DNA from: Herbinix sp.
Lineage (GTDB): Bacteria; Bacillota; Clostridia; Lachnospirales; Lachnospiraceae
Assembly (NCBI GenBank): GCA_029238935.1
Contig: JAQZBN010000014.1
Coordinates: 1 to 64,000 of the forward strand
DNA length: 64,000 bases
Direction of reading: 5' to 3'
Under the pieces are notes generated by a model, which saw only the letters and a list, made by a program, of their open reading frames with translations, did no database searches and was not told where the DNA came from. The position numbers and the translations under genes were made by a program. The first letter of the stretch is position 1; each line of letters starts with the position of its first letter. Positions 1-64,000 of this stretch are shown here, in pieces.

Positions 1-90
1 AACGAAAAGAAATAGACTTAAAGTTACAAGTACCATTCTGGTATTAGAAATAAAAATTCTGCGTTTCACCGTCTGCTTTTCCTTATTCAT
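1..90 (-). CDS. N-terminal fragment of a membrane protein, possibly a sensor histidine kinase
   Basis: Thirty codons are visible before the gene leaves the left edge. The ATG at 90 sits behind a strong AGGAGGAGG ribosome binding site. The peptide is a basic stretch (MNKEKQTVKRR) followed by IFISNTRMVLVTLSLFLFV, the start of a transmembrane segment. This basic-then-hydrophobic start, including the RRIFISNT stretch, resembles the N-termini of clostridial HAMP-type sensor kinases, but no catalytic domain is in the window. That assignment is inference; that it is a membrane protein start is well supported. Confidence 0.55.
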   Translation of the reverse strand, partial: MNKEKQTVKRRIFISNTRMVLVTLSLFLFV

Positions 91-113
91 CGTCCTCCTC
101 CTCGTAATAGGCG

Positions 114-148
114 TCACAGAGAAAATCGTCAATGTTTCTTCTCTGTGA
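114..148 (-). promoter_or_regulatory. Stem-loop in the leader of the left-edge gene
   Basis: A perfect 10-bp inverted repeat (TCACAGAGAA / TTCTCTGTGA) with a 15-nt loop lies between the small gene at 150-359 and the ribosome binding site of the left-edge gene. No T-run follows on the minus strand, so it is not a standard terminator. It could be a leader hairpin or a dimeric repressor operator; the sequence does not decide. Confidence 0.4.
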
Positions 149-149
149 C

Positions 150-359
150 TCATACTCTTTTAACTTTCTTCTTTTTCGTCCATCCTATTTGTGTCTTGAT
201 ATCACCTTTACACTGGTAATCCGTACTCTTTACTTGTTTTCTATAATCTTCAATTTGATAATCTAATGACTTCAAAATAGCATCAAAATGTTCCATTGAA
301 TAATTCGGAGGATAATCTACATGATTAAGGCTATCATTTGGTGATGAATTTGGGTACAT
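150..359 (-). CDS. Small hypothetical protein (69 aa)
   Basis: Not recognised. The product is hydrophilic, rich in Asn, Pro and Tyr at the N-terminus, and ends in a lysine cluster (KKKKVKRV). No membrane segment or signal peptide is visible. The ATG has no clear Shine-Dalgarno sequence (the upstream bases are AT-rich), which weakens the call. It lies on the same strand as the left-edge gene and ends 60 bp before it, so the two could be cotranscribed. It may be a gene remnant or a genuine small unknown protein. Confidence 0.3.
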   Translation of the reverse strand: MYPNSSPNDSLNHVDYPPNYSMEHFDAILKSLDYQIEDYRKQVKSTDYQCKGDIKTQIGWTKKKKVKRV

Positions 360-519
360 ATTAATTATAGTAATTAATTCTTCATAAACATCATTTAGAT
401 TATTTCTTTTTGTTTCATACCCTTGTTATTTATAGTTACATTTGTCAGTATATAATATATTATAGATGTTTTCTAAATAATTTCCACATCAATCTTATAT
501 GATTAATAAGCCCGTTAAA

Positions 520-547
520 TAAGCCTTGGATTACACTCCAAGGCTTA
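520..547 (-). terminator. Terminator downstream of rlmD
   Basis: An 11-bp perfect stem (TAAGCCTTGGA / TCCAAGGCTTA) with a 6-nt loop lies 30 bp past the rlmD stop. It is flanked by ATTT on the minus strand and TGTTTTA on the plus strand, so it could act in either direction. Confidence 0.7.
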
Positions 548-577
548 TGTTTTACTTATTCACATCAATATCTACAG

Positions 578-1969
578 TTATTTCAACGTTATAGCTCGGC
601 AAATTTTTCGTGTTAATAAAACGCACGTTTCAACATGTACACTATGTCCAAACTGATCCACTGCTCTTACCTTCTTAAGCTCAAACCCCCGTTCGCAGAG
701 ATATTTAAGATCCCTCGCCAGTGTTGCCGGATCACAAGATACATAGACTACCTTCTCCGGAGCCATAGTTATTATGGTATCCAGAAGGCTTTGTTCACAG
801 CCCTTTCGGGGAGGATCAACAACGATAACATCGGCTTTGATCTTCTCTTCTTTATATTTCCTAGGGAGTACCTCTTCTGCTGCTCCAACAAAGAATTCTG
901 CATTGGTAATATCATTGATTTTTGCATTTACTTTCGCATCTTCAATTGCCTGTGGTATAATTTCTACTCCGTAGACTTGTTTCGCTTTTTGAGCCAGGAA
1001 TAAGGATATGGTTCCAATTCCACAATACAAATCCCATACCACCTCTTCGCCGTGAAGATCAGCATAATCCAGTGCTAAGTCATAGAGCTTCTTCGTCTGC
1101 TCCGGATTTACTTGATAGAAGGACAACGGTGATATTCGGTATAATATCCCGCCAATCGAATCGGTAATGTATGGCTCTCCCCATAGGGGAACTACCTTAT
1201 CCCCAAGAATTACGTTTGTATTAGACTTATTGATATTAAGGCAGATACTTTTCATTCCTGGGATCATTTGAAGTCCTTGTATCAACTCTTCCTTATGAGG
1301 CATATCTTTTCCATTCATCACAAGGCAAACCATAATTTCTCCGGTATGGTATCCTACCCTTGTTAAAATATGGCGGAGTAAACCTTGATTAGTCTCTTCA
1401 TCATACGGCTCAATATGATATTTTATTATAAATTCCCGTAAGAAACGTATAATATCAACATTTACCTTAGCCCCGATATAGCAATGCTCAGTATCAATGA
1501 TGGAGTGTGTTCTGCCTGCATAAAAGCCAATGGATAAGGAACCATCCTTCTTTTTACCCACCGGAAATTGTGATTTATTCCGATAATAATATGGTTCCTC
1601 CATTCCAACGATTGGTTCCATAACAAAATCCTGAAACCCACCGATGCGAGTCAGACAATTTTTCACCTTATTTTCTTTATACTCCAACTGTTTCTGATAA
1701 TCCATATGCTGTATCTGACAACCACCACACTGGGCAGCAATTGGGCATCGTGGAGTGACACGATATTCAGAGGGTCTTTTTAATTCCATTAACCTTGCAT
1801 ACCCATAGGTTTTCCCGGTCTTCATCACTTTGACCAGAGCAACGTCTCCTACTACAGTATCCTTCACGAAGAGGGTATATCCTTGATACTTTCCAATTCC
1901 TTCTCCCTCGGAACCGATATCCTCTATTGTTATTTCCAATACATCATTTTTATTGACTGCATGCTGCAT
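578..1969 (-). CDS. rlmD: 23S rRNA (uracil-C5)-methyltransferase, RlmD/RlmCD type
   Basis: SAM-dependent enzyme that methylates C5 of a uridine in 23S rRNA. The order is an N-terminal TRAM domain (roughly residues 8-66 counted from the TTG at 1981), an iron-sulfur cluster motif C79-x5-C85-x2-C88 with a fourth Cys at 167, a class I methyltransferase fold with DLYCGIGT near 317-324, DPPRKG near 389-394, and the catalytic Cys in SCDPATLARD (C416). All key residues are present and the length is normal. The reading frame opens at a TTG (1981) and a GTG (1978), but the ATG at 1969 has GGTGA six bases upstream and is preferred. It follows yhaM closely, so the two probably form one operon. In Gram-positives one enzyme may modify two sites (RlmCD), which cannot be decided here. 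Confidence 0.9.
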   Translation of the reverse strand: MQHAVNKNDVLEITIEDIGSEGEGIGKYQGYTLFVKDTVVGDVALVKVMKTGKTYGYARLMELKRPSEYRVTPRCPIAAQCGGCQIQHMDYQKQLEYKENKVKNCLTRIGGFQDFVMEPIVGMEEPYYYRNKSQFPVGKKKDGSLSIGFYAGRTHSIIDTEHCYIGAKVNVDIIRFLREFIIKYHIEPYDEETNQGLLRHILTRVGYHTGEIMVCLVMNGKDMPHKEELIQGLQMIPGMKSICLNINKSNTNVILGDKVVPLWGEPYITDSIGGILYRISPLSFYQVNPEQTKKLYDLALDYADLHGEEVVWDLYCGIGTISLFLAQKAKQVYGVEIIPQAIEDAKVNAKINDITNAEFFVGAAEEVLPRKYKEEKIKADVIVVDPPRKGCEQSLLDTIITMAPEKVVYVSCDPATLARDLKYLCERGFELKKVRAVDQFGHSVHVETCVLLTRKICRAITLK

Positions 1970-1983
1970 GTATTTCACCAAAC

Positions 1984-2934
1984 CTATTCTTTGCTTTTGG
2001 TACTTCTTCTTATATTAGTATCGAATAATTTCTGATATCCTAACCATTCGGCTTTGTCATCTCCGGAACTAAGCATTTCTGTCATTGTCTGAAGCTTTGC
2101 ATCTGTATTATCTGCAAAATTCAGCGCCATAGCTTCAATTAATGCCGGCTTCTTCGGTGAGCCATATTCCAACTCCCCATGATGAGCCAAGATACAATGG
2201 ATCAGCTCATTGGCTAACTTGGTTGGGAAATTAGGTACTGACTTGATATACTCGCTAACCTTATTGGCTCCGATAAATATATGTCCCATCAACTGTCCTT
2301 CATCTGTGTAATCATTTTCCGGGAAAGTTGAAAGTTCTTCCATCTTGCCGATATCATGAAGCAATGCAGCGGAAACCAATAAATCTTTATTTATAATGGG
2401 ATAGTTCTTTGCCATATAATCACATAGTTTAACAACACCCAAGGTATGTTCTAACAGACCTCCAACAAAGCTATGATGTACACTCTTAGCAGCAGAATGA
2501 TTTTTAAAGTTCTTAATAAACTTTGGATCATTTACAAAGAAATACTCAATGAGTGCTTTTAAGTGTGTATCTTTCATCGCACTGATAAATCCCTTAATCT
2601 CCTGATACATTACTTCCATATCTTTATTGGTTGTGGGCATATAGTCGGAAGGATAGTATTCACCCTCACGGCTTTTACGAACCCTTTTAATATTCAATTG
2701 GAGTGCTCCCTGGAAGCTGATCACTTGTCCATCGATGTGTATGTAATCCATGGTTTCAAAATGATCAATTCCTTGTCCCAGCTCCCAAATCTTCGCATCC
2801 AGAGTACCTGTTTTATCCTGCAATATCAAAGAGTAGTAATTCTTTCCCGCTCTTGTTGAAAGAGTCTGCTTAATCTTGCATAAATAAGTTTCGGAAAGCA
2901 TCTCACCTTCTCTTAATTCACCAATATATCTCAT
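1984..2934 (-). CDS. yhaM: 3'-5' exoribonuclease YhaM
   Basis: YhaM-type RNase that trims RNA 3' ends, with some activity on DNA. An N-terminal OB-fold (about residues 1-95, with LREGEMLSETYLCKI) precedes an HD metal-dependent domain with HHSFVGGLLEHTLG and the diagnostic LLHDIGK. The length of 316 aa matches the B. subtilis protein. The ATG has GAAAGGT upstream. It is the first gene of a likely yhaM-rlmD pair. Confidence 0.9.
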   Translation of the reverse strand: MRYIGELREGEMLSETYLCKIKQTLSTRAGKNYYSLILQDKTGTLDAKIWELGQGIDHFETMDYIHIDGQVISFQGALQLNIKRVRKSREGEYYPSDYMPTTNKDMEVMYQEIKGFISAMKDTHLKALIEYFFVNDPKFIKNFKNHSAAKSVHHSFVGGLLEHTLGVVKLCDYMAKNYPIINKDLLVSAALLHDIGKMEELSTFPENDYTDEGQLMGHIFIGANKVSEYIKSVPNFPTKLANELIHCILAHHGELEYGSPKKPALIEAMALNFADNTDAKLQTMTEMLSSGDDKAEWLGYQKLFDTNIRRSTKSKE

Positions 2935-3118
2935 TCTTATATTACCTTTCTAATTACTCAACTAAATTACTATCCTATTATACCCTACCCCTTAGGATAT
3001 ATAAAGCACTTATTTTTGATCTGCATATAAGACCTTGCATTCCTTCCCTATGAATCATTACCTTAGTTTTGTAAATCATTCATTTTGTGCAAATAACCCT
3101 AACATGAACCTACTCATC

Positions 3119-3149
3119 AAAAAGGGACAGCCATATTTGGTTGCCCCTT
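3119..3149 (-). terminator. Terminator downstream of the HtrA-like gene
   Basis: A 12-bp imperfect stem (plus-strand arms 3122-3133 and 3138-3149, AAGGG at one end) is followed on the minus strand by TTTTT. It separates the HtrA-like gene from yhaM. Confidence 0.75.
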
Positions 3150-3176
3150 CTTAAATGTTAATTTTTTCGCTTCTAT

Positions 3177-4532
3177 CTATTTCGCTTTTTCTTCCAAAAC
3201 GACAACTACTTCCATTTCTTTTTCGTTCGTTGTCCTCTTAATCATAACCTTTAGCTCATCTCCTGGTACATAATTAGATATAATTGTATTAAAATTGTTG
3301 GTCGTAGAAATAACTTGTTCATTTATCTCCATAACAATATCACCGCTCTTTAATCCTGCAGTGAAGGCTGGTGAATTCGCCTCTACATCATTAATATATA
3401 TTCCGTTCGTAACCTCATGGGACTGTTTTGCATCATCCGTCATATCTTCTGCTTTTACACCAAAGTAAACTCTTGGAGTCTGATTCGCCATTCGTTTAAT
3501 AATATCCTTTAGTTTGCTAATTCCGATGGCAGTACTAAGTTCCTTATTCATATCTTCACGAAGTGTTCTTGTAATCAATCCAATCACTTCACCCCGTAAA
3601 TTTACGATAACTCCATCACTATTTTCATTCTCCTGCATATTGGTATTAAACAAATCAATCTGATTATCAACGAGGCCAATCTTACTGCCTTTGCTGGAGA
3701 TCAATCCAAAATCCATGGAAAATGGATACCCATTGGGACTACCCAGTGCTAAGACCGGATATCCTATTGTGATGGAATAGGATTCTCCAAAGGTCGCAAC
3801 AGATAAATTATTTTGGAAGCTTTCCGGTATATCCTCTAAGCTAACAGCAAGAACTCCTAGATTAAGGTCCGTCTCATAGTCCTGCAACACTGCATCAACG
3901 GAGACTTTATCAGTCAGATCTATCTGTATACTGCTGGCATTCTTTACCCGATCCAGACTAACCAGAATTAATAAATCCACATTGTTATCTGGTATAATAA
4001 GTCCCGTGGTCTCCACTATCGTTTCAATCGGTTCATTGAACCAGGAGTCCGTCCCATTGACGATACAGGATACCTTAACCAAAGATTTATTCACTTCACT
4101 AGCTACTTTCCTTACTTCTGTCATAATGCTGTTATAATCATCAATATCTGCATCAATGCTTTGCTCTACAATAACAGGGGAAGGTGTTACCTCAGGAAGG
4201 TCTTCCTCTTCTTCTGACAACTCCGGATCACATTCCGGTTTCTGCGTAGGTGTTACTTCTGGATTGGTATTAACTGTTTGATTGTCTCCATTTTGCTTGT
4301 CCTCGTCATCTGGAAACTCAACCGGAGTTTTGGACTCTTCCTTATTATGAAATAACTCATACATTCTCGGCTCCGTCAAACAAAAGGTTGCTGCCGCAAT
4401 GACGCCAAACAAAATTGCCATAACACTTGTCATTAAAAATGGGAATAGCAACTTCTTTAACTTTTTGTGCTTCTTCTCTATTATTTGCTCCTTAATAAAT
4501 TCAAAATCTTTGTCCTTATCATTCTCAGACAT
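3177..4532 (-). CDS. HtrA/DegP-like membrane protein with PDZ domain, catalytic His lost
   Basis: The product (451 aa) has a cytoplasmic N-terminus, one transmembrane segment (about 30-51), an acidic Pro/Thr-rich linker (65-125), a trypsin-like domain (about 135-330) and a PDZ domain (about 350-447, ANSPAFTAGLKSGDIVMEIN). This is the layout of membrane HtrA proteases. The active site is not intact. The expected His (usually in TNxHV) is replaced by a stretch reading LVSLDRV (191-196). The serine motif GNSGG reads ENSDG (S305). An Asp in the expected region (D222 in TDLNLGVLAV) is present. It is therefore probably a pseudo-protease that senses or scaffolds through its PDZ domain. The ATG has AAGGAGA upstream. 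Confidence 0.8.
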   Translation of the reverse strand: MSENDKDKDFEFIKEQIIEKKHKKLKKLLFPFLMTSVMAILFGVIAAATFCLTEPRMYELFHNKEESKTPVEFPDDEDKQNGDNQTVNTNPEVTPTQKPECDPELSEEEEDLPEVTPSPVIVEQSIDADIDDYNSIMTEVRKVASEVNKSLVKVSCIVNGTDSWFNEPIETIVETTGLIIPDNNVDLLILVSLDRVKNASSIQIDLTDKVSVDAVLQDYETDLNLGVLAVSLEDIPESFQNNLSVATFGESYSITIGYPVLALGSPNGYPFSMDFGLISSKGSKIGLVDNQIDLFNTNMQENENSDGVIVNLRGEVIGLITRTLREDMNKELSTAIGISKLKDIIKRMANQTPRVYFGVKAEDMTDDAKQSHEVTNGIYINDVEANSPAFTAGLKSGDIVMEINEQVISTTNNFNTIISNYVPGDELKVMIKRTTNEKEMEVVVVLEEKAK

Positions 4533-4873
4533 GTTTTTCTCCTTCTAGAGGCATCTATTTTCATCTAAGATATTAATTGAAACTGTTCCAATGGTCGATC
4601 TTGAATTACAGATATTATTTGCTTTTTATCGTCTCATTCGTGATCAGCTAATGAAGATTTCAACTTGATATTATGTATGATATAATGTAATGCATAAGTC
4701 CTATTTTATCATTGACATATGAACATTATATGAATTAATTGTAAACAAAAGCAAGTGTTTTTTAGCAATTTTACCTTAAATATGAAACTGTGTATATATA
4801 ATAATTTTGATGAAGATAGGATTGCATACTCAGCTACATTAAAAAACGTCATTCTAATAGCAATACTAACCTT
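4533..4873. other. Intergenic stretch without a gene
   Basis: This 341-bp stretch lies upstream of the HtrA-like gene. It is very AT-rich. The only readable signal is a possible promoter at 4725-4754. An open frame running plus-ward from 4755 has no ribosome binding site and overlaps the next gene antisense, so it was not accepted. Confidence 0.6.
4725..4754 (-). promoter_or_regulatory. Possible sigma-A promoter of the HtrA-like gene
   Basis: TTGCTT, an 18-bp spacer and TATAAT on the minus strand, about 190 bp upstream of the HtrA-like start. The -10 is perfect and the -35 matches four of six bases. Confidence 0.35.
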
Positions 4874-5470
4874 CTATAACGCAAAATTTACTTTTACTAA
4901 CCGATGTCCTTCTTTCCAGATATTACGAATAATATCATATAAGTCAAATTCAATTTCATACGCTCCGTAATAAAGATACTTTTCTAATTCTTTTTTTTCT
5001 TTTTCTATCACTTTTATATGATTATCTTTTTCATCTTCAGAAATATTTTCTTCTTCATTACTAAGTATATGATAGGTTTCATAGCACTGATATAACATTT
5101 CTTTATTATATTGTTGCACTTGAATAAACAAACAGATAACAAGAACAACGATTGAAGCTAATATACCTTTCATACAACGTTTAGACTTTCTCCATTTTTC
5201 ATCTTTGTTTAGCCTTTTTCTCGCTATGAATATAAAGATAATTGTAATCATTATAAAGAAGCGCATGTATGACTCAACATCATATAATAATGCCATATCA
5301 ACTTTATAATCGGATAGACTTTTAATAGAATAAAAAACTTGATCTAATTCTTTTGCATCAGGTAGATAACACCAAATAGAAGCTAGTAAATCATCACTAA
5401 CCCCACTAGCATAAAGGGGTTTATGGCTTATTAGGTTGATAAAGATGAGATAAAATCTGATTAATACCAA
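4874..5470 (-). CDS. Unknown membrane protein, probably the 3' half of a frameshifted gene
   Basis: Not recognised. Two hydrophobic segments are visible (about 70-83 and 104-117), followed by a charged, Glu/Lys-rich C-terminus likely to form a coiled coil (138-168). The frame opens with a TTG at 5470 that has no ribosome binding site and lies inside the 3' end of the neighbouring frame (5421-5768). The next Met is at residue 59. This suggests it is not started on its own but is the continuation of the upstream frame after a one-base shift near the runs of A and C at about 5405-5425. It could still be a separate, translationally coupled gene. Confidence 0.45.
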   Translation of the reverse strand: MVLIRFYLIFINLISHKPLYASGVSDDLLASIWCYLPDAKELDQVFYSIKSLSDYKVDMALLYDVESYMRFFIMITIIFIFIARKRLNKDEKWRKSKRCMKGILASIVVLVICLFIQVQQYNKEMLYQCYETYHILSNEEENISEDEKDNHIKVIEKEKKELEKYLYYGAYEIEFDLYDIIRNIWKEGHRLVKVNFAL

Positions 5471-5768
5471 ACATTAAAAGCACAAAGAGAAAGATTGAAA
5501 GTAAGGGTGTCATATTGGTAAGACCTAACTTTTCAATCAACTTTTTAAAAAAGATTGATGTTTTCGTTTGATCTTTAGGTATGTAGATTCCTTTATTTAA
5601 TATCACTTTTTTATTACTCAGTAAATTAATAAATGAATCCATGATTTTTTCACGTAACTCACTTCCAATTAACCACGATAAATATACTATCGTTATTACT
5701 CCCATTACTATTGGAACAACTAACTGATCCCAAAAAGAAGATATTTCGTTTACTATTTGAAACTCCAT
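5421..5768 (-). CDS. Unknown membrane protein, probably the 5' half of a frameshifted gene
   Basis: Not recognised. From the ATG at 5768 (SD CAGGAG, about 10 bases upstream) it encodes 115 aa with a transmembrane segment near the start (VVPIVMGVITIVYLSWLI) and another near the end (LLSIFLFVLLMFGINQIL). The frame could be opened further upstream at a TTG (5834), but that TTG is the -35 element of a good promoter, so the ATG is preferred. The 3' end overlaps the following frame by 50 bp. Joining the two frames would give one membrane protein of roughly 300 aa. The base composition is more AT-rich than in the flanking housekeeping genes. Confidence 0.5.
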   Translation of the reverse strand: MEFQIVNEISSFWDQLVVPIVMGVITIVYLSWLIGSELREKIMDSFINLLSNKKVILNKGIYIPKDQTKTSIFFKKLIEKLGLTNMTPLLSIFLFVLLMFGINQILSHLYQPNKP

Positions 5769-5805
5769 AATATTACTACTCCTGGATAATATTTTATTAC
5801 GATAC

Positions 5806-5834
5806 ATTATATCTAGTTTATTGTCGATAAACAA
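5806..5834 (-). promoter_or_regulatory. Sigma-A promoter of the unknown membrane-protein gene
   Basis: TTGTTT, a 17-bp spacer and a perfect TATAAT on the minus strand, about 40 bp upstream of the ATG at 5768. Confidence 0.65.
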
Positions 5835-6039
5835 GCATCATCGGTTTGGAACTCATTAAAATATTACTACGAAATATTATTCCATTTATTGGTAACTATA
5901 TTGTCTATGTAAATTTCTCATATTATAATAAGAATTATCTGGATCTGAAACCATATGTAGATATGAGATTAGATAAAATTTAATTAAAGTTTAAGATCGA
6001 CATATACTTTATTATAAAAATGTGGGAGGGCTTATGTAA

Positions 6040-7785
6040 ATGGGGAAACAAAATTTAAAAACAGTTTTCATGATCGTATCTACAGTAATCATTCTTCTTT
6101 TTACCACTACCATGGGAAGCATGGAGACATCTGCAAAATCTAGTGACTTTATAATCGAAGATGGTATTCTAAAACAATACCTGGGTTCTGACAAAGAAAT
6201 TATCATACCAAATGGTGTGAAAACCATTGGTACCAATGCCTTTAAAGATTGCAAGATGGAAAAGGTATTAATACCGGATGGCGTCTCTCTGATTGAAGAC
6301 GGTGCTTTTCTAAATTGCAGCAAGTTGACTGAAATCGTAATACCGGATAGTGTAGAAGAGCTTGGACAATCAACATTTCAAGGATGCAGCAGCTTATATC
6401 GTGCCAAATTATCCAGTAAAGCTCCCATAGGGATGAGTGCCTTTGAAGATTGCACAAGTCTAAATGAAGTTATTATCCCAGATGGTGTTCCTTCCTTAAG
6501 CCATTATTCATTTAGAAACTGTACCAATCTTGAGATGATCGACTTACCGGATAGTGTTAGTTTTATTGGAGAAGGATGTTTTGAAAACTGCACTAGTCTT
6601 GAAACCATCCTGTTCCCAACCCAGGAAACCTTTGTTGGGTATAAGGCTTTGTATAATACGCTGTGGCTTACTAATTATGACGGTGACTATGTTATTATTA
6701 ATCAAACGTTAATCCAGTATCGCGGGAGGGAAACAAATATTATAATCCCTAATCAAATCAAGATAATTGGTAACGGCGCGTTTGAAAATTGCTCCTTTAT
6801 TACCAATGTGACTATTCCGATGGGAGTAAAAGAAATCGGCAATTCAGCTTTCGCAGGCTGTACGGGTCTTTCAGAAATAGTCCTGCCGGATAGTATCACA
6901 AGAGTTTATTCCTACTCGTTCGGAGGTTGTAGTAATCTCGCTAAAATAACAATACCCAAGGATGTTAATATCAGACGGGATTCTTTGGAAGGGACAAAAT
7001 GGATGACGGATTGTCAGGATGACTTTATAATTCTAAATGGCAATCTTTTAGGATACCAGGGTTCGGAAGCCAAAGTAAGCATACCAGACAGTGTGATAAC
7101 AGTCTGTACAGGAGCTTTTAGTAGTAATGATACCGTTGCTGAGATAACCGTTCCGACGAGTGTTACAAAGATTTATTATGCCGGATTCTTTCTCTGTAAG
7201 AATCTTCAAAAAGTATATATTACAAACAAAAATACCTATATAGATTATGAAGCTTTCTTTTCATGCCATAGCAACTTTACGATTTATGGTATCGTTGGCG
7301 GACCTGTAGAAGAGTATGCCCATAGGAATAACGTACCCTTTATCAATTATGGTATGAATAAGGCAAAAGTAACCCTCTACCTTGACGGAGAGCATACTAC
7401 TTCATTGAGCGTGAGCGGTGCCGTGGGAGATGTTCAATGGGTGTCGGAGGATTCCTCCATCGTCAAGGTAAACAACACCGGTAAAGTAACTGCTGTCAAC
7501 ACTGGTACCACCAAGGTGAATGCAATTGTAAATGGTATTACGATGACTTGTCAGATTACAGTGAAAACGCCGTTCATCAGTAAAAGTTCAGTATCAATTA
7601 TGATTGGAAAAACTTCAAGATTAAACGTCGTAGGTATCTCCTCTACGATCACCTGGTCAAGTAGCGACAAGTCGATTGCTACCGTAAGTAGCACAGGTGT
7701 TATCACCGCCAATAAAGCAGGTTCTGCAATTATTACAGCTACTGCGAACGGAAAAAAATATACCTGTACGATTACTGTGAAATAA
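6040..7785 (+). CDS. Secreted leucine-rich-repeat (BspA/LRR_5) protein with two Big_2 domains
   Basis: Predicted surface or secreted protein of 581 aa. A signal peptide covers about residues 1-33 (basic start, then VFMIVSTVIILLF). About a dozen BspA-type repeats of roughly 23 residues follow (about 36-420), each with the pattern IPxxVxxIGxxAFxxCxxLxxI, as in VIPDSVEELGQSTFQGCSSL. Two bacterial Ig-like domains of the Big_2 type close the protein (about 445-510 and 515-581), each with the typical VNNTGKVTAVNTGTTKV-like core. No LPXTG motif or other cell-wall anchor is present, so it is probably released or held non-covalently. GGGAGG at 6024 sets the ATG. Such proteins usually bind host or environmental polymers, but the ligand is unknown. 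Confidence 0.85.
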   Translation: MGKQNLKTVFMIVSTVIILLFTTTMGSMETSAKSSDFIIEDGILKQYLGSDKEIIIPNGVKTIGTNAFKDCKMEKVLIPDGVSLIEDGAFLNCSKLTEIVIPDSVEELGQSTFQGCSSLYRAKLSSKAPIGMSAFEDCTSLNEVIIPDGVPSLSHYSFRNCTNLEMIDLPDSVSFIGEGCFENCTSLETILFPTQETFVGYKALYNTLWLTNYDGDYVIINQTLIQYRGRETNIIIPNQIKIIGNGAFENCSFITNVTIPMGVKEIGNSAFAGCTGLSEIVLPDSITRVYSYSFGGCSNLAKITIPKDVNIRRDSLEGTKWMTDCQDDFIILNGNLLGYQGSEAKVSIPDSVITVCTGAFSSNDTVAEITVPTSVTKIYYAGFFLCKNLQKVYITNKNTYIDYEAFFSCHSNFTIYGIVGGPVEEYAHRNNVPFINYGMNKAKVTLYLDGEHTTSLSVSGAVGDVQWVSEDSSIVKVNNTGKVTAVNTGTTKVNAIVNGITMTCQITVKTPFISKSSVSIMIGKTSRLNVVGISSTITWSSSDKSIATVSSTGVITANKAGSAIITATANGKKYTCTITVK

Positions 7786-7847
7786 AATCATATATAACCA
7801 CTATAATAGAAGAGGTTGAATTCTAGCTTTTATCTATCATTTTGTAT

Positions 7848-7883
7848 AACGAAAGGGGCGGTTTACCAACTACCCCTTTCGTT
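7848..7883. terminator. Bidirectional terminator between the two LRR genes
   Basis: A perfect 11-bp stem (AACGAAAGGGG / CCCCTTTCGTT) with a 14-nt loop lies between the convergent genes ending at 7785 and 7927. There is no long T-run beyond the stem. Confidence 0.65.
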
Positions 7884-7926
7884 AAATCCATTGTATATCT
7901 AAGCTCTAATCATTGTTGTTCCACGA

Positions 7927-9354
7927 TCAGTCCCATGTACTCTTTTTATTCATTGATATGGTTTTTGTGGTACCATCGGTATAAATAATCTCAGCTTTTA
8001 CAATCTTTGCATACTCCGTAGTTCCATTGTACCATATAACATCCCAGGCAGCATAATTGAATTGATCTGTTTTCACAGGTCCTGTCACCTCAATTTGAAA
8101 AGAATAATCATCCCATATGACACATGCTATCCTATCATCTACTGCATTATATGGATTTACTGTAAAAGTAACATACTTGATTGTTTTACTGGAGTTATTA
8201 AAGAAATTCATAGAAATACTAACTCCTCCTACCGAGTTCATATCTAGCATAAAGTCTGAGATGAATAGAGTAGGATAGGTAGGTTTTTCAGCATATGCCG
8301 CATCGGAATAATTACTGTATGCTTTTACTCCTTCTCTCATCGTATAGCATTTTACTCTAAAATAAACATCATAATTTCCATTTACTTTCGCAGTATAAGA
8401 TCCTATATCCTGCTTGTACTCTTGTAGGATTATATATTTGCTGTAACGATAATTTGCATATTTTACTTCTACTTGATAGTAATAGCCCTCTTTTTTATCC
8501 CAGGACAATTTATATTCTGTATCTGATTTTCTAGATACCTTTACCGATGGAGCTTTCGGTCTATCTTCAAACCGGGCATAAACCGTGATATTCACATCTC
8601 CAACCTTCTCTGCTTTTTCTTCAAAGGTCGGCGTAGTGTACCATCCGTGAAATACTTGATCCGACGTATCACTTAATCCGTATAAGTCATGAAGTTTAGT
8701 CCCTGTTTTTATGAGTGGGAGTGTGAATAATGTCTCTTCTCCGTTTACAAACTTTACTTTAACATTACCTTCTGATACCAATTCGCTGTCACAAAAACCC
8801 AAATCAATCTCTGCATCAGGATGTTCTAATATATCAACGCTTGAATCCAAACAATTATATCCTTCAAACTCACATACATTGCCATTCACTGCAATATACT
8901 GTAATTTTGAATAGGCTGTATAGGAGGGGAACGAATCATCTACTAACTCAACACTTTTACCTAATATAACATATTTTAAATTATCACAACCTGTGAAAGC
9001 ATTATACGGTATTCTTTTAACCCCATCACCGATAATGACACCAGTTAAATATTTACAACCTCCAAATGCAGTGTGGCAGATTTGGACAACACTTTTTGGT
9101 ATCCTTACCGTTTTAATATTTGTATCATAGAATGCATATTCATCAATGATAGTAACCGGTTTTCCATCGATTGTACTTGGAACATTAACATATTTCTCTT
9201 CTCCGATATATTCAGTTATTGTTACCTTATTATCTTTTACTTCATATGCATATTTACTATTTGTTTTAGCTAGTGCAGTTTTATCATTCATTACCAAAGC
9301 CGCAAACAGAAATAACGTTAGTAGAAAGAATCCATTCCCTATCTTTTTCTTCAT
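7927..9354 (-). CDS. Secreted protein with LRR_5 repeats, a Flg_new-like repeat and an FN3-like domain
   Basis: Predicted secreted protein of 475 aa. The signal peptide reads MKKKIGNGFFLLTLFLFAAL. Two to three BspA-type repeats follow (IPKSVVQICHTAFGGCKYL and similar). Next is a Listeria-Bacteroides (Flg_new) type repeat ending in HGWYTTPTFEEKAEKV and VYARFEDRP, then a fibronectin type III-like domain starting near APSVKVSRKSDTEYKLSW. A C-terminal beta-rich region is not assigned. The frame opens at 9378, but the ATG at 9354 has GGGGGA upstream and gives a clean signal peptide. It is convergent with the larger LRR protein and shares its terminator; the two differ in domain order, so they are not a simple duplication. 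Confidence 0.8.
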   Translation of the reverse strand: MKKKIGNGFFLLTLFLFAALVMNDKTALAKTNSKYAYEVKDNKVTITEYIGEEKYVNVPSTIDGKPVTIIDEYAFYDTNIKTVRIPKSVVQICHTAFGGCKYLTGVIIGDGVKRIPYNAFTGCDNLKYVILGKSVELVDDSFPSYTAYSKLQYIAVNGNVCEFEGYNCLDSSVDILEHPDAEIDLGFCDSELVSEGNVKVKFVNGEETLFTLPLIKTGTKLHDLYGLSDTSDQVFHGWYTTPTFEEKAEKVGDVNITVYARFEDRPKAPSVKVSRKSDTEYKLSWDKKEGYYYQVEVKYANYRYSKYIILQEYKQDIGSYTAKVNGNYDVYFRVKCYTMREGVKAYSNYSDAAYAEKPTYPTLFISDFMLDMNSVGGVSISMNFFNNSSKTIKYVTFTVNPYNAVDDRIACVIWDDYSFQIEVTGPVKTDQFNYAAWDVIWYNGTTEYAKIVKAEIIYTDGTTKTISMNKKSTWD

Positions 9355-9642
9355 TCGTAACATCCCCCTAATATACATTTTTTGACTTTATCACTTTAGC
9401 ACCTTTGGAAAATTTTATCAATACAAAAATATATTTTATTATATCTACCAAGAACTATGTCCTATATTGTTGGGACTCCACGCTTTTATTTCATAAATGT
9501 AATATATATCACTAAACTTACCAATTTTTATTATAAATCCTATAATTATTTATATTTTGGTGTTTTAATTTTTTACAACATAAGGTAAAATAGATAGAGA
9601 TACGAAAAACCCTTGATTTTATCCATATAACAGGAGATTTTT

Positions 9643-12021
9643 ATGAACGAAAAAGCTTTACGAACGTTAGAATATACAAAAATAATAGATAAATTATCTA
9701 CCAATGCCGGAACCAGCTTTGGCAGGGATCTCTGTGCCAATCTGCTTCCCAGCAATGACTTAGGAAAGATTAAAGAAATGCAGAAGGAAACCTCCGATGC
9801 TCTGGCACGTATCATGCGAAAAGGCAGCGTTTCCTTTAACGGTATCCATGATATCCGCCCCTCTATTATGAGGCTAAAGATAGGTTCCTCCCTTGGTGCA
9901 GGCGAATTACTGCACTTAAGCTCAGACCTGGATGCAACCCTTCGTATAAAAGCCTACGGCGGTTACACAGGAAAAGATCTTGATGTTTTGAGCGAGGACT
10001 CCTTAACCGAACGTTTCGCGGGATTGGAACCCCTGACTCCATTAAATAACGAGATCAAACGTTGTATCATCTCCGAAGAAGAAATCGCTGATGATGCCAG
10101 CCCTGCCTTAAAGAGTGTTCGCCGTGCTATCCGTGTAACCAATGACAAGATTCACAGCGAGTTATCCTCCATCTTAAATTCTTCCAGAACGATGCTCCAG
10201 GAAAATATTATCACTATGCGTAATGGTAGATACTGTTTACCGATTCGTAGTGAATTTAAGAATCAATTTCCCGGCATGATTCACGATCAGTCCTCTACCG
10301 GATCAACCATGTTCGTGGAACCAATGGCAATTGTAAAATTAAATAATGAATTAAAGGAACTAGCAATTAAGGAACAGGAGGAAATCGAGAAGGTTCTGGC
10401 TGAATTAAGCAATTTAGCTGCGGAGCATACAGAGAGTCTCGAATATGACTTCCACACCTTAACCGAGCTTGACTTTATATTTGCTAGAGCAACCCTTTCC
10501 AGACAGATGAAAGCCACAGAACCTTTGTTTAATGAGAAGGGTTTGATTAATATCAAGAAAGGCCGTCACCCTTTAATTGATGCGAAAAAGGTAGTACCGA
10601 TTGATATTAATATTGGTAAAGATTTTAGTATGTTAATTATTACCGGACCAAATACCGGTGGTAAAACCGTAACCTTAAAAACCGTTGGTTTATTGACCCT
10701 CATGGGTCAGGCTGGTCTTCATATACCCGCTTTTGATAACTCCGAATTGGCTGTGTTTGAGGAAGTATATGCTGATATCGGGGACGAGCAAAGCATTGAG
10801 CAGAGCTTAAGTACTTTCTCCTCCCATATGACTAATATCGTATCCATCCTAAAGAAGGCAGATGCCCAGTCTTTAGTATTATTTGATGAATTAGGTGCCG
10901 GTACTGACCCGACGGAAGGTGCTGCTTTGGCGATGTCCATCCTATCCCATCTGCACAATAAGGAAATCAGAACCCTGGCTACGACTCATTACAGTGAATT
11001 AAAGGTATATGCCCTTTCTACCGAACGGGTTATCAATGCTTCCTGCGAATTTGATGTTGAGACATTGCGTCCTACGTATCGTCTGCTCATTGGTATTCCT
11101 GGCAAAAGCAACGCCTTTGCTATATCCTCAAAGCTTGGTCTACCGGACTTTATTATTGAGGATGCCAAGGATCGTATCGGTCATCAAGATCAGAGCTTTG
11201 AGGACTTAATCAGCGAACTGGATGCCAGCCGCGTAATGATCGAGAAGGAAAGAGAAGAAATCACAGCCTATAAAGAAGAAATTGAACGCTTAAAGAAGAA
11301 CCTTGCCAGAAAGAATGAAACCATTGACAGCAACCGTGAGCGTATTCTTCAGGATGCCAAAGATCAGGCTGCCCAGCTCTTACAGGAAGCAAAGGACTTT
11401 GCTGATCAGAGTATCCGAAAGTACAACAAGTGGTTACAAGAAGGCGGCAATGTAAAAGATATGGAGCAAGAGCGCAATGACCTTCGGGAGAGACTCAGTT
11501 CCAGCGAAGCAGCAAGACAAAAATCTCAGAACAAGAAGACTAAGAAGACTGCCGCAAAGGATCTCAAAGTCGGTGATTCTGTTCATGTTATCAGCCTTGG
11601 CTTAAAAGGTACTGTCAGTACACTTCCTAACGCAAAGGGCGATTTGTTTGTTCAGATGGGTATTCTAAGGTCCCAGGTTAATCTCTCTGATATTGAATTA
11701 GTAGATGAGGAAGTCATTAAGGCTCCAAACTTTAATCGTACGGAGAGTGGTAAGATTAAGATGTCTAAGACTGCATCCATTCACCCAGAGATTAATCTTA
11801 TTGGAAAGACCGTAGATGAAGCCCTTTCCTTACTGGATAAATATCTGGATGATGCTTACCTATCCCATCTGCCTCAAGTTACAATTATTCATGGTCGCGG
11901 TACCGGCGCTCTTAAGAATGCGGTCCATGCTCATTTAAAGAAAACAAAATACGTGAAATCTTACCGGGTCGGTGGCTTTGGTGAGGGAGATCACGGTGTT
12001 ACTATCGTTGAATTTCAATAG
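9643..12021 (+). CDS. mutS2: MutS2 family ATPase/endonuclease
   Basis: MutS2 (792 aa) suppresses recombination, and in B. subtilis it also rescues collided ribosomes by splitting them. It lacks the mismatch-recognition domain of MutS1. The MutS core carries Walker A GPNTGGKT (335-342) and Walker B LVLFDE (411-416) followed by LGAGTDPTEGAAL. A long charged coiled-coil (about 510-625) leads to a KOW-like segment and a C-terminal Smr nuclease domain (about 717-792) with the IHGRGTGALK motif. The ATG is preceded by AGGAG. It is the first of a run of plus-strand genes and is followed by a response regulator 23 bp downstream. Confidence 0.95.
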   Translation: MNEKALRTLEYTKIIDKLSTNAGTSFGRDLCANLLPSNDLGKIKEMQKETSDALARIMRKGSVSFNGIHDIRPSIMRLKIGSSLGAGELLHLSSDLDATLRIKAYGGYTGKDLDVLSEDSLTERFAGLEPLTPLNNEIKRCIISEEEIADDASPALKSVRRAIRVTNDKIHSELSSILNSSRTMLQENIITMRNGRYCLPIRSEFKNQFPGMIHDQSSTGSTMFVEPMAIVKLNNELKELAIKEQEEIEKVLAELSNLAAEHTESLEYDFHTLTELDFIFARATLSRQMKATEPLFNEKGLINIKKGRHPLIDAKKVVPIDINIGKDFSMLIITGPNTGGKTVTLKTVGLLTLMGQAGLHIPAFDNSELAVFEEVYADIGDEQSIEQSLSTFSSHMTNIVSILKKADAQSLVLFDELGAGTDPTEGAALAMSILSHLHNKEIRTLATTHYSELKVYALSTERVINASCEFDVETLRPTYRLLIGIPGKSNAFAISSKLGLPDFIIEDAKDRIGHQDQSFEDLISELDASRVMIEKEREEITAYKEEIERLKKNLARKNETIDSNRERILQDAKDQAAQLLQEAKDFADQSIRKYNKWLQEGGNVKDMEQERNDLRERLSSSEAARQKSQNKKTKKTAAKDLKVGDSVHVISLGLKGTVSTLPNAKGDLFVQMGILRSQVNLSDIELVDEEVIKAPNFNRTESGKIKMSKTASIHPEINLIGKTVDEALSLLDKYLDDAYLSHLPQVTIIHGRGTGALKNAVHAHLKKTKYVKSYRVGGFGEGDHGVTIVEFQ

Positions 12022-12044
12022 TTGCCTATCGAAAGGAGCTCATC

Positions 12045-12767
12045 ATGATCACAAAACAAAAAATATTAATTGTAGATGACGATGTCAATATTGCCGAATT
12101 AATATCCTTATATTTGACCAAAGAGTGTTTTGATACCTTGATTGTTCATGATGGGGAAGCTGCTATACAAAAATTTAATACCTACCAGCCAAACCTCGTA
12201 TTATTAGACTTGATGCTACCGGGTATTGACGGTTATGAGGTGTGCAGAGAAATTCGTAAGACCTCCTCCGTCCCCATCATCATGCTCTCGGCGAAGGGAG
12301 AAATTTTTGATAAGGTGCTGGGACTAGAACTAGGTGCAGATGACTATGTGATTAAACCCTTTGATTCAAAAGAGCTGGTTGCCAGAGTTCGTGCTGTGCT
12401 CCGTCGTTTCCATCCTGTAGTGAAAGAAGAAGAACCGGAGGAAGTAAAACCGGTTGGTGATTTTGTAACCTATCCGGATCTGATCATTAACCAGAGTAAT
12501 TACTCCGTTCAATATTATAATGAAAATATAGAGATGCCTCCCAAAGAACTGGAGCTTCTCTATTTCCTAGCATCGAATCCAAATCAAGTGTTTACGAGAG
12601 AACAGCTGCTTGATCATATCTGGGGTTATGAGTACTTTGGTGATACCAGGACAGTAGATGTGCACATAAAACGATTACGGGAAAAGATTAAGGATCACCC
12701 TCAATGGAGCCTGTCTACGGTTTGGGGTATTGGTTATAAATTTGAAGTGAAGAATGCTAGAAGATGA
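12045..12767 (+). CDS. OmpR/PhoB-family response regulator
   Basis: DNA-binding regulator of 240 aa. The receiver domain has the acidic pocket D11-D13, phosphoacceptor D55 (LVLLDLMLPG), S82 and K104 (VIKPFD). The C-terminal winged helix (about 140-236) shows the OmpR-type ending VDVHIKRLREKI...VWGIGYKFE. The start follows AAAGGAG. Its probable partner is the kinase at 12978-14387, separated by an unusual 210-bp spacer. The target genes are unknown. Confidence 0.92.
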   Translation: MITKQKILIVDDDVNIAELISLYLTKECFDTLIVHDGEAAIQKFNTYQPNLVLLDLMLPGIDGYEVCREIRKTSSVPIIMLSAKGEIFDKVLGLELGADDYVIKPFDSKELVARVRAVLRRFHPVVKEEEPEEVKPVGDFVTYPDLIINQSNYSVQYYNENIEMPPKELELLYFLASNPNQVFTREQLLDHIWGYEYFGDTRTVDVHIKRLREKIKDHPQWSLSTVWGIGYKFEVKNARR

Positions 12768-12773
12768 TATGAT

Positions 12774-12801
12774 AAAGGAAAGACTGAAAAGTCTTTCCTT
12801 T
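12774..12801 (+). terminator. Hairpin just after the response regulator gene
   Basis: A perfect 12-bp stem (AAAGGAAAGACT / AGTCTTTCCTTT) with a GAAA tetraloop starts 7 bp after the stop codon. It has no long T-run after it. It may attenuate rather than stop transcription into the kinase gene, or it may protect the 3' end of the regulator mRNA. Confidence 0.6.
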
Positions 12802-12812
12802 CCATATGGTTA

Positions 12813-12940
12813 AAATAACCGTACAAATAGCCTACACTATTAGCCTATATTATAACCTGTATAAATAACCTGGATAAATAACCTATATAAATAACCTACA
12901 TATATAACCCACATAAATAACCTACATAAATAACCTACAT
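12813..12940 (+). repeat. 13-bp tandem repeat, about ten copies
   Basis: The unit AAATAACCTACAT repeats about ten times with a 13-base period (two copies are 12 bases), more degenerate at the left end and nearly perfect on the right. It fills the gap between the response regulator and kinase genes and stops about 38 bases before the kinase ATG. The period is not a multiple of three, so it is not coding. Confidence 0.85.
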
Positions 12941-12977
12941 AAATATAAATGCTGAGGAAAGGAACGGATCATACTAT

Positions 12978-14387
12978 ATGAAGAAGACCTTACTATCAAG
13001 GCTCATCGTATGCTATCTGCTGGCGACGGTGTCTATCTTTGTGCTGTTAAATACTTTTGGTATGAAACTATTGGAACAGCGTCTGACCAAGGACCGGGAA
13101 GATCTACTCTATCAGCAGGCTCATCTTATTTCCTCTCAATACATGACTAGCTTCTTTGATCAAACAATGGATGCAAACAGTTTGACCAAACAACTACAAG
13201 CAATGGACAACTATCTGGATATCCGAATTTGGATTGTCGATTCCAATGGTCTGATTACCATTGATTCCGATCCCTATCATAGTGCCAAGAACAAGAATAT
13301 CAATGTATTAGATCCTACCTTTTTGGAGAAAACAATATCCAGTTTTACTTATAACAAGGATTTTTTCAACGAACCTATGTATAGTGTCATACGTCCTTTA
13401 CAATATCAATATCGAATTCGAGGTTATGTCGTTTTGCACACGTCCCTCTCAGGAATTACAGAAGGTTCAGAATATTATCTCAATGTAATCAATCTTTGTT
13501 TCTTAGTATTTTTACCCCTACTATTCCTTATCTTTTTCTACATCTACTATATTACAGAGCGTCCTTTAAAGCGGCTTATGAAGGCTGCGATGGAATATAG
13601 CGCGGGTAATTATGACTTCACCTTGGCTAAAAAAGGGCCAGCGGAATATCGAGACTTGGGTAATGCCATCACCTATATGGCTGGAGAGTTAAGTAATCTT
13701 GATGACTATCAAAAGAAATTTGTTGCAAATATTTCCCACGATTTTCGTTCTCCTCTTACTTCAATCAAAGGATATGCGGAAGCCATTTTAGATGGAACCA
13801 TTCCCCATGAGATGCAAGACAAATATTTAGGTATCATTCTATTTGAGACGGAACGACTAAATAAGCTTACCTCAAGTCTGCTAACCTTAAATAGCTTTGA
13901 ACATCGGGGGGCTTTTCTTGACATTACTACCTTTGATATCAATCACGTGATTAAGAAGACTGCAGAAACCTTTGAGGGCTCCTGCAAAGATAAGAAAATC
14001 ATCTTAAATCTAGTCTTCTCCAACAAGGAGACTCTTGTGGATGCGGATATTAGTAAAATACAACAGGTAATGTATAACTTGATTGACAATGCAATTAAGT
14101 TTAGTCATAATAATTCTAAAATAAAGGTATCTACTGAGGAAAAGGGTGATAAGGTTTTTATCGCAGTCAAAGATTATGGCATTGGTATTCCGAAGGATTC
14201 CATAAAGAAAATCTGGGACCGGTTTTATAAAACGGATGCATCCAGAGGTAAAGATAAGCGTGGAACGGGCCTTGGATTGTCCATAACAAAGGAAATTATC
14301 CAGGCTCACAATGAAAATATAAATGTAATCAGTACAGAGGGTGTTGGAACAGAATTTGTATTTTCCCTGTCAAAAGCACCAGAATAG
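12978..14387 (+). CDS. Membrane sensor histidine kinase
   Basis: Two-component kinase of 469 aa. A transmembrane segment (about 8-28), an extracellular sensor region (about 30-165), a second transmembrane segment (about 168-193) and a HAMP linker precede the HisKA domain with phospho-acceptor H254 in ISHDFRSPLTS. The ATPase domain carries N-box NLIDNAIKFS, G1 DYGIGIP and G2 GTGLGLS. All catalytic motifs are intact. AGGAAAGGA and a nearer GGA lie upstream of the ATG. It is expected to act on the regulator at 12045. The UDPGP gene starts 10 bp after its stop, so those two are probably cotranscribed. Confidence 0.9.
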   Translation: MKKTLLSRLIVCYLLATVSIFVLLNTFGMKLLEQRLTKDREDLLYQQAHLISSQYMTSFFDQTMDANSLTKQLQAMDNYLDIRIWIVDSNGLITIDSDPYHSAKNKNINVLDPTFLEKTISSFTYNKDFFNEPMYSVIRPLQYQYRIRGYVVLHTSLSGITEGSEYYLNVINLCFLVFLPLLFLIFFYIYYITERPLKRLMKAAMEYSAGNYDFTLAKKGPAEYRDLGNAITYMAGELSNLDDYQKKFVANISHDFRSPLTSIKGYAEAILDGTIPHEMQDKYLGIILFETERLNKLTSSLLTLNSFEHRGAFLDITTFDINHVIKKTAETFEGSCKDKKIILNLVFSNKETLVDADISKIQQVMYNLIDNAIKFSHNNSKIKVSTEEKGDKVFIAVKDYGIGIPKDSIKKIWDRFYKTDASRGKDKRGTGLGLSITKEIIQAHNENINVISTEGVGTEFVFSLSKAPE

Positions 14388-14396
14388 GAGAGAAAG

Positions 14397-15620
14397 ATGA
14401 TATACGATGAAATGAAAAAGAAATTAGAGGGTTATGGCCAACAGCATTTGCTGCAATTCTACGATTCCTTAACGGATGCGGAAAAAGCTTCGTTATTCTC
14501 GCAACTATCAGAGATTGATTATTCCTTGCTTACTTTAATAGGTGAGAATGAATCCATGTCGAGAGGTAAAATTACTCCCATTGAGACATTGACACAGGAA
14601 GAGGTAAATGCAAGAGCAGAGCACTTCTATGACCTAGGCATTGACGCGATCAAAGCTGGTAAGGTAGGCGCCATATTACTGGCTGGTGGACAGGGTACAC
14701 GTTTGGGTTTTGACAAACCAAAGGGTACTTTAAATGTAGGAATAGAAAAAAACATATATTTATTCGAATTATTAGTTCAAAACTTATTAGAAGTATCCAG
14801 ACAAGCAGGAGCCTTCGTTCCTCTCTTTGTAATGACCAGCGAGATCAATCATCAAGATACTACCCAATTTTTTAAAGAGCATAATTATTTTGGATATCCA
14901 TCGTGTTATATGTTCTTCTTTATACAAGATATGACCCCATCTGTGGATTTTAACGGCAAGATCCTCCTTGAGGATAAAGCTCGTGTTTCTTTATCTCCCA
15001 ATGGGAACGGAGGCTGGTATTCTTCTCTATTAAAGGCTGGGTTATTAAAGGAAACATGCGCTAATACCCTAGAGTGGCTCAATGTATTTTCAGTCGATAA
15101 TGTACTACAGAAGATTGCAGATCCTTATTTTGTAGGTGCTACCATAGAATCTGGTTGCGCATCGGGAGCTAAAGTAGTTAAGAAAGCTTATCCGGAAGAA
15201 AAGGTTGGTGTACTCTGTCTGGAAGACGGAATGCCATCCATAATCGAATATTTTGATATGACCGAAGAGCTTATGTACGCCAAAAATCAAAACGGGGACT
15301 TCTCCTATAATTATGGGGTAATATTAAATTACCTGTTCCGTATCGATGAGTTGAATAAGCTGGTATCCGATCGGCTCCCTATTCATGTTGTAACCAAGAA
15401 AATTCCTTACATCAATGAACAAGGAGAATATATCAAACCAGATGCACCAAATGGCTATAAATTCGAGGAATTGGTTCTGGATATGGTACATCAAATGGGA
15501 ACCTGTCTTCCTTATGAAGTTATTCGTAACAAAGAATTTGCACCAATCAAAAATAGAACAGGTGTTGATTCCTTAGATACAGCCAGAGACCTTTTAATTG
15601 AGAACGGATTTACACTGTAA
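14397..15620 (+). CDS. UDPGP-family nucleotidyltransferase (UDP-sugar pyrophosphorylase type 1)
   Basis: Member of the eukaryote-like UDPGP family (407 aa), which includes UDP-N-acetylhexosamine and UTP-glucose-1-phosphate pyrophosphorylases. Nucleotide-binding motif LLAGGQGTRLGFDKPKG lies at 94-110. The sugar-binding part includes SPNGNGGWYSSLLKAG, and EEKVGVLCLEDG matches the conserved core. It is not the GalU/RmlA type more common in bacteria. Its sugar cannot be told from sequence; UDP-GlcNAc or UDP-glucose are the likeliest products. AGGAG sets the ATG, 10 bp after the kinase gene. Confidence 0.85.
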   Translation: MIYDEMKKKLEGYGQQHLLQFYDSLTDAEKASLFSQLSEIDYSLLTLIGENESMSRGKITPIETLTQEEVNARAEHFYDLGIDAIKAGKVGAILLAGGQGTRLGFDKPKGTLNVGIEKNIYLFELLVQNLLEVSRQAGAFVPLFVMTSEINHQDTTQFFKEHNYFGYPSCYMFFFIQDMTPSVDFNGKILLEDKARVSLSPNGNGGWYSSLLKAGLLKETCANTLEWLNVFSVDNVLQKIADPYFVGATIESGCASGAKVVKKAYPEEKVGVLCLEDGMPSIIEYFDMTEELMYAKNQNGDFSYNYGVILNYLFRIDELNKLVSDRLPIHVVTKKIPYINEQGEYIKPDAPNGYKFEELVLDMVHQMGTCLPYEVIRNKEFAPIKNRTGVDSLDTARDLLIENGFTL

Positions 15621-15714
15621 TTTCGCCAGCTAGATAGCGATTATAACGAAATAACTATTCTATAAATAACTTTAGATTTACTATAATCTATAAAACCACA
15701 AAATGATACAACAA

Positions 15715-15744
15715 AGGGGTCACATTCGTGACCCCTGATTTTTT
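15715..15744 (+). terminator. Strong intrinsic terminator after the UDPGP gene
   Basis: A 9-bp stem AGGGGTCAC / GTGACCCCT with an ATTC loop is followed by GATTTTTT. It closes the mutS2-regulator-kinase-UDPGP run. Confidence 0.9.
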
Positions 15745-15810
15745 AAGTAATTCCATTGATTTTAACCGTTTCTTTTTGGATATTCTAATCGTTTTATATA
15801 CTAATCCATT

Positions 15811-16308
15811 CTAGGCTTCATCCCAACTATGGTGATGCAACTGCCCCTTTGTCCTCATACCTTCAAAGTTATTTTGTCGTAAGGCCTCATATAAGATAAC
15901 TGCAACGGAATTAGCTAGGTTCAAAGAACGAATATCTCCAATCATCGGAATTCTGACACAGGTTTCCTTGTTTTGTAGCAGAATTTCCTCCGGTATTCCT
16001 GCACTTTCTTTTCCAAACATGATAAAACAATCCGGTTCAAATGCTACATCGGTATAATTCTTCTCTGCCTTTGTTGTAGCCATATAGATCTTTGCACCAG
16101 GATTTTTTTCTAAAAAATCCTCATAATTTTTATAGACCGTAACATCAAGATCCTTCCAATAATCAAGCCCTGCCCGCCTTATTTCTTTTTCATTTAAATT
16201 AAAGCCCATTGGCTCAATCAAATGTAACTTTGTTCCGGTAGCTACACAGGTCCTACCGATGTTACCTGTATTTGCCGGAATCTCCGGTTCCAATAAAACC
16301 ACGTTCAT
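15811..16308 (-). CDS. trmL: tRNA (cytidine/uridine-34 2'-O)-methyltransferase TrmL
   Basis: SPOUT-family methyltransferase that modifies the wobble base of some leucine tRNAs. The 165-aa length fits. Conserved motifs are NVVLLEPEIPANTGNIGRTC at the N-terminus, MFGKESAGIPEEIL in the middle, and RIPMIGDIRSLNLANSVAV for the SAM-binding knot. GAGGAT precedes the ATG. It lies downstream of cheX on the same strand but after a terminator, so it probably has its own promoter. Confidence 0.92.
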   Translation of the reverse strand: MNVVLLEPEIPANTGNIGRTCVATGTKLHLIEPMGFNLNEKEIRRAGLDYWKDLDVTVYKNYEDFLEKNPGAKIYMATTKAEKNYTDVAFEPDCFIMFGKESAGIPEEILLQNKETCVRIPMIGDIRSLNLANSVAVILYEALRQNNFEGMRTKGQLHHHSWDEA

Positions 16309-16403
16309 TGTCTTATCCTCACTCTTTGTATTATCTTAAATTTCTAACATAAGTTCTTCCTAAATTACAATTCAATCAATATGATAGCATAACTTCTATA
16401 CAA

Positions 16404-16429
16404 TAAAAAAGGTGACTTTAATCACCTTT
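16404..16429 (-). terminator. Terminator overlapping the end of cheX
   Basis: AAAGGTGA / TCACCTTT stem with a 6-nt loop and a run of Ts on the minus strand. The cheX stop codon TAA (16418-16420) lies inside the loop, so the coding sequence and terminator are fused. Confidence 0.85.
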
Positions 16430-16888
16430 AATAGAAATGTTAATTTCAATTCGTTTATCGTCTTCGTAATCCAGTGGAATACATATATTCTGAGCATATT
16501 TATGCTTGAAAGTCATTGTTCCTGTTCCAATTGTAGGTGGTGTAATGTCAATCTCTATTCCTTTTGTTGAAAATATCGTGGCGGTATTTCCTAAGATCAT
16601 ATTTCCCAATTCACCAATAGCGCTCATTGCCAGTTCATCCATTTGAGTAACCGACATCATACACATTTTTGATGCTATATCACATGCAACTCTATTTTCA
16701 AATGCTATTATAACCTGACCTTTCATCTCGCCAGTAACACCAATCATGATGATTAGACTATCATTATTAAACTCTAATTCCTTGATATATGGTTTTCCTA
16801 CTTTAGCTTCAACATAACACATATCCTTTAATATCTTTGTTGACGCCAATAAGAACGGGTTAATATGTTCTACATTCATTCCGGCCAT
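16418..16888 (-). CDS. cheX: CheX-like chemotaxis phosphatase
   Basis: CheC/CheX/FliY-family protein of 156 aa, predicted to dephosphorylate CheY-P. The single signature is ELGNMILGNTATIFS (about residues 92-106), with the Glu and Asn (E-x2-N) needed for phosphatase activity. One copy of the motif, the length, and PPTIGTGTMTFKHKYAQ near the end point to CheX rather than CheC. AGGAGG precedes the ATG. The neighbours are not chemotaxis genes, although a chemoreceptor is encoded at 44579-46567. CheX-like domains also regulate other receiver proteins, so the partner is not certain. Confidence 0.75.
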   Translation of the reverse strand: MAGMNVEHINPFLLASTKILKDMCYVEAKVGKPYIKELEFNNDSLIIMIGVTGEMKGQVIIAFENRVACDIASKMCMMSVTQMDELAMSAIGELGNMILGNTATIFSTKGIEIDITPPTIGTGTMTFKHKYAQNICIPLDYEDDKRIEINISIKGD

Positions 16889-16962
16889 GTATTTTCCTCC
16901 TATGTTTCCTATTCACATTTTATCACAGACAAACATGAAGTTCAACTTATTAGTTCAATTTA

Positions 16963-18129
16963 TTACTTTTTTCTTTTCTTTTCTACAAATCTTTCGATCC
17001 GTTCCATGGCAATCTTCAGATTTTCGATCGAATATGCATAGGAGATACGTAAATAACCTTCACCACAATCACCAAATGCGGTACCTGGTACTACCGCTAC
17101 CTTTTCCTCATTCAGGAGTTCCATCGTAAATTGTTCGGAGGTCATTCCAAGACTTTTAATACTAGGAAATACATAAAAAGCTCCAAATGGTTCAAAGCAT
17201 TCTAACCCCATATTGCGGAACGAATGTATTAAATATCTGCGACGTTTGTCATAAGCATCTCTCATCATCTCAACATCAGTATCTCCATTTTTTAACGCTT
17301 CAATACCTGCATATTGACTAGTACTTGGTGCACACATTATGGCAAACTGGTGGATTTTTACCATTTGATCGATAATTACTGCTGGACCAACTGCATAGCC
17401 TAATCGCCATCCTGTCATCGCATAGGATTTAGAAAATCCATTAATTACAATCGTTCTTTCTTTCATTCCAGGGAAGGATGCAATTGATACATGTCTTCTT
17501 CCATAAGTAAGTTCAGAATAGATTTCATCCGAGATAACAAATAGATCCTTCTCTATGATAACGTCTACAATATCTTTCAAATCATCATAATCCATAATGG
17601 ATCCGGTTGGATTATTCGGAAATGGTAAGATTAATACTTTTGTTTTTTCGGTAATCGAATCTAAGAGCTGCTCTTTTGATAATTTAAAATCGTTATCTCC
17701 TTTCAGCTCTATCACCACCGGAGTACCACCAGCTAAAATAGTACAAGGATGGTAAGAAACATAAGAAGGCTGAGGAATTAATACCTCATCACCCGGCTCC
17801 AACATCGCTCTTAATGCAATATCGATAGCTTCACTACCGCCGACTGTAACAATCGTTTCTTTCGCATAATCATATACTAAGTTATAACGTCGATATAAAT
17901 AATTACATATTTCTATTTTTAACTCTTTTAAACCTGCATTGGAGGTATAGATGGTTCTCCCCTGTTCTAAGGAATAAATACCTTCTTCTCTAATATGCCA
18001 AGGAGTATCAAAGTCTGGCTCACCAACGCCAAGTGAGATTGCATCCTTCATCTCACTTACAATATCGAAGAACTTCCGAATACCGGACGGTTGAATTTCA
18101 GTTACTTTTTTTGATAATGGATTTCTCAA
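16963..18129 (-). CDS. PLP-dependent class I/II aminotransferase
   Basis: Fold-type I aminotransferase of 388 aa, in the aspartate/alanine aminotransferase group (PatA/YugH-like). The PLP-binding lysine is about K234 in GFSKSYAMTGWRLGYA, preceded by the LPFPNNPTGS and ISDEIYSELTY motifs. The start is a TTG that overlaps the stop of the Lrp gene by four bases (TTGA), so the two are translationally coupled. This pairing suggests the Lrp protein controls the enzyme in response to its amino acid substrate. The actual substrate cannot be read. Confidence 0.88.
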   Translation of the reverse strand: MRNPLSKKVTEIQPSGIRKFFDIVSEMKDAISLGVGEPDFDTPWHIREEGIYSLEQGRTIYTSNAGLKELKIEICNYLYRRYNLVYDYAKETIVTVGGSEAIDIALRAMLEPGDEVLIPQPSYVSYHPCTILAGGTPVVIELKGDNDFKLSKEQLLDSITEKTKVLILPFPNNPTGSIMDYDDLKDIVDVIIEKDLFVISDEIYSELTYGRRHVSIASFPGMKERTIVINGFSKSYAMTGWRLGYAVGPAVIIDQMVKIHQFAIMCAPSTSQYAGIEALKNGDTDVEMMRDAYDKRRRYLIHSFRNMGLECFEPFGAFYVFPSIKSLGMTSEQFTMELLNEEKVAVVPGTAFGDCGEGYLRISYAYSIENLKIAMERIERFVEKKRKK

Positions 18130-18608
18130 GGGGTAATCAACATCCTTTCATCTTGCTTTTTCTGTACAAGCTGTAAACCGTGTTCCTTATACTTCTTTAA
18201 TACAAAATGTGTTGCTGTACTTAAAATAGCATCCATTGGTGCTAACTTTTCTGAAACAAAATTCGCTACCTCCCGCATGGTTTTTCCTTCTATAAACACG
18301 GTAAGGTCAAAACCACCGGACATCAGATATACCGATTCAACTTCGTCAAAATTATAGATACGTTCTGCAATTTTATCAAATCCAAGCCCTCTCTGAGGAG
18401 TCACTTTCACTTCAATCATTGCATTAACACGTTCGCATTGAACCTTCTCCCAGTTAATTAAGGTAGGGTAACCACAGATGATATTCTCTTCCTCTAATTC
18501 CTTAATGATCGATGTGATTTCTTCTTCCGAAGAACCTAACATAACCCCTAAATCAGCTGGTGAAAGCTTACTATTTTTATCAATTGCTGCCAATACTTTT
18601 TCTCTCAT
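18126..18608 (-). CDS. Lrp/AsnC-family transcriptional regulator
   Basis: A feast/famine regulator of 160 aa. The N-terminal winged helix-turn-helix (about 1-60: LSPADLGVMLGSSEEEITSII) is followed by the RAM ligand-binding domain (about 65-145), which includes VESVYLMSGGFDLTVFIEG. GAGAGGAT lies upstream of the ATG. It overlaps the aminotransferase gene and sits 40 bp after the AIR synthase-like gene. Confidence 0.88.
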   Translation of the reverse strand: MREKVLAAIDKNSKLSPADLGVMLGSSEEEITSIIKELEEENIICGYPTLINWEKVQCERVNAMIEVKVTPQRGLGFDKIAERIYNFDEVESVYLMSGGFDLTVFIEGKTMREVANFVSEKLAPMDAILSTATHFVLKKYKEHGLQLVQKKQDERMLITP

Positions 18609-18648
18609 CCCTAAATCCTCTCTTTTCCTATTGAGTTAGAAGTAGTTA

Positions 18649-19632
18649 TTACATAACTTTATATAGTTCATCACTTTTTGGAGGCTCCAGAAAACGCCTC
18701 TCATCTTCATTTATTATTACCCTATCATTACCTTCTGTTATTCTTCCGATCACCGCAGCTACAATACCCTGCTCCTTTAATCGGTCCACAAGGAAATTAC
18801 CATGGTCGGTAATGATAAGCATACATCCGCTGGATATTAACATATACGGATTAAGATCAAAAAACTCACAAAGTTCAACAGTTTCCTGTTTTAGTAATAT
18901 CTTTTTTAAATCAACTTCAATTCCTACCTTTGAGGCTGCTCCTATTTCCCAGAGTGCCCCAAATATACCACCTTCCGTGACATCATGCATTGATGTCACG
19001 TTAGCGGCTCGTGCGACCATCGCTTCCGGTACAACCGAAATATATCGAATCATATCCTTTGCTCCAGCCAAGAACGAGGCAGAATACTTAGATAAGAGTT
19101 CCTGTTCCTTAGCAGCTGCTATAATAGCAGTTCCTTCTAATCCGGCCCATTTTGTCATAACAATTTCCTGGCCAGGTTTTGCTCCAATTGTCTTTATCAT
19201 ATGATCTCGTTTCATCTTTCCGACACCGGTGACTGTAACAATTGCTTGATTTACCGCTTTTGTTACTTCCGTATGCCCTCCAACGATTTCTATGTTCAAC
19301 TGCTTACACACGGCTTCCATGTCCCGCATCATCGTCTTTAATTCTTCTTCTTCGGTCCCTTCCGGGAGTAATATGGTGAGCATAATTCCTACTACTTCAG
19401 CACCATTTGAAGCGATATCATTGGCTGTGATATGAACTGCATAGGTCCCGATATCTTGCACCGTTCCCGTAATGGGATCCGTAGATAACACGATAACTTC
19501 ATCCTCTTCCAATGCTAGAACACTGCAATCTTCACCAACAGAAGGTCCAACCAATACTTCATTCCTTCTGTGTCCAATTTGTTTTAATACAGATCTTTTT
19601 AAGACCGTTTCAGGTATTTTTCCCAGATTCAT
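18649..19632 (-). CDS. AIR synthase-related protein (HypE/ThiL/SelD-like fold)
   Basis: PurM-fold protein of 327 aa with the N-terminal half GPSVGEDCSVL, STDPITG and TANDIASNGAEVVGIML, and the C-terminal half with MHDVTEGGIFGALWEI. This order is closest to HypE, the hydrogenase maturation dehydratase, but the C-terminal PRIC-type cysteine motif is absent: the protein ends EPPKSDELYKVM. No other hydrogenase maturation gene is nearby. It is therefore best called an AIR synthase-related ATP-binding protein of unknown substrate. The ATG is preceded by GGTGATATGA. Confidence 0.75.
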   Translation of the reverse strand: MNLGKIPETVLKRSVLKQIGHRRNEVLVGPSVGEDCSVLALEEDEVIVLSTDPITGTVQDIGTYAVHITANDIASNGAEVVGIMLTILLPEGTEEEELKTMMRDMEAVCKQLNIEIVGGHTEVTKAVNQAIVTVTGVGKMKRDHMIKTIGAKPGQEIVMTKWAGLEGTAIIAAAKEQELLSKYSASFLAGAKDMIRYISVVPEAMVARAANVTSMHDVTEGGIFGALWEIGAASKVGIEVDLKKILLKQETVELCEFFDLNPYMLISSGCMLIITDHGNFLVDRLKEQGIVAAVIGRITEGNDRVIINEDERRFLEPPKSDELYKVM

Positions 19633-19669
19633 TCATATCACCAACATTTCGTTACAATTTATAGTTTTA

Positions 19670-19701
19670 GGGTGTCAAAAGCATTCCTGCTTATGACACC
19701 C
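19670..19701 (-). terminator. Hairpin terminator downstream of the VanW-family gene
   Basis: A 14-bp stem with one mismatch (arms 19670-19683 and 19688-19701) and a 4-nt loop lies 37 bp past the stop codon. The long T-run is on the plus-strand side; the minus-strand side has only CTAAAACT. It may be bidirectional. Confidence 0.65.
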
Positions 19702-19738
19702 AATTTTTTTAGCATTGGTATGTTGCCATTTCATCTAA

Positions 19739-21265
19739 TTAATTATCTTCGAATTCGTCATCATTCCAGAACTCATCCCAATAGCTGTCTTGTTCCAAGT
19801 TCATATCTAAAGGCTCATCTTCCACACTAGGATTTTCAATTCCATTATTATCTTGATCCAGTGTTTCTTCTGCCTTTTTATCATCATCTTCATTCTTCGG
19901 AGGTTTTTCCTCCACCACCTTAGTACCTACGGTAATGTAACGAGGTGCTGCCTCATATACACTTTTATTAATTCTTTCCCTGCTAACTTCCACATTATTT
20001 TCGTAAACAACTTTATACAATTCTGCTGTATATCCAACATGTGCTGACTGAGTTACTTTCTTGTATGTGGTAGGTTGAGAAGGATCTTCGGTAACTACAT
20101 CTTTTGGTGGTTGCTTTTCGTTTAGAACCACTGTTTCATACTTAACGGTTCTACTTGCATCTCTGGTCTCGTGACCCCAGATCTTAAATGTGATTTGTCT
20201 ATTCTTTGTGGATGCTTCAATTAAAATCGGTATATCCAAGTTATTCTTAAATTTAAAGTCCTTATAAGTTCCTGCAATTGCTGCATCTCTGGAAAGGTCT
20301 ACATAACTGATGGTCATGGAATGAGCTGCTCGTTCTACAACCTCAAGCTCTGAAAACAGAACTGCATTATATAATGTGGTAGTTACCTGGCAGGCACCTC
20401 CACCGATACTGTCAATTACTTTTCCGTTTAAATATGCACCAGCTTGATAATAACCATTTTCCACTGTAAATGGAGTCAAGTACTCATAGGCTGAAAAGAT
20501 ATCCCCAGGATACAACACTGTATTATTAATGAGCCTTGCACCATTCGCAAGATTTGCAGCTCTACCTTCGGCAGAACTTGCATACTCAGTTGTAAAAGTT
20601 CCTAGCAACTTATTACATTGTTCAACGATATCTCTGGTATATTCCGGCATCTCATCTTCAACTGCAGCGGTTACCACGATATCGGATCTATTCCAATCCT
20701 CTAATACAGCATCTTTGATTAGAGCTACCGTATCATCTATTTGTACTGTTCTTCCTGCTTGATGATCCGTATAAATAAAGCTTCCGTCTTTTCTGGATAC
20801 AGTAGCATTTACAGGATCTACATTAAATTTACTGCATTCATTCTTTACTAATTCTTTGATCTTATTATCATCCAAGGTAAAGGAAATTGGATAAACCATA
20901 TTGGTTTCCTTAATATCCTTTAAATCCTTATATCTTTTTATTAAATTACCTGTTTTACCAAGGTTTAATGCTTGATCGACTGTATCGTTTAAAGAATAAT
21001 TAAATCCTAATTCTGTTAACGATGTTTCTACAAGATTATTATCAACATCAATGGTAACGCTTTTTCCTCTTAATGTATCTACGAAACTGCTCACTGCATC
21101 TTCTGCTTCCTGTCTGGTCATTCCACTGATATTAACCTCATCTATGAACACTCCATCGGTTATCGTATTACCATCTTCGACTGCAGATGCAATAAAAGCA
21201 TTGCCTATAACAAAGGAAAGAGATAAAAGTAATACCGCGGATAATATAATTATTTTCTTGTTCAT
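19739..21265 (-). CDS. VanW-family secreted protein with YoaR-like domain
   Basis: Exported protein of 508 aa. The signal anchor is at about 5-27. A YoaR-like putative peptidoglycan-binding region (about 40-205) precedes the VanW domain (about 220-345), with NGARLINNTVLYPGDIFSAY and DSIGGGACQVTTTLYNAVL. A G5-like beta segment (about 385-455) leads to a strongly acidic tail rich in Asp and Glu. VanW is named from a vancomycin-resistance gene cluster, but its biochemical role is not known, and nothing here indicates resistance. The ribosome binding site is AAGGAGG. A sigma-A promoter is readable at 21346-21373. Confidence 0.85.
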   Translation of the reverse strand: MNKKIIILSAVLLLSLSFVIGNAFIASAVEDGNTITDGVFIDEVNISGMTRQEAEDAVSSFVDTLRGKSVTIDVDNNLVETSLTELGFNYSLNDTVDQALNLGKTGNLIKRYKDLKDIKETNMVYPISFTLDDNKIKELVKNECSKFNVDPVNATVSRKDGSFIYTDHQAGRTVQIDDTVALIKDAVLEDWNRSDIVVTAAVEDEMPEYTRDIVEQCNKLLGTFTTEYASSAEGRAANLANGARLINNTVLYPGDIFSAYEYLTPFTVENGYYQAGAYLNGKVIDSIGGGACQVTTTLYNAVLFSELEVVERAAHSMTISYVDLSRDAAIAGTYKDFKFKNNLDIPILIEASTKNRQITFKIWGHETRDASRTVKYETVVLNEKQPPKDVVTEDPSQPTTYKKVTQSAHVGYTAELYKVVYENNVEVSRERINKSVYEAAPRYITVGTKVVEEKPPKNEDDDKKAEETLDQDNNGIENPSVEDEPLDMNLEQDSYWDEFWNDDEFEDN

Positions 21266-21345
21266 TATTCATCCTCCTTTTCCATTGACTATAAAGATAA
21301 CTTTGCTTCATCTCCATCTAAATATCCCCGATGTGACTTCCTCCT

Positions 21346-21373
21346 ATTGTATCATATCATGTAAATTTATCAA
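21346..21373 (-). promoter_or_regulatory. Sigma-A promoter of the VanW-family gene
   Basis: TTGATA, a 16-bp spacer and TACAAT with an extended -10 (TGA before it), on the minus strand and about 80 bp upstream of the start codon. Confidence 0.5.
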
Positions 21374-21419
21374 GTTAATCTTTGAGTCAGATTGACATTT
21401 TAACTATATTTATGTATAT

Positions 21420-21524
21420 TTAATTAAATATAGTGATCATAGAAGGAATAACCATTGCTAATACCAGAATAATAATGATAATTGATGAAATCAGTTTTTT
21501 TACTTTTTTGCTATGAAAATTCAT
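21420..21524 (-). CDS. 34-residue single-pass membrane protein
   Basis: Found by reading the minus strand of a 400-bp gap. The ATG at 21524 is preceded by AAAGGTGAAGG with 7-base spacing. The peptide begins MNFHSKKVKKL and continues with a 20-residue hydrophobic helix (ISSIIIIILVLAMVIPSMI) before ending IFN. A short basic head and one membrane helix resemble the tiny Prli42-type proteins of Firmicutes, which tether the stressosome, but the match is only in form. It lies between the VanW-family gene and a divergent plus-strand gene. Confidence 0.65.
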   Translation of the reverse strand: MNFHSKKVKKLISSIIIIILVLAMVIPSMITIFN

Positions 21525-21675
21525 AATTGTACCTTCACCTTTCCCGGACCTTGATTAATCAAACATCATCTCGGTCATATTAATTTTAATTCACCTTCAC
21601 ACTTTAATTCCTTATCATCTAGTAAGCTTCCTAAATAAACTCTTAAAAGATGAAACCAGAAAGGTTGTGTGCACC

Positions 21676-22287
21676 ATGCAAATTCCTGTATTACTTGGAA
21701 TATTAATCATTCTTGTCCTCTGGTCTCAATATGAAATCAGAAAGACGAAAAGAATAATGAAACATAAAGAAGAAAGCTTTTGGCAGATGGAGCGAGATGC
21801 GAATACTGTTCGAAAAGTCGATATTACTAATTTAAATTATATCAAAATTCCCGTGGATGAACTTCCCATGACTGAACATGAGGATCCTTCCGTCAACGAT
21901 TATCGCAATATTGTAAGATCTCTTTCTGACAAAAAAATTCTGAATCTAACCGGTATATCCAATACTGAACTAAAGTTATCCTACGGAACTGGCAATATTC
22001 ATCTCTTAACGGAATACGATACAAATTATACTCAGTTAGTAAGTACACTCCATAAATGGGGCGATCGACTCTATTCTCTCGGTTATATTACAGATGCTAT
22101 AAAAGTACTGGAGTGTTCCATTCATTGTCATACAGATTCCGGAAGCACTTATAAACTATTAGCTTCTATCTATAAGGAGCAGAATAGACAGGATAAAATT
22201 GATCTTTTGATTGATTTATTATCGGGTTCCAGCATCCAGAGAAAAGAAGAGTTACTAGAAGCCTTAAAAAAGATTAAGATTTCCTAG
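21676..22287 (+). CDS. Unknown membrane-anchored protein with TPR-like C-terminus
   Basis: Not recognised (203 aa from the ATG at 21676). An N-terminal membrane helix (IPVLLGILIILVLW) is followed by a charged segment. The C-terminal half has two helix pairs of TPR style (LVSTLHKWGDRLYSLGYITD and SGSTYKLLASIYKEQNRQDK), suggesting a protein-binding scaffold on the inner face of the membrane. A GTG at 21667 is in frame, but AGAAAGG is better spaced for the ATG. It is divergent from the small membrane protein at 21420-21524. Confidence 0.65.
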   Translation: MQIPVLLGILIILVLWSQYEIRKTKRIMKHKEESFWQMERDANTVRKVDITNLNYIKIPVDELPMTEHEDPSVNDYRNIVRSLSDKKILNLTGISNTELKLSYGTGNIHLLTEYDTNYTQLVSTLHKWGDRLYSLGYITDAIKVLECSIHCHTDSGSTYKLLASIYKEQNRQDKIDLLIDLLSGSSIQRKEELLEALKKIKIS

Positions 22288-22424
22288 ATAGGTAGTATAA
22301 CCAATCCTGCTTATTCCTATACTCTTCCTGCCCTTTTTTAACATCCTCACCGGTTATTTTTATATTAGGGTTGTATAATATTTTATGATATTTTTTCTAA
22401 TCATTCAAGATTTTTTTAATTTTT

Positions 22425-23087
22425 TCATGGATTGCCTAACTCTGCTGATTTACACAGATCTTTTAAGAAGCATTCTCTGCACTTTGGACTTCTTGCCGTG
22501 CAAATACTCCTGCCTAGGGTAATGATTTGAATATTGTACAGTATCCATTGTTCCTTAGGTAATAGTTCCATTAAATCATATTCTATCTTCTCAGGATCAT
22601 CCTGTTTCGTAAAGCCTAACTTCTTTGAAATTCGCTTCACATGGGTATCCACAACTATACTGGGTTCATGATAGATATTACCGCGAATTACGTTGGCTGT
22701 TTTTCGTCCTACCCCTGCCAATTTAGTCAGCTGTTCGATTTCTCTAGGTACTTCTCCATGATAATCTTCACATAGGCTTTTTGCGCAGGCTATGATATTT
22801 TTTGCTTTGTTTTTATAAAAGCCAGTGGAATGAATGTCTTTTTCCAGTTCAATTTGATTGGCATTTGCAAAGTCTTCGATGGATCTATATTTTTGAAATA
22901 AGTCCTTTGTTACAATATTGACACGTTCATCCGTACACTGGGCACTAAGGATCGTAGCTATGAGTAATTGCCAGGGTGTCTCATAATTTAGAAAACACTT
23001 ATATTCCATCCGGTATTCCTTGTTCAACGCATCAATAATTTGTTCCATTCTTTCTCTCTCTTTTTTAGTAATTCTTCTTTTAGGCAA
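22425..23087 (-). CDS. nth: Endonuclease III (DNA glycosylase/AP lyase)
   Basis: Base-excision repair enzyme for oxidised pyrimidines. The HhH motif with catalytic Lys is LAGVGRKTANVI, the catalytic Asp is in IVVDTHVKRIS, and the C-terminal iron-sulfur motif is C-x6-C-x2-C-x5-C (CTARSPKCRECFLKDLC). The frame can be opened at an ATG (23111), but no ribosome binding site precedes it. A GAAAGGAGAGG lies within those codons, 7 bases before a TTG at 23087, giving 220 aa, close to the usual family length. The TTG is preferred. Confidence 0.93.
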   Translation of the reverse strand: MPKRRITKKERERMEQIIDALNKEYRMEYKCFLNYETPWQLLIATILSAQCTDERVNIVTKDLFQKYRSIEDFANANQIELEKDIHSTGFYKNKAKNIIACAKSLCEDYHGEVPREIEQLTKLAGVGRKTANVIRGNIYHEPSIVVDTHVKRISKKLGFTKQDDPEKIEYDLMELLPKEQWILYNIQIITLGRSICTARSPKCRECFLKDLCKSAELGNP

Positions 23088-23122
23088 AGCAGAACCTCTC
23101 CTTTCAGTCATAATAATTGTTT

Positions 23123-24895
23123 CTAACTATCTGCTCTTTCGTTCCACGTTCCTTCTGCATCCTCAACAAATATATTGTAGGTAGACGCTTTACTTAATGG
23201 ATCCCTAACTGAATATCGAAATAAGATGATATTGTCCAACCTTACGGGTTTTCCTTCTTCAGCGGAACGAAGAAGATCAAACGAAAACTTTTCTAAGTGG
23301 GTATTTTTATGTTCAATCCTTAATCTTTCATAAAACTCTCTGGCTATCGTATTTTTTAATGAGTTTTCAGCAAAGGAGACACGGCTTCTCGGTTCATCCC
23401 TTAGATTACAGTCAAATAGTAATAATTCTTTCATGACTGAAATTAAATTTGGGTCCTCACCATTACTCAATACAGCATCTCTATAAAACTCCAATAGAAT
23501 TTCATATCTTCGTATCCTACTGTGAGATATCTGTTTTAAGCTCTCCCTTTCATAATAATCATTCAGAGCTTCATATAACTTGATCGGAGCAGGAAAAAAG
23601 TGTTCTATAAATTGAATTGAATAATCAAATTGATGGCTGTTATAATAAATCTCAACCATATCACAGATCCCTTTTAACTGAAGTACATCATGAAAGGATA
23701 TCCATTTGGTGCTTAACACTTCATAGGGTGGTGTATTCCAGGTGATTATTCCATGTTCCTTGCTTTCCTGTTCCATCGGTGATCCTTTTAATACCTTTAA
23801 GAATCCCAGTTGAAGCTGATCCGGATGCAGTGCATATACATCGTTAAAAGACTGATAGAAGGTTGCTTTATCTTCATTGGGCAACCCTGCAATCAAATCC
23901 AAATGCTGATGGATATTATTTGCTCTATGAATTCGTCTTACATTCTTTTTAATTTTTTCAAAATTCATATTCCTTCGAATTGCAGTTATGGTATCTGGAT
24001 TTGTTGATTGTACTCCAATCTCAAGCTGTACTTGTCCAGGACGTAAAGTTGCAAGAAGATCAATTTCTTCTTCACTTAAAATATCTGCTGAAATTTCAAA
24101 ATGAAAATTAGTAATTCCATTATCATGTTCCTTAATATAATGTAAAATATCCATTGAATGCTTCTTATTACAATTAAAGGTTCTATCCACGAATTTTACC
24201 TGAGGTACCTTTCGGTCCAGAAAGAATTGTAATTCCTTCTTAACTAACTCACCATTTCGTAACCTAACGCGACGATCAACCGAGGATAAACAATAGCTAC
24301 AGCTAAAAGGGCATCCCCTGCTGCTCTCATAGTAGATGATACGATGCTCGAAACCCTCCAGGGTTTCATATGGAAAGGGAATGGTATCCAGAGATAATGG
24401 CTCTCTTTGTTCTGTTGAAATTATAGTAGCATCGGATGAAGTAAACTCATTCTCAATCGTTTCTTCCCGAAAGATAAGTCCTTTTATTTGTGATAATTCC
24501 CTACTTTGATCCACATAACATTCCAAGAGTTCCAGAAAGGTTTGTTCCCCTTCCCCAATCATAATTCCTGTTACTTCTGGGTTTGCTGATAAGAAACTTT
24601 TCGCATCATAGGATACTTCCGGTCCGCCTAGCCATATTTTGGCTTGGGGCTGTACTTTTTTAAGTTCCTTCATTACTTGAGTAACGATCTGGATGTTCCA
24701 AATATAACAGGAAAATGCAATGACATCCGCATCTTCCCGGTAGATCCCTTTTAAAATATCTTCGGTCATATGATTAATCGTATATTCCGCAATGGATATC
24801 TGTTCCTTGTATCGATCAGCATAAGCTTTTAAACTATACACTGCTAAATTGGAGTGAATATATTTTGCATTCACTGCAACTAATAATATCTTCAA
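23123..24895 (-). CDS. B12-binding domain radical SAM protein (DUF4080 type)
   Basis: Class B-like radical SAM enzyme of 590 aa. An N-terminal cobalamin-binding-type domain (about 1-130, MKILLVAVNAKYIHSNLAVY and VWLGGPEVSYD-like region) precedes the radical SAM core with C-x3-C-x2-C in SRGCPFSCSYCLSS. The C-terminal part resembles the DUF4080 extension. The substrate is unknown; relatives methylate or rearrange unactivated carbons. Translation starts at a TTG with GAGGA 6 bases upstream. It is followed closely by nth, which may be cotranscribed. Confidence 0.85.
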   Translation of the reverse strand: MKILLVAVNAKYIHSNLAVYSLKAYADRYKEQISIAEYTINHMTEDILKGIYREDADVIAFSCYIWNIQIVTQVMKELKKVQPQAKIWLGGPEVSYDAKSFLSANPEVTGIMIGEGEQTFLELLECYVDQSRELSQIKGLIFREETIENEFTSSDATIISTEQREPLSLDTIPFPYETLEGFEHRIIYYESSRGCPFSCSYCLSSVDRRVRLRNGELVKKELQFFLDRKVPQVKFVDRTFNCNKKHSMDILHYIKEHDNGITNFHFEISADILSEEEIDLLATLRPGQVQLEIGVQSTNPDTITAIRRNMNFEKIKKNVRRIHRANNIHQHLDLIAGLPNEDKATFYQSFNDVYALHPDQLQLGFLKVLKGSPMEQESKEHGIITWNTPPYEVLSTKWISFHDVLQLKGICDMVEIYYNSHQFDYSIQFIEHFFPAPIKLYEALNDYYERESLKQISHSRIRRYEILLEFYRDAVLSNGEDPNLISVMKELLLFDCNLRDEPRSRVSFAENSLKNTIAREFYERLRIEHKNTHLEKFSFDLLRSAEEGKPVRLDNIILFRYSVRDPLSKASTYNIFVEDAEGTWNERADS

Positions 24896-25087
24896 TTTTG
24901 TTCCTCTTTTCTTAGAACTAATAAATTTTTTTCTTTTTCAAGTTCATTGTATCATATTTCGGATAACCAAGGCTATAGTAACTAATAATAAATATATTAC
25001 TTTACTGCAATCTCTATATATAGACAGATATCAATTTATATGATATAGTATTTTTTGACACTTTATAAAGTAGTACAGGAGGAAGAT

Positions 25088-25972
25088 ATGTTATCTTTTG
25101 AACCCATTACCGCTGATAATATTCTGAAAACAGCGGAATTTTTTAAATATAAAATCAGCCGTACCAGCGATTACACGGTAGGAGCAATGTATATGTGGCG
25201 GGATTTTTATCAAACTTGTTATGCCATTGAGGACGGAATGATTTTTTATAAAGTAAAATTTTTGGATCGGACATCCTTTACGTTTCCTGTTGGTAGTGGA
25301 TCGATCGACTTAGCAATGGATAAACTTCGAGAATACTGTAATGCCAATCAACTTCCGATGTGGTTTTGTACTGTTCCTGAGGAATATATCAATACTTTGG
25401 TGTATCAATATCATGGAACCATCTTTCCACCAAACCGTGATTGGGCAGATTATCTATATCTTGCTGAGGATTTGGCTGAGATGGCCGGAAGGCGATACAG
25501 CGGTCAAAGAAACCATATCAATAAATTTTTAAAACAATATCCCGATTATTCCTACCATGCTATGAACAAAGAAAACATTGACAAGGTTGCTGATTTCTTA
25601 AAATATTATCAGGAGTTTCATGGTAAGGATGCATCCCTTGCGGTAGAGGAATTAAACAGAACCTTAGAGTTACTTCCTTTTCTTGAAGAGTTTGGGCTTC
25701 CCGGTGGATATATTGAAATTGATGGAACTATTGTTGCCCTAGCAATTGGTGAAATTGTAAACGATACGTTGTATGTTCATATAGAAAAAGCAGTAAGAGA
25801 TTATCCTGGTTCCTATCAGATGATTGTAAGAGAGTTTGCAAAAAATACCCTCACCCCGGAAGTAAAATATGTTAATCGGGAGGAAGACGTCGGAGATCTC
25901 GGACTTCGAACCTCTAAGCTATCTTACCATCCGGATAGGCTATTGGATAAATATTGCATCTTGGTTCCTTAG
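25088..25972 (+). CDS. DUF2156 protein (FemX/LPG-synthase C-terminal-like acyltransferase fold)
   Basis: A 294-aa cytoplasmic protein of the DUF2156 family, which shares the double-GNAT fold of the aminoacyl-transfer domain of lysyl-phosphatidylglycerol synthase. Conserved segments include RYSGQRNHINKFLKQYP, GGYIEIDGTIVALAIGE and YVNREEDVGDLGLRTSK. There are no membrane segments, so it is not a full MprF. The frame extends to a TTG at 25055, but AGGAGG directly before the ATG at 25088 decides the start. The acceptor is unknown. Its 3' end overlaps the convergent gene by 4 bp. Confidence 0.8.
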   Translation: MLSFEPITADNILKTAEFFKYKISRTSDYTVGAMYMWRDFYQTCYAIEDGMIFYKVKFLDRTSFTFPVGSGSIDLAMDKLREYCNANQLPMWFCTVPEEYINTLVYQYHGTIFPPNRDWADYLYLAEDLAEMAGRRYSGQRNHINKFLKQYPDYSYHAMNKENIDKVADFLKYYQEFHGKDASLAVEELNRTLELLPFLEEFGLPGGYIEIDGTIVALAIGEIVNDTLYVHIEKAVRDYPGSYQMIVREFAKNTLTPEVKYVNREEDVGDLGLRTSKLSYHPDRLLDKYCILVP

Positions 25973-26397
25973 AGTATTTTATATCTTGGTTTTTCTTCTC
26001 CCAACAGCATATATCGCAGATAATCATCTAGAAGTATGCCGATCAAGGATAAGAAGAACCAGATATTTGTAAACAACAAGCAAACCTGTCCATTAATATT
26101 ATAAGGTAGCTGCGAATAATCCCACACATGTAGCTTCAACCATACATTCACAATCATACCAACCGTGTATTCAATGGTTGTTACAATTCCGGCTGAGATA
26201 AACATCTGACTTATTAAAGACATATTCCAAGGAAATACCTCGTTAAGCAATCCAATTAGGATAAAGCATAAACCTCCAGCTATAAACATGGAGATGTGGG
26301 AAAATCCTCGAAATAAAATTTCTAGTCCGCCATAAGCATATCCTCCCACCAAGAAGAGGAAGATATATTTTAAATACTTATTTTTTATGAATACCAT
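25969..26397 (-). CDS. Small membrane protein of the CmpB-like putative ABC permease family
   Basis: A 142-aa protein with four transmembrane helices (about 10-28, 36-53, 62-85 and 105-123). The motif NGQVCLLFTNIWFFLSL with the preceding WDYSQLPYN matches the family annotated as putative ABC transporter permease (CmpB-like). No ATPase gene is adjacent, so transport is not shown, and the family name may mislead. AAAGGAA precedes the ATG. The stop overlaps the convergent DUF2156 gene by four bases. Confidence 0.7.
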   Translation of the reverse strand: MVFIKNKYLKYIFLFLVGGYAYGGLEILFRGFSHISMFIAGGLCFILIGLLNEVFPWNMSLISQMFISAGIVTTIEYTVGMIVNVWLKLHVWDYSQLPYNINGQVCLLFTNIWFFLSLIGILLDDYLRYMLLGEEKPRYKIL

Positions 26398-26441
26398 ATA
26401 CCAATTCCTTTCTATAGATAGGAATAATAAACATATTCTTT

Positions 26442-26470
26442 GCTCGGAGCAATTTTAACCGAGCTTTTTT
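26442..26470 (+). terminator. Plus-strand terminator-like hairpin
   Basis: GCTCGG / CCGAGC stem with an 11-nt loop followed by TTTTTT. It lies upstream of the minus-strand gene at 25969-26397 and would stop antisense read-through from the DUF2156 gene. Confidence 0.5.
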
Positions 26471-26628
26471 AAATGGTTATTTTTCCAACCGATTATAAGG
26501 TTTACTCTTCATCTTCCATATCAGTATACGCACTTCAAATAAGAATATAGATCAAAATAGTGAATGCCATAAACTACACTTCTTTACGTATCGTTCCATC
26601 AATTATGATTTGCATATTTTTATACGTA

Positions 26629-26659
26629 AAAAAGGACAGTCTTTCGAGCTGTCCTTTTT
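26629..26659 (-). terminator. Terminator of the ftsH transcript
   Basis: A perfect 11-bp stem AAAAAGGACAG / CTGTCCTTTTT with a 9-nt loop, followed on the minus strand by Ts. It is about 150 bp after the ftsH stop. Confidence 0.85.
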
Positions 26660-26811
26660 CGGAGAAGGTATTTTTGTTACTTATGGGGTGTAGCAAAAAC
26701 TATATAATGTATTGGGGTTTACGCATATTAGTATAACATGGTTCAAACAAGAAGTGTGCACAAACTTCATAATTTTTACTCTTATTTTTCGTCATTTTGC
26801 ACAAATATTCG

Positions 26812-28647
26812 CTATGCCTCAATTTTAGGAACTTCCGTAAATAGAGCTTCAAATTCTTCGCGGCCAATTCTTTCTTTTTCAATCAGCAATTTCGCACAGG
26901 ATTCCAGGACATGTCTGTACTCAGTTAAAATACGTTTCGCTTCACTGTAGCAATCTTCAATCATTGACTTAACTTCCTCATCAATATGATTTGCTACATT
27001 TTCACTATAGCTTCTGGTATGAGCTAAATCTCTTCCGATAAATACTTCGTCGTCATCGTTGTCATAATTAACCATACCGATGGTATCGGAGAAGCCATAT
27101 CTGGTAACCATTGCTCTCGCTGTTTTTGTTGCTACTTTAATATCTTGGGATGCTCCGGTGGTGATATCATCAAAGATGATCTCCTCCGCTGCTCTTCCGG
27201 CAAGGTCAACAATGATCTCCTGTTTCATTCTTCCCTTGGTATGGAACATCTCATCCTTTTCCGGCAGAGGCATGGTATAACCAGCTGCTCCGGTACCGGT
27301 AGGTATAATAGAAATGGTATATACAGGACCTACATCAGGAAGTAGATGGAATAATATCGCATGACCTGCTTCGTGATATGCTGTTATTCTCTTTTCTTTG
27401 TCAGTAATGACCTTGCTCTTCTTCTCGGTACCTATTCCAACCTTAATAAAAGAGCGTTTCACATCTTCAAAGTTAATAAAAGTTCTGTTATCGCGAGCTG
27501 CACTGATTGCAGATTCATTTAATAAATTCTCTAAGTCAGCACCGGTAAAGCCTGCGGTTGTCTGTGCGATTTGTTTCAAATCCACATCATCGCCAAGGGG
27601 TTTTCCTTTGGCATGAACCTGTAGGATCTCTTCTCTTCCTTTGACATCAGGTCGACCTACCGTAACCTTACGGTCAAAACGGCCCGGTCTAAGAATTGCA
27701 GGATCTAGTATATCAACACGGTTTGTAGCTGCCATTACAATGATGCCTTCATTTACACCAAATCCGTCCATCTCAACCAACAACTGATTTAATGTCTGTT
27801 CTCTTTCATCATGTCCACCGCCCATACCGGTACCTCTGCGTCTTGCAACAGCATCAATTTCATCGATAAAGACGATACAAGGAGCATTCTTTTTTGCTTC
27901 TTCAAAAAGGTCTCTTACTCTGGATGCACCGACACCGACGAACATCTCGACAAAATCAGAACCAGAGATGGAGAAGAAAGGTACACCTGCTTCACCGGCA
28001 ACGGCCTTAGCTAGGAGAGTTTTACCGGTTCCTGGAGGTCCTACTAAGAGAACGCCCTTTGGTATTCTTGCACCTACTTGAATATATTTCTTCGGGGATT
28101 TTAAGAAATCCACGATTTCCTTTAGCTCTTCCTTTTCTTCATCTAATCCTGCAACCTTCTTAAAGGTAGTGGTTTTGTTCTCTTCTGTGGTCATTTTTGC
28201 CCGGCTCTTACCAAAGTTCATCACTTTGTTGTTGCCTCCTCCCACGGATGCCTGATTAGAGAGAAATGAAAACAATACAATAACTACAATAAATACCAAT
28301 ACGTACGGTAATACCGTAGTTAAAAATACACTTGGTTTTGAAATATTATGGATTTTATAGACTATACCGGCTTCATCTGCCATCTCTACAACACTGATTA
28401 TATCCGGTACGTACAGCTTATTCGTTCCACCATCTTTCATAGTGGCTTTCACTTGCCCTGTAGGAACTTCTTCATTCTGATAAATATCAAGAAATGTGAT
28501 TGTACCAGCATCCACGTCTGCTTCAAACTGAGTATTGGTGTATGAATCAGAGCCTGTATCCAAAATATTATCTGACAGGAACAATGACATTAATATGATT
28601 GCTAAAATAATAAGATAAAAGCCATATCCTTTCATTTGTTTCCTCAC
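26812..28647 (-). CDS. ftsH: ATP-dependent zinc metalloprotease FtsH
   Basis: Membrane AAA+ protease of 611 aa that degrades misfolded membrane proteins and regulators. Two N-terminal transmembrane helices (about 8-25 and 108-128) flank an extracellular domain. The ATPase has Walker A GPPGTGKT (near 203), Walker [11 protein letters not shown] (near 259) and [21 protein letters not shown]. The zinc site is HEAGH (near 424). A GTG start is set by AAGGAGG with 7-base spacing. It is the last gene of the tilS-hpt-ftsH run, as in B. subtilis. Confidence 0.97.
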
Positions 28648-28681
28648 GCAACGACCTCCTTATACAATATTTAATTGCCAA

Positions 28682-29203
28682 TTATCCTTCGATTACGCCT
28701 ACGTATGGTAAATTACGATACTTTTGGTCGTAATCCAAGCCATAACCCACTACAAATTCATCCGGAATTTCGAAGCCAACATATTGTACATCTACGTCAG
28801 TTACTCTGCGGTCCGGCTTATCTAATAGTGTACATATAGTAAGACTCTCTGGAGCTCTGCTTCCTAAAAAGTCTACCAGATAGGATAGAGTTCTTCCGGA
28901 GTCGATGATATCTTCGATGATCAGTACGTTCTTTCCCTGAATGGATTCATCTAAATCTTTTAGAATTCTTACCCTTCCTGAACTTACGGTTTCTCCACCG
29001 TAACTGGATACTGACATGAAATCTATGGTAACCGGGATCGTTAATCTCTTTGCTAAATCGCAGGAGAAAAAGATGCTCCCTTTTAATATACAAATCAAAT
29101 GAATACTTTTTCCTTCAAAGTCTTTGCTGATTTGTTCTGCCAGTTCTCTTGTCCTTTCCTGTATTTGTTCTTCAGATAACATCACTCTGATTTTATCAGT
29201 CAT
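28682..29203 (-). CDS. hpt: Hypoxanthine phosphoribosyltransferase
   Basis: Purine salvage enzyme converting hypoxanthine or guanine and PRPP to IMP or GMP. The PRPP-binding loop is VLIIEDIIDSGRTL, with LDKPDRRVTDVDVQYVGFEI and the C-terminal YVGVIEG region typical of Hpt. From the ATG at 29203 (SD GGAGG, 9 bases upstream) the product is 173 aa. The frame can open at a GTG (29224) without a ribosome binding site. Its start overlaps the tilS stop by 8 bp, so the two are coupled. Confidence 0.95.
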   Translation of the reverse strand: MTDKIRVMLSEEQIQERTRELAEQISKDFEGKSIHLICILKGSIFFSCDLAKRLTIPVTIDFMSVSSYGGETVSSGRVRILKDLDESIQGKNVLIIEDIIDSGRTLSYLVDFLGSRAPESLTICTLLDKPDRRVTDVDVQYVGFEIPDEFVVGYGLDYDQKYRNLPYVGVIEG

Positions 29204-30653
29204 TTTCTTTTTCCTCCATATCACATAATTTTATCGATAGTATCTTATTTGTATTTTCATCAATTTTATATTTTTCACTCATTCGATCACTCATCCTATC
29301 GTCCAATATCCATAGAATGTGATCACCATCTGCCAGAAGCCAAATATCGGATCGTTCCTCTTTCGGAATTTTCTGGTCAATGAAATAATCTTTTAATTTC
29401 TTTCTGCCTCCAAGGTGGTTGATCTGAATATAATCACCCTCTTTTCTGGTCCTGATCTCAAGAGTATTCTCTATTTTATCATAATCAAACCATTTCGTAT
29501 ACCTATTTTTCGGAATCATGTTATTTTTTTCATATGGAAAAAATGATACCAGAATACCTTTTGCACTATATTGCAGCCCATAATATCCGGGCCTATTAAT
29601 GGTAATTCTTTCCGTTTCATCTCTGTTTCGATCCATTGGATCATCCCAAGCTTTATTTTTCTCCAAACGAATATGATGGTATTCCTTGCTGGCAACTATT
29701 TCAAGAGGCAGACATATCTGCTTACCTACTTGCTTGTTACATAAAGATAATATCTGGTCTACATGCTTTTTTTCCATATCCTTAAGACTGCCGCCTAAGT
29801 TTTCCAGAACCTTGCGAACAATTCCTTTTTGCAAAATGACTGGTTCTTTTTGAAGATCTGTAATCAAAATCCTATAACTATTATGATCATCCTTCTTTAC
29901 GATTTTTTGATATTCTATAATACAATTTTCAGTAATATATTCCTCTATCTCTTTCAATTGCTGCGCAGCCTGATTGATATGTTCGACAGCATTCAGATTG
30001 ATTTCCTCCCTAATCAAAGGGATGATCTGATTTCTAAGTTTATTCCTACTATAATCGTTACTTAGATTTGTTGAGTCCGTCCGATATTCGAAACGCTGCT
30101 CGGACAAATATGCTTCTATCTCAGTACGACTTACGCATAAGAGTGGCCGTATAATATCGATATCCCTATCTGCAGACTTAAGTTTACGGGAAGCAGCAAT
30201 TCCGGTTAATCCGGTAATTCCACTACCTCGAAACAAGTGAAATAATACTGTCTCTGCATTGTCATTACTATTATGTGCAATTGCTATCTTATTGCATTGT
30301 TCTAATTGGCAGATTGATGAGAAAGCTTCATACCGGACTTTTCTTCCCATTTCTTCTTCCGATTTCCCTTCCTCCTGAGCCATCTTTCTTACATCATAAT
30401 AAAAGGTATGATATGATATGCTCATCCTATCACATAGAGTTTTTACAAAGTATTCATCCTGGTCCGCTTCCTGTCCACGGATCCCATGGTGGACATGAAC
30501 CACAACCAGAGTGAGCATATATTCCTTTGCCACCTCATTCAACACATGTAAAAGGCATACAGAATCAGCGCCGCCGGAAACGCCGAGCACAATTCTGTCG
30601 CCCTTCATTACTAAACTATTCTCTTTGATAAATTCTGTTACTTTCTGAATCAT
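29196..30653 (-). CDS. tilS: tRNA(Ile)-lysidine synthetase
   Basis: Converts C34 of tRNA-Ile(CAU) to lysidine so it reads AUA. The N-terminal PP-loop ATP motif is GVSGGADSVCLLH (about 24-36), followed by VHVHHGIRG, and the C-terminal substrate-binding region includes GGRKKLKDYFIDQKIP. Length 485 aa is normal. AGGAT lies before the ATG. The nearby tRNA at 33319-33392 also has a CAU anticodon, but its body is that of elongator tRNA-Met, not the TilS substrate. Confidence 0.93.
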   Translation of the reverse strand: MIQKVTEFIKENSLVMKGDRIVLGVSGGADSVCLLHVLNEVAKEYMLTLVVVHVHHGIRGQEADQDEYFVKTLCDRMSISYHTFYYDVRKMAQEEGKSEEEMGRKVRYEAFSSICQLEQCNKIAIAHNSNDNAETVLFHLFRGSGITGLTGIAASRKLKSADRDIDIIRPLLCVSRTEIEAYLSEQRFEYRTDSTNLSNDYSRNKLRNQIIPLIREEINLNAVEHINQAAQQLKEIEEYITENCIIEYQKIVKKDDHNSYRILITDLQKEPVILQKGIVRKVLENLGGSLKDMEKKHVDQILSLCNKQVGKQICLPLEIVASKEYHHIRLEKNKAWDDPMDRNRDETERITINRPGYYGLQYSAKGILVSFFPYEKNNMIPKNRYTKWFDYDKIENTLEIRTRKEGDYIQINHLGGRKKLKDYFIDQKIPKEERSDIWLLADGDHILWILDDRMSDRMSEKYKIDENTNKILSIKLCDMEEKEND

Positions 30654-30742
30654 TTCTTATCCTATCATGTTTCCATCATTAAATTCTAACCCTAATTCTA
30701 CCTCTTAAGATATGAAATTTCAATTCATTTTTCACTCACTCA

Positions 30743-33031
30743 TTATTTTAACCATAATCCTGCTGTTATTACAGTCATATCATCCATCGGTACATAATCT
30801 CTCAGCGTTAGGGTCTTTTCCATGATCTGATTTGCTATTTCCTGTGGATTACAGCTTTTTATGTTCATAATCAAATTTTCCATATATTCTTCCTTGTTTT
30901 CATCCGGAATACAATCCAGCACTCCATCCGTAACCATAATCACAATATCTCCTTCATAAAGCTTCTTCGTGACTGTGTCATAGTCTACATTACCAAGCAT
31001 TCCGATCGGCAGGGTCGTGGAACTGATGGTTTCAACCCAATTATCTCTCTTAATAAATGCCGCTGCCGCACCTATTTTTACGAACTCACAGATTCCGGTG
31101 AACAGGTCAATTACACTAAGATCGACCGTGGACAATGTCTGTTCCTCTTCTTTTAAAACCAAATTGGAATTAATTAAGCGAATTGCCGTCTCTGCTTTAA
31201 ATCCAGCTTCAAACAACTGCTCTAGAAGTGCAATCACTGCTTCACTTTCCTGGCAGGCAATTTTACCGGTTCCCATACCGTCAGAGATCGCCAGCATAAC
31301 TTGTCCATTATCTAGCTTAAGGATTGAAAAATTATCTCCTGAGATATTCTCTTTCATAGCTCTAGAGACACCGGTTAATACCTTAAATTTAGTGTCCTCC
31401 ATAAAGATATAGGTTTCGTAATCCTTAGAGATCACTGTCTTTGAAGCTTCTGATACCCTCATCCGCACTCCCAGCTCTTCGCTAATAATGGTTGCCGCTT
31501 CCTTGGTAGTTACACAATGTCCATATTTGCAGGCAGCATTCAGGTAAACCTCTTTCCTCTTATCACTGCGTTCAATCAGTGTAATGTTTTTTGAGATAAT
31601 ATGGTTCATCTTCAGTCCCCGCCTGATTCGTTCCTCTTCAAATGCATAATTTTCAACGACTCCATAAAGATTTCCGGAAATATCCTGGATTACGGATGAA
31701 ACTTCCCTTAATTGGCCTGCTATGACCTCTCTGCTTTCTGCCATCTTATTATGCCAAACATGATTTAATTTTGCGATTTCAAAGCCTCTGTTTGTTTCAT
31801 AGATAAACTGATCAGCGCAAACACAGGACTTCGCAAAAGGCAATGGTAGATCTTCTATGGTAACTGACCCTTTCTTTTCGGCTTGTTCAAACATGTTGCA
31901 AGCCGCTTCATAAGTCTGGGCAAAATTATTTTCCCAACAATTCTTACAATGAATACAATTTTTACATAACTTTTCAGAAATATCTTCAAATATGGTATTG
32001 ATCTCCTGGCGAGTGGCACGGGATTGCTTTTCCGATATCGTATCTAAGGATTTGGAAAGTTTCATAAAGGAGTCGGCAAACACTTTCATTCTGGCTTTGG
32101 CTATATTCCGAATGTTCTGCGTTGCGAGATATTCTTTTTGCTCCCGTTCACTGGCAGTATCCGTCCGATAGATAATCCCACTGGGGAGTAATAAAAATAA
32201 TAAAATAGCGGAAATCATAGCCCCAATCTGATCCACAGGAAGGATCATCTCTTCGTAAAGCAATCCCATAACCGCTGTGGTCACTACATAAATGGCCGCA
32301 GTAGGAATACGCCCCAATTCCCGAAAGATTGCCGGTATAATTCCTATCATACACAAAAATCCAACTTCAGTAAAAGGTGCTCTCCGTAAACTTAGGACCA
32401 ATCCACATAGTGCACCGGTTACGGTACCTTGTCCCGCACCATATTTATATGTATAAAACAAGATCGCAAAATATACGACGGTATGTAAGGGAGCAATATA
32501 GGTATTAGCAAATTCAGGGACTGCATATACTACAACTGCCACCATAACTGCCATACTAAGCATCTGTTCATTATCTACCTTCGTATTCTTGTTGGATCTC
32601 AAGACATAAGTGATCCCTTTTTGAAAAACTCCGGACGAAATAAATGCAATCACTGTCTCCAAGATCGCTAATAATATCTCATTCCTGGAATAGCCAATGG
32701 AAGTTGCTTCAATTATGGAGAATATGCCCAGTATAATGGCAGGTATTACACTTTTCACCATAGGATGCATCGTTTTTTTCTTGAACCAAGGAGCTTCAAA
32801 GATAACCATGGTTGCTGTCAGTGTCATAATGTATTTTAAAATCTTTATTGGTGCCATGGATGAAAATAACCCCAGTAAGATGGCTAAAAATAAAAAACCT
32901 CCCCCTGCCTTTTCGATATACACAGCACTAAAATAGCCGATGGCCAGGGGATTGATTCCCACAAATGCAGCCCTGGCTACAATCGCTCCGATCACATAGA
33001 TTAAAAAAACTCTTTTTTTCATGCCTTTCAT
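30743..33031 (-). CDS. spoIIE: Stage II sporulation protein E (SpoIIE, PP2C phosphatase)
   Basis: Membrane serine phosphatase that dephosphorylates SpoIIAA to activate sigma-F in the forespore, and which binds the FtsZ ring. The N-terminal third has about ten transmembrane helices, a central regulatory region carries a cysteine cluster (CKNCIHCKNCW), and the C-terminal PP2C domain has LAISDGMGTG and MVTDGVLD with the metal-binding aspartates. The frame opens at a TTG (33115), but that TTG is the promoter -35 box. The ATG at 33031 has AGGAGGAG upstream and gives 762 aa. It is preceded by the Spo0A-type promoter described separately. Confidence 0.95.
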   Translation of the reverse strand: MKGMKKRVFLIYVIGAIVARAAFVGINPLAIGYFSAVYIEKAGGGFLFLAILLGLFSSMAPIKILKYIMTLTATMVIFEAPWFKKKTMHPMVKSVIPAIILGIFSIIEATSIGYSRNEILLAILETVIAFISSGVFQKGITYVLRSNKNTKVDNEQMLSMAVMVAVVVYAVPEFANTYIAPLHTVVYFAILFYTYKYGAGQGTVTGALCGLVLSLRRAPFTEVGFLCMIGIIPAIFRELGRIPTAAIYVVTTAVMGLLYEEMILPVDQIGAMISAILLFLLLPSGIIYRTDTASEREQKEYLATQNIRNIAKARMKVFADSFMKLSKSLDTISEKQSRATRQEINTIFEDISEKLCKNCIHCKNCWENNFAQTYEAACNMFEQAEKKGSVTIEDLPLPFAKSCVCADQFIYETNRGFEIAKLNHVWHNKMAESREVIAGQLREVSSVIQDISGNLYGVVENYAFEEERIRRGLKMNHIISKNITLIERSDKRKEVYLNAACKYGHCVTTKEAATIISEELGVRMRVSEASKTVISKDYETYIFMEDTKFKVLTGVSRAMKENISGDNFSILKLDNGQVMLAISDGMGTGKIACQESEAVIALLEQLFEAGFKAETAIRLINSNLVLKEEEQTLSTVDLSVIDLFTGICEFVKIGAAAAFIKRDNWVETISSTTLPIGMLGNVDYDTVTKKLYEGDIVIMVTDGVLDCIPDENKEEYMENLIMNIKSCNPQEIANQIMEKTLTLRDYVPMDDMTVITAGLWLK

Positions 33032-33082
33032 TTTTGCTCTACTCCTCCTGTTTCCTTTCGTCTTTCCTGACGCCGTGTTAGT

Positions 33083-33148
33083 ATTATAGGCAGAGAAAAA
33101 TGAAATCTTTGTCAAAAATAAGTACCATTCTTAAAAAACTTTTTGACA
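33083..33148 (-). promoter_or_regulatory. Spo0A-type spoIIE promoter with 21-bp spacer and 0A-like boxes
   Basis: On the minus strand a perfect TTGACA (33115-33110) and a perfect TATAAT (33088-33083) are separated by 21 bp, not 17. B. subtilis spoIIE is known to have a sigma-A promoter with a 21-bp spacer that needs Spo0A. A TGTCAAA (33148-33142), one base from the 0A box TGTCGAA, lies upstream, and an inverted copy (TTTGACA) overlaps the -35. The spacing and boxes are seen; the Spo0A control is inferred. Confidence 0.75.
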
Positions 33149-33279
33149 ATAATTCCATGGATATGCTGTAATCATCGATTATAGGGAGGTAATTCATTTT
33201 AAGAACATAATAATAGATACCTTCAGATTTCTGTGGAAGGGGCGGTTTTATTCTGGTGTGTTCATTATGGGAACACGCA

Positions 33280-33314
33280 AAAAGAGCTGTTGCATATCAT
33301 GCAACAGCTCTTTT
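33280..33314 (-). terminator. Terminator after tRNA-Met
   Basis: A perfect 16-bp stem (arms 33280-33295 and 33299-33314) with a 3-nt loop, beginning five bases after the tRNA 3' end and followed by Ts on the minus strand. Confidence 0.85.
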
Positions 33315-33318
33315 AAGA

Positions 33319-33392
33319 TAGCGAAGGACGGATTTGAACCGCCGACACCGCGGGTATGAACCGCGTGCTCTCGCCAGCTGAGCTACTTCGCC
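33319..33392 (-). tRNA. tRNA-Met (CAU), elongator type
   Basis: A 74-nt cloverleaf. The acceptor stem GGCGAAG pairs with CTTCGCT (first pair G-U), the D-arm reads TAGCTCAGCTGGCGAGAGCA, and the T-arm includes GGTTCAAATCC. The anticodon stem CGCGG / CCGCG holds the loop TTCATAC, so the anticodon is CAU (33358-33356). It lacks the C1:A72 mismatch and the three G-C pairs of initiator tRNA, and its loop is that of elongator Met rather than tRNA-Ile2. The 3' CCA is not encoded. A tRNA-Met gene is also found next to spoIIE in B. subtilis. Confidence 0.93.
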
Positions 33393-33464
33393 AAAGGAAC
33401 GAAATTTATTATATCTGTTTTTTCGCAGATTGTCAATCATAAATTCTAATATTCATCATAAATT

Positions 33465-33752
33465 TTATTCAGAGGGCTTAATAATAATTTCATCTTCATA
33501 AACCAGGCCCAGTTTATCCCTGGCCACATCCTCTATATACTTCTTAGTTTGAACATAGGCTTCAAAATTCTTTATCTCCTGTGTTCTTTCTATTTCCTCT
33601 GCCTCTTCTTTTTGTAAGACTTCCAGTCTCTCAGCTGCCTTCGAACTTTTCTCGTTAAGTTCAATCCGCTTAATTGCTACAATAGCGCATAGGAATAAAA
33701 CTACAACAACAATAATTCCTATCCCTGTCCTTTTTTTATATCTTCTTCTCAT
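33465..33752 (-). CDS. divIC: Septum formation initiator DivIC/FtsB family
   Basis: Small bitopic division protein of 95 aa that works with FtsL and DivIB at the septum. It has a basic N-terminus, one transmembrane helix (about 11-28, GIGIIVVVVLFLCAIVAI), a coiled coil (about 30-65) and the conserved ending KKYIEDVARDKLGLVYEDEI. The ribosome binding site is GGGAG. It follows yabQ, matching the B. subtilis order. Confidence 0.9.
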   Translation of the reverse strand: MRRRYKKRTGIGIIVVVVLFLCAIVAIKRIELNEKSSKAAERLEVLQKEEAEEIERTQEIKNFEAYVQTKKYIEDVARDKLGLVYEDEIIIKPSE

Positions 33753-33843
33753 ATCAGTCCCGCTCCCATGAAATCCGATCTTCCCGTTAATAAATAACCT
33801 TAACGGTTTTCTCCTTTGTATGGCCGGTAGTTAACACCGTCTG

Positions 33844-34659
33844 TTAGTTTCCTGATGTCTTTTTATTTTTACTTATTGGTATTGTTCCTGATGACTGTCT
33901 ATAACGATTTGAATTGCTTTTAGCCGGACCTGCCGAAGGCTTTCCTGTCACCAGTTGCTTTTCTACTTCCTTATTATTAGCAGAAGGATTTGCTTTATCC
34001 TTCTTAGCCGCAGCATTAGCACGACGTTTTTGTTTCCATTGCTTATCTGGATGTTTTATTGCATATTGCTTTTCTTTTTCTTCTTGCTTCTTTTGCTTTT
34101 CCTGTAATTTTGCTTGGTTCTCTTCTTGCTTCTTCTGATCATGCTGTTGCTTTTTTAATAGCTTTGCTTTTTTATGTTCTTCGGAGCGCAAGTTACGTTT
34201 CTTCTTGTTCTTATCCAATCTCATTTTAATCGATTTTACTAACTTTTTCAATCGTAAAAATAAATTATTTATTACCTTTTTCCCTTTTTTCCCAATAAAT
34301 AAGATCCCTTTTTTAATTTTTCCTACCACAAATACGATAGGTCGGAATAACAACTTAATAAATGCTGTTATTGCACCTACAATCAAATCACTCAGAAGGT
34401 AGTGATACAGCAACATTCCAAGGAGCATTCCCATAATGGAAAAGCCCCGTATAATTCCATTATTTTGTTTATACATCATGGCAAAGATAAGAACACTGCT
34501 GATCACCCAGTAAAAAAAATCCTGTATCGCGATAAAAAAAGCGTTTTGCTTAATTAACCTACGGAAGATTCTTAGACTATCGTAAATAAGCAGCAAAATA
34601 ATGCCCCAAAGGATTGAGACCAGAAAAAAATGAAGTTCCACACTAATTGCTTTATTCAT
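33844..34659 (-). CDS. yabQ: Spore cortex biosynthesis protein YabQ
   Basis: Membrane protein needed for spore cortex formation. The first 110 residues hold the YabQ domain of about four transmembrane helices (LHFFLVSILWGIILLLIYDS and following). The tail of about 150 residues is very rich in Lys, Gln and Glu, is low in complexity and ends with Ser/Asn-rich sequence; this tail is longer than in B. subtilis YabQ. AGGAGG precedes the ATG, 9 bp after the yabP stop, so the two are one transcription unit. Confidence 0.9.
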   Translation of the reverse strand: MNKAISVELHFFLVSILWGIILLLIYDSLRIFRRLIKQNAFFIAIQDFFYWVISSVLIFAMMYKQNNGIIRGFSIMGMLLGMLLYHYLLSDLIVGAITAFIKLLFRPIVFVVGKIKKGILFIGKKGKKVINNLFLRLKKLVKSIKMRLDKNKKKRNLRSEEHKKAKLLKKQQHDQKKQEENQAKLQEKQKKQEEKEKQYAIKHPDKQWKQKRRANAAAKKDKANPSANNKEVEKQLVTGKPSAGPAKSNSNRYRQSSGTIPISKNKKTSGN

Positions 34660-34668
34660 ACAGGCCTC

Positions 34669-34959
34669 CTATTTGAACAGCCTGCCAAACAATGACTCTC
34701 CCGATTTTCCATACCCTGTAGTGTTATCCGAATAAGTTAGACTGTCGATTCTGCCATCTATATCGACTTCACCCTTTTCTAACGTTAAGCGGTTTACATG
34801 AAGTTCGCTGCCACGGATCATCAATACACCTTGTTCTGTCTGTAATAATACTTCCCCTGCATCAAAAGACAACACATCATTCACACCGGTAATTGCTGCT
34901 GTTTTTCTTCCGTTAATATTTAATTTATGACCTTTTTGTATTTGTTGTTTTTCCTCCAT
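34669..34959 (-). CDS. yabP: Sporulation protein YabP
   Basis: Small sporulation protein of 96 aa of the YabP/YqfC family, expressed in the mother cell in B. subtilis. Conserved parts are HKLNINGRKTAAITGVNDVL, TEQGVLMIRGSELHVNRLTL and VDIDGRIDSLTYSD. The GAGGAGG ribosome binding site is part of a hairpin with a following T-run (see the regulatory entry). It forms an operon with yabQ. Confidence 0.9.
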   Translation of the reverse strand: MEEKQQIQKGHKLNINGRKTAAITGVNDVLSFDAGEVLLQTEQGVLMIRGSELHVNRLTLEKGEVDIDGRIDSLTYSDNTTGYGKSGESLFGRLFK

Positions 34960-35014
34960 AAAAAAACCTCCTCATATCCTAAGACAAGATTCACCTTGTT
35001 AAGTATATGAGGAG
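34960..35014 (-). promoter_or_regulatory. Terminator/attenuator hairpin that includes the yabP ribosome binding site
   Basis: On the minus strand CTCCTCATAT (35014-35005) pairs with ATATGAGGAG (34977-34968), with an inner stem ACAAG / CTTGT. Seven Ts follow directly, then the yabP ATG. The 3' arm contains the yabP Shine-Dalgarno AGGAG. The element thus looks like the rqcP terminator and would also mask yabP translation on any read-through RNA. Confidence 0.7.
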
Positions 35015-35030
35015 ATATTTCACTTCATGA
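35002..35030 (-). promoter_or_regulatory. Possible sigma-E promoter of yabPQ
   Basis: CATATACT (35009-35002), close to the sigma-E -10 CATACAMT, lies 14 bp after TCATGAA, a weak match to the -35. A start about 7 bp past the -10 would fall inside the hairpin and omit its 5' arm. Confidence 0.35.
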
Positions 35031-35035
35031 CGATT

Positions 35036-35275
35036 TTAAAGATACTTATATAACTCCTTTGCATCATCTTTTTTTGTTGTCTCTGCGACATCAAGTACTT
35101 CAACCTTAACTGCTTTACTACCAAAACCAATTTCGATGATATCACCGACTTTGACCGTAGTAGATGCCTTTGCCGGTTTATCATTCACCATGACTCTTCC
35201 GGCATCACAGGCATCATTAGCAACCGTTCTTCTCTTGATTAACCTGGAAACCTTTAAAAATTTATCTAATCTCAT
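35036..35275 (-). CDS. rqcP: S4-domain RNA-binding protein RqcP (YabO/HslR family)
   Basis: A 79-aa S4-domain protein. The S4 core is RLDKFLKVSRLIKRRTVAND, followed by AGRVMVNDKPAKAS. In B. subtilis RqcP joins RqcH on the 50S subunit in ribosome-associated quality control, adding alanine tails to stalled peptides. GAAAGG precedes the ATG. It lies between hup and yabP, where B. subtilis has yabO. Confidence 0.9.
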   Translation of the reverse strand: MRLDKFLKVSRLIKRRTVANDACDAGRVMVNDKPAKASTTVKVGDIIEIGFGSKAVKVEVLDVAETTKKDDAKELYKYL

Positions 35276-35313
35276 GATTTAACCTTTCTGGGAGTAAGCA
35301 GCAATCTATTATG

Positions 35314-35370
35314 AAAAAGGCTGTTAAATCCCCACCACTGTCAAAAGTGATCTGGTATTTAAACAGCCTT
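35314..35370 (-). terminator. Terminator of hup
   Basis: A long stem, AAGGCTGTT and flanking bases pairing across about 54 nt with an inner CACTTTTGACAGTG hairpin, ends in TTTTT on the minus strand. It lies 14 bp after the hup stop. Confidence 0.85.
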
Positions 35371-35383
35371 ATAAGATCTTTAA

Positions 35384-35659
35384 CTAAGCGTTGATAACAT
35401 CCTTTAAAGCCTTACCAGCTTTGAACTTAGGTGCTTTAGATGCAGCAATTTTGATGGTTTCCTTTGTTAAAGGATTTCTACCAGTTCTCTCAGGTCTTTC
35501 AGCCACCTCAAAAGTACCGAAACCTACTAATTGAACCTTCTCACCCTTTTGTAATTCTTCTGTAACTACATCAATAAAAGCTTTTAAAGCTTTCTCTGAA
35601 TCTTTCTTGGAAAATTCTGTTTTCTCTGCAATCGCTGCAACTAATTCTGCTTTGTTCAT
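35384..35659 (-). CDS. hup: DNA-binding protein HU
   Basis: Histone-like dimer that bends and coats DNA (91 aa). The family signature is GFGTFEVAERPERTGRNP, followed by KETIKIAASKAPKFKAGKAL. AGAGGAGGAG precedes the ATG. It has its own terminator and is likely highly expressed. Its place between mazG and rqcP differs from the B. subtilis order. Confidence 0.96.
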   Translation of the reverse strand: MNKAELVAAIAEKTEFSKKDSEKALKAFIDVVTEELQKGEKVQLVGFGTFEVAERPERTGRNPLTKETIKIAASKAPKFKAGKALKDVINA

Positions 35660-35710
35660 GGATTTGCTCCTCCTCTAAAGTATTAGTTATATTCTTTTAC
35701 TATGATAATT

Positions 35711-36472
35711 TCACCCCTGCCAAAATTCATCCTGTTCGGCAAGCGACATTTCGCATAGATTTTGTCCTTGTTTCTCCGTCTGAGAAACGATATCTACAAA
35801 TCTATTTATAAACTTATTAGTAGCATTTGTCAAGGAATTTTCTGCATTTAATTGTAAAAACCTCGATAAATTTATCATCAAAAACAGTACCTCTCCAAAT
35901 TCCTCTTGAATAAGGTTTTTATCCCCATTTTCCACGGTTTTCTCAAGTTTCTCAAGCTGTTTTTTTACTATTTTGAATGCTTCTTTATCATCCTTTAAAC
36001 CCCACCCAGATTTTGCTGCTTTCTTTTGCACTTTCTCTGCTCTTATATTCGCCGGAAGGGCTCTAGGGACACGAATTAATTCTTCTGCTTTACTTTCCTG
36101 CTTTTCTTTTTGCTTTATCTCTTCCCAATTCTTAACAACACCCTCTGCATCCTTCACCTCAACACTTCCAAATACGTGAGGATGTCTTCTTATCATCTTC
36201 TCTGATACTCCGTTTATCACATCTTGTATGGTAAACTCCTTTTGTTCTTCTGCAATTACACTGTGTAATGCCACTTGAAGAAGAATATCTCCCAACTCTT
36301 CACACAAATTTTCTGTATCGATATTATTAATCGCTTCTATGGTTTCGTAGCTCTCCTCCAGAAGGCAATTCCTTAAGCTCTCATGGGTCTGTTCTCTATC
36401 CCAGGGGCAGCCTTCCTTGCTTCTTAATTTTTGAATGATATTCATAAAATCAATGAAACTATAATCCGACAT
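35711..36472 (-). CDS. mazG: Nucleoside triphosphate pyrophosphohydrolase MazG
   Basis: House-cleaning NTPase of 253 aa with two MazG domains. The first carries the metal-binding EExxE...ExxD pattern in EESYETIEAINN and EELGDILLQV. The second has EEFGEVLFLMINLSRF. It lacks the N-terminal tetrapyrrole-methylase domain of B. subtilis YabN and so resembles E. coli MazG in length. AAGGAGC sets the ATG. It follows spoVT, with a structured intergenic RNA between. Confidence 0.93.
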   Translation of the reverse strand: MSDYSFIDFMNIIQKLRSKEGCPWDREQTHESLRNCLLEESYETIEAINNIDTENLCEELGDILLQVALHSVIAEEQKEFTIQDVINGVSEKMIRRHPHVFGSVEVKDAEGVVKNWEEIKQKEKQESKAEELIRVPRALPANIRAEKVQKKAAKSGWGLKDDKEAFKIVKKQLEKLEKTVENGDKNLIQEEFGEVLFLMINLSRFLQLNAENSLTNATNKFINRFVDIVSQTEKQGQNLCEMSLAEQDEFWQG

Positions 36473-36564
36473 GATAAACGCTCCTTATTTTACTGGTAAT
36501 TCCTAACAGTATAGCATATTGACCTATTACAGTAAACTTAAAAAGCTCTGATTACTTAGAACAA

Positions 36565-36655
36565 AGAACTGCCGGATAGGTTCCCATATCACCTTAAGCT
36601 AGATCCTTCCCTCTTGGAAAGCAGCTTTTATGGGATAGATTACCTCGGCAGTTCT
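36565..36655 (-). ncRNA. 91-nt structured RNA between spoVT and mazG, family unknown
   Basis: Closing 10-bp stem AGAACTGCCG / CGGCAGTTCT encloses further paired blocks in order: AGGT / ACCT, TCCCATA / TATGGGA, AAGCT / AGCTT, and an apical CTTTCC / GGGAAG around an AAGA loop. This makes one long interrupted hairpin. The bases after it are TTTGTTC, not a clear T-run. It could be the spoVT terminator, a small RNA, or a cis element. It does not match any RNA family recognised here. Confidence 0.5.
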
Positions 36656-36676
36656 CATCCATTCTTAGATATAATA

Positions 36677-37225
36677 TTATTGCTCCATTTGTCTTCCTAA
36701 AAATGCAGCAGCTGTATTGGCCAGCTTTGCTTCCATTTCACCGAATTTTATCTTCGCATCTTTTGTCAGAATAATCACAGAGCCGATGGCATCACCTTCA
36801 CTGATAATAGGAAAAATTACTTGGTACGTAAATTCCGAATCGTCTTCATTCATAATCTTAACAAAATTTTTATCATCCTTACCTGCAATTACACTTTCTC
36901 TTTCATTAATTACTTCTTCCAGTTCGTGGCTGATCCCTTTTGTAATTAAATCTTTTTTGGTTGGACCAGCTGCTGCAATAAACATATCTTTATCTGTGAT
37001 TGCTATAATATGCCCTGTCGTCTGTGCAAGAGAATCTGCATATTGTTTCGCAAATTGTCCTAATTCACCGATCGGAGAATACTTCTTTAAGATAATTTCG
37101 CCTTCTCTATCCGTAAATATCTCTAATGGATCGCCTTCTCTAATTCGCAAAGTACGTCTAATTTCCTTTGGAACTACAACTCGACCAAGGTCATCTATTC
37201 TTCTTACTATACCGGTTGCTTTCAT
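36677..37225 (-). CDS. spoVT: Stage V sporulation protein T (AbrB-type regulator)
   Basis: Forespore transcription factor that tunes sigma-G genes. The N-terminal swapped-hairpin AbrB domain (MKATGIVRRIDDLGRVVVPK, then RTLRIREGDPLEIF) precedes a GAF domain (about 55-180). The frame opens six codons earlier, but GGAGG lies within those codons and the ATG at 37225 gives 182 aa, starting exactly like B. subtilis SpoVT. It is the upstream end of the conserved sporulation cluster. Confidence 0.96.
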   Translation of the reverse strand: MKATGIVRRIDDLGRVVVPKEIRRTLRIREGDPLEIFTDREGEIILKKYSPIGELGQFAKQYADSLAQTTGHIIAITDKDMFIAAAGPTKKDLITKGISHELEEVINERESVIAGKDDKNFVKIMNEDDSEFTYQVIFPIISEGDAIGSVIILTKDAKIKFGEMEAKLANTAAAFLGRQMEQ

Positions 37226-37383
37226 ATAATGATCTTCCTCCATTTTAAGTAGTATTTAATAAGTAATGATGTGTTAAAAGATTTTACCTAATACTATTGT
37301 TTGTAAAATGGGAAAGTTTATACATTTATTTTATATGAAATTTTAAAAGTATAGTTTTTTGTTCCAAAAACATTATAGAATTA

Positions 37384-39105
37384 TTATACACTCTCAGAAT
37401 CTAATCTTAACATATTAAATACATTATAAAGATCAACAATTCCATATCCCCATTCTCTGTTAGGATATCGAAAATTTACATTTCTTCTGGCTCCGCGTAT
37501 TAAAAATTTTTTTATTTCTATGGTATCAATACCAGGATAATTCGCACGGACAATACCCCATTCCAAAACCAATGCGGCTATTCCGGTCATATGTGCGGCA
37601 GCAACACTGGTTCCAGTCGCATTGGCATAGCCTTGTGTCAGGTTTGGCGCTGATACATTGACCCCCGGTGCTGCTAATTCTGGTTTAATGGTATTAATTC
37701 TAGTATACCCCCTGCTGGAGTTAAGATACAAACTATCGTTGATGGTATTATAAGCAGTCGTAGTTATCGGTACTGGAGCATTTCCCGGAGATGTAATTGT
37801 AGTAAAGGGATCTGCTCGTATGAAAAATGTATCATTCGAGATAAAGCCTTCCATAGGCAGCCAAATATGAAAAGATGTTGTTAAGTCTCCTCTTCCATTT
37901 ACTTGAAAACGCCATACACCAGGGGTTGGATTTCGAAATCTCATTAGGATTAGCTGGTCCCCTGTCTGCGATTCGACCATCTGGTAATCAACATTAATTA
38001 TTGTTTGCTCAAAGATAAAAGATATTTCTCTATTTACTTGAATACTTTCAACAATTCTTGGTATGTATTCACCGGAAGGCGACAAAATATCGATCGAATA
38101 TGATCCTGGAGCTGCTCCCCATAGTTCCATAGAAAAGCCCGGCACATTTTCTCCAACATTTAACTCCACCGTATCATAACCTACGGCAGGATCAATCTGA
38201 CCGAAATAATGCCTTCTTCCATTTCCTTCATTGCCGGCCGACGTCACCATAGCAATTCCTGAGAAGTCGCCGACCAGAGACATGAGCGAGCTTAACGCTC
38301 CTCTTCCGTCATGAGGTCCCTGGGAACTTCCCAGTCCGACACAGACCGCAATCGGTCGTCTTAACCTCCTTGAGACCGAAACCATATACTGTACTGCCCA
38401 CATAATATCATTTTCCTGATAGCAGATAGCGTTTTCCGGTATTACAAAAAAGTTTCGTATTGTTGGCTTCGCTTGCTTTAACTTTACGATCACAAGTTCG
38501 GAATCCGGTGCTACACCATAAAAATCATTCTGAGGATCTTCGGAACCGGCAGCTATTCCTGCTACGATAGTTCCATGACCAATCTCATCTGTACTGGGTA
38601 CAACCTCCAGCGGATTCTCAGAAGCTAATGCCTGATTAATCTGATCCGCTGTATATTCTGTCCCATAAAAGGTAGGAAACGGCCCATCCGGATAAGCCTC
38701 CGCACTATCAATGGTCTGGTCCCAAATAGATACAATACGGGTGGTCCCATCCGCATGCCGAAAGATCGGATTCGTATAATCAATTCCAGTATCAATGACC
38801 CCAACCAAAACCCCTTCTCCCCTTAAGTTAAAGGCTGGTATGTTACGAAGTCTCGTTATTCCGGAAGCTTCCAGGCTGGCTATACTGGTTAATCCGAAAC
38901 ATCTCGGTAACGCACTATATCCAAAAACAGCAACTGCACGATTTGTAATTTGCGCATTCGGTACATAAACGATAGCAGTTAATTCATTCAGTACATGGAC
39001 GATACCGTTTTGAAACCTGTCTAGTATAGCTTCATTGCCATAATATTCAATTATCAAATCCGAATAATCATTACTTACAATAACACCCTTCTCTTCCTGG
39101 GTCAT
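37384..39105 (-). CDS. Csp-like subtilase, type A copy 1 (S8 family)
   Basis: Subtilisin-like protease of 573 aa with an intact triad: D105 (VGVIDTGIDY), H177 (IGHGTIVAG) and S500 (GTSVAAAH), plus oxyanion N292 (SAGNEG). The first ~90 residues look like the short prodomain of Csp proteases, and residues ~305-430 form an insert (YDTVELNVGEN...SIDILSPSGEY) like the jelly-roll domain of clostridial CspB. There is no signal peptide, which suits a spore protein made in the mother cell. Csp proteins activate the cortex hydrolase SleC or sense germinants in clostridia; the role here is inferred. It is last in the four-gene tandem. No strong ribosome binding site lies before the ATG. Confidence 0.85.
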   Translation of the reverse strand: MTQEEKGVIVSNDYSDLIIEYYGNEAILDRFQNGIVHVLNELTAIVYVPNAQITNRAVAVFGYSALPRCFGLTSIASLEASGITRLRNIPAFNLRGEGVLVGVIDTGIDYTNPIFRHADGTTRIVSIWDQTIDSAEAYPDGPFPTFYGTEYTADQINQALASENPLEVVPSTDEIGHGTIVAGIAAGSEDPQNDFYGVAPDSELVIVKLKQAKPTIRNFFVIPENAICYQENDIMWAVQYMVSVSRRLRRPIAVCVGLGSSQGPHDGRGALSSLMSLVGDFSGIAMVTSAGNEGNGRRHYFGQIDPAVGYDTVELNVGENVPGFSMELWGAAPGSYSIDILSPSGEYIPRIVESIQVNREISFIFEQTIINVDYQMVESQTGDQLILMRFRNPTPGVWRFQVNGRGDLTTSFHIWLPMEGFISNDTFFIRADPFTTITSPGNAPVPITTTAYNTINDSLYLNSSRGYTRINTIKPELAAPGVNVSAPNLTQGYANATGTSVAAAHMTGIAALVLEWGIVRANYPGIDTIEIKKFLIRGARRNVNFRYPNREWGYGIVDLYNVFNMLRLDSESV

Positions 39106-39132
39106 GAATAATAACCATGCCTTTCTTTATAG

Positions 39133-39152
39133 CCTGCGACTTTGGTCGCAGG
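39133..39152 (-). terminator. Short hairpin between subtilase genes
   Basis: CCTGCGAC / GTCGCAGG stem of 8 bp with a 4-nt loop lies 8 bp past the stop of the preceding gene. There is no T-run, so it may only attenuate or stabilise the mRNA. Confidence 0.45.
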
Positions 39153-39160
39153 TATAATAT

Positions 39161-40867
39161 TTAACTTCCTATGCCTCGGCGAAGACTTTCAAATATGTTA
39201 TAAACATCTAAAATACCATATCCCCAATCTCTGTTTGGATACTCAATGTTAACATCCCTTCTTGCACCTCGAATCATTAGCTTTTTAACATCCAGGGTAT
39301 CTATCGTTCGTAAATTTCCCCTCACAATACCCCATTCCAGCAGCATAGCAGCAACCCCCGTAGTATGAGCGGTTGCTACACTCGTTCCAGATGTTAGTGC
39401 AAATCCTTGATCTAACGTAGGTGTAACAATATTTACACCAGGAGCAGCTATATCCGGTTTCACATCTCCGAGACGGGTATATCCTCGGCTGGCACTCTGG
39501 AACAAACTGTCATCCAGATAATTATAAGCAGTAGCTGTAATGGGAACATTCGCATTACCTATGGATAATACCGTTGTATAGGGATTTGATCGAATGAAAT
39601 AAGTACTATCTGAGATGAAGCTCTCCATAGGTAACCAGACATGAAATCCCAGACTCAAATCGCCTCTCCCATATACATTGAACCTCCAGATTCCAGCACT
39701 GGGATTCAAAAATCGCACAAGAATTAGTTGATCTCCACTCTGCGATTCCACCATCTGGTAGTCCACCGAAATTGTAGTCTGCTCAAATACAAAGGATATA
39801 TCTCTATTTTCATCCAGTCTTGCGGCAATTCTTGGAACATATTCACCGGATGGAGATAACAGATCAATTGAAAAAGTACTGGGTGACTCACCCCAAATCT
39901 CCATGGAGAATCCATATTCGTTTTCTCCCACATTCAGCTCCACGGTATCATAACCCACAGTGGTATCTACGGTTCCATAATAATGTCTACGGTCATTTCC
40001 TTCATTTCCAGCTGCTATCACCATAGCAACTCCCGTTATTCCTGCTTGCAGCGACAAATAGCTGCTTAAGGTTCCACGTCCATCATGAGCCCCTTGGGAA
40101 CTTCCTAGTCCAAGGCAAATTGCGATCGGCCTTTGCAACTCAAAGGATAGATTGATTAAATACTCCACTCCATGCAAAATATCATTCTCTTGAAAGCAGA
40201 TTGCTGTCTCCGGTATTCGGAAGAATTGTTTCAGATAAGTTTTCGCCGGTTTCAGCTTAACAATTGCTAATTCGGCATTGGGAGCTACTCCATAGAAGTC
40301 ACTGTCAGAAACTTCATTCCCCGCTGCTACGCCAGCAAGCATGGTACCGTGTCCCACCTCATCCCGGGACGGAACAATCTCAAAGGGAGTTTCGCTTTGC
40401 AACGCCTCATTGATTTGTTCTCTGGAGTATTGTGTTCCATAAAACGCCAGCGGTGGAAAGTTTTCACTATCAATCGTCTGATCCCATATCGAAATGATCT
40501 TTGTGGTATTATCTGCATTTTTAAAAATAGGATTGGTGTAATCGATTCCTGTATCAATAATTCCAATCATTACACCTTGCCCTCGCAGATCAAAATTTGG
40601 TATATTTCGTATTCTAATAATCCCCGAAGCTTCCAGGCTGGCTTCACTCACCAATCCATAGCAGATTGGCATCACAGAGTATCCCAATTCAAGGATGGTT
40701 CTATCCGTGATCTGACTTACCGGAACGTGAACGATGGCATTTTGAAAATTTATAATATGCACGGTTGCATCCGTAAATTGATCAAAAACTGACTGATCAC
40801 CATTGTAAGCAATGATTAAATCAGCATAATCATTACTGGTTATTCTTGCTCTTTCTTCCGGTGTCAT
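39161..40867 (-). CDS. Csp-like subtilase, type B copy 1 (S8 family)
   Basis: About 568 aa. The triad is intact: Asp in IGIIDTGIDY, His in VGHGTMLAG and Ser in SGTSVATAH, with AAGNEG for the oxyanion hole. It shares type B markers with the gene at 42675-44381: LGYSVMP near residue 60, PAKTYLKQFFRIPETAIC in the core, SPSTFSIDLLSPSGEY in the insert, and the ending RRGIG. The frame opens at a TTG two codons earlier, but AGAAGG is spaced for the ATG at 40867. A sigma-E-like promoter lies upstream. Confidence 0.85.
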   Translation of the reverse strand: MTPEERARITSNDYADLIIAYNGDQSVFDQFTDATVHIINFQNAIVHVPVSQITDRTILELGYSVMPICYGLVSEASLEASGIIRIRNIPNFDLRGQGVMIGIIDTGIDYTNPIFKNADNTTKIISIWDQTIDSENFPPLAFYGTQYSREQINEALQSETPFEIVPSRDEVGHGTMLAGVAAGNEVSDSDFYGVAPNAELAIVKLKPAKTYLKQFFRIPETAICFQENDILHGVEYLINLSFELQRPIAICLGLGSSQGAHDGRGTLSSYLSLQAGITGVAMVIAAGNEGNDRRHYYGTVDTTVGYDTVELNVGENEYGFSMEIWGESPSTFSIDLLSPSGEYVPRIAARLDENRDISFVFEQTTISVDYQMVESQSGDQLILVRFLNPSAGIWRFNVYGRGDLSLGFHVWLPMESFISDSTYFIRSNPYTTVLSIGNANVPITATAYNYLDDSLFQSASRGYTRLGDVKPDIAAPGVNIVTPTLDQGFALTSGTSVATAHTTGVAAMLLEWGIVRGNLRTIDTLDVKKLMIRGARRDVNIEYPNRDWGYGILDVYNIFESLRRGIGS

Positions 40868-40897
40868 AGGCAACCTTCTCTCTAAGGATCTTATTAC

Positions 40898-40927
40898 TAT
40901 ATATATTATTCCTTATGTAAAATATGA
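40898..40927 (-). promoter_or_regulatory. Possible sigma-E-like promoter of the second subtilase pair
   Basis: TCATATT (a full match to the sigma-E -35 kmATATT), a 15-bp spacer and TATATATA. The -10 is a weak match. The arrangement copies that at 44488-44516. Confidence 0.3.
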
Positions 40928-40936
40928 GTACGCATA

Positions 40937-40963
40937 AAACAGGTGATGAAACCATCACCTGTT
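40937..40963 (-). terminator. Terminator overlapping the end of the type A copy 2 subtilase
   Basis: AAACAGGTGAT / ATCACCTGTTT stem of 11 bp with a 6-nt loop, followed by TTAT on the minus strand. The stop codon (40955-40957) lies within the stem. Confidence 0.7.
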
Positions 40964-42664
40964 TGTACCTGCTCTCAATATATTAAAAGCGTTATAAATA
41001 TCAAGCATTCCATATCCCCAGTCTTTATTTGGATATTTAAGACTAACGCTTCTTCTTGCACCTCGAATTAAAAATTTCTTAGCTTCAATTGTTGAAGTAC
41101 CCGGATAGTTTTCTCTTACAACCCCCCATTCCAAAATCATTGCGGTAATTCCAGCTGTATGGGCGGCGGCTGCACTTGTTCCAGTAACCATTTCAAAGCC
41201 TTGTGCTAAATTGGGACTTAGTATATTAACACCGGGGGCTACCAGGCTAGGTACTACCTGGTTAATCCTGGTATACCCTTTTCCAGAAGCCTGGTATAGC
41301 GTTTCATTCAATGGATTATAGGCGGTAACAGTAATTGGAACTAATGCATTTCCGGGATTCGTTATGGTTGTATATGGATTTGCTTGAAGAAAATAAGTAT
41401 CACTTGATATAAAGGGTCCTACCGGGAGCCATATATGAAAACTTAATGGTATATCTCCTCTTCCAAATACCGTAAAGTTCCATACCCCAGGTGAAGGATT
41501 TTGAAATCGCATAAGAATTAACTGATCACCGGTGTTGGCTTCTACTGCAATATAATCAACAAAAATCACCGTCGTTTCAAATACAAAATTTATCTCCCGA
41601 TTTGCGATTAAACTATCCTCAATCCTGGGTACTCTTTCCCCGCTGGGTGATGCAATTTCGATACTATATATTCCAGGGGCAGCACCCCATAATTCCATGG
41701 TAAATCCCGGTGTATTTTCACCCACATTAAGTTCCACATTCGTGTATCCTATCGATTGGTCAATCGTATTATAGAAATGTCTTCTGGTATTTCCTTCATT
41801 TCCACCGGCAACTGTGACTGCCACACCGGGAATACTTCCTGCCACGTTGATATAATCAGATAAATAATCTCTGCCGTCATGGGAACCTTGGGAAGTGCCA
41901 AGACCTATACAAATTGCCAGAGGCCTCTCGAACTGAAATGATAAGGAAACCAAATACTGCATTGCCCACATAATATCATTTTCCTGATAACAAGGGACAT
42001 CCATGGGAATAGAATAAAATTCACGAAGTAAAGCTTTTGCTTGCTTTAGCTTTACAACTACGATGTCAGAATCTGGTGCAACACCACTGAAATTATTAGC
42101 ATCATCTTCTGACCCTGCAGCAATTCCAGCCATCATCGTCCCATGACCTATCTCATCCCGACTAGGCACTATATCATACGGATTCTCACTTTGCAGTGCC
42201 AGATTGATTTGTTCCGCATCATATACCGTACCATAGAACATACCTTCCGGATAGCGGTCTTCACTGTCTATCGTCTGATCCCAGATTGCAAGGATTTTAC
42301 TCGTACCATCTGCTCTACGAAAGATAGGGTTAGTATAATCAATTCCCGTATCTATGATTCCTACCATAACTCCACTTCCTCTTAAGTTAAAGATCGGAGT
42401 ATTTCGAATCCGAATAACACCGGATTCATCCAAGCTTCGCTGGCTCAGCAAGGCATAGCCGTTAGGGAATGCTGTATAACCAAAAGTACTTATAGCATGC
42501 TCGTTAATCTCTTGATTTGGTACATAGACAATTGCATATCTATCATTCATTATTTGAACTGTATTTGGCTGAAACTGATTCAGAATAAATTGATTCTCAT
42601 TATAAGCAATGATTAAATCTGCAAAATCATTACTCGTAATCTTATACCTTTCTTCCGGCGTCAT
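40955..42664 (-). CDS. Csp-like subtilase, type A copy 2 (S8 family)
   Basis: About 569 aa with an intact triad: Asp in VGIIDTGIDY, His in IGHGTMMAG and Ser in TGTSAAAAH. Type A markers shared with the gene at 37384-39105 are FGY near residue 60, CYQENDIMWA in the core, ELWGAAPG in the insert, and TIEAKKFLIRGARR near the end. The frame opens seven codons earlier inside the previous gene, but AGGGGGAAGG places the start at the ATG at 42664, 10 bp after the stop of the preceding gene. That tight spacing indicates one transcript for this type B-type A pair. Confidence 0.85.
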   Translation of the reverse strand: MTPEERYKITSNDFADLIIAYNENQFILNQFQPNTVQIMNDRYAIVYVPNQEINEHAISTFGYTAFPNGYALLSQRSLDESGVIRIRNTPIFNLRGSGVMVGIIDTGIDYTNPIFRRADGTSKILAIWDQTIDSEDRYPEGMFYGTVYDAEQINLALQSENPYDIVPSRDEIGHGTMMAGIAAGSEDDANNFSGVAPDSDIVVVKLKQAKALLREFYSIPMDVPCYQENDIMWAMQYLVSLSFQFERPLAICIGLGTSQGSHDGRDYLSDYINVAGSIPGVAVTVAGGNEGNTRRHFYNTIDQSIGYTNVELNVGENTPGFTMELWGAAPGIYSIEIASPSGERVPRIEDSLIANREINFVFETTVIFVDYIAVEANTGDQLILMRFQNPSPGVWNFTVFGRGDIPLSFHIWLPVGPFISSDTYFLQANPYTTITNPGNALVPITVTAYNPLNETLYQASGKGYTRINQVVPSLVAPGVNILSPNLAQGFEMVTGTSAAAAHTAGITAMILEWGVVRENYPGTSTIEAKKFLIRGARRSVSLKYPNKDWGYGMLDIYNAFNILRAGTNR

Positions 42665-42674
42665 GGCCTTCCCC

Positions 42675-44381
42675 CTAATCTCCAATTCCTCTTCTTAACG
42701 TCTCAAATATGTTAAATACATCTAAAATTCCATAACCCCAATTCATATTCGGATATTGCGTATCACTATCTCTTCTGGCTCCTCTTATAATTAAGTTCTT
42801 CATGTTCAAGGTATTCATATTAGGAAAATTATTTCGTAGGATTCCCCACTCTAATAATATTGCCGCTACTCCTGTTGTATGTGCTGCGGCCGCACTGGTT
42901 CCTGTAACCAGTGAAAATCCTCCATCCAGCGATGGCGCTAGAATATCGACACCCGGTGCTGCAAAATCAGGTTTCACCAATCCTATTCTTGTATATCCTC
43001 TACTCGCTGCAGTATATAAACTATCATCCTCTACATTGTAAGCAGTTACCGTCATCGGAACAAACGCGTTTCCCAAAGATAAAATAGTAGTATAGGGGTT
43101 GGAACTGATAAAAAAGGTATTATCAGAGATAAAGCCTGCCATCGGAAGCCAGATATGAAAACCTAACTGTATATCTCCCCTTGTATAAACCCCAAATCTC
43201 CAGATCCCCGGAGTTGGATTACGAAAGCGGATTAAAATCAACTGGTCACCGCTTTGCGATTCTATCATTTGGTAATCTACAAAAATAACCGTCTGCTCAA
43301 AAACAAAAGTAATCTCACGGCTTTCATCCAGACTGATTGCAATTCTTGGTACATATTCACCTGTAGGCGTTAGAATATCAATGGAAAAGGTGCTTGGTGA
43401 ATCACCCCAAAGTTCCATGGAAAATCCTTGTTCATTTTCACCAATATTTAGTTCCACCGTATCATATCCGATCGCTGGATCGACAACTCCATAATAGTGC
43501 CTTCTTGCACTTCCTTCATTCCCTGCAGCAACAGCAATGGATACACCCACAAACTCTCCTTGATGTGATAAGAAACTGCTTAAGGTTCCTCTGCCATCGT
43601 GAGCTCCTTGGGATGTGCCTAAAGCAATACATATTGCAAGAGGTCTATTTAATTGATAGGCTACTTGAATAAGATACTCTATACCAAAGATAATATCATT
43701 TTCCTGATAGCATATGGCAGTTTCAGGAACTCTAAAAAAATTCTTTAGATAGGTTTTTGCCGGCTTTAATTTGACCACAACTAACTCTGCTTCGGGGGCA
43801 ACACCAAAAAAACCGCTCTCAGGAACATCCCTTCCAGCGGAAATGCCTGCAATCATCGTTCCATGGCCAACTTCGTCCGTTGTAGGAACTACCTCTAAGG
43901 GATTTTCTGTTTGCAATGCTTGATTTAATTGTTCTCTCGTATACTCGGTTCCATAATTTAACCCGGGAGGAGGAGTTTCACTTTGAATCGTTTGATCCCA
44001 TATGGAAACAATTTTCGTTGTTTTATCTTCATACTGAAATATAGGGTTGGTATAATCAATTCCGGTATCGATTATCCCAACCAGAACACCTTGCCCTCTC
44101 AAATTCAAGTTTGGGATATTACGTAATCGTATAATTCCAGAGGCCTCCAAACTTGCCGTACTTATGATACCAAACAGGGAAGGCATTACCGAATAACCCA
44201 GTTCTGCTACGATATTCTCCGTAATCCGCTCCACAGGTACATGAACTACCGCAGTAAAGAAGTTAATAATCTGAATCGTGGCGTCCCCAAATTCCTGAAG
44301 CCTTCTCTCATCTCCATAGTATCCAATCAGTAAATCTGCATATTCATTACTGGTAATTCTCTCTCTTTCCTGAGGTGTCAT
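42675..44381 (-). CDS. Csp-like subtilase, type B copy 2 (S8 family)
   Basis: 568 aa with an intact triad: Asp in VGIIDTGIDY, His in VGHGTMIAG and Ser in TGTSAAAAH. It is first in the tandem array. Type B markers LGYSVMP, PAKTYLKNFFRVPETAIC, SPSTFSIDILTPTGEY and terminal RRGIG match the copy at 39161-40867. AGGGGGAAGC precedes the ATG. No signal peptide is present. Like its paralogues it is probably a spore germination protease, but it could have another mother-cell role. Confidence 0.85.
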   Translation of the reverse strand: MTPQERERITSNEYADLLIGYYGDERRLQEFGDATIQIINFFTAVVHVPVERITENIVAELGYSVMPSLFGIISTASLEASGIIRLRNIPNLNLRGQGVLVGIIDTGIDYTNPIFQYEDKTTKIVSIWDQTIQSETPPPGLNYGTEYTREQLNQALQTENPLEVVPTTDEVGHGTMIAGISAGRDVPESGFFGVAPEAELVVVKLKPAKTYLKNFFRVPETAICYQENDIIFGIEYLIQVAYQLNRPLAICIALGTSQGAHDGRGTLSSFLSHQGEFVGVSIAVAAGNEGSARRHYYGVVDPAIGYDTVELNIGENEQGFSMELWGDSPSTFSIDILTPTGEYVPRIAISLDESREITFVFEQTVIFVDYQMIESQSGDQLILIRFRNPTPGIWRFGVYTRGDIQLGFHIWLPMAGFISDNTFFISSNPYTTILSLGNAFVPMTVTAYNVEDDSLYTAASRGYTRIGLVKPDFAAPGVDILAPSLDGGFSLVTGTSAAAAHTTGVAAILLEWGILRNNFPNMNTLNMKNLIIRGARRDSDTQYPNMNWGYGILDVFNIFETLRRGIGD

Positions 44382-44487
44382 GTTAGCTTCCCCCTATTCG
44401 TATTGCTTGGGATCTATATTTAAAATAACCAGACCAATGATTTTATTTTAAGTTGTTTGATCTAAAGCTATAATATTTTATAGTAAT

Positions 44488-44516
44488 AATATATATCTCA
44501 TCCTCAATAAATATGA
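44488..44516 (-). promoter_or_regulatory. Possible sigma-E promoter of the subtilase array
   Basis: TCATATT (44516-44510), a 14-bp spacer and TATATATT (44495-44488; six of eight bases match CATACAMT), about 107 bp upstream of the first subtilase. In C. difficile csp genes are sigma-E dependent, which fits. Confidence 0.4.
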
Positions 44517-44578
44517 TAGTGGCGCATCTTCCTCGCTTTATGTATTCATTCACATCCAATGGCTCTCCCTCTTTTGTG

Positions 44579-46567
44579 CTATGCATGAAATCTAGAAATG
44601 ATATGCTGTAAACCATATGCAAGTGAAGACAAAAGATCACTAGAATTAGCCAACTCTGCTATGACAGCATTCTGCTCTTCAATGGATGACGAAACTTCCT
44701 GGGTTCCTGCGGCATTTATAGCAGCAATCTGTGAAAGTGCTTCAAATCTTCTTAAAATGTCTTTCTTTACCTCCTCTATCTCCTTTCCTGATTGAAGCAG
44801 CTCCTCTACTGCATAGATTGTCTCCTTCATCGCTAGAGTGATGAAATTGAATTTTGAGCTTGTTTCTAAGACTGTATTTGTTTGCTTTTTGGATATTTCA
44901 GTAACCAGATCAACACTTTTCACTGCTTTACCCACATTATACTGAAGATCTTTTATCATATCAGCTATGAACATGGCTGATGCTGCGGATTGGTCGGCTA
45001 ATTTCTTTATTTCTTCTGCTACGACTGCAAATCCATTTCCCACGGATCCCGCTCTCGCCGCTTCTATTGATGCATTCAACGCTAGTAAATTGGTTTGTTC
45101 CGCAATCTCAGCTATTATGCGGTTGGCTTCTCCAATCTGTGAAGTACTAGCCTTGGTATGTTTCATAATTTGTTGAATTTCATTGGTTACTTCGTTGCAT
45201 TCCTCTGTAATCTTAGTTATCAGATTGATCTCCTTCTGCCCGTCTTCTACTATTAAGGTAACTCGTTTTGAGGTGGTATTCACATATTCCATTCTCCTCT
45301 GAAATTGTTCTATTTTATTTCCTAACTGTACAATCCCTTTCGTGCCCACCTCGGTATTCTCAACTTGATCTAGTGCACCTTGTGAAATCTCTTCCATTGC
45401 CTTAGCAATTTCCTCTGAGGAAAATGAGGATAATTCAGAAACCTTTCGAAGTTCGGATGCTGTGGTTACTATCTCCGCTGATGATTTTATCATCTCTTGC
45501 ATGATATCTCGTAAGCTCTCTGTGATATTTTGCAGAGCATTTGATAACATACCATTTTCATTTCTATAATTTCTATACTGATTTGAAATGTCCTCTGTCA
45601 CATCCAGCTCTGCAATACGCTTAGAATGCTTTGCCATAACTATCATAGGCTTTGTGATTGAATTACCAAGAAAATATATAATTCCAACACTGACTAAAAG
45701 AATACCTCCTGTGATCAAAAGGATTGTATTCATCAAAGCCGGCAGTGCTGAGAATACCTCATCCTCTGTAGCTGTTATCACATAGATCCAGTCCGTACCT
45801 TTGATCGGTGTAAAACCACCATATACCTTGCCCTCGCTCTCTTTATAATATGTAACCCCTTCCCGATGCTCAAGTATATAGGTAAACGCCTGTCCCAGGG
45901 ATGACAGAGAGGTGTTGTTCCCACTACTTGTTAAAGGGTTCTCTTTCTTTAGTACTTTTTCTTTTTCCGGATGAGCTATGATCGTTCCGCTTTGATTTAT
46001 TATATAGGCATATCCATCCATTCCATACCCAGAGTCCTTTGTGATCTCACTGAGTGCATTGCCATCCATGGTGCCAATCAGCACTGCTACCACTTCATTC
46101 TCCGCACGAACAGGAACTGCAACCACTACTTCCGGTTCATAGGTAACACGACTGATCATTACATCGGAGATGCTTTCCTTCCCCTGGAGGGATGTGATAA
46201 AATACTCCTTGTCACGAATCAGACGTTCCGTACCATTGCTAAAATATGCATATCCATTTGGTAATACATACGCGATGTCTAAGAAATTCGTTTTCTTTCG
46301 CTTTCCCTCAAGAACAGGTATATTGATATCCCACCCCATCGATTGAATGTCCTCTTCGTTTGCGATCATCTTTAATTCCTGAACCAAAGCGCTCATTCTA
46401 CTCTCTGTTAGCTTAGCAGCTTCCTTCGCTAATAACTGAACTGATTTTTCCGCTTCTCTCTTAAGCGCACTGCTGGCAGTTTCTAGTGATATAAAACCTA
46501 ATACTCCTGCTGCTGTCATGATGAGAATAGAAAAGGATACGATTAAATTAGTTTTGATGCTTTTCAT
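44579..46567 (-). CDS. Methyl-accepting chemotaxis protein with Cache sensor
   Basis: Chemoreceptor of 662 aa. A transmembrane segment (about 7-28), an extracellular double Cache-type ligand domain (about 35-275, with [20 protein letters not shown]), a second transmembrane segment (about 279-302), HAMP, and the cytoplasmic signalling tip with [18 protein letters not shown] and [23 protein letters not shown] precedes the ATG. The ligand is unknown. It stands alone, away from other chemotaxis genes except cheX at 16418. Confidence 0.92.
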
Positions 46568-46685
46568 TGATGTCCCCCGATCTGCACGATACTTTGTTAA
46601 TGATAGGTTAAAAGTACTATACTAGTTCACTATTTTCAACAAAGCCGGAGTTAACAGAATGTAAAATATATGTAAAACTAAAAGA

Positions 46686-46716
46686 AGCAGGTATTGGATC
46701 AGATCCAATACCTGCT
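46686..46716 (-). terminator. Terminator of the natAB-like operon
   Basis: A 14-bp stem AGCAGGTATTGGAT / ATCCAATACCTGCT with a 3-nt loop, followed by TCTTTTAGTTTT on the minus strand. Confidence 0.85.
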
Positions 46717-46756
46717 ACATATCTCATACTATATCTATTTTTATTCTTACTTATAT

Positions 46757-47971
46757 CTAGGCATTAAACATAACCTTTTCGCTGTTAAATGCTCTTGTAA
46801 TCAGAGAGGTTACGATTAATGCTAAAACCGCAGTGGTACCTACCGTAAAACCAAATTGAGTCAAGGTAAGTTCACCCAACATAAGGTTTTGAATACTTGC
46901 AGAACTATTATAAACCGGAATAGCAAAATATTCGATTCCCTTTTCGGTTCCACCGGAGAACATTGTCATAATACTTCCAAGCATAACCAAGATCATCATT
47001 GGCATGATATAAGTGCTGGCTTCCTTTGAGGTTCTTGCCATAACGGCCATCAACGCTACCAACGCTACATACAGATATACAATCATAATCATTATCACCA
47101 GCAGCTGCAGCATCTCAACGAAGGTAAAGCTGATACTGATACCACCTAGTTCACCACCTGATAATCCACTAATTCCAATAACAACGGATACTGCATAGAT
47201 AACTGCAGATATACTGGATAAAATCGCAAGAGATATTAATTTACCAAAAACGATTTGACTTCTTTTGAGTGGTGTCAATAACATGCTGGAAAGAGTTCCT
47301 CTTTCCTTCTCACCGGTGATTGCATCTACACCAAGTCCCATGGCTCCGGAGAATAACATAATATTAATTAAGAAAGGAAGGAGCATAGAGAGCATCTTTC
47401 CATCAGCCTTTTCCGGGTCCACGATCACAGAGGATTCCGGATCTTTATCAATATAAAATACTTGTAACTGTTCCATATTACCAAGGCGTTCTGACAATAG
47501 ATTTTGCTGATAAACTCCAAGCACATTGGTTACAAAGTTATTTCTTGCAGCATTGGAGTAGTCCTCCGCTGTATTATAGTAGGTCTTAACCTCAGGAATT
47601 GCATCACCTTGGTTCGCATAAGCATTGATCGTATCACGGAACCCTTCTTCAAATACGACTAATAAATCCACGGATCCGTCCAAGATTCCATCTTTTAATT
47701 GATCTGTAGTATCCTGCGCGGTTAAATAAGTAATTTCCGCTTGAAAACCGGTTGCCTTAATTGTAGCATCTAAATCCTCTGGTGCATTCTGTATGTATAC
47801 CGTAGGGATATTCTTCTCGATGTCTTGTTCCATATTATTCATCAACTGACCCATTAAGGAATACATTGCAATAATCATAACTCCCGGCAGGATGAATAAG
47901 CTAAAGATTAACTTCTTATCGGTAAATACTCTCGTTAATTCTTTGATTACGATATGTTTTGTGCCATTCAT
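46757..47971 (-). CDS. natB: ABC-2 type permease (NatB-like)
   Basis: Membrane subunit of an ABC exporter, 404 aa. One N-terminal helix, a large extracellular domain (about 45-185), and five to six C-terminal helices with the motif GEKERGTLSSMLLTP match the NatB/YhgE-like ABC-2 group. NatAB of B. subtilis extrudes sodium, but related exporters carry other substrates. GAAGGAGG precedes the ATG, which lies 2 bp past the ATPase gene. Confidence 0.8.
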   Translation of the reverse strand: MNGTKHIVIKELTRVFTDKKLIFSLFILPGVMIIAMYSLMGQLMNNMEQDIEKNIPTVYIQNAPEDLDATIKATGFQAEITYLTAQDTTDQLKDGILDGSVDLLVVFEEGFRDTINAYANQGDAIPEVKTYYNTAEDYSNAARNNFVTNVLGVYQQNLLSERLGNMEQLQVFYIDKDPESSVIVDPEKADGKMLSMLLPFLINIMLFSGAMGLGVDAITGEKERGTLSSMLLTPLKRSQIVFGKLISLAILSSISAVIYAVSVVIGISGLSGGELGGISISFTFVEMLQLLVIMIMIVYLYVALVALMAVMARTSKEASTYIMPMMILVMLGSIMTMFSGGTEKGIEYFAIPVYNSSASIQNLMLGELTLTQFGFTVGTTAVLALIVTSLITRAFNSEKVMFNA

Positions 47972-47973
47972 AA

Positions 47974-48750
47974 TTATGCTTCCTCCTTCATATTCAATTT
48001 ATATAATTCAAAGAAGGCATCTTCTAAATCGCTGGTATTTGTATTCTTAAGTATCTCTGCCAGAGTACCATCCATAACCTTAACACCATTAATAATGATA
48101 CCAATACGATCGCAAAGCTTTTCAGCCTCAGACATAATATGAGTAGAGATAATTACAGTCTTTCCTTCTTCTTTTAATAATTTTAAATAATCAGTTACAT
48201 TTCTGGCTGTGACAATATCAAGACCATTGGTAGGTTCGTCAAAAATTACTACATCAGGATCATGAACCAAACTAACGGCAATGGAAGCCTTCTGCTTCAT
48301 ACCGGTGGAAAGTTCTTCAATTTTCTTGTTTTCAAATGCTTTAATATCAAAGTGACTAAATAATTTCTCACGTCTTGCATCGATCGTCTTCTCATCGAGT
48401 CCATGAAGCTTTCCAAAGAAATTAAACATATACTTCGGAGAAAATTGCGGGTCTAATTTGATTTCGTTGGTTAAGAAGCTAATACTCTTTCGAACATTTT
48501 CCGAATCCGTTACTGTATCAAACCCACAAACCGTAACCTTTCCCCCGGTCGGTTTTAGTAATGTTGCGATACAACGAAGTGCCGTTGTTTTTCCGGCACC
48601 GTTTGGTCCCAATAGACCATAGATTTGTCCCGGTGCTGCTGTCAGACTAACATGATCTACTGCTTTTTTCATATTCTTTTTTGTCTTTTGCTCTGTCATT
48701 TGCTTTTTGGACAGTTTATAGACCTTTGTTAAATCATTTAAGATTATCAT
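47974..48750 (-). CDS. natA: ABC transporter ATP-binding protein (NatA-like)
   Basis: ATPase of 258 aa. Walker A is LLGPNGAGKTT, the signature LSTGMKQK, Walker B VVIFDEPTNGLD, and the H-loop STHIMSEAE. All are intact. AGGTGGG precedes the ATG. It pairs with the permease immediately downstream; the operon ends at the 46686-46716 terminator. Confidence 0.85.
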   Translation of the reverse strand: MIILNDLTKVYKLSKKQMTEQKTKKNMKKAVDHVSLTAAPGQIYGLLGPNGAGKTTALRCIATLLKPTGGKVTVCGFDTVTDSENVRKSISFLTNEIKLDPQFSPKYMFNFFGKLHGLDEKTIDARREKLFSHFDIKAFENKKIEELSTGMKQKASIAVSLVHDPDVVIFDEPTNGLDIVTARNVTDYLKLLKEEGKTVIISTHIMSEAEKLCDRIGIIINGVKVMDGTLAEILKNTNTSDLEDAFFELYKLNMKEEA

Positions 48751-48901
48751 ACATACCCACCTATCCTTTTTACTTGTCGTAATACTGTTTTTCGATTATT
48801 TCGTAATTATATTATTTACTATTTTCTCTTATCCACATATTACCATTCATGATTATAACTGATATACTTTAAGAAATCCATAGAGCAACATTAAAAATAA
48901 A

Positions 48902-49351
48902 TTAAAAAACTAATTCTTCTCCCAAGATAACCGTAAATGGACCGTCATTTACCAGAGATACCTGCATATCTGCACCGAATTCTCCTTTTTCAACGTTCCC
49001 TAATCGTTCTTTGATCGCAATCAAAAAGTATTCATATAATTCATTCGCTTTCTTTGGATCAGCAGCACTGGTAAAACTGGGGCGATTTCCTTTCTTACAA
49101 TCCGCATACAAGGTAAACTGAGAGACCACCAGTACCTCTCCTCCCACATCCTGTAACGAGAGATTTGTTTTCCCCTGCTCATCTGCAAATATTCGTAGCT
49201 TAATAATTTTATCAATATAACGATCCGTCAATTCCTTTGTATCGTCCTGCCCTACCCCAATAAGTAATAATAATCCTTTCCCTATCGAACCTACGGTACG
49301 ATCTTCTATGGTAACCTTCGCTTCCTTCACTCTTTGAACCACAATTCTCAT
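48902..49351 (-). CDS. dtd: D-aminoacyl-tRNA deacylase
   Basis: Removes D-amino acids, and Gly, mischarged on tRNA. The catalytic motifs are [17 protein letters not shown] and [11 protein letters not shown] (cross-subunit Gly-Pro). The frame opens at a TTG (49360), but AGGAG is spaced for the ATG at 49351, which gives 149 aa, the usual length. Confidence 0.94.
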
Positions 49352-49400
49352 GTAACTCAATTCTCCTTATATCTTTTTCACGATTTCGTATATTATTCGA

Positions 49401-49886
49401 TCATCCTTTGATCTGCTTCCAGCTTATTAAGAGCTTGTCCAGTGTAAACGTTGCATTTGCAGGGCTTGTAGAGGGCAACTTTATCATTGTTCTCCCTGTT
49501 CTGGGATAGGAATACTTCATATATAATTTGTATGCTGTTTCTCCATTGGCAAAAATCTGATTAATGTTTGAACTATGCAATATAAGCTCCAGATCATTGG
49601 GTATCACATTGCGTATACTACTGTCTGCAGAGCCTGTAATCTCACAGCTTTGTATCACATCCCACACAGCAACACCATGGAGTAATAAAAAATCTATCTT
49701 TTCCTCTCGGGAAACCGGAAGTTTATCATCAAAGATCGCGCTCAAAACCTTCCAAAATCTATTTTGAGGGTGATGATAATAGAACTCCCCCTCACGGGAT
49801 TTCACGGAGGGGAAGGTTCCTAAGATCAGCACCTTGGAATGCTCATTATAGATAGGTAAAAAAGGATGTGCAATTCTTTCATCCAT
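49401..49886 (-). CDS. UDG-superfamily DNA glycosylase, probably DNA-deoxyinosine (hypoxanthine) type
   Basis: Base-excision repair glycosylase of 161 aa. The N-terminal LILGTFPSVKSREGEFYYHHPQ-type region (shown in parts: LGTFPS, YYHHPQNRFW) and the C-terminal PSTSPANA motif match family 6 of the uracil-DNA glycosylase superfamily, which removes hypoxanthine. A Mug-like G:U activity is an alternative. GAGGTG precedes the ATG. Confidence 0.8.
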   Translation of the reverse strand: MDERIAHPFLPIYNEHSKVLILGTFPSVKSREGEFYYHHPQNRFWKVLSAIFDDKLPVSREEKIDFLLLHGVAVWDVIQSCEITGSADSSIRNVIPNDLELILHSSNINQIFANGETAYKLYMKYSYPRTGRTMIKLPSTSPANATFTLDKLLISWKQIKG

Positions 49887-49921
49887 ACCATCACCTCATT
49901 CATCCAATGCTAATTTTTATA

Positions 49922-51097
49922 TTATTTTAAAAACTCATTTAAAAATGAAGTTCCGGAAACTTCCTTAGAAACACCAAAGTACTCCAGAATGGTTGCAGCA
50001 ATATCGGAAAATGTAGTACGAGTTCCAAGATTTAATCCCTGCTTAACACCATTGCCATAAATCACAAGAGGGATGTACTCTCTAGAGTGATCCGTGGAAG
50101 GAGTGGAGGGATCACAGCCATGATCTGCAGTTATCATAAGGATGTCTTCTTCCTTAAGTCCTTCAAGAATACGGGGGAGCTGTTCATCAAAGTAAGTAAG
50201 GGCTTTGGCATATCCATCAACATCATTTCTATGACCATATACCATATCAAAGTCAACTAGGTTAGCAAAGACGAGACCATGAAACTCTCTCTTGGTATGC
50301 TCAATAATCCTTTCGATTCCTTCCTCATTATTCTTCGTACGAACCGTATCCGTAATCCCTTTGCCCGCAAATATATCATAGATTTTTCCAATGCCTAGCA
50401 CATCCAGTCCTGCAGCCTGCAGCTGATCCAGCATCGTCTTTGATGGTTCAAGGGAATAATCATGACGGTTCGAGGTTCTCTTATACTCCGGATATTCACC
50501 AACAAATGGTCTGGCGATTACACGACCTACCGCATGTTCTCCAATTAGTAATTCTCTAGCAATTTCACAATAACGATACAACTCTTTTACCGAAACTAGC
50601 TCTTCATGGGCAGCAATTTGGAATACACTATCTGCCGATGTATAGACAATTAAAGCTCCTGTCTCCATATGCTCTCTACCATAATCTATAAGCACTTCTG
50701 TCCCGGAATAAGGAAGATTACAGATTGTCTTCCTTCCGGTTCTTTTTTCAAACTCGTCTATGACTTCTTTTGGAAATCCATTGGGGTATGTCGGGAAAGG
50801 CTGCTCAGATATAATTCCGGCTATCTCCCAGTGCCCAGTGGTCGTATCCTTCCCCTTGGATGCCTCTGCCATGCGACAGATACTTCCTTCAAAACTTGAG
50901 TTCTCCTCTATATTAGGAAACTTTTCTTTCACTCCGTCGATATGGAAATAACCTAGCTTCTCCATATTCGGCATATAAAAATACTGACTCCTAGATGCTG
51001 CATAAAGGGTATGACTTCCCTCATCTCCATATTGATTTGCATCGGGAAGCTCGCCGATACCAACGCTATCTAAAACGATTAAAAATAATCTCTTCAT
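49922..51097 (-). CDS. deoB: Phosphopentomutase
   Basis: Interconverts ribose (or deoxyribose) 1- and 5-phosphate in nucleoside salvage; 391 aa. The metal-binding and phosphate motifs are LDSVGIGELPDA, GKDTTTGHWE (phosphorylated Thr) and TADHGCDPSTPSTDHSRE. GGGAGG sets the ATG. A sigma-A promoter with an overlapping inverted repeat lies upstream. In this window rpiB (61146) acts on the same ribose 5-phosphate pool. Confidence 0.96.
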   Translation of the reverse strand: MKRLFLIVLDSVGIGELPDANQYGDEGSHTLYAASRSQYFYMPNMEKLGYFHIDGVKEKFPNIEENSSFEGSICRMAEASKGKDTTTGHWEIAGIISEQPFPTYPNGFPKEVIDEFEKRTGRKTICNLPYSGTEVLIDYGREHMETGALIVYTSADSVFQIAAHEELVSVKELYRYCEIARELLIGEHAVGRVIARPFVGEYPEYKRTSNRHDYSLEPSKTMLDQLQAAGLDVLGIGKIYDIFAGKGITDTVRTKNNEEGIERIIEHTKREFHGLVFANLVDFDMVYGHRNDVDGYAKALTYFDEQLPRILEGLKEEDILMITADHGCDPSTPSTDHSREYIPLVIYGNGVKQGLNLGTRTTFSDIAATILEYFGVSKEVSGTSFLNEFLK

Positions 51098-51182
51098 AAT
51101 GAAAACCTCCCATTCTAATACATATCGTAGATTTTAATACAATTACTCTATTAGTAAATTACCTAAATGATACATAATTTCC

Positions 51183-51229
51183 ACATCTATCCTACCTTTC
51201 ATTATAGATGTTTTTTAATAGTATGTCTA
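51183..51229 (-). promoter_or_regulatory. deoB promoter with operator-like inverted repeat
   Basis: TAGACA (51229-51224), a 17-bp spacer and TATAAT (51206-51201) on the minus strand. A perfect inverted repeat ACATCTAT-N13-ATAGATGT (51183-51211) overlaps the -10, as expected for a repressor site. Confidence 0.6.
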
Positions 51230-51292
51230 TTATAATATAACCCAATCAAAACTTAAGAAATTCTTAATTCATGAAAACTTCTTTGGGATGTG

Positions 51293-51321
51293 TTGTTTAA
51301 CGTATCGTTCTGTGCTATAAT
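51293..51321 (+). promoter_or_regulatory. Sigma-A promoter of the PAP2 gene
   Basis: TTGTTT, a 17-bp spacer and TATAAT with an extended -10 TG, 59 bp upstream of the ATG. Confidence 0.7.
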
Positions 51322-51379
51322 TTACGAAGTCAACAAGCATCCTATTTGATGTAGTCATTTTTAGAAAGGTCGTGTAAAG

Positions 51380-52078
51380 ATGAAGCACTTTCGTGCGATC
51401 AAACAATTATTCCATAAATATAAACACGGTGTAATCCTATCCTATTTCTTTATTTATCTGCTGTGGTTCACATATCTGGAGCGAACAGTAACAACAAATT
51501 TTATTCCAATTTATATAAAGTTAGATGACTTGGTACCCTTTAATGAGCTCTTTGTCATTCCGTATTTTCTATGGTTTATATATATTTTTATTACAGTAGC
51601 TTATTTTTTCCTAACGAATAAGCAGGATTTTTACAAATGTTGTTCTTTCCTGTTTATAGGTATGACCATCTGTCTAGTTATCTATACCATCTGGCCCAAT
51701 GGACATTACCTTAGAGCTGACTTAGATTCATTAGGAAGAGATAATATATTGATTGACGCTATGCGTGGTTTATACGGTTTTGATACCGCGACCAATGTAT
51801 TCCCAAGCATTCATGTTTTTAACTCCATCGGAGCTTTCATTGCAATTCACAAATCAGAGCGGTTAATGAAACTAAAATGGCTTCAGATATCAGCACTGAT
51901 TTTAACTATATTAATTTGCCTCTCCACCGTATTCTTAAAGCAACATTCCGTACTTGATATTTTCGGAGGAATTATTCTTAGTATCGTAATGTACTGTGTT
52001 GTATATGTTCCGGCTTGGGGAAGAGTAGCAAAAGAAGAAAAGCAGCAAGCCAAAAAAGTATATTCAAAAATCTCTTAA
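51380..52078 (+). CDS. PAP2-superfamily membrane phosphatase
   Basis: A 232-aa membrane protein of about six helices. The PAP2 motifs are FPSIH (motif 2) and STVFLKQHSVLDI (motif 3, with Thr in place of the usual Arg). The KxxxxxxRP motif 1 is not evident, as in the AUR1/inositol-phosphorylceramide-type branch. It probably acts on a lipid or undecaprenyl phosphate. GAAAGG precedes the ATG. It is divergent from deoB. Confidence 0.8.
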   Translation: MKHFRAIKQLFHKYKHGVILSYFFIYLLWFTYLERTVTTNFIPIYIKLDDLVPFNELFVIPYFLWFIYIFITVAYFFLTNKQDFYKCCSFLFIGMTICLVIYTIWPNGHYLRADLDSLGRDNILIDAMRGLYGFDTATNVFPSIHVFNSIGAFIAIHKSERLMKLKWLQISALILTILICLSTVFLKQHSVLDIFGGIILSIVMYCVVYVPAWGRVAKEEKQQAKKVYSKIS

Positions 52079-52085
52079 ACATAAG

Positions 52086-52134
52086 AAGAACCAACAGGTC
52101 TAAGGAACTCCTTCGATCTGTTGGTTCTTTTTTT
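52086..52134 (+). terminator. Terminator between the PAP2 and glycosyltransferase genes
   Basis: A 15-bp stem with one mismatch (AAGAACCAACAGGTC / GATCTGTTGGTTCTT) followed by TTTTT on the plus strand. The convergent glycosyltransferase gene ends directly at its edge, so it is probably shared. Confidence 0.85.
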
Positions 52135-53151
52135 CTAATTAAATCCGTATATCTTTCTTAAGATATTATATCCCACTTCAACGACTCTACGACCAAACTT
52201 ACCGGGTAGATTCATGGATCGACCAAGGATAGCGGAGCGAATTCTCTTGTACAGCCATTTATCATATTTCTCTAGATAATTCCACAGCTCTTGCTTTTTC
52301 GCCAGGCTTTCATCGCTGCCATCTTTGATTAAAAATACCGAGCACACTGCCATCATAATGGACAAATATTTAATCATATAATCCTGAAGTTTTTTTGGCC
52401 GGATTTGCATTAAGTTATGAGATTCGATCATTATTTTTGTTATTTTAAGTTGCTGATCGATACGTCTTATCATTACCTGCTCATTGACCGACTGATCCTG
52501 TCTTCCAATAAAATAACGATATAAATTAACATCCATATAATAGAGCGTCTTCACATAGGGAAGAGGCTGATATACAAAAATGTTATCCACATAGAAGGTG
52601 TGTTTTGGGAGTCGAATTCCACAATCCTTTAATAGTTTTGTGCGATATATTGTGGAATGCATTAATATATTCTGACTTTGTCTGAAATGCATGATGCGAT
52701 CCCAGGTAAAAATCTGATCTCTTGGAAGCGCACCCCAGTAATTAATTACTTTCTTTTTCTTTGCATCTGCCTTTTCATAAACATAGTTGGCGAGAAAAAG
52801 ATCAGGGCTGTTACCATCCGCGATTAAATTCTTTAAGGTTGACATCACCAGTTGTAAAGCTTTCTCACTAACCCAGTCATCACTATCTACAACTTTAAAA
52901 TATACACCACTGGCATTGGCTAAACCGGTATTCACCGCTTCGCCGTGGCCTCCGTTTTCTTGTTTTATTACTCGTACAATACCTGGATATTTCCTTGCAT
53001 ATTCTTCTGCAATTTTCTGTGTATCATCAGTAGATCCATCATTTACGATAATGATTTCTATCTCATCACCACCAGATAATAACGTATCAATTGCGTGACT
53101 CATGTATGCTGCTGAATTATAACAAGGTATCGCTGCTGTTAAAAGCTTCAT
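52135..53151 (-). CDS. Family 2 glycosyltransferase
   Basis: Inverting GT-A transferase of 338 aa. The N-terminal KLLTAAIPCYNSAAYM and VNDGSTDDT bind the nucleotide sugar, and the DxD motif is KVVDSDDW. There is no membrane segment. GAGGTG precedes the ATG. The acceptor is unknown; no polysaccharide gene cluster surrounds it. It follows the M29 aminopeptidase by 22 bp and could be cotranscribed. Confidence 0.88.
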   Translation of the reverse strand: MKLLTAAIPCYNSAAYMSHAIDTLLSGGDEIEIIIVNDGSTDDTQKIAEEYARKYPGIVRVIKQENGGHGEAVNTGLANASGVYFKVVDSDDWVSEKALQLVMSTLKNLIADGNSPDLFLANYVYEKADAKKKKVINYWGALPRDQIFTWDRIMHFRQSQNILMHSTIYRTKLLKDCGIRLPKHTFYVDNIFVYQPLPYVKTLYYMDVNLYRYFIGRQDQSVNEQVMIRRIDQQLKITKIMIESHNLMQIRPKKLQDYMIKYLSIMMAVCSVFLIKDGSDESLAKKQELWNYLEKYDKWLYKRIRSAILGRSMNLPGKFGRRVVEVGYNILRKIYGFN

Positions 53152-53173
53152 GCTTTAAGCTACACCTCACTTA

Positions 53174-54289
53174 TTATATTAAATTTTCTGGATTTAAGCA
53201 TTTTAATTCATCTACTACAAATCTACCATCTTTACGGATCAGTACATCATCAAAGTACATCTCTCCTCCACCATATTCCGGTGTCTGAATGCATACCAAA
53301 TCCCAGTGAATTGCTGAAGAATTCCCGTTCGGTGCTTCTGTATAGCAATTACCCGGTGTAAAGTGGAAGGACCCCATGATCTTCTCATCAAATAAAGTGT
53401 CCTTCATTGGCTTTAAGATATATGGATTTACGCCAATTGCAAACTCTCCAATATAACGTGCTCCTTCATCCGTGTCCAATACATGATTGATGCGAGAGGT
53501 ATCATTGGAGGTAGCCTCAACAATCTTACCATTTTCAAAGCGGAAGCAAATATTTTCATAGGTAAATCCTTGGTAAACTGCCGGTGCATTGTAGGTTAAG
53601 ATACCGTTGATGGAATCTCTCACTGGAGCGGTATATACTTCGCCATCCGGAATATTACGATCTCCCGAGCATGGTACTGCTGGTATATTTTTAATAGAGA
53701 ATGATAAATCTGTGCCCGGACCTACGATGCGAACCTTATCTGTCCGATTCATGTATTCGATCAGATTTTTCATCGCTTCACCCATCTTGGAATAGTCTAA
53801 ATTACATACTCTAAAATAAAAATCTTCAAATGCTTCCACACTCATATTAGCTAATTGAGCCATAGCACTATTGGGGTAACGGAGAACAACCCATCTGGTT
53901 TTCTTCACACGAATATCATGATGAACTGGAGTCACATAATAAGTATCATATAATCTCATCTTCTCGGATGGCACATCGGAAAGTTCTGCTACATTATCGG
54001 TGCCGCGAATTCCTACATAACAGTCCATTTGATCCATCTCAGCTCCATCGATCTTTGCCATTAAGGATAACTGATCTTCGGTGCTATTAAGTAGAACCTC
54101 TCTTTGCAGTTTCATATCTGTATAATGTACAAATGGAACACCGCCTGCAATATATACTTCCTTCACAAGCTGTCTGGCCAGATCCTGTGTTGATTCGCCG
54201 ATATAGTGGATATACACTTTATCGCCCTTCTTTACCTCCATAGAGTAGTTTACTAAATTGTGTGCCAATACTTTAATTCTTTCATCCAT
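53174..54289 (-). CDS. M29-family aminopeptidase (AmpS/PepS type)
   Basis: Metal-dependent leucyl-type aminopeptidase of 371 aa. The metal ligands are Glu in NIPDGEVYTAP and in YIGEFAIGVN, and His in GSFHFTPGN and in NSSAIHWDLV. The length matches the family. AAGGAGAG precedes the ATG. It lies 47 bp after the large protein gene and 22 bp before the glycosyltransferase gene. Confidence 0.9.
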   Translation of the reverse strand: MDERIKVLAHNLVNYSMEVKKGDKVYIHYIGESTQDLARQLVKEVYIAGGVPFVHYTDMKLQREVLLNSTEDQLSLMAKIDGAEMDQMDCYVGIRGTDNVAELSDVPSEKMRLYDTYYVTPVHHDIRVKKTRWVVLRYPNSAMAQLANMSVEAFEDFYFRVCNLDYSKMGEAMKNLIEYMNRTDKVRIVGPGTDLSFSIKNIPAVPCSGDRNIPDGEVYTAPVRDSINGILTYNAPAVYQGFTYENICFRFENGKIVEATSNDTSRINHVLDTDEGARYIGEFAIGVNPYILKPMKDTLFDEKIMGSFHFTPGNCYTEAPNGNSSAIHWDLVCIQTPEYGGGEMYFDDVLIRKDGRFVVDELKCLNPENLI

Positions 54290-54336
54290 TGTTAACTCTC
54301 CTTTTCTATATTCATCTTTTGATGATTGCTATTTCA

Positions 54337-56880
54337 TTATTCCAGATAAGATAAATAAATATTTCCTGCTTCCTGGAATAGCTGATTACCGTCTTGTAAT
54401 CCGATTTTTAATGCTGTACCTTTTTGGGGATCAATCACCATGATATTAAACCCATCATATCCATAGATAAGTACGGCTTCTCTATCTCCCGTCATAGCAA
54501 TCACCGGCCTTCCTTCCGATACATAATATAACGCTTGATCTAAAGTTATTCCATCTAATAAAACCGGCGTTTTTTTGCCATAGGTTTTTAACATATCATA
54601 CATTGAGTTGTTTTTCATTGAAAGCTGCTCGAGATTGATCGCAACTCCCTGATAGGATAATAACAATTTAAGGCAGGTTTCTATACTTCGATTATTGGTA
54701 ATGGCCCAATTTAACTTAGTAATATCAATCTCCTTTTTCGTGCCTTTTGCTACACGCTCCCAGACAATCTGCTTATTTTCATTTATTACCGTACCTATCT
54801 TTTGATCCGCTTCTTTTACAGCGTCTCCGGCATTACGGAAGGCTTTGCTTACTCCCCCATAAACATAGGCATAATATAATTCTGTGTTCATCTCTGTTTC
54901 AGGTAGTCGGACGGTAGGATCTTGCGTGATTATTGTATTTACGGCACTATCATACGTAGGAATCTCTTTCATGACAAATCCACTGGGCATGGATAGATAC
55001 ACCTCTGTCAGTGTCAAATCGGTAACCCTGGTAGTAACCTTTAATAAGGATTTATTTGTAATAATTTGATTCATAATATAGTCAGAAGTGGCAGGGTGAT
55101 ACGTTACTATTCCGTCCAGTGTGGATTTTTTTACCCGAGTAAGTTCCACTACATTATCATTTACTTTGATCGCCGTAATATAATATCCAGACTTTTTGTA
55201 ATTCTTTAAGATTTTTTTATCATAAGTTACAATCTCGATCTCACTGAACGGTATAATCTGTCTTCCATCCGGTGAAGTTACTATATCCTTGGGCTTCACA
55301 AAACCGTATATAATATTGGAATCTATCTTATCCAATAACATAATATTATATCCCGAAGGAGCTGTAATCGTCTGCCTTTCCCCTGTTTCAAGATTCATCA
55401 CCAGGATATCCTTTTTTTCCTTCCCTTCCTGATCCTCTTGCCATACAATGGTATTAATATCTTTAATCTCAATTAGATTTTCCTTGGGAATATGATTCGC
55501 AAGTTCTTTTAACTCCCTGGTAATTAGATTATAGGAATACAAACGTTCAAATATATGGAAATAGAAAATATCCATAGAACTCATGTAAGAAAAGTCTCCA
55601 ATGTGTTCCTTTAATGTCTGATAAGGTTCTTCGACTGGAATATAGAGTAATTCCTCTACTCTATTCTCAGCCTTGATATACTCATATAAGACAACTGCAA
55701 CTCTACCCTCATACTGCCCCCGATTGATATAACCATAAACGCAAAAATTAATATTACCTTCTGCATCCATATCAATAATTCGAATCTCATGTTGATCATA
55801 GATATCCCGTATATAATCCGTCTTTTCCTGGGCATAGGAAAAGACGAGTGTCATTTTATTTTCCTCTAGATCATATAGCCATAGCTTTCTTCCTCTTACA
55901 AATGTAATCATCTTTTCATCGTCACTGGAGAGATATGGAACCTTAAAATCAGAGGTGATGCCCAATTTTATCTCGCTTTTTGTCAGACTTATTAAATTTG
56001 CATCAAATAAACTTTCCATATTTCGTTCATAGTTTAGCAGATACATACGGCTTGTCGTATACTTAATTCTATAAAACTCTCGAACAGAATAATATTCTGT
56101 ACTACCGGAAGCGTCTGATTTAACAATATAATTAAGCTCGACGGAGGCAGTGTCTATATAACATTCCCTTATTGTTGGTATCACTTCCGTGATAACTGAC
56201 GGTTTTAAGTTTCCCCAGCTTACTAAATCAAAGCTGGAATTAATATTAACATGTGCGAGCGAAGTATTATCCACATCCGAATCAGGTTCCAGATACTGCA
56301 ATACATTTTGTGCAGTAGACTTTTTTAGTAAAGCCTTATGAAAATCCAAAATAAAATCGAGTTTTTCTTTTACATAAGCATTCTCAAATGGTTTTATGCG
56401 CTGATAAAAATACAACTTCTTACTTTCACTGGTAACTAATGTTACTTTTAGTGCATATTCTTTTTCTTGTGTAAGTTGCGTTTTTATCTTAATACTAGCT
56501 GTTTTAATGTTTTCGTCTTCCTCAAAAACACTTACAGTATCTTCTTCCAATAATGTATTGTCACTAAATTCTCTCAATTCAAATATAAGCTTTTTAATCT
56601 CATTTTCTTTCTGATCAATGACTATTTCCAGCGATTGATCCGGACCTAGCGGTGTAACAGCCTCCCTAATGGTATTGGCATTAAGATTGTTGCTATAACC
56701 ATGCATAAGATTCATAGCCATACCACTGTTTTTGATGGTTACCAGAGGAAAGGTTGCATTCTCCATAATTGTAGTATTATCTACATCGAATACAACCTCC
56801 TTTATATCTCTGCTAAAATAGAAGATAGATGCGATAAAAACACCTATTAATATAATAACCCTGTAAATATATTTTAACAT
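54337..56880 (-). CDS. Large membrane-anchored protein ending in a degenerate C39-like peptidase fold
   Basis: Not recognised as a named family (847 aa). One N-terminal membrane helix (about 5-23) is followed by a beta-rich extracellular region of several hundred residues, some with propeller-like repeats (MITFVRGRKLWLYDLEENKM). The last ~128 residues resemble a C39-type cysteine peptidase: LKLLLSYQG, then AVLIYGYDGFNIMVIDP. The expected catalytic Cys position appears to be S732 (a Cys is at 736) and the His is replaced by E801; the Asp (D817) is kept. It may therefore bind rather than cut peptides. The ribosome binding site is weak. Confidence 0.65.
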   Translation of the reverse strand: MLKYIYRVIILIGVFIASIFYFSRDIKEVVFDVDNTTIMENATFPLVTIKNSGMAMNLMHGYSNNLNANTIREAVTPLGPDQSLEIVIDQKENEIKKLIFELREFSDNTLLEEDTVSVFEEDENIKTASIKIKTQLTQEKEYALKVTLVTSESKKLYFYQRIKPFENAYVKEKLDFILDFHKALLKKSTAQNVLQYLEPDSDVDNTSLAHVNINSSFDLVSWGNLKPSVITEVIPTIRECYIDTASVELNYIVKSDASGSTEYYSVREFYRIKYTTSRMYLLNYERNMESLFDANLISLTKSEIKLGITSDFKVPYLSSDDEKMITFVRGRKLWLYDLEENKMTLVFSYAQEKTDYIRDIYDQHEIRIIDMDAEGNINFCVYGYINRGQYEGRVAVVLYEYIKAENRVEELLYIPVEEPYQTLKEHIGDFSYMSSMDIFYFHIFERLYSYNLITRELKELANHIPKENLIEIKDINTIVWQEDQEGKEKKDILVMNLETGERQTITAPSGYNIMLLDKIDSNIIYGFVKPKDIVTSPDGRQIIPFSEIEIVTYDKKILKNYKKSGYYITAIKVNDNVVELTRVKKSTLDGIVTYHPATSDYIMNQIITNKSLLKVTTRVTDLTLTEVYLSMPSGFVMKEIPTYDSAVNTIITQDPTVRLPETEMNTELYYAYVYGGVSKAFRNAGDAVKEADQKIGTVINENKQIVWERVAKGTKKEIDITKLNWAITNNRSIETCLKLLLSYQGVAINLEQLSMKNNSMYDMLKTYGKKTPVLLDGITLDQALYYVSEGRPVIAMTGDREAVLIYGYDGFNIMVIDPQKGTALKIGLQDGNQLFQEAGNIYLSYLE

Positions 56881-57070
56881 TTATCCAACCAAGCCTTTCT
56901 AGGCGAGTATTTTATAGTAGCTTGTATCTCATTTCATTCTTTTTATTTTACCATAGATTGCATATTTTTCATACAACGATTCCGAACAATTTATATTTTA
57001 ATAGTTTTCTGGTAATATCACAACTGAAGAATTCTTAATTTTATATTAATAATATAATGAACGTAATTTC

Positions 57071-57097
57071 ACATTCGATGGATTCATGCATATATTA
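57071..57097 (+). promoter_or_regulatory. Possible sigma-K promoter of the repeat protein
   Basis: AC, a 16-bp spacer, and CATATATTA, a full match to the sigma-K -10 CATANNNTA. It lies 30 bp upstream of the ATG. Sigma-K drives late mother-cell coat genes. Confidence 0.45.
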
Positions 57098-57126
57098 ATT
57101 ACAAAAAATGTTTTAGGAGCACTCAA

Positions 57127-59580
57127 ATGCCAAATGAAAACTTATACCCCTCAAATGGTAGTTCAGTACAAAGTACTCAAAAGAATGATTCTAATCAACA
57201 GTACAGCAATCCTTCGAGCATGAATGGTACCAGAGGCCAATACAGGGTGCCAAATTACAATACCATTCACTCAGCAACCACTACACCAAATGGTGCAGCA
57301 AATACAAATACCCCTGGCCAAATGGCTCCCGGACAAATGAATAGAACTCCCGGCACCAATAGTGGTACTACCCCTATGAGAACGATGCCTAGCAACGGAA
57401 TGACAACTCCTCCAAGTACCACTCCAACTCCCGGTCCCGGTATGACGACTCCTCCTCGTACCACTCCGACTCCTGGCTCTGGTATGACAACTCCTCCAAG
57501 TACCACTCCAACTCCCGGTCCTGGTATGATGACTCCTCCTCGTACCACTCCGACTCCTGGCTCTGGTATGACAACTCCTCCAAGTACCACTCCGACTCCT
57601 GGTCCCGGTATGATGACTCCTCCTCGTACCACTCCGACTCCTGGCTCTGGTATGACAACTCCTCCAAGTACCACTCCAACTCCTGGTCCCGGTATGATGA
57701 CTCCTCCTCGTACCACTCCGACTCCTGGTCCCGGTATGACGACTCCTCCTCGTACCACTCCGACTCCTGCTCCCGGTATGACGACTCCTCCTCGTATCAC
57801 TCCGACTCCTGGTCCCGGTATGACGACTCCTCCTCGTACCACTCCAACTCCTGGTCCCGGTATGACGACTCCTCCTCGTACCACTCCAACTCCTGGCTCC
57901 GGTATGATGACTCCTCCAAGTGCAACTCCGACTCCTGGCTCTGGTATGATGACTCCTCCTCGTACCACTCCGACTCCTGGCTCCGGTATGACGATGCCTC
58001 CTCGTACCACCCCGACTCCTGGCTCCGGTATGACGATGCCTCCTCGTACCACTCCGACTCCTGGCTCTGGTATGATGACTCCTCCGAGTACCACTCCGAC
58101 TCCTGGCTCTGGATTAACTACTCCTCCTAGTGGAACACCAATGCCTGGCAGTGGTACTACTATGCCTCCAATGGGTGCACCATCCGGTGGAATGGAAAAC
58201 CAGATGCCCGGTTCTACCCCAATACCGGGTACAGGAGATTCGAACGGTAACTCTGGTTTTGGCGGCAGTATCGGTGGCGGTATTCAGGGCGGTTCCGGTT
58301 CAGGTAACGGTTCAACGGTTCCTCCAGTTAGTGGTTCAAATCTTTCAAACGGCATGACAGCTCCTTCCAGAGGCGGTTCTAGTGGCAGCGGCAGTATGAG
58401 AATGCCTCAAACGGATATGATGCCTCAAACCGGTACCATGCCTCAAAACAGCATGATGCCTCAAAATGGTATGATGCCTCAAACCGGTACCATGCCTCAG
58501 AACGGTATGATGCCTCAAACCGGTATGATGCCTCATACCGGTACCATGCCTCAGAACGGTATGATGCCTCAAACCGGCATGATGCCTCAAACAGGTACCA
58601 TGCCTCAAACCGGTACGATGCCTCAAACTGGTATGATGCCTCAAACCGGTACCATGCCTCAAACTGGTATGATGCCTCAAACTGGTATGATGCCTCAAAC
58701 TGGTATGATGCCTCAAACTGGTACGATGCCTCAAACTGGTACGATGCCTCAAACTGGTATGATGCCTCAAACTGGTATGATGCCTCAAACTGGTATGATG
58801 CCTCAAACTGGTACGATGCCTCAAACTGGTATGATGCCTCAAACTGGTATGATGCCTCAAACCGGCATGATGCCTAGAACTGGTATGATGCCTCAAACTG
58901 GTACGATGCCTCAAACCGGCATGATGCCAAGAACAGGTACCATGCCTCCACAGATGAATGGTGGAATGCAAAATAACGGTATGATGATGCCTCCATCTCA
59001 AGGTGGTATCACAATGCCTTGGATGAACAATGGTATGAACGTTCCATATATCAATAATGGCGTCGCTCCTAATACCGGAAGAATTCCGAGTGGTATGGGA
59101 TATCCATATCCAAGCGATTATATGAATTATGAACTTCCATACTTTATGAATAATTCATCCCCTTACAATATGCCTATGGGCGTTCCGTTATTCCCTCTGT
59201 ACGGTTATGACAACAGCCAGGATCTCGACAGAGATATGGAATACTTCCAACAACTATATCCAAAGACTTTAAAATCCATACAAAACGAGGTCAATAATGA
59301 GTGTGATAAATTAGAGTATGATGGTAGCGTAATGTTCGATGAATATCCTGACAGAATCGCCATCGATCGTATCGTTGATCGAATTCTTGAAAGATTGGGC
59401 CAAATCAGTGAAGATGCCAAATTAGAGGCTAATAGCATCTATAACGATTATGACTATGACTATGATTACGATCGTCGTAGACGCAATAATATCAACTTCA
59501 GAGATATTATTGCTATCCTCTTGTTAAATGAATTCTTTAACCGTAGGAGACGCCATCGCAGAAGAAGACGTTTGTATTAA
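57127..59580 (+). CDS. Large tandem-repeat protein, probably spore coat or exosporium
   Basis: An 817-aa protein without a signal peptide. After a Ser/Asn/Gln-rich start come 18 units of 14 residues (pattern MTTPPRTTPTPGPG; 57400-58155), a Gly/Ser-rich linker, then 30 units of six residues (MPQTGM/T; 58402-58941), and a Met/Pro/Tyr-rich stretch. The C-terminal ~130 residues look folded: YPKTLKSIQNEVNNECDKL, YPDRIAIDRIVDRILERLG, then alternating Asp/Tyr and an Arg-rich end (RRRRHRRRRRLY). The order, lack of signal and a sigma-K-like promoter suggest a coat protein; no catalytic motif is visible. AGGAG precedes the ATG. Confidence 0.8.
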   Translation: MPNENLYPSNGSSVQSTQKNDSNQQYSNPSSMNGTRGQYRVPNYNTIHSATTTPNGAANTNTPGQMAPGQMNRTPGTNSGTTPMRTMPSNGMTTPPSTTPTPGPGMTTPPRTTPTPGSGMTTPPSTTPTPGPGMMTPPRTTPTPGSGMTTPPSTTPTPGPGMMTPPRTTPTPGSGMTTPPSTTPTPGPGMMTPPRTTPTPGPGMTTPPRTTPTPAPGMTTPPRITPTPGPGMTTPPRTTPTPGPGMTTPPRTTPTPGSGMMTPPSATPTPGSGMMTPPRTTPTPGSGMTMPPRTTPTPGSGMTMPPRTTPTPGSGMMTPPSTTPTPGSGLTTPPSGTPMPGSGTTMPPMGAPSGGMENQMPGSTPIPGTGDSNGNSGFGGSIGGGIQGGSGSGNGSTVPPVSGSNLSNGMTAPSRGGSSGSGSMRMPQTDMMPQTGTMPQNSMMPQNGMMPQTGTMPQNGMMPQTGMMPHTGTMPQNGMMPQTGMMPQTGTMPQTGTMPQTGMMPQTGTMPQTGMMPQTGMMPQTGMMPQTGTMPQTGTMPQTGMMPQTGMMPQTGMMPQTGTMPQTGMMPQTGMMPQTGMMPRTGMMPQTGTMPQTGMMPRTGTMPPQMNGGMQNNGMMMPPSQGGITMPWMNNGMNVPYINNGVAPNTGRIPSGMGYPYPSDYMNYELPYFMNNSSPYNMPMGVPLFPLYGYDNSQDLDRDMEYFQQLYPKTLKSIQNEVNNECDKLEYDGSVMFDEYPDRIAIDRIVDRILERLGQISEDAKLEANSIYNDYDYDYDYDRRRRNNINFRDIIAILLLNEFFNRRRRHRRRRRLY
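57400..58155 (+). repeat. 18 x 42-bp coding tandem repeat
   Basis: Eighteen in-frame 42-bp units encoding the 14-residue PPxTTPTPGxG block. Alternating Pro and Ser at one position and Ser/Arg at another show that units were duplicated in pairs (for example PPSTT...GPG then PPRTT...GSG). Confidence 0.95.
58402..58941 (+). repeat. 30 x 18-bp coding tandem repeat
   Basis: Thirty in-frame 18-bp units encoding MPQTGM or MPQTGT, with a few N, H, R or S variants mostly near the ends. The nearly uniform centre points to recent expansion. Confidence 0.95.
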
Positions 59581-59651
59581 ACCATGCTTTACCATCTTTT
59601 AAACTAATTTTACTATTACCAGAGAGATTGGTTTTTAAATAATTATACAAT

Positions 59652-59687
59652 AACAAAAGGCTGTATCGGAAGGTACAGCCTTTTGTT
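59652..59687. terminator. Bidirectional terminator after the repeat-protein gene
   Basis: A perfect 14-bp stem AACAAAAGGCTGTA / TACAGCCTTTTGTT with an 8-nt loop between convergent genes ending at 59580 and 59697. Confidence 0.8.
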
Positions 59688-59696
59688 ACTCCATTG

Positions 59697-60509
59697 TTAC
59701 CAGCTTTGATTTAAAATCGGAGTTGCAAGATAAACTGTCGTTTTATCCGCACTTTCATCATAAGTGATTGCTATTTGAATATTTACTTTATTACCTGCAG
59801 AAACAATATATTCCTTAATCATACCAGTATAAGCATAAGCCGTATAAACATTTCCTTCTTCATACTCAATGGCTGTTTCTCCCTGAAGCTCATGGATCAT
59901 ATCATTAGCCATCTCTCTTTTCTGTTCTGTGTCAATACGACCCAAATAACTTCCAGTATATTGCATTGTAATCTGTGTCTTACCTACACCTATTTTATTA
60001 AGAGCTTTCTCAATCAGTTGTTTGTAATGCTCCACACTTTCAATACTTTTCTTTATATTTAATTTGACGATGATATAGTGTCTCATCTTAATATAATTAT
60101 CTTCTTTTTGCTCCATGCTTACCACTTTTAGTTCTGTGGAAGCACTTTTTGCATCCTTTTGAAAGGAATATTCACTTCTGTTATTTTCTTTTGAAACCGT
60201 AATTTCCTTATCTACTTCAAGACCGATCGTCTCTGCAAGATAATAGATTAATTCCTTCTTATCAGATTCACTTAGGAATTCCTTTTCATATTCAGTAATT
60301 AATTCGATATTACTTTGCATCTCTTCTGCATTTGTTTTAACGAAAGCTTCTGTAATAACAAAATCCTTATGGAACATTTTATTTACAAACATCTGTGTAC
60401 CAACAGCCAACCATAGTACAACAACGATATACGCGGTAACTTTTGTTCTTTTGTATGAAAGAATTTGCTTTAATGTATCAGCAAAAGAGTATCTTCCTTT
60501 ATTTCCCAT
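59697..60509 (-). CDS. YwmB-like family protein
   Basis: A 270-aa protein with an N-terminal membrane helix (about 28-45, VTAYIVVVLWLAVGTQMF) and an extracytoplasmic domain. The mid section TQITMQYTGSYLGRI and the ending QIAITYDESADKTTVYLATP fit the YwmB (TATA-box-binding-like fold) family of Firmicutes. YwmB function is unknown, and a cell-envelope role is assumed from its export. GGAGG precedes the ATG at 60509; a TTG five codons earlier overlaps that site and is rejected. Confidence 0.55.
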   Translation of the reverse strand: MGNKGRYSFADTLKQILSYKRTKVTAYIVVVLWLAVGTQMFVNKMFHKDFVITEAFVKTNAEEMQSNIELITEYEKEFLSESDKKELIYYLAETIGLEVDKEITVSKENNRSEYSFQKDAKSASTELKVVSMEQKEDNYIKMRHYIIVKLNIKKSIESVEHYKQLIEKALNKIGVGKTQITMQYTGSYLGRIDTEQKREMANDMIHELQGETAIEYEEGNVYTAYAYTGMIKEYIVSAGNKVNIQIAITYDESADKTTVYLATPILNQSW

Positions 60510-60660
60510 TACATCAACCTCCAAATAGGTAGTTTAAGTTCTTTTATGATTCTTTCCCAGATTTAAAAGATTATTCTCTTATTTCCTATCCCTGATGAGA
60601 CTTTCGTGATATAATGAGTAAAATATTCCAATTGATAGCTGTCTTAAGGAGGTTAACTCT

Positions 60661-61167
60661 ATGTCAGATTTACATATATACCGCAGACGATTTATTCCCG
60701 AAGAACTGGTTCATTTAAAAGATGATATTATAATAAAACATGATAATAATTTGATGATTACCATGTGGTCAGCCCTACATCCCCGTAAAGATATTGCCAA
60801 AGGCGTATCCGCGTATTACATGGATCTCGGCATTAAAGTAAGTAAAGTTTATAACAGCCTTGGAGATATTGTTTATTGGTATTGTGATATCATCCACACC
60901 AAGAAACTTCCCGATGATCAGAACACCATTGTTTTCGAGGATCTACTGGTTGATGTGATTCTATATGAGAACGGATCGATTAAAGTGATGGATTTAGATG
61001 AATTGGCAGAAGCCTTTGATCAGAAGAAAATAACGGAAAGTACAATAAAGGATGCCTTACGAACCCTTGATACATTACTCAGAATAATATATCAAGGAAA
61101 GTTTGGCATCCTCATGGATCCTATTAATAATGCGGAAGCAGATTATTATTCCTCTTCCAACATTTGA
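60661..61167 (+). CDS. DUF402-family protein, possible nucleoside phosphatase
   Basis: A 168-aa cytoplasmic protein. The DUF402 pattern is VYWYCDIIHT, then FEDLLVDVILYENGSIKVMD and LDELAEAFD. The family includes nucleoside di-/triphosphatases of staphylococci and streptococci, so a phosphatase role is possible; the substrate is unknown. AAGGAGG precedes the ATG. Its 3' end overlaps rpiB by 22 bp on the opposite strand. Confidence 0.7.
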   Translation: MSDLHIYRRRFIPEELVHLKDDIIIKHDNNLMITMWSALHPRKDIAKGVSAYYMDLGIKVSKVYNSLGDIVYWYCDIIHTKKLPDDQNTIVFEDLLVDVILYENGSIKVMDLDELAEAFDQKKITESTIKDALRTLDTLLRIIYQGKFGILMDPINNAEADYYSSSNI

Positions 61168-61577
61168 ATTCTACGGATATGTCTGTCATCCTTCGAAAAA
61201 TCGGTATTTAAAAAAGTATCAACAATTTTAAGAGCATGACCCACTCCGACTACTCTTGCTCCAATCGCTAGAACATTAGCATCATTGTGTAATCTCGTTG
61301 CTTCCGCACTAAAACAGTCATGACATAACGCTGCGCGGATACCCTTCATTTTATTTGCTGCTATGGAGATCCCAATCCCTGTTCCGCAGATAAGAATTCC
61401 TTTCTCGCATTCCTTACTTTGTATTGCTTTACCAACTTTCTTAGCAAACTCGGGATAATCACTAGTAGTAACCTCGCCGCAGCCAAAATCTTTATATTCT
61501 ATATGATTCGCTTCCAGATATTCAATAATTGCCTTCTTTAATGCATATCCTGTATGGTCATTTCCAATTGCTATCAT
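61146..61577 (-). CDS. rpiB: Ribose-5-phosphate isomerase B
   Basis: Interconverts ribose and ribulose 5-phosphate; 143 aa. Motifs are GNDHTGYALK at the start, FGCGEVTTSDYP, the catalytic Cys in AALCHDCFSA, and the phosphate loop ICGTGIGISIAANK. The ATG at 61577 follows GGAGG; a TTG five codons earlier is part of that site. It follows the phosphatase gene, matching the ywlC-ywlE-ywlF order of B. subtilis. Confidence 0.93.
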   Translation of the reverse strand: MIAIGNDHTGYALKKAIIEYLEANHIEYKDFGCGEVTTSDYPEFAKKVGKAIQSKECEKGILICGTGIGISIAANKMKGIRAALCHDCFSAEATRLHNDANVLAIGARVVGVGHALKIVDTFLNTDFSKDDRHIRRIQMLEEE

Positions 61578-61595
61578 ATTTAATTCCTCCAATCA

Positions 61596-62045
61596 TTAGT
61601 CTTCATGTAATTTATATACTGTTTTCTTAACCAGACGTGCTAACTCTATATAACATTCCTCGTAATCAATCAAAGATCCGCCATATGGATCAACTACATC
61701 TCCCATTTCACCAGCAAACTCTTTGATCGTAAATACATTGATGGCATTCTGGTAAGTATCGATTACCTTTTTCTTTTGGTTTGCTGTCATAGTTAAAATT
61801 AAGGTATTCTCATCAATATCTGAGGTTTTTAAACCCTTTGATACATGGTTGCTTAATTCCAGATCATGTTTTTTTAGGACTACATCTGCCTTCGGATTAA
61901 TTGGCTCTCCGAATAAAACCACCAATCCTCTTGATATTATTTTCATTTCACTGATCTTTTCAAGGCTTTTATAGATTGCTTCGGCCATAGGACTCCTGCA
62001 GGTGTTCCCCGTACATACAAATATAAGCTTATGATACTTCTCCAT
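61596..62045 (-). CDS. Low-molecular-weight protein-tyrosine phosphatase (YwlE/ArsC-like)
   Basis: Phosphatase of 149 aa with the P-loop CTGNTCRS (C-x5-R-S) at the start and the general-acid Asp in VVDPYGG. YwlE of B. subtilis is an arginine phosphatase acting on McsB targets; tyrosine phosphatase is the alternative. The Thr after CTGN (CTGNTCR) is the residue linked to arginine-phosphate specificity in YwlE, which favours that role, by inference. The ATG at 62045 follows AGGAGG; a TTG seven codons earlier is rejected. The rpiB gene starts 19 bp after its stop codon. Confidence 0.85.
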   Translation of the reverse strand: MEKYHKLIFVCTGNTCRSPMAEAIYKSLEKISEMKIISRGLVVLFGEPINPKADVVLKKHDLELSNHVSKGLKTSDIDENTLILTMTANQKKKVIDTYQNAINVFTIKEFAGEMGDVVDPYGGSLIDYEECYIELARLVKKTVYKLHED

Positions 62046-62087
62046 GCTCTTCCTCCTAAAGTCCAACTTAATAATAAACGAAATTCA

Positions 62088-63155
62088 TTAAGATAATTTA
62101 TTGATATGGTAGCCCGCTGCTTTCAACAAACGGTTCATAATTGCCTGTCCTAAACGGTTATCTCCAAAACTTTCTGAATAAATATATTCTGCGTGTAAGG
62201 TATCAAACTCCCGTAATATATCAAAGAGGCCAGCAGCTATTGTTGCCTCATCTTTTCTTGATCCAATCACTTTTACAACACCAGAAGGATAGGATGATTT
62301 TGTTTCCTCGGTTGCTATAATACCTACGACATGGCCGTTATCTACTTTCTCTTTCGTTACTTTATTAATTTCATTGATTACTGTATTGGTATCACCTTCA
62401 TAAATAGTAAGGCTTCCTTCGGGAGCATAATGACGATATTTCATACCCGGTGCCTTGGGTTTAAAGTCATGATCCATCTTTGGAGCAAGAATTGTCGGAT
62501 CAATTTCTACTTCTCCGATCACATTTGAAAGCATCTGTTGTGTGATACAACCCGGTCTTAGGATCATGGGTTTTTCTCCGGTCAAGTCTATAATCGTTGA
62601 TTCCAACCCCAAAGTGGCTTTACCTCCATCAATGATCATATCAACTTTTCCCGATAAATCCTCAATCACATGTTCCGCCTTCGTTGGACTTGGCTTACCA
62701 GACCGATTTGCACTAGGTGCAGCTACAAATATGCCGGATAGCTCAATCAGCTCTCTGGCAATTTTATTTGCCGGAAGCCTGATAGCAACAGTATCAAGGC
62801 CGCCGGTTGTACCATAAGGTACGCATTCTTTTTTCTTTAAGATAATAGTCAGGGGTCCTGGCCAAAAAACCTCAGCCAATTTATAAGCTGTCTCTGGTAT
62901 GTCCTTTGCCAGTTGATTTATATCCATCTTATTTGCAATATGAACAATCAATGGATTATCAGAAGGTCTTCCTTTTGCCTCATATATTTTGCCTGCAGCT
63001 AACTCCTCCAAGGCGTTGGCACCTAGCCCATATACTGTTTCAGTGGGGAAAGCAACCAACCCCCCCGACTTCAATATATTAGCTGCTTGCAACAGTTCTT
63101 CTGGATCAAACTCATCTGCATCTATTTTTTTTATCTCTGTGTGCATATTTTGCAT
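62088..63155 (-). CDS. Threonylcarbamoyl-AMP synthase (Sua5/YwlC)
   Basis: Makes threonylcarbamoyl-AMP for the t6A modification of ANN-reading tRNAs. The N-terminal YrdC domain has AFPTETVYGLGANA, YEAKGRPSDNPL, VAIRLP and SGKPSPTKAEHV; the C-terminal Sua5 domain includes APGMKYRHYAPEG. The 355-aa form begins at the ATG at 63155, set by AAGGAG; the frame is open 22 codons further with no ribosome binding site. It heads the run with the phosphatase and rpiB. Confidence 0.92.
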   Translation of the reverse strand: MQNMHTEIKKIDADEFDPEELLQAANILKSGGLVAFPTETVYGLGANALEELAAGKIYEAKGRPSDNPLIVHIANKMDINQLAKDIPETAYKLAEVFWPGPLTIILKKKECVPYGTTGGLDTVAIRLPANKIARELIELSGIFVAAPSANRSGKPSPTKAEHVIEDLSGKVDMIIDGGKATLGLESTIIDLTGEKPMILRPGCITQQMLSNVIGEVEIDPTILAPKMDHDFKPKAPGMKYRHYAPEGSLTIYEGDTNTVINEINKVTKEKVDNGHVVGIIATEETKSSYPSGVVKVIGSRKDEATIAAGLFDILREFDTLHAEYIYSESFGDNRLGQAIMNRLLKAAGYHINKLS

Positions 63156-63299
63156 TTTTCTTTTCTCCTTGCGGCTTACTAAACGCCGATCCACATAGGT
63201 CCTTACGACAGACATGATCATAGGATCTGTTCCATATACTCACTAAGCCTTTATTATAACATGGATATCTATTAAAATCCATACCTCGTGAAGTTTTTA

Positions 63300-63998
63300 T
63301 CATTTGCGGTTAATAAACTTCATGATTCCGAGATGAATCCCCCAGGCTAATTTATCCTGATAGGAATCATCAACAAGCAGTGCCGCTTCCGAACGATTGG
63401 ATAAATACCCACATTCTACTATGACCAGCGGACATTCCGTCTTCTTTAGCATATAATAACTGGCATTTGACTTTGCCATCCGATGATTTCCATCTTGTAA
63501 GGTATCTTTTAATTGCTGCTGAATTGTTTCAGCTAGAATTTTACCATCATTGGATGCTGAATGGTAAAATACCTGAGCACCCTTAACGTATTCTTCACCA
63601 AAGCTATTCTGATGTATACTGATTGCAAAATCAGCTTTGTTGTTGTGAATTATATTTATTCTCTCATTTAAATCTGCATTCTTCTTATTAGAGTCCGTCT
63701 CAGAATAGAGACCACTGTCATCCGAACGGGTCATAATCACTGTAATACCGTTTTGCTCCAGTAAACTTTTTAATTTAAAAGCGATACTTAAATTAATATC
63801 CTTCTCCAGTGCATCATTAACTCCGACTTTGCCGGGATCTCTTCCACCGTGTCCTGCGTCAATAACTACCGTAATCTGCTCTACTTCCTTACCGGAATGA
63901 AGTAAGTTCTTCATAACCTTAACCGCTTCATCTGAGGTGAGCATATAAGCTAGATAGATTAACACCAAAAACATTACGCTAAAATATTTATTCTTCAT
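63300..63998 (-). CDS. cwlD: Germination-type N-acetylmuramoyl-L-alanine amidase CwlD
   Basis: Zinc amidase (Amidase_3 family, 232 aa) that makes muramic delta-lactam in the spore cortex. After an N-terminal membrane helix come DAGHGGRDPG (first zinc His), MTRSDDSGLY, SIHQNSF (second zinc His) and VECGYLSNR with the catalytic Glu. The lack of a cell-wall-binding domain and the membrane anchor fit CwlD. The ATG is 2 bp from the right edge, so the ribosome binding site is outside the window. Confidence 0.88.
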   Translation of the reverse strand: MKNKYFSVMFLVLIYLAYMLTSDEAVKVMKNLLHSGKEVEQITVVIDAGHGGRDPGKVGVNDALEKDINLSIAFKLKSLLEQNGITVIMTRSDDSGLYSETDSNKKNADLNERINIIHNNKADFAISIHQNSFGEEYVKGAQVFYHSASNDGKILAETIQQQLKDTLQDGNHRMAKSNASYYMLKKTECPLVIVECGYLSNRSEAALLVDDSYQDKLAWGIHLGIMKFINRK

Positions 63999-64000
63999 AA

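Follow-up and report, generated by a model that had tools for sequence, protein, structure and literature searches.

A tandem array of four Csp-like subtilases in Herbinix sp. comprises two copies of a two-protease module with a probable role in waking spores

Close to the proteins discussed here are the Csp subtilases of spore-forming clostridia. The CspA, CspB and CspC of C. perfringens (CspB structure 4i0w) are separate proteases with a prodomain, a jellyroll insert and an intact catalytic triad, as in our Herbinix sp. locus, where the modelled protein B2 has a prodomain-like fold and matches 4i0w; SleC-like hydrolase genes are likewise present in the Herbinix genome. Unlike in C. perfringens, the locus is built of a B-A gene pair duplicated at the genus level, whose A member has repeatedly lost the catalytic serine. 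The CspBA-CspC system of C. difficile and Paraclostridium bifermentans (9pr8, CspC:CspA heterodimer; 6mw4, CspC) resembles that of the genus in that one Csp is active and its pseudoprotease partners are encoded beside it, the locus being compact. In C. difficile, as outlined in an excerpt of PMC12880746, two Csps form a heterodimer relaying germinant signals to CspB. An excerpt of PMC6636752 gives glycine in place of the catalytic serine in C. difficile CspC (G485), the same change as in dead A copies; however, CspC has also lost the histidine (T170), whereas dead A copies keep both Asp and His. In contrast to C. difficile, the window genes are separate, no CspB-CspA fusion was found among the genus rows read, and the A copies of the window are intact. 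At the CspC:CspA interface of C. difficile, R896, Q1094 and T1098 of CspA form a hydrogen-bond network that is not conserved in A or B: the equivalent positions, assigned by eye from alignments (329, 526 and 530 of B2), are mostly small, hydrophobic and Lys/Asn; a B:A dimer is therefore proposed by analogy.

Roseburia, Blautia, Ruminococcus gnavus and Coprococcus are placed, like our strain, in the bacterial family Lachnospiraceae. They are named in a figure legend (Fig S4, PMC3567191), and their Csps are encoded, as here, by unfused genes. Lachnospiraceae Csps are stated to be catalytically intact in excerpts of three papers (PMC6636752, PMC6021603, PMC12880746), whereas many are dead in the genus studied here; where this statement is made elsewhere, it is the Kevorkian 2016 survey that is cited, and Peptostreptococcaceae also vary in Csp protease state, according to an excerpt of PMC6199464 that cites the same survey. 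In these texts, loss of the cutting residue from one partner while the other stays intact is in print for the C. difficile family and not for Lachnospiraceae. Since intact Lachnospiraceae Csps are already in the literature, the surprise lies in the dead A copies found in the relatives of our strain.

The window, a stretch of 64,000 nucleotides, contains four intact minus-strand frames, all encoding Csp-like S8 subtilases and transcribed in the order B2, A2, B1, A1 (Table 1), so the tandem B-A-B-A arrangement of the original prediction stands. The A2 frame was listed as 40955-42685, from a TTG lying further upstream (42685); the better start is the ATG at 42664, just after the Shine-Dalgarno-like GGGGAAGG; B1 could start from TTG at 40873 or ATG at 40867. 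With A2 starting at 42664, the gaps in transcription order are 10, 81 and 55 bp, the second becoming 87 bp if B1 starts from its ATG. The hairpin and TTTT in the second gap possibly form a weak terminator separating the two pairs; this hairpin was absent from the terminator scan output. In consensus scans for sigma E, G, F, K and A upstream of B, mean best scores lay within 0.4 of shuffles (below them for F), and a sigma-70 scan found 30 sites against 29.5 expected.

Table 1. Features of the csp locus in the window and SleC-like genes elsewhere in the genome.
Feature	Position	Strand	Basis
spoVT-like regulator gene (presumed name)	36677..37243	-	ORF; only full-length match in genome
A1, type-A Csp-like subtilase, pair 1 second gene, adjoins spoVT-like gene	37384..39105	-	ORF, Pfam, triad
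B1-A1 gap with stem-loop	39106..39160	-	fold of gap with stop codon, -16.6 kcal/mol; strand without T-run
B1, type-B Csp-like subtilase, pair 1 first gene	39161..40873	-	ORF, Pfam, PDB-chain match, triad
A2-B1 gap	40874..40954	-	hairpin overlapping A2 stop, then TTTT
A2, type-A Csp-like subtilase, pair 2 second gene	40955..42664	-	ORF, Pfam, triad
B2, type-B Csp-like subtilase, pair 2 first gene	42675..44381	-	ORF, Pfam, NCBIfam, triad, AlphaFold, Foldseek
ABC transporter permease and ATPase genes (presumed names)	46757..48750	-	ORF
SleC-like genes, tandem, own genome	L152 5077-6399 and 6464-7792		

Each of the four proteins matches Peptidase_S8 (Pfam) far over the curated cut-off, in two stretches around an insert, and each has Asp, His, Ser and the oxyanion Asn, as expected from the intact triads that had been proposed. 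The proposed CspB-like insert is borne out by the split match and by the AlphaFold model of B2 (pLDDT 90.6), which Foldseek aligns with the crystal structures of CspA, CspC and CspB over 484-571 columns (TM 0.74-0.87 on the query), so that solved Csp structures cover most of its length and both prodomain and jellyroll insert are present: a prodomain-like fold occupies about residues 1-75 and a strand-rich block about 295-411, the matched structures being 4i0w, 6mw4 and 9pr8. The fold of a dead A protein from Mobilitalea sibirica also matches CspA, CspC and CspB. The best fold matches of this protein and of B2 are CspA chains, as are the top-scoring PDB chains for B1 and A1, the two proteins tried in that comparison. 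The closest solved relatives are germination Csps. The idea that A and B correspond to CspA and CspB was rejected, since all four proteins score best on the CspA half of the CspBA model (NCBIfam) and B1 and A1 on CspA chains. Because of this, and because relatives from other genera branch outside both the A and the B clade, the split into A and B looks local to this group.

The expected grouping of A with A and B with B is recovered by the tree, with a 31-row A clade (SH-aLRT 98) and a 30-row B clade (97), although raw identity hardly sets A1 apart (A1-B1 63.0% vs A1-A2 62.0%; B1-B2 69.4%, A1-B2 60.7%, B1-A2 58.3%, A2-B2 55.5%). Just two positions, 427 and 437, pass a strict test of A-versus-B specificity. 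It had also been proposed that an A-B pair was duplicated as a unit. The pair is indeed a heritable unit, as pairs across the genus show, but local duplication of one pair was not confirmed: B1 and B2 group weakly (65/63), and A1 and A2 are not grouped in the best tree, their grouping not being rejected (p-AU 0.24).

The B-A pair is common across the genus and not special to the window. Among 33 congeners and this genome, 52 adjacent B-then-A pairs were found, with a median gap of 32.5 bp (range -4 to 91, on start codons chosen by rule); A-then-B neighbours occur just twice in the genus rows, both at junctions in arrays. The partners are inherited together: they fall in matching subclades in all 52 pairs, and the Mantel correlation (r 0.86) is reached by none of 2000 within-genome partner shuffles (maximum 0.79). 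The notion that Clostridia usually keep one Csp set fails in this genus, where, fragments included, there are 3 to 11 matches in the 33 congeners and 13 in this genome. The latter include four B-A pairs, a number not exceeded in any genome read, as well as two other single copies and one that has decayed (C11, excluded from trees). Two-domain frames (1153-1197 aa) were found only in G042, G049, G050 and G059, which represent other families of the order. The 138 rows used were compiled without some singles (C285 and C256 of G011, C69 and C55 of G023, C395 of G031), without the congeners' distant third paralogue and without matches beyond those listed; frames below 480 aa were dropped from the triad set and stretches below 300 aa from the set fetched from relatives. 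For the seven named strains, the Csp frames read (53) were fewer than the matches. The sets used for triads, clade states and later comparison overlap one another.

The catalytic serine is kept in B and often lost in A. In the B clade the residue is Ser in 51 of 52 rows and Cys in one; in the A clade it is Ser in 29 of 53 and Gly in 24, Asp and His being retained in all 53. Accordingly, 27 pairs are Ser/Ser, 24 Ser/Gly and one Cys/Ser (B/A), the sole Cys-type B having a Ser-type A, and neither Gly/Ser nor Gly/Gly ever occurs. The claim that no pseudo-protease is present holds for the window's four genes but fails for the genome as a whole, the A copy at C107 having Gly for the catalytic Ser. 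One intact Csp with a dead partner is therefore found at C107 and in 24 of the 52 genus pairs, not in the window. On the full tree the A clade shows at least ten Ser/Gly changes, and at least six once branches below 95 SH-aLRT are collapsed. The Ser/Gly states are fitted better by a reversible model (lnL -27.1) than by irreversible loss (-31.4); moreover, serine is encoded by TCN in 13 A rows, whereas AGY is used wherever B has Ser (51 rows) and in the remaining 16 A rows with Ser, as expected if some A rows had at one time lacked the serine. Purifying selection acts on dead A genes, with dN/dS of 0.13 (G024/G009) and 0.07 (G027/G031, with dS near saturation); their B partners give 0.11 and 0.045, and a third dead pair is saturated. 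The pattern of a live B and a dead A is broken by three arrays of four genes: in the upstream pair, which is the more divergent, the first gene has Gly in all three and the second has Ser in two and Gly in one. Loss of the serine is not general, as fetched A proteins are intact in a clade of 12 species plus G028, and also in G011 and G023.

The spoVT-like gene adjoins a csp pair in many congeners, and the ABC permease/ATPase genes lie on the far side of the locus in 9 of 14 named spoVT-bearing loci. Of 27 spoVT-linked loci in congener stretches, 25 carry a pair of one lineage, and the pair in the other two (G010, G021) belongs to neither the A nor the B clade. Both window pairs fall in a lineage other than that of the 25; replacement of an ancestral spoVT-linked pair is not established by this, as the AU test on a smaller set did not reject placing A1 (p 0.46) or B1 (p 0.50) in the spoVT-linked lineage.

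In SleC, a SpoIID-like catalytic region precedes a peptidoglycan-binding domain. The search for sleC suggested with the original prediction yielded two tandem SleC-like genes (Table 1), both above cut-off for PG_binding_1 but scoring 17.2 and 19.6 bits on PF08486, below its cut-off of 23; no SleC-specific profile matched them. One to three SleC-like matches occur in 31 of 33 congeners, and none was found in G026 (82% complete) and G032 (91%), which have pairs. A simple division of labour, with A acting on one SleC and B on the other, is disfavoured by G004 (99% complete) and G019 (96%), each with a B-A pair and a single SleC match. A GerA/GerC/GerB-type receptor operon is also present in the genome, so the Csps need not be germinant sensors.

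The four window genes are two copies of a two-protease module that would probably help spores to wake up. With a little more confidence than doubt, we take B to be the obligatory protease and A a regulatory or stabilising partner with dispensable catalysis, the two acting on SleC-like hydrolases. B would fold with its own prodomain, cleave and retain it, and at germination cut the propeptide of a SleC-like cortex hydrolase. A, the paralogous partner from the next gene, would stabilise or gate B, probably bound to it (or to another A) via subtilase and jellyroll faces; its catalysis would be dispensable and would have been lost several times, always by Ser-to-Gly change in the genus A clade. 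The window would then hold two modules with catalytic A, and the genome two more, one with dead A.

A bolder reading, which we hold tentatively, is that B-A is a germinant-gated protease:pseudoprotease heterodimer evolved in Lachnospiraceae independently of C. difficile, the catalysis of A having been repeatedly turned off, and probably back on, while selection maintained its structural role, and that repertoires of pairs, not extra Ger receptors, tune the germinant response in large-genome species; the better fit of the reversible model and the TCN serine codons speak for it. Rather doubtful is the view that A and B are redundant, independent proteases of the C. perfringens type (described as probably redundant in an excerpt of PMC6636752), with pairs adding dose and dead A copies heading for loss: the serine is indeed present in both partners in the window and in 27 pairs, but the 24 Gly-type A rows all keep Asp and His, dN/dS is about 0.07-0.13 in the two measurable comparisons, and decay should also strike B. 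A role in sporulation instead of germination (assembly of coat or cortex, or processing of other spore proteins) is unlikely, given the germination Csps as closest solved relatives and the wide occurrence of SleC-like genes in congeners, although with a Ger operon present the Csps need not sense germinants and two congeners with pairs gave no SleC match. The locus also lies beside the spoVT-like gene and near what we take to be yabP-, HU- and spoIIE-like genes, as a sporulation role would suggest. Mostly mobile or neutral expansion, with pairs spread by recombination and copy number just tracking genome size (Spearman 0.73, n=34), is very unlikely in view of partner-specific co-inheritance, low dN/dS and GerA-type genes that are no more numerous in larger genomes (rho -0.07, though SleC-like genes are, 0.57), even if the genome holds a decayed copy and, in 2 of the 66 sources (named or own) that were searched or served as query, recombinase genes adjoin a pair (a serine recombinase at the C64 pair of this genome and recombinase-like frames at an Anaeromicropila pair).

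Must a Csp be catalytic itself, or can it serve as a regulatory subunit? This question of spore germination has been studied above all in C. difficile. The generalisation, as worded in the excerpts cited above, that Lachnospiraceae Csps are always catalytically intact is corrected by the dead A copies. Outside the C. difficile family, tens of close relatives carry the same partner gene alive or dead. These are, we presume, mostly environmental anaerobes. The role of a dead partner can thus be read by comparison among them and is testable in cultured strains such as Mobilitalea sibirica.

The csp array of the window is occupied by four minus-strand frames of 568-576 aa each, transcribed in the order B2-A2-B1-A1. 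All four proteins match Peptidase_S8 far over the cut-off and retain the catalytic Asp, His and Ser together with the oxyanion Asn. The window proteins also match the NCBIfam CspBA and CspC germination models, with scores under the narrow cut-offs of those models. The AlphaFold2 model of B2 (pLDDT 90.6, pTM 0.92) aligns over the greater part of the protein with the structures of CspA, CspC and C. perfringens CspB, and scores clearly higher with them than with other subtilases. The original prediction of four tandem Csp-like subtilases with intact triads in a B-A-B-A order is thus borne out.

The two types proposed from shared markers were recovered when 105 Csp rows (minimum length 480 aa) from the genome holding the window and from named loci were placed in one tree: B rows formed a 30-row clade (SH-aLRT 97) and A rows a 31-row clade (SH-aLRT 98), while raw identity separates the types less clearly (A1-B1 63.0%, A1-A2 62.0%). 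Csp matches were found in all 33 congeners searched. A second set of 138 Csp rows, drawn from these congeners and the window's genome with a small number of genomes from other genera added, contains 52 adjacent B-then-A pairs. Their gaps run from -4 to 91 bp, with a median of 32.5 bp (starts assigned by rule). Other neighbouring couples among the genus rows comprise eight with genes outside both clades and two A-then-B junctions. Partners sit in matching subclades in 52/52 pairs, and distances between A rows follow those between their B partners (r 0.86, against 0.79 at most in 2000 within-genome partner shuffles); therefore, the pairs were copied as pairs. The B-A pair is a genus-wide unit.

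The B triad was Asp-His-Ser in 30/30 rows of the first set, and the A triad was Asp-His-Ser in 13/31 and Asp-His-Gly in 18/31; the remaining Csps were intact in 32 of 44 cases, the others being Asp-His-Gly (9), Asp-Glu-Ser (2) and Asp-Gln-Ser (1). The congener set shares part of its rows with the first one. There, the B nucleophile was Ser in 51/52 rows (in two of these, the frame is truncated at the end of a contig and lacks the Asp and His region) and Cys in one, and the A nucleophile was Ser in 29/53 and Gly in 24/53. Over the 52 pairs, the B/A states were Ser/Ser (27), Ser/Gly (24) and Cys/Ser (1). Among the rows read, none of the 34 genus genomes lacks a Ser-type Csp. Dead copies, with the catalytic Ser replaced, are not artefacts of metagenome assembly, since they are present in named strains: 53 Csp frames from seven such strains comprised 39 Asp-His-Ser, 10 Asp-His-Gly, 2 Asp-Gln-Ser, 1 Asp-Glu-Ser and 1 Gly-His-Ser. 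Seven frames each were read in Niameybacter massiliensis and Mobilisporobacter senegalensis, with Gly in four of the former and in none of the latter; all seven strains keep an intact Csp. The catalytic Ser is encoded by TCN in one A clade (12 congeners and G028) and by AGY in Ser-type B rows and other Ser-type A rows.

Several loci depart from this pattern. In the four-gene arrays of three relatives (G009, G017 and G030; L199, L213 and L230) the upstream pair is more divergent, and its first gene carries Gly in 3/3, opposite to the usual order, the second carrying Ser in two and Gly in one. The Cys-type B (codon TGT) belongs to a pair of G003 with Ser in A; A carries Gly in its two nearest relatives, and the roles have possibly been swapped inside this pair. 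Two loci of Anaerocolumna sp. MB42-C2 (L291 and L292) have Gly at the catalytic Asp of the second gene of the pair and Gln in place of His in the third gene. In G042, G049, G050 and G059 (L239-L242), which belong to other families of the order, two Csps are naturally fused into proteins of 1153-1197 aa that keep both triads; CspBA fusions are described as a trait of Peptostreptococcaceae. The genome of G049 has 22 csp matches, and a SleC-like match there is interrupted (see table).

Coordinates of csp loci and associated features
Feature	Genome	Coordinates	Remark
csp array, four frames	Herbinix sp. (window)	37384-44381	minus strand
Window pairs at spoVT locus	Herbinix sp. (window)	36677-44381	
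Decayed csp remnant	Herbinix sp., C11	L153:4262-5004	flanking genes presumably phosphotransferase-like and nucleotidyltransferase-like
Neighbour gene of C64 pair	Herbinix sp., C64	L036:3923-5521	directly adjoins csp pair; presumably a large serine recombinase
Frames similar to the C64 neighbour gene	Anaeromicropila populeti	L072:4761-8822	beside csp pair
Pair with Cys-type B (L192)	G003	C6:90400-95100	
SleC-like match	G049	C15:64877-69824	broken by stops, split by about 3.6 kb

Beyond the two window pairs, the Herbinix sp. genome contains one pair on contig C64, one on C107, whose A copy has Gly at the catalytic Ser, a single copy on C14 and, on C18, a distant one (37% to B1). Frames similar to the presumed C64-side recombinase adjoin the Anaeromicropila populeti pair, hinting that some csp pairs travel on integrative elements. 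The number of csp matches increases with genome size (rho 0.73 in 34 genomes, 0.78 in the 17 at least 90% complete), that of SleC-like matches less strongly (rho 0.57), and that of GerA-type matches does not follow it (rho -0.07), all counts including fragments. The Herbinix sp. genome encodes one full spoVT-like gene, two tandem SleC-like genes (C149), a GerA-GerC-GerB-type receptor operon (C60) and a second GerA-type gene (C71).

In 14/58 named loci a spoVT-like gene neighbours the csp genes, with some contigs ending too early for this to be judged; it is accompanied there by genes that we take to be yabP-like (14), HU-like (14), spoIIE-like (10), mazG-like (10) and an ABC pair (9), the spoVT name being likewise our assignment. 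In the large tree the window pairs fall outside the lineage found at 25/27 spoVT-linked congener loci, suggesting a possible local replacement of the pair, which an AU test on a smaller set does not confirm. The word CATACTT, which we take to resemble a sporulation sigma -10 element, occurs upstream of 16/52 B genes, with 17 sites no farther than 200 nt away, of which 11 lie 51-63 nt ahead of the B start; the exact word is absent upstream of the window's B genes. Of 43 upstream regions of 120 nt, 12 contain it, compared with an expectation of 0.1 from shuffles; as the rows are related, this excess is not independent evidence.

According to PMC6636752, Clostridiaceae and Lachnospiraceae make exclusively intact-triad Csp proteases, and pseudoproteases and the CspBA fusion appear unique to C. 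difficile and Peptostreptococcaceae. Lachnospiraceae Csps are called catalytically competent or predicted active in passages of PMC6021603 and PMC12880746, and passages of PMC6199464 and PMC11878537 discuss Peptostreptococcaceae alone. A literature search confined largely to open-access journals turned up nothing, by title or abstract, on Csp pseudoproteases in Lachnospiraceae. The Csp family is already known; what appears to be new is that, in Lachnospiraceae, a dead partner recurs. In the CspC:CspA heterodimer, as described in PMC12880746, two Csps bind each other and relay signals to active CspB. By analogy, B would be the active protease and A its partner; the particular residues of the C. 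difficile interface are not conserved here, so B:A dimerisation is put forward as a hypothesis. SleC-like proteins, predicted cortex hydrolases, would be the substrate of the pair, an assumption made because in C. perfringens and C. difficile the cleavage of SleC is tied to Csps (PMC3567191 and PMC6636752).
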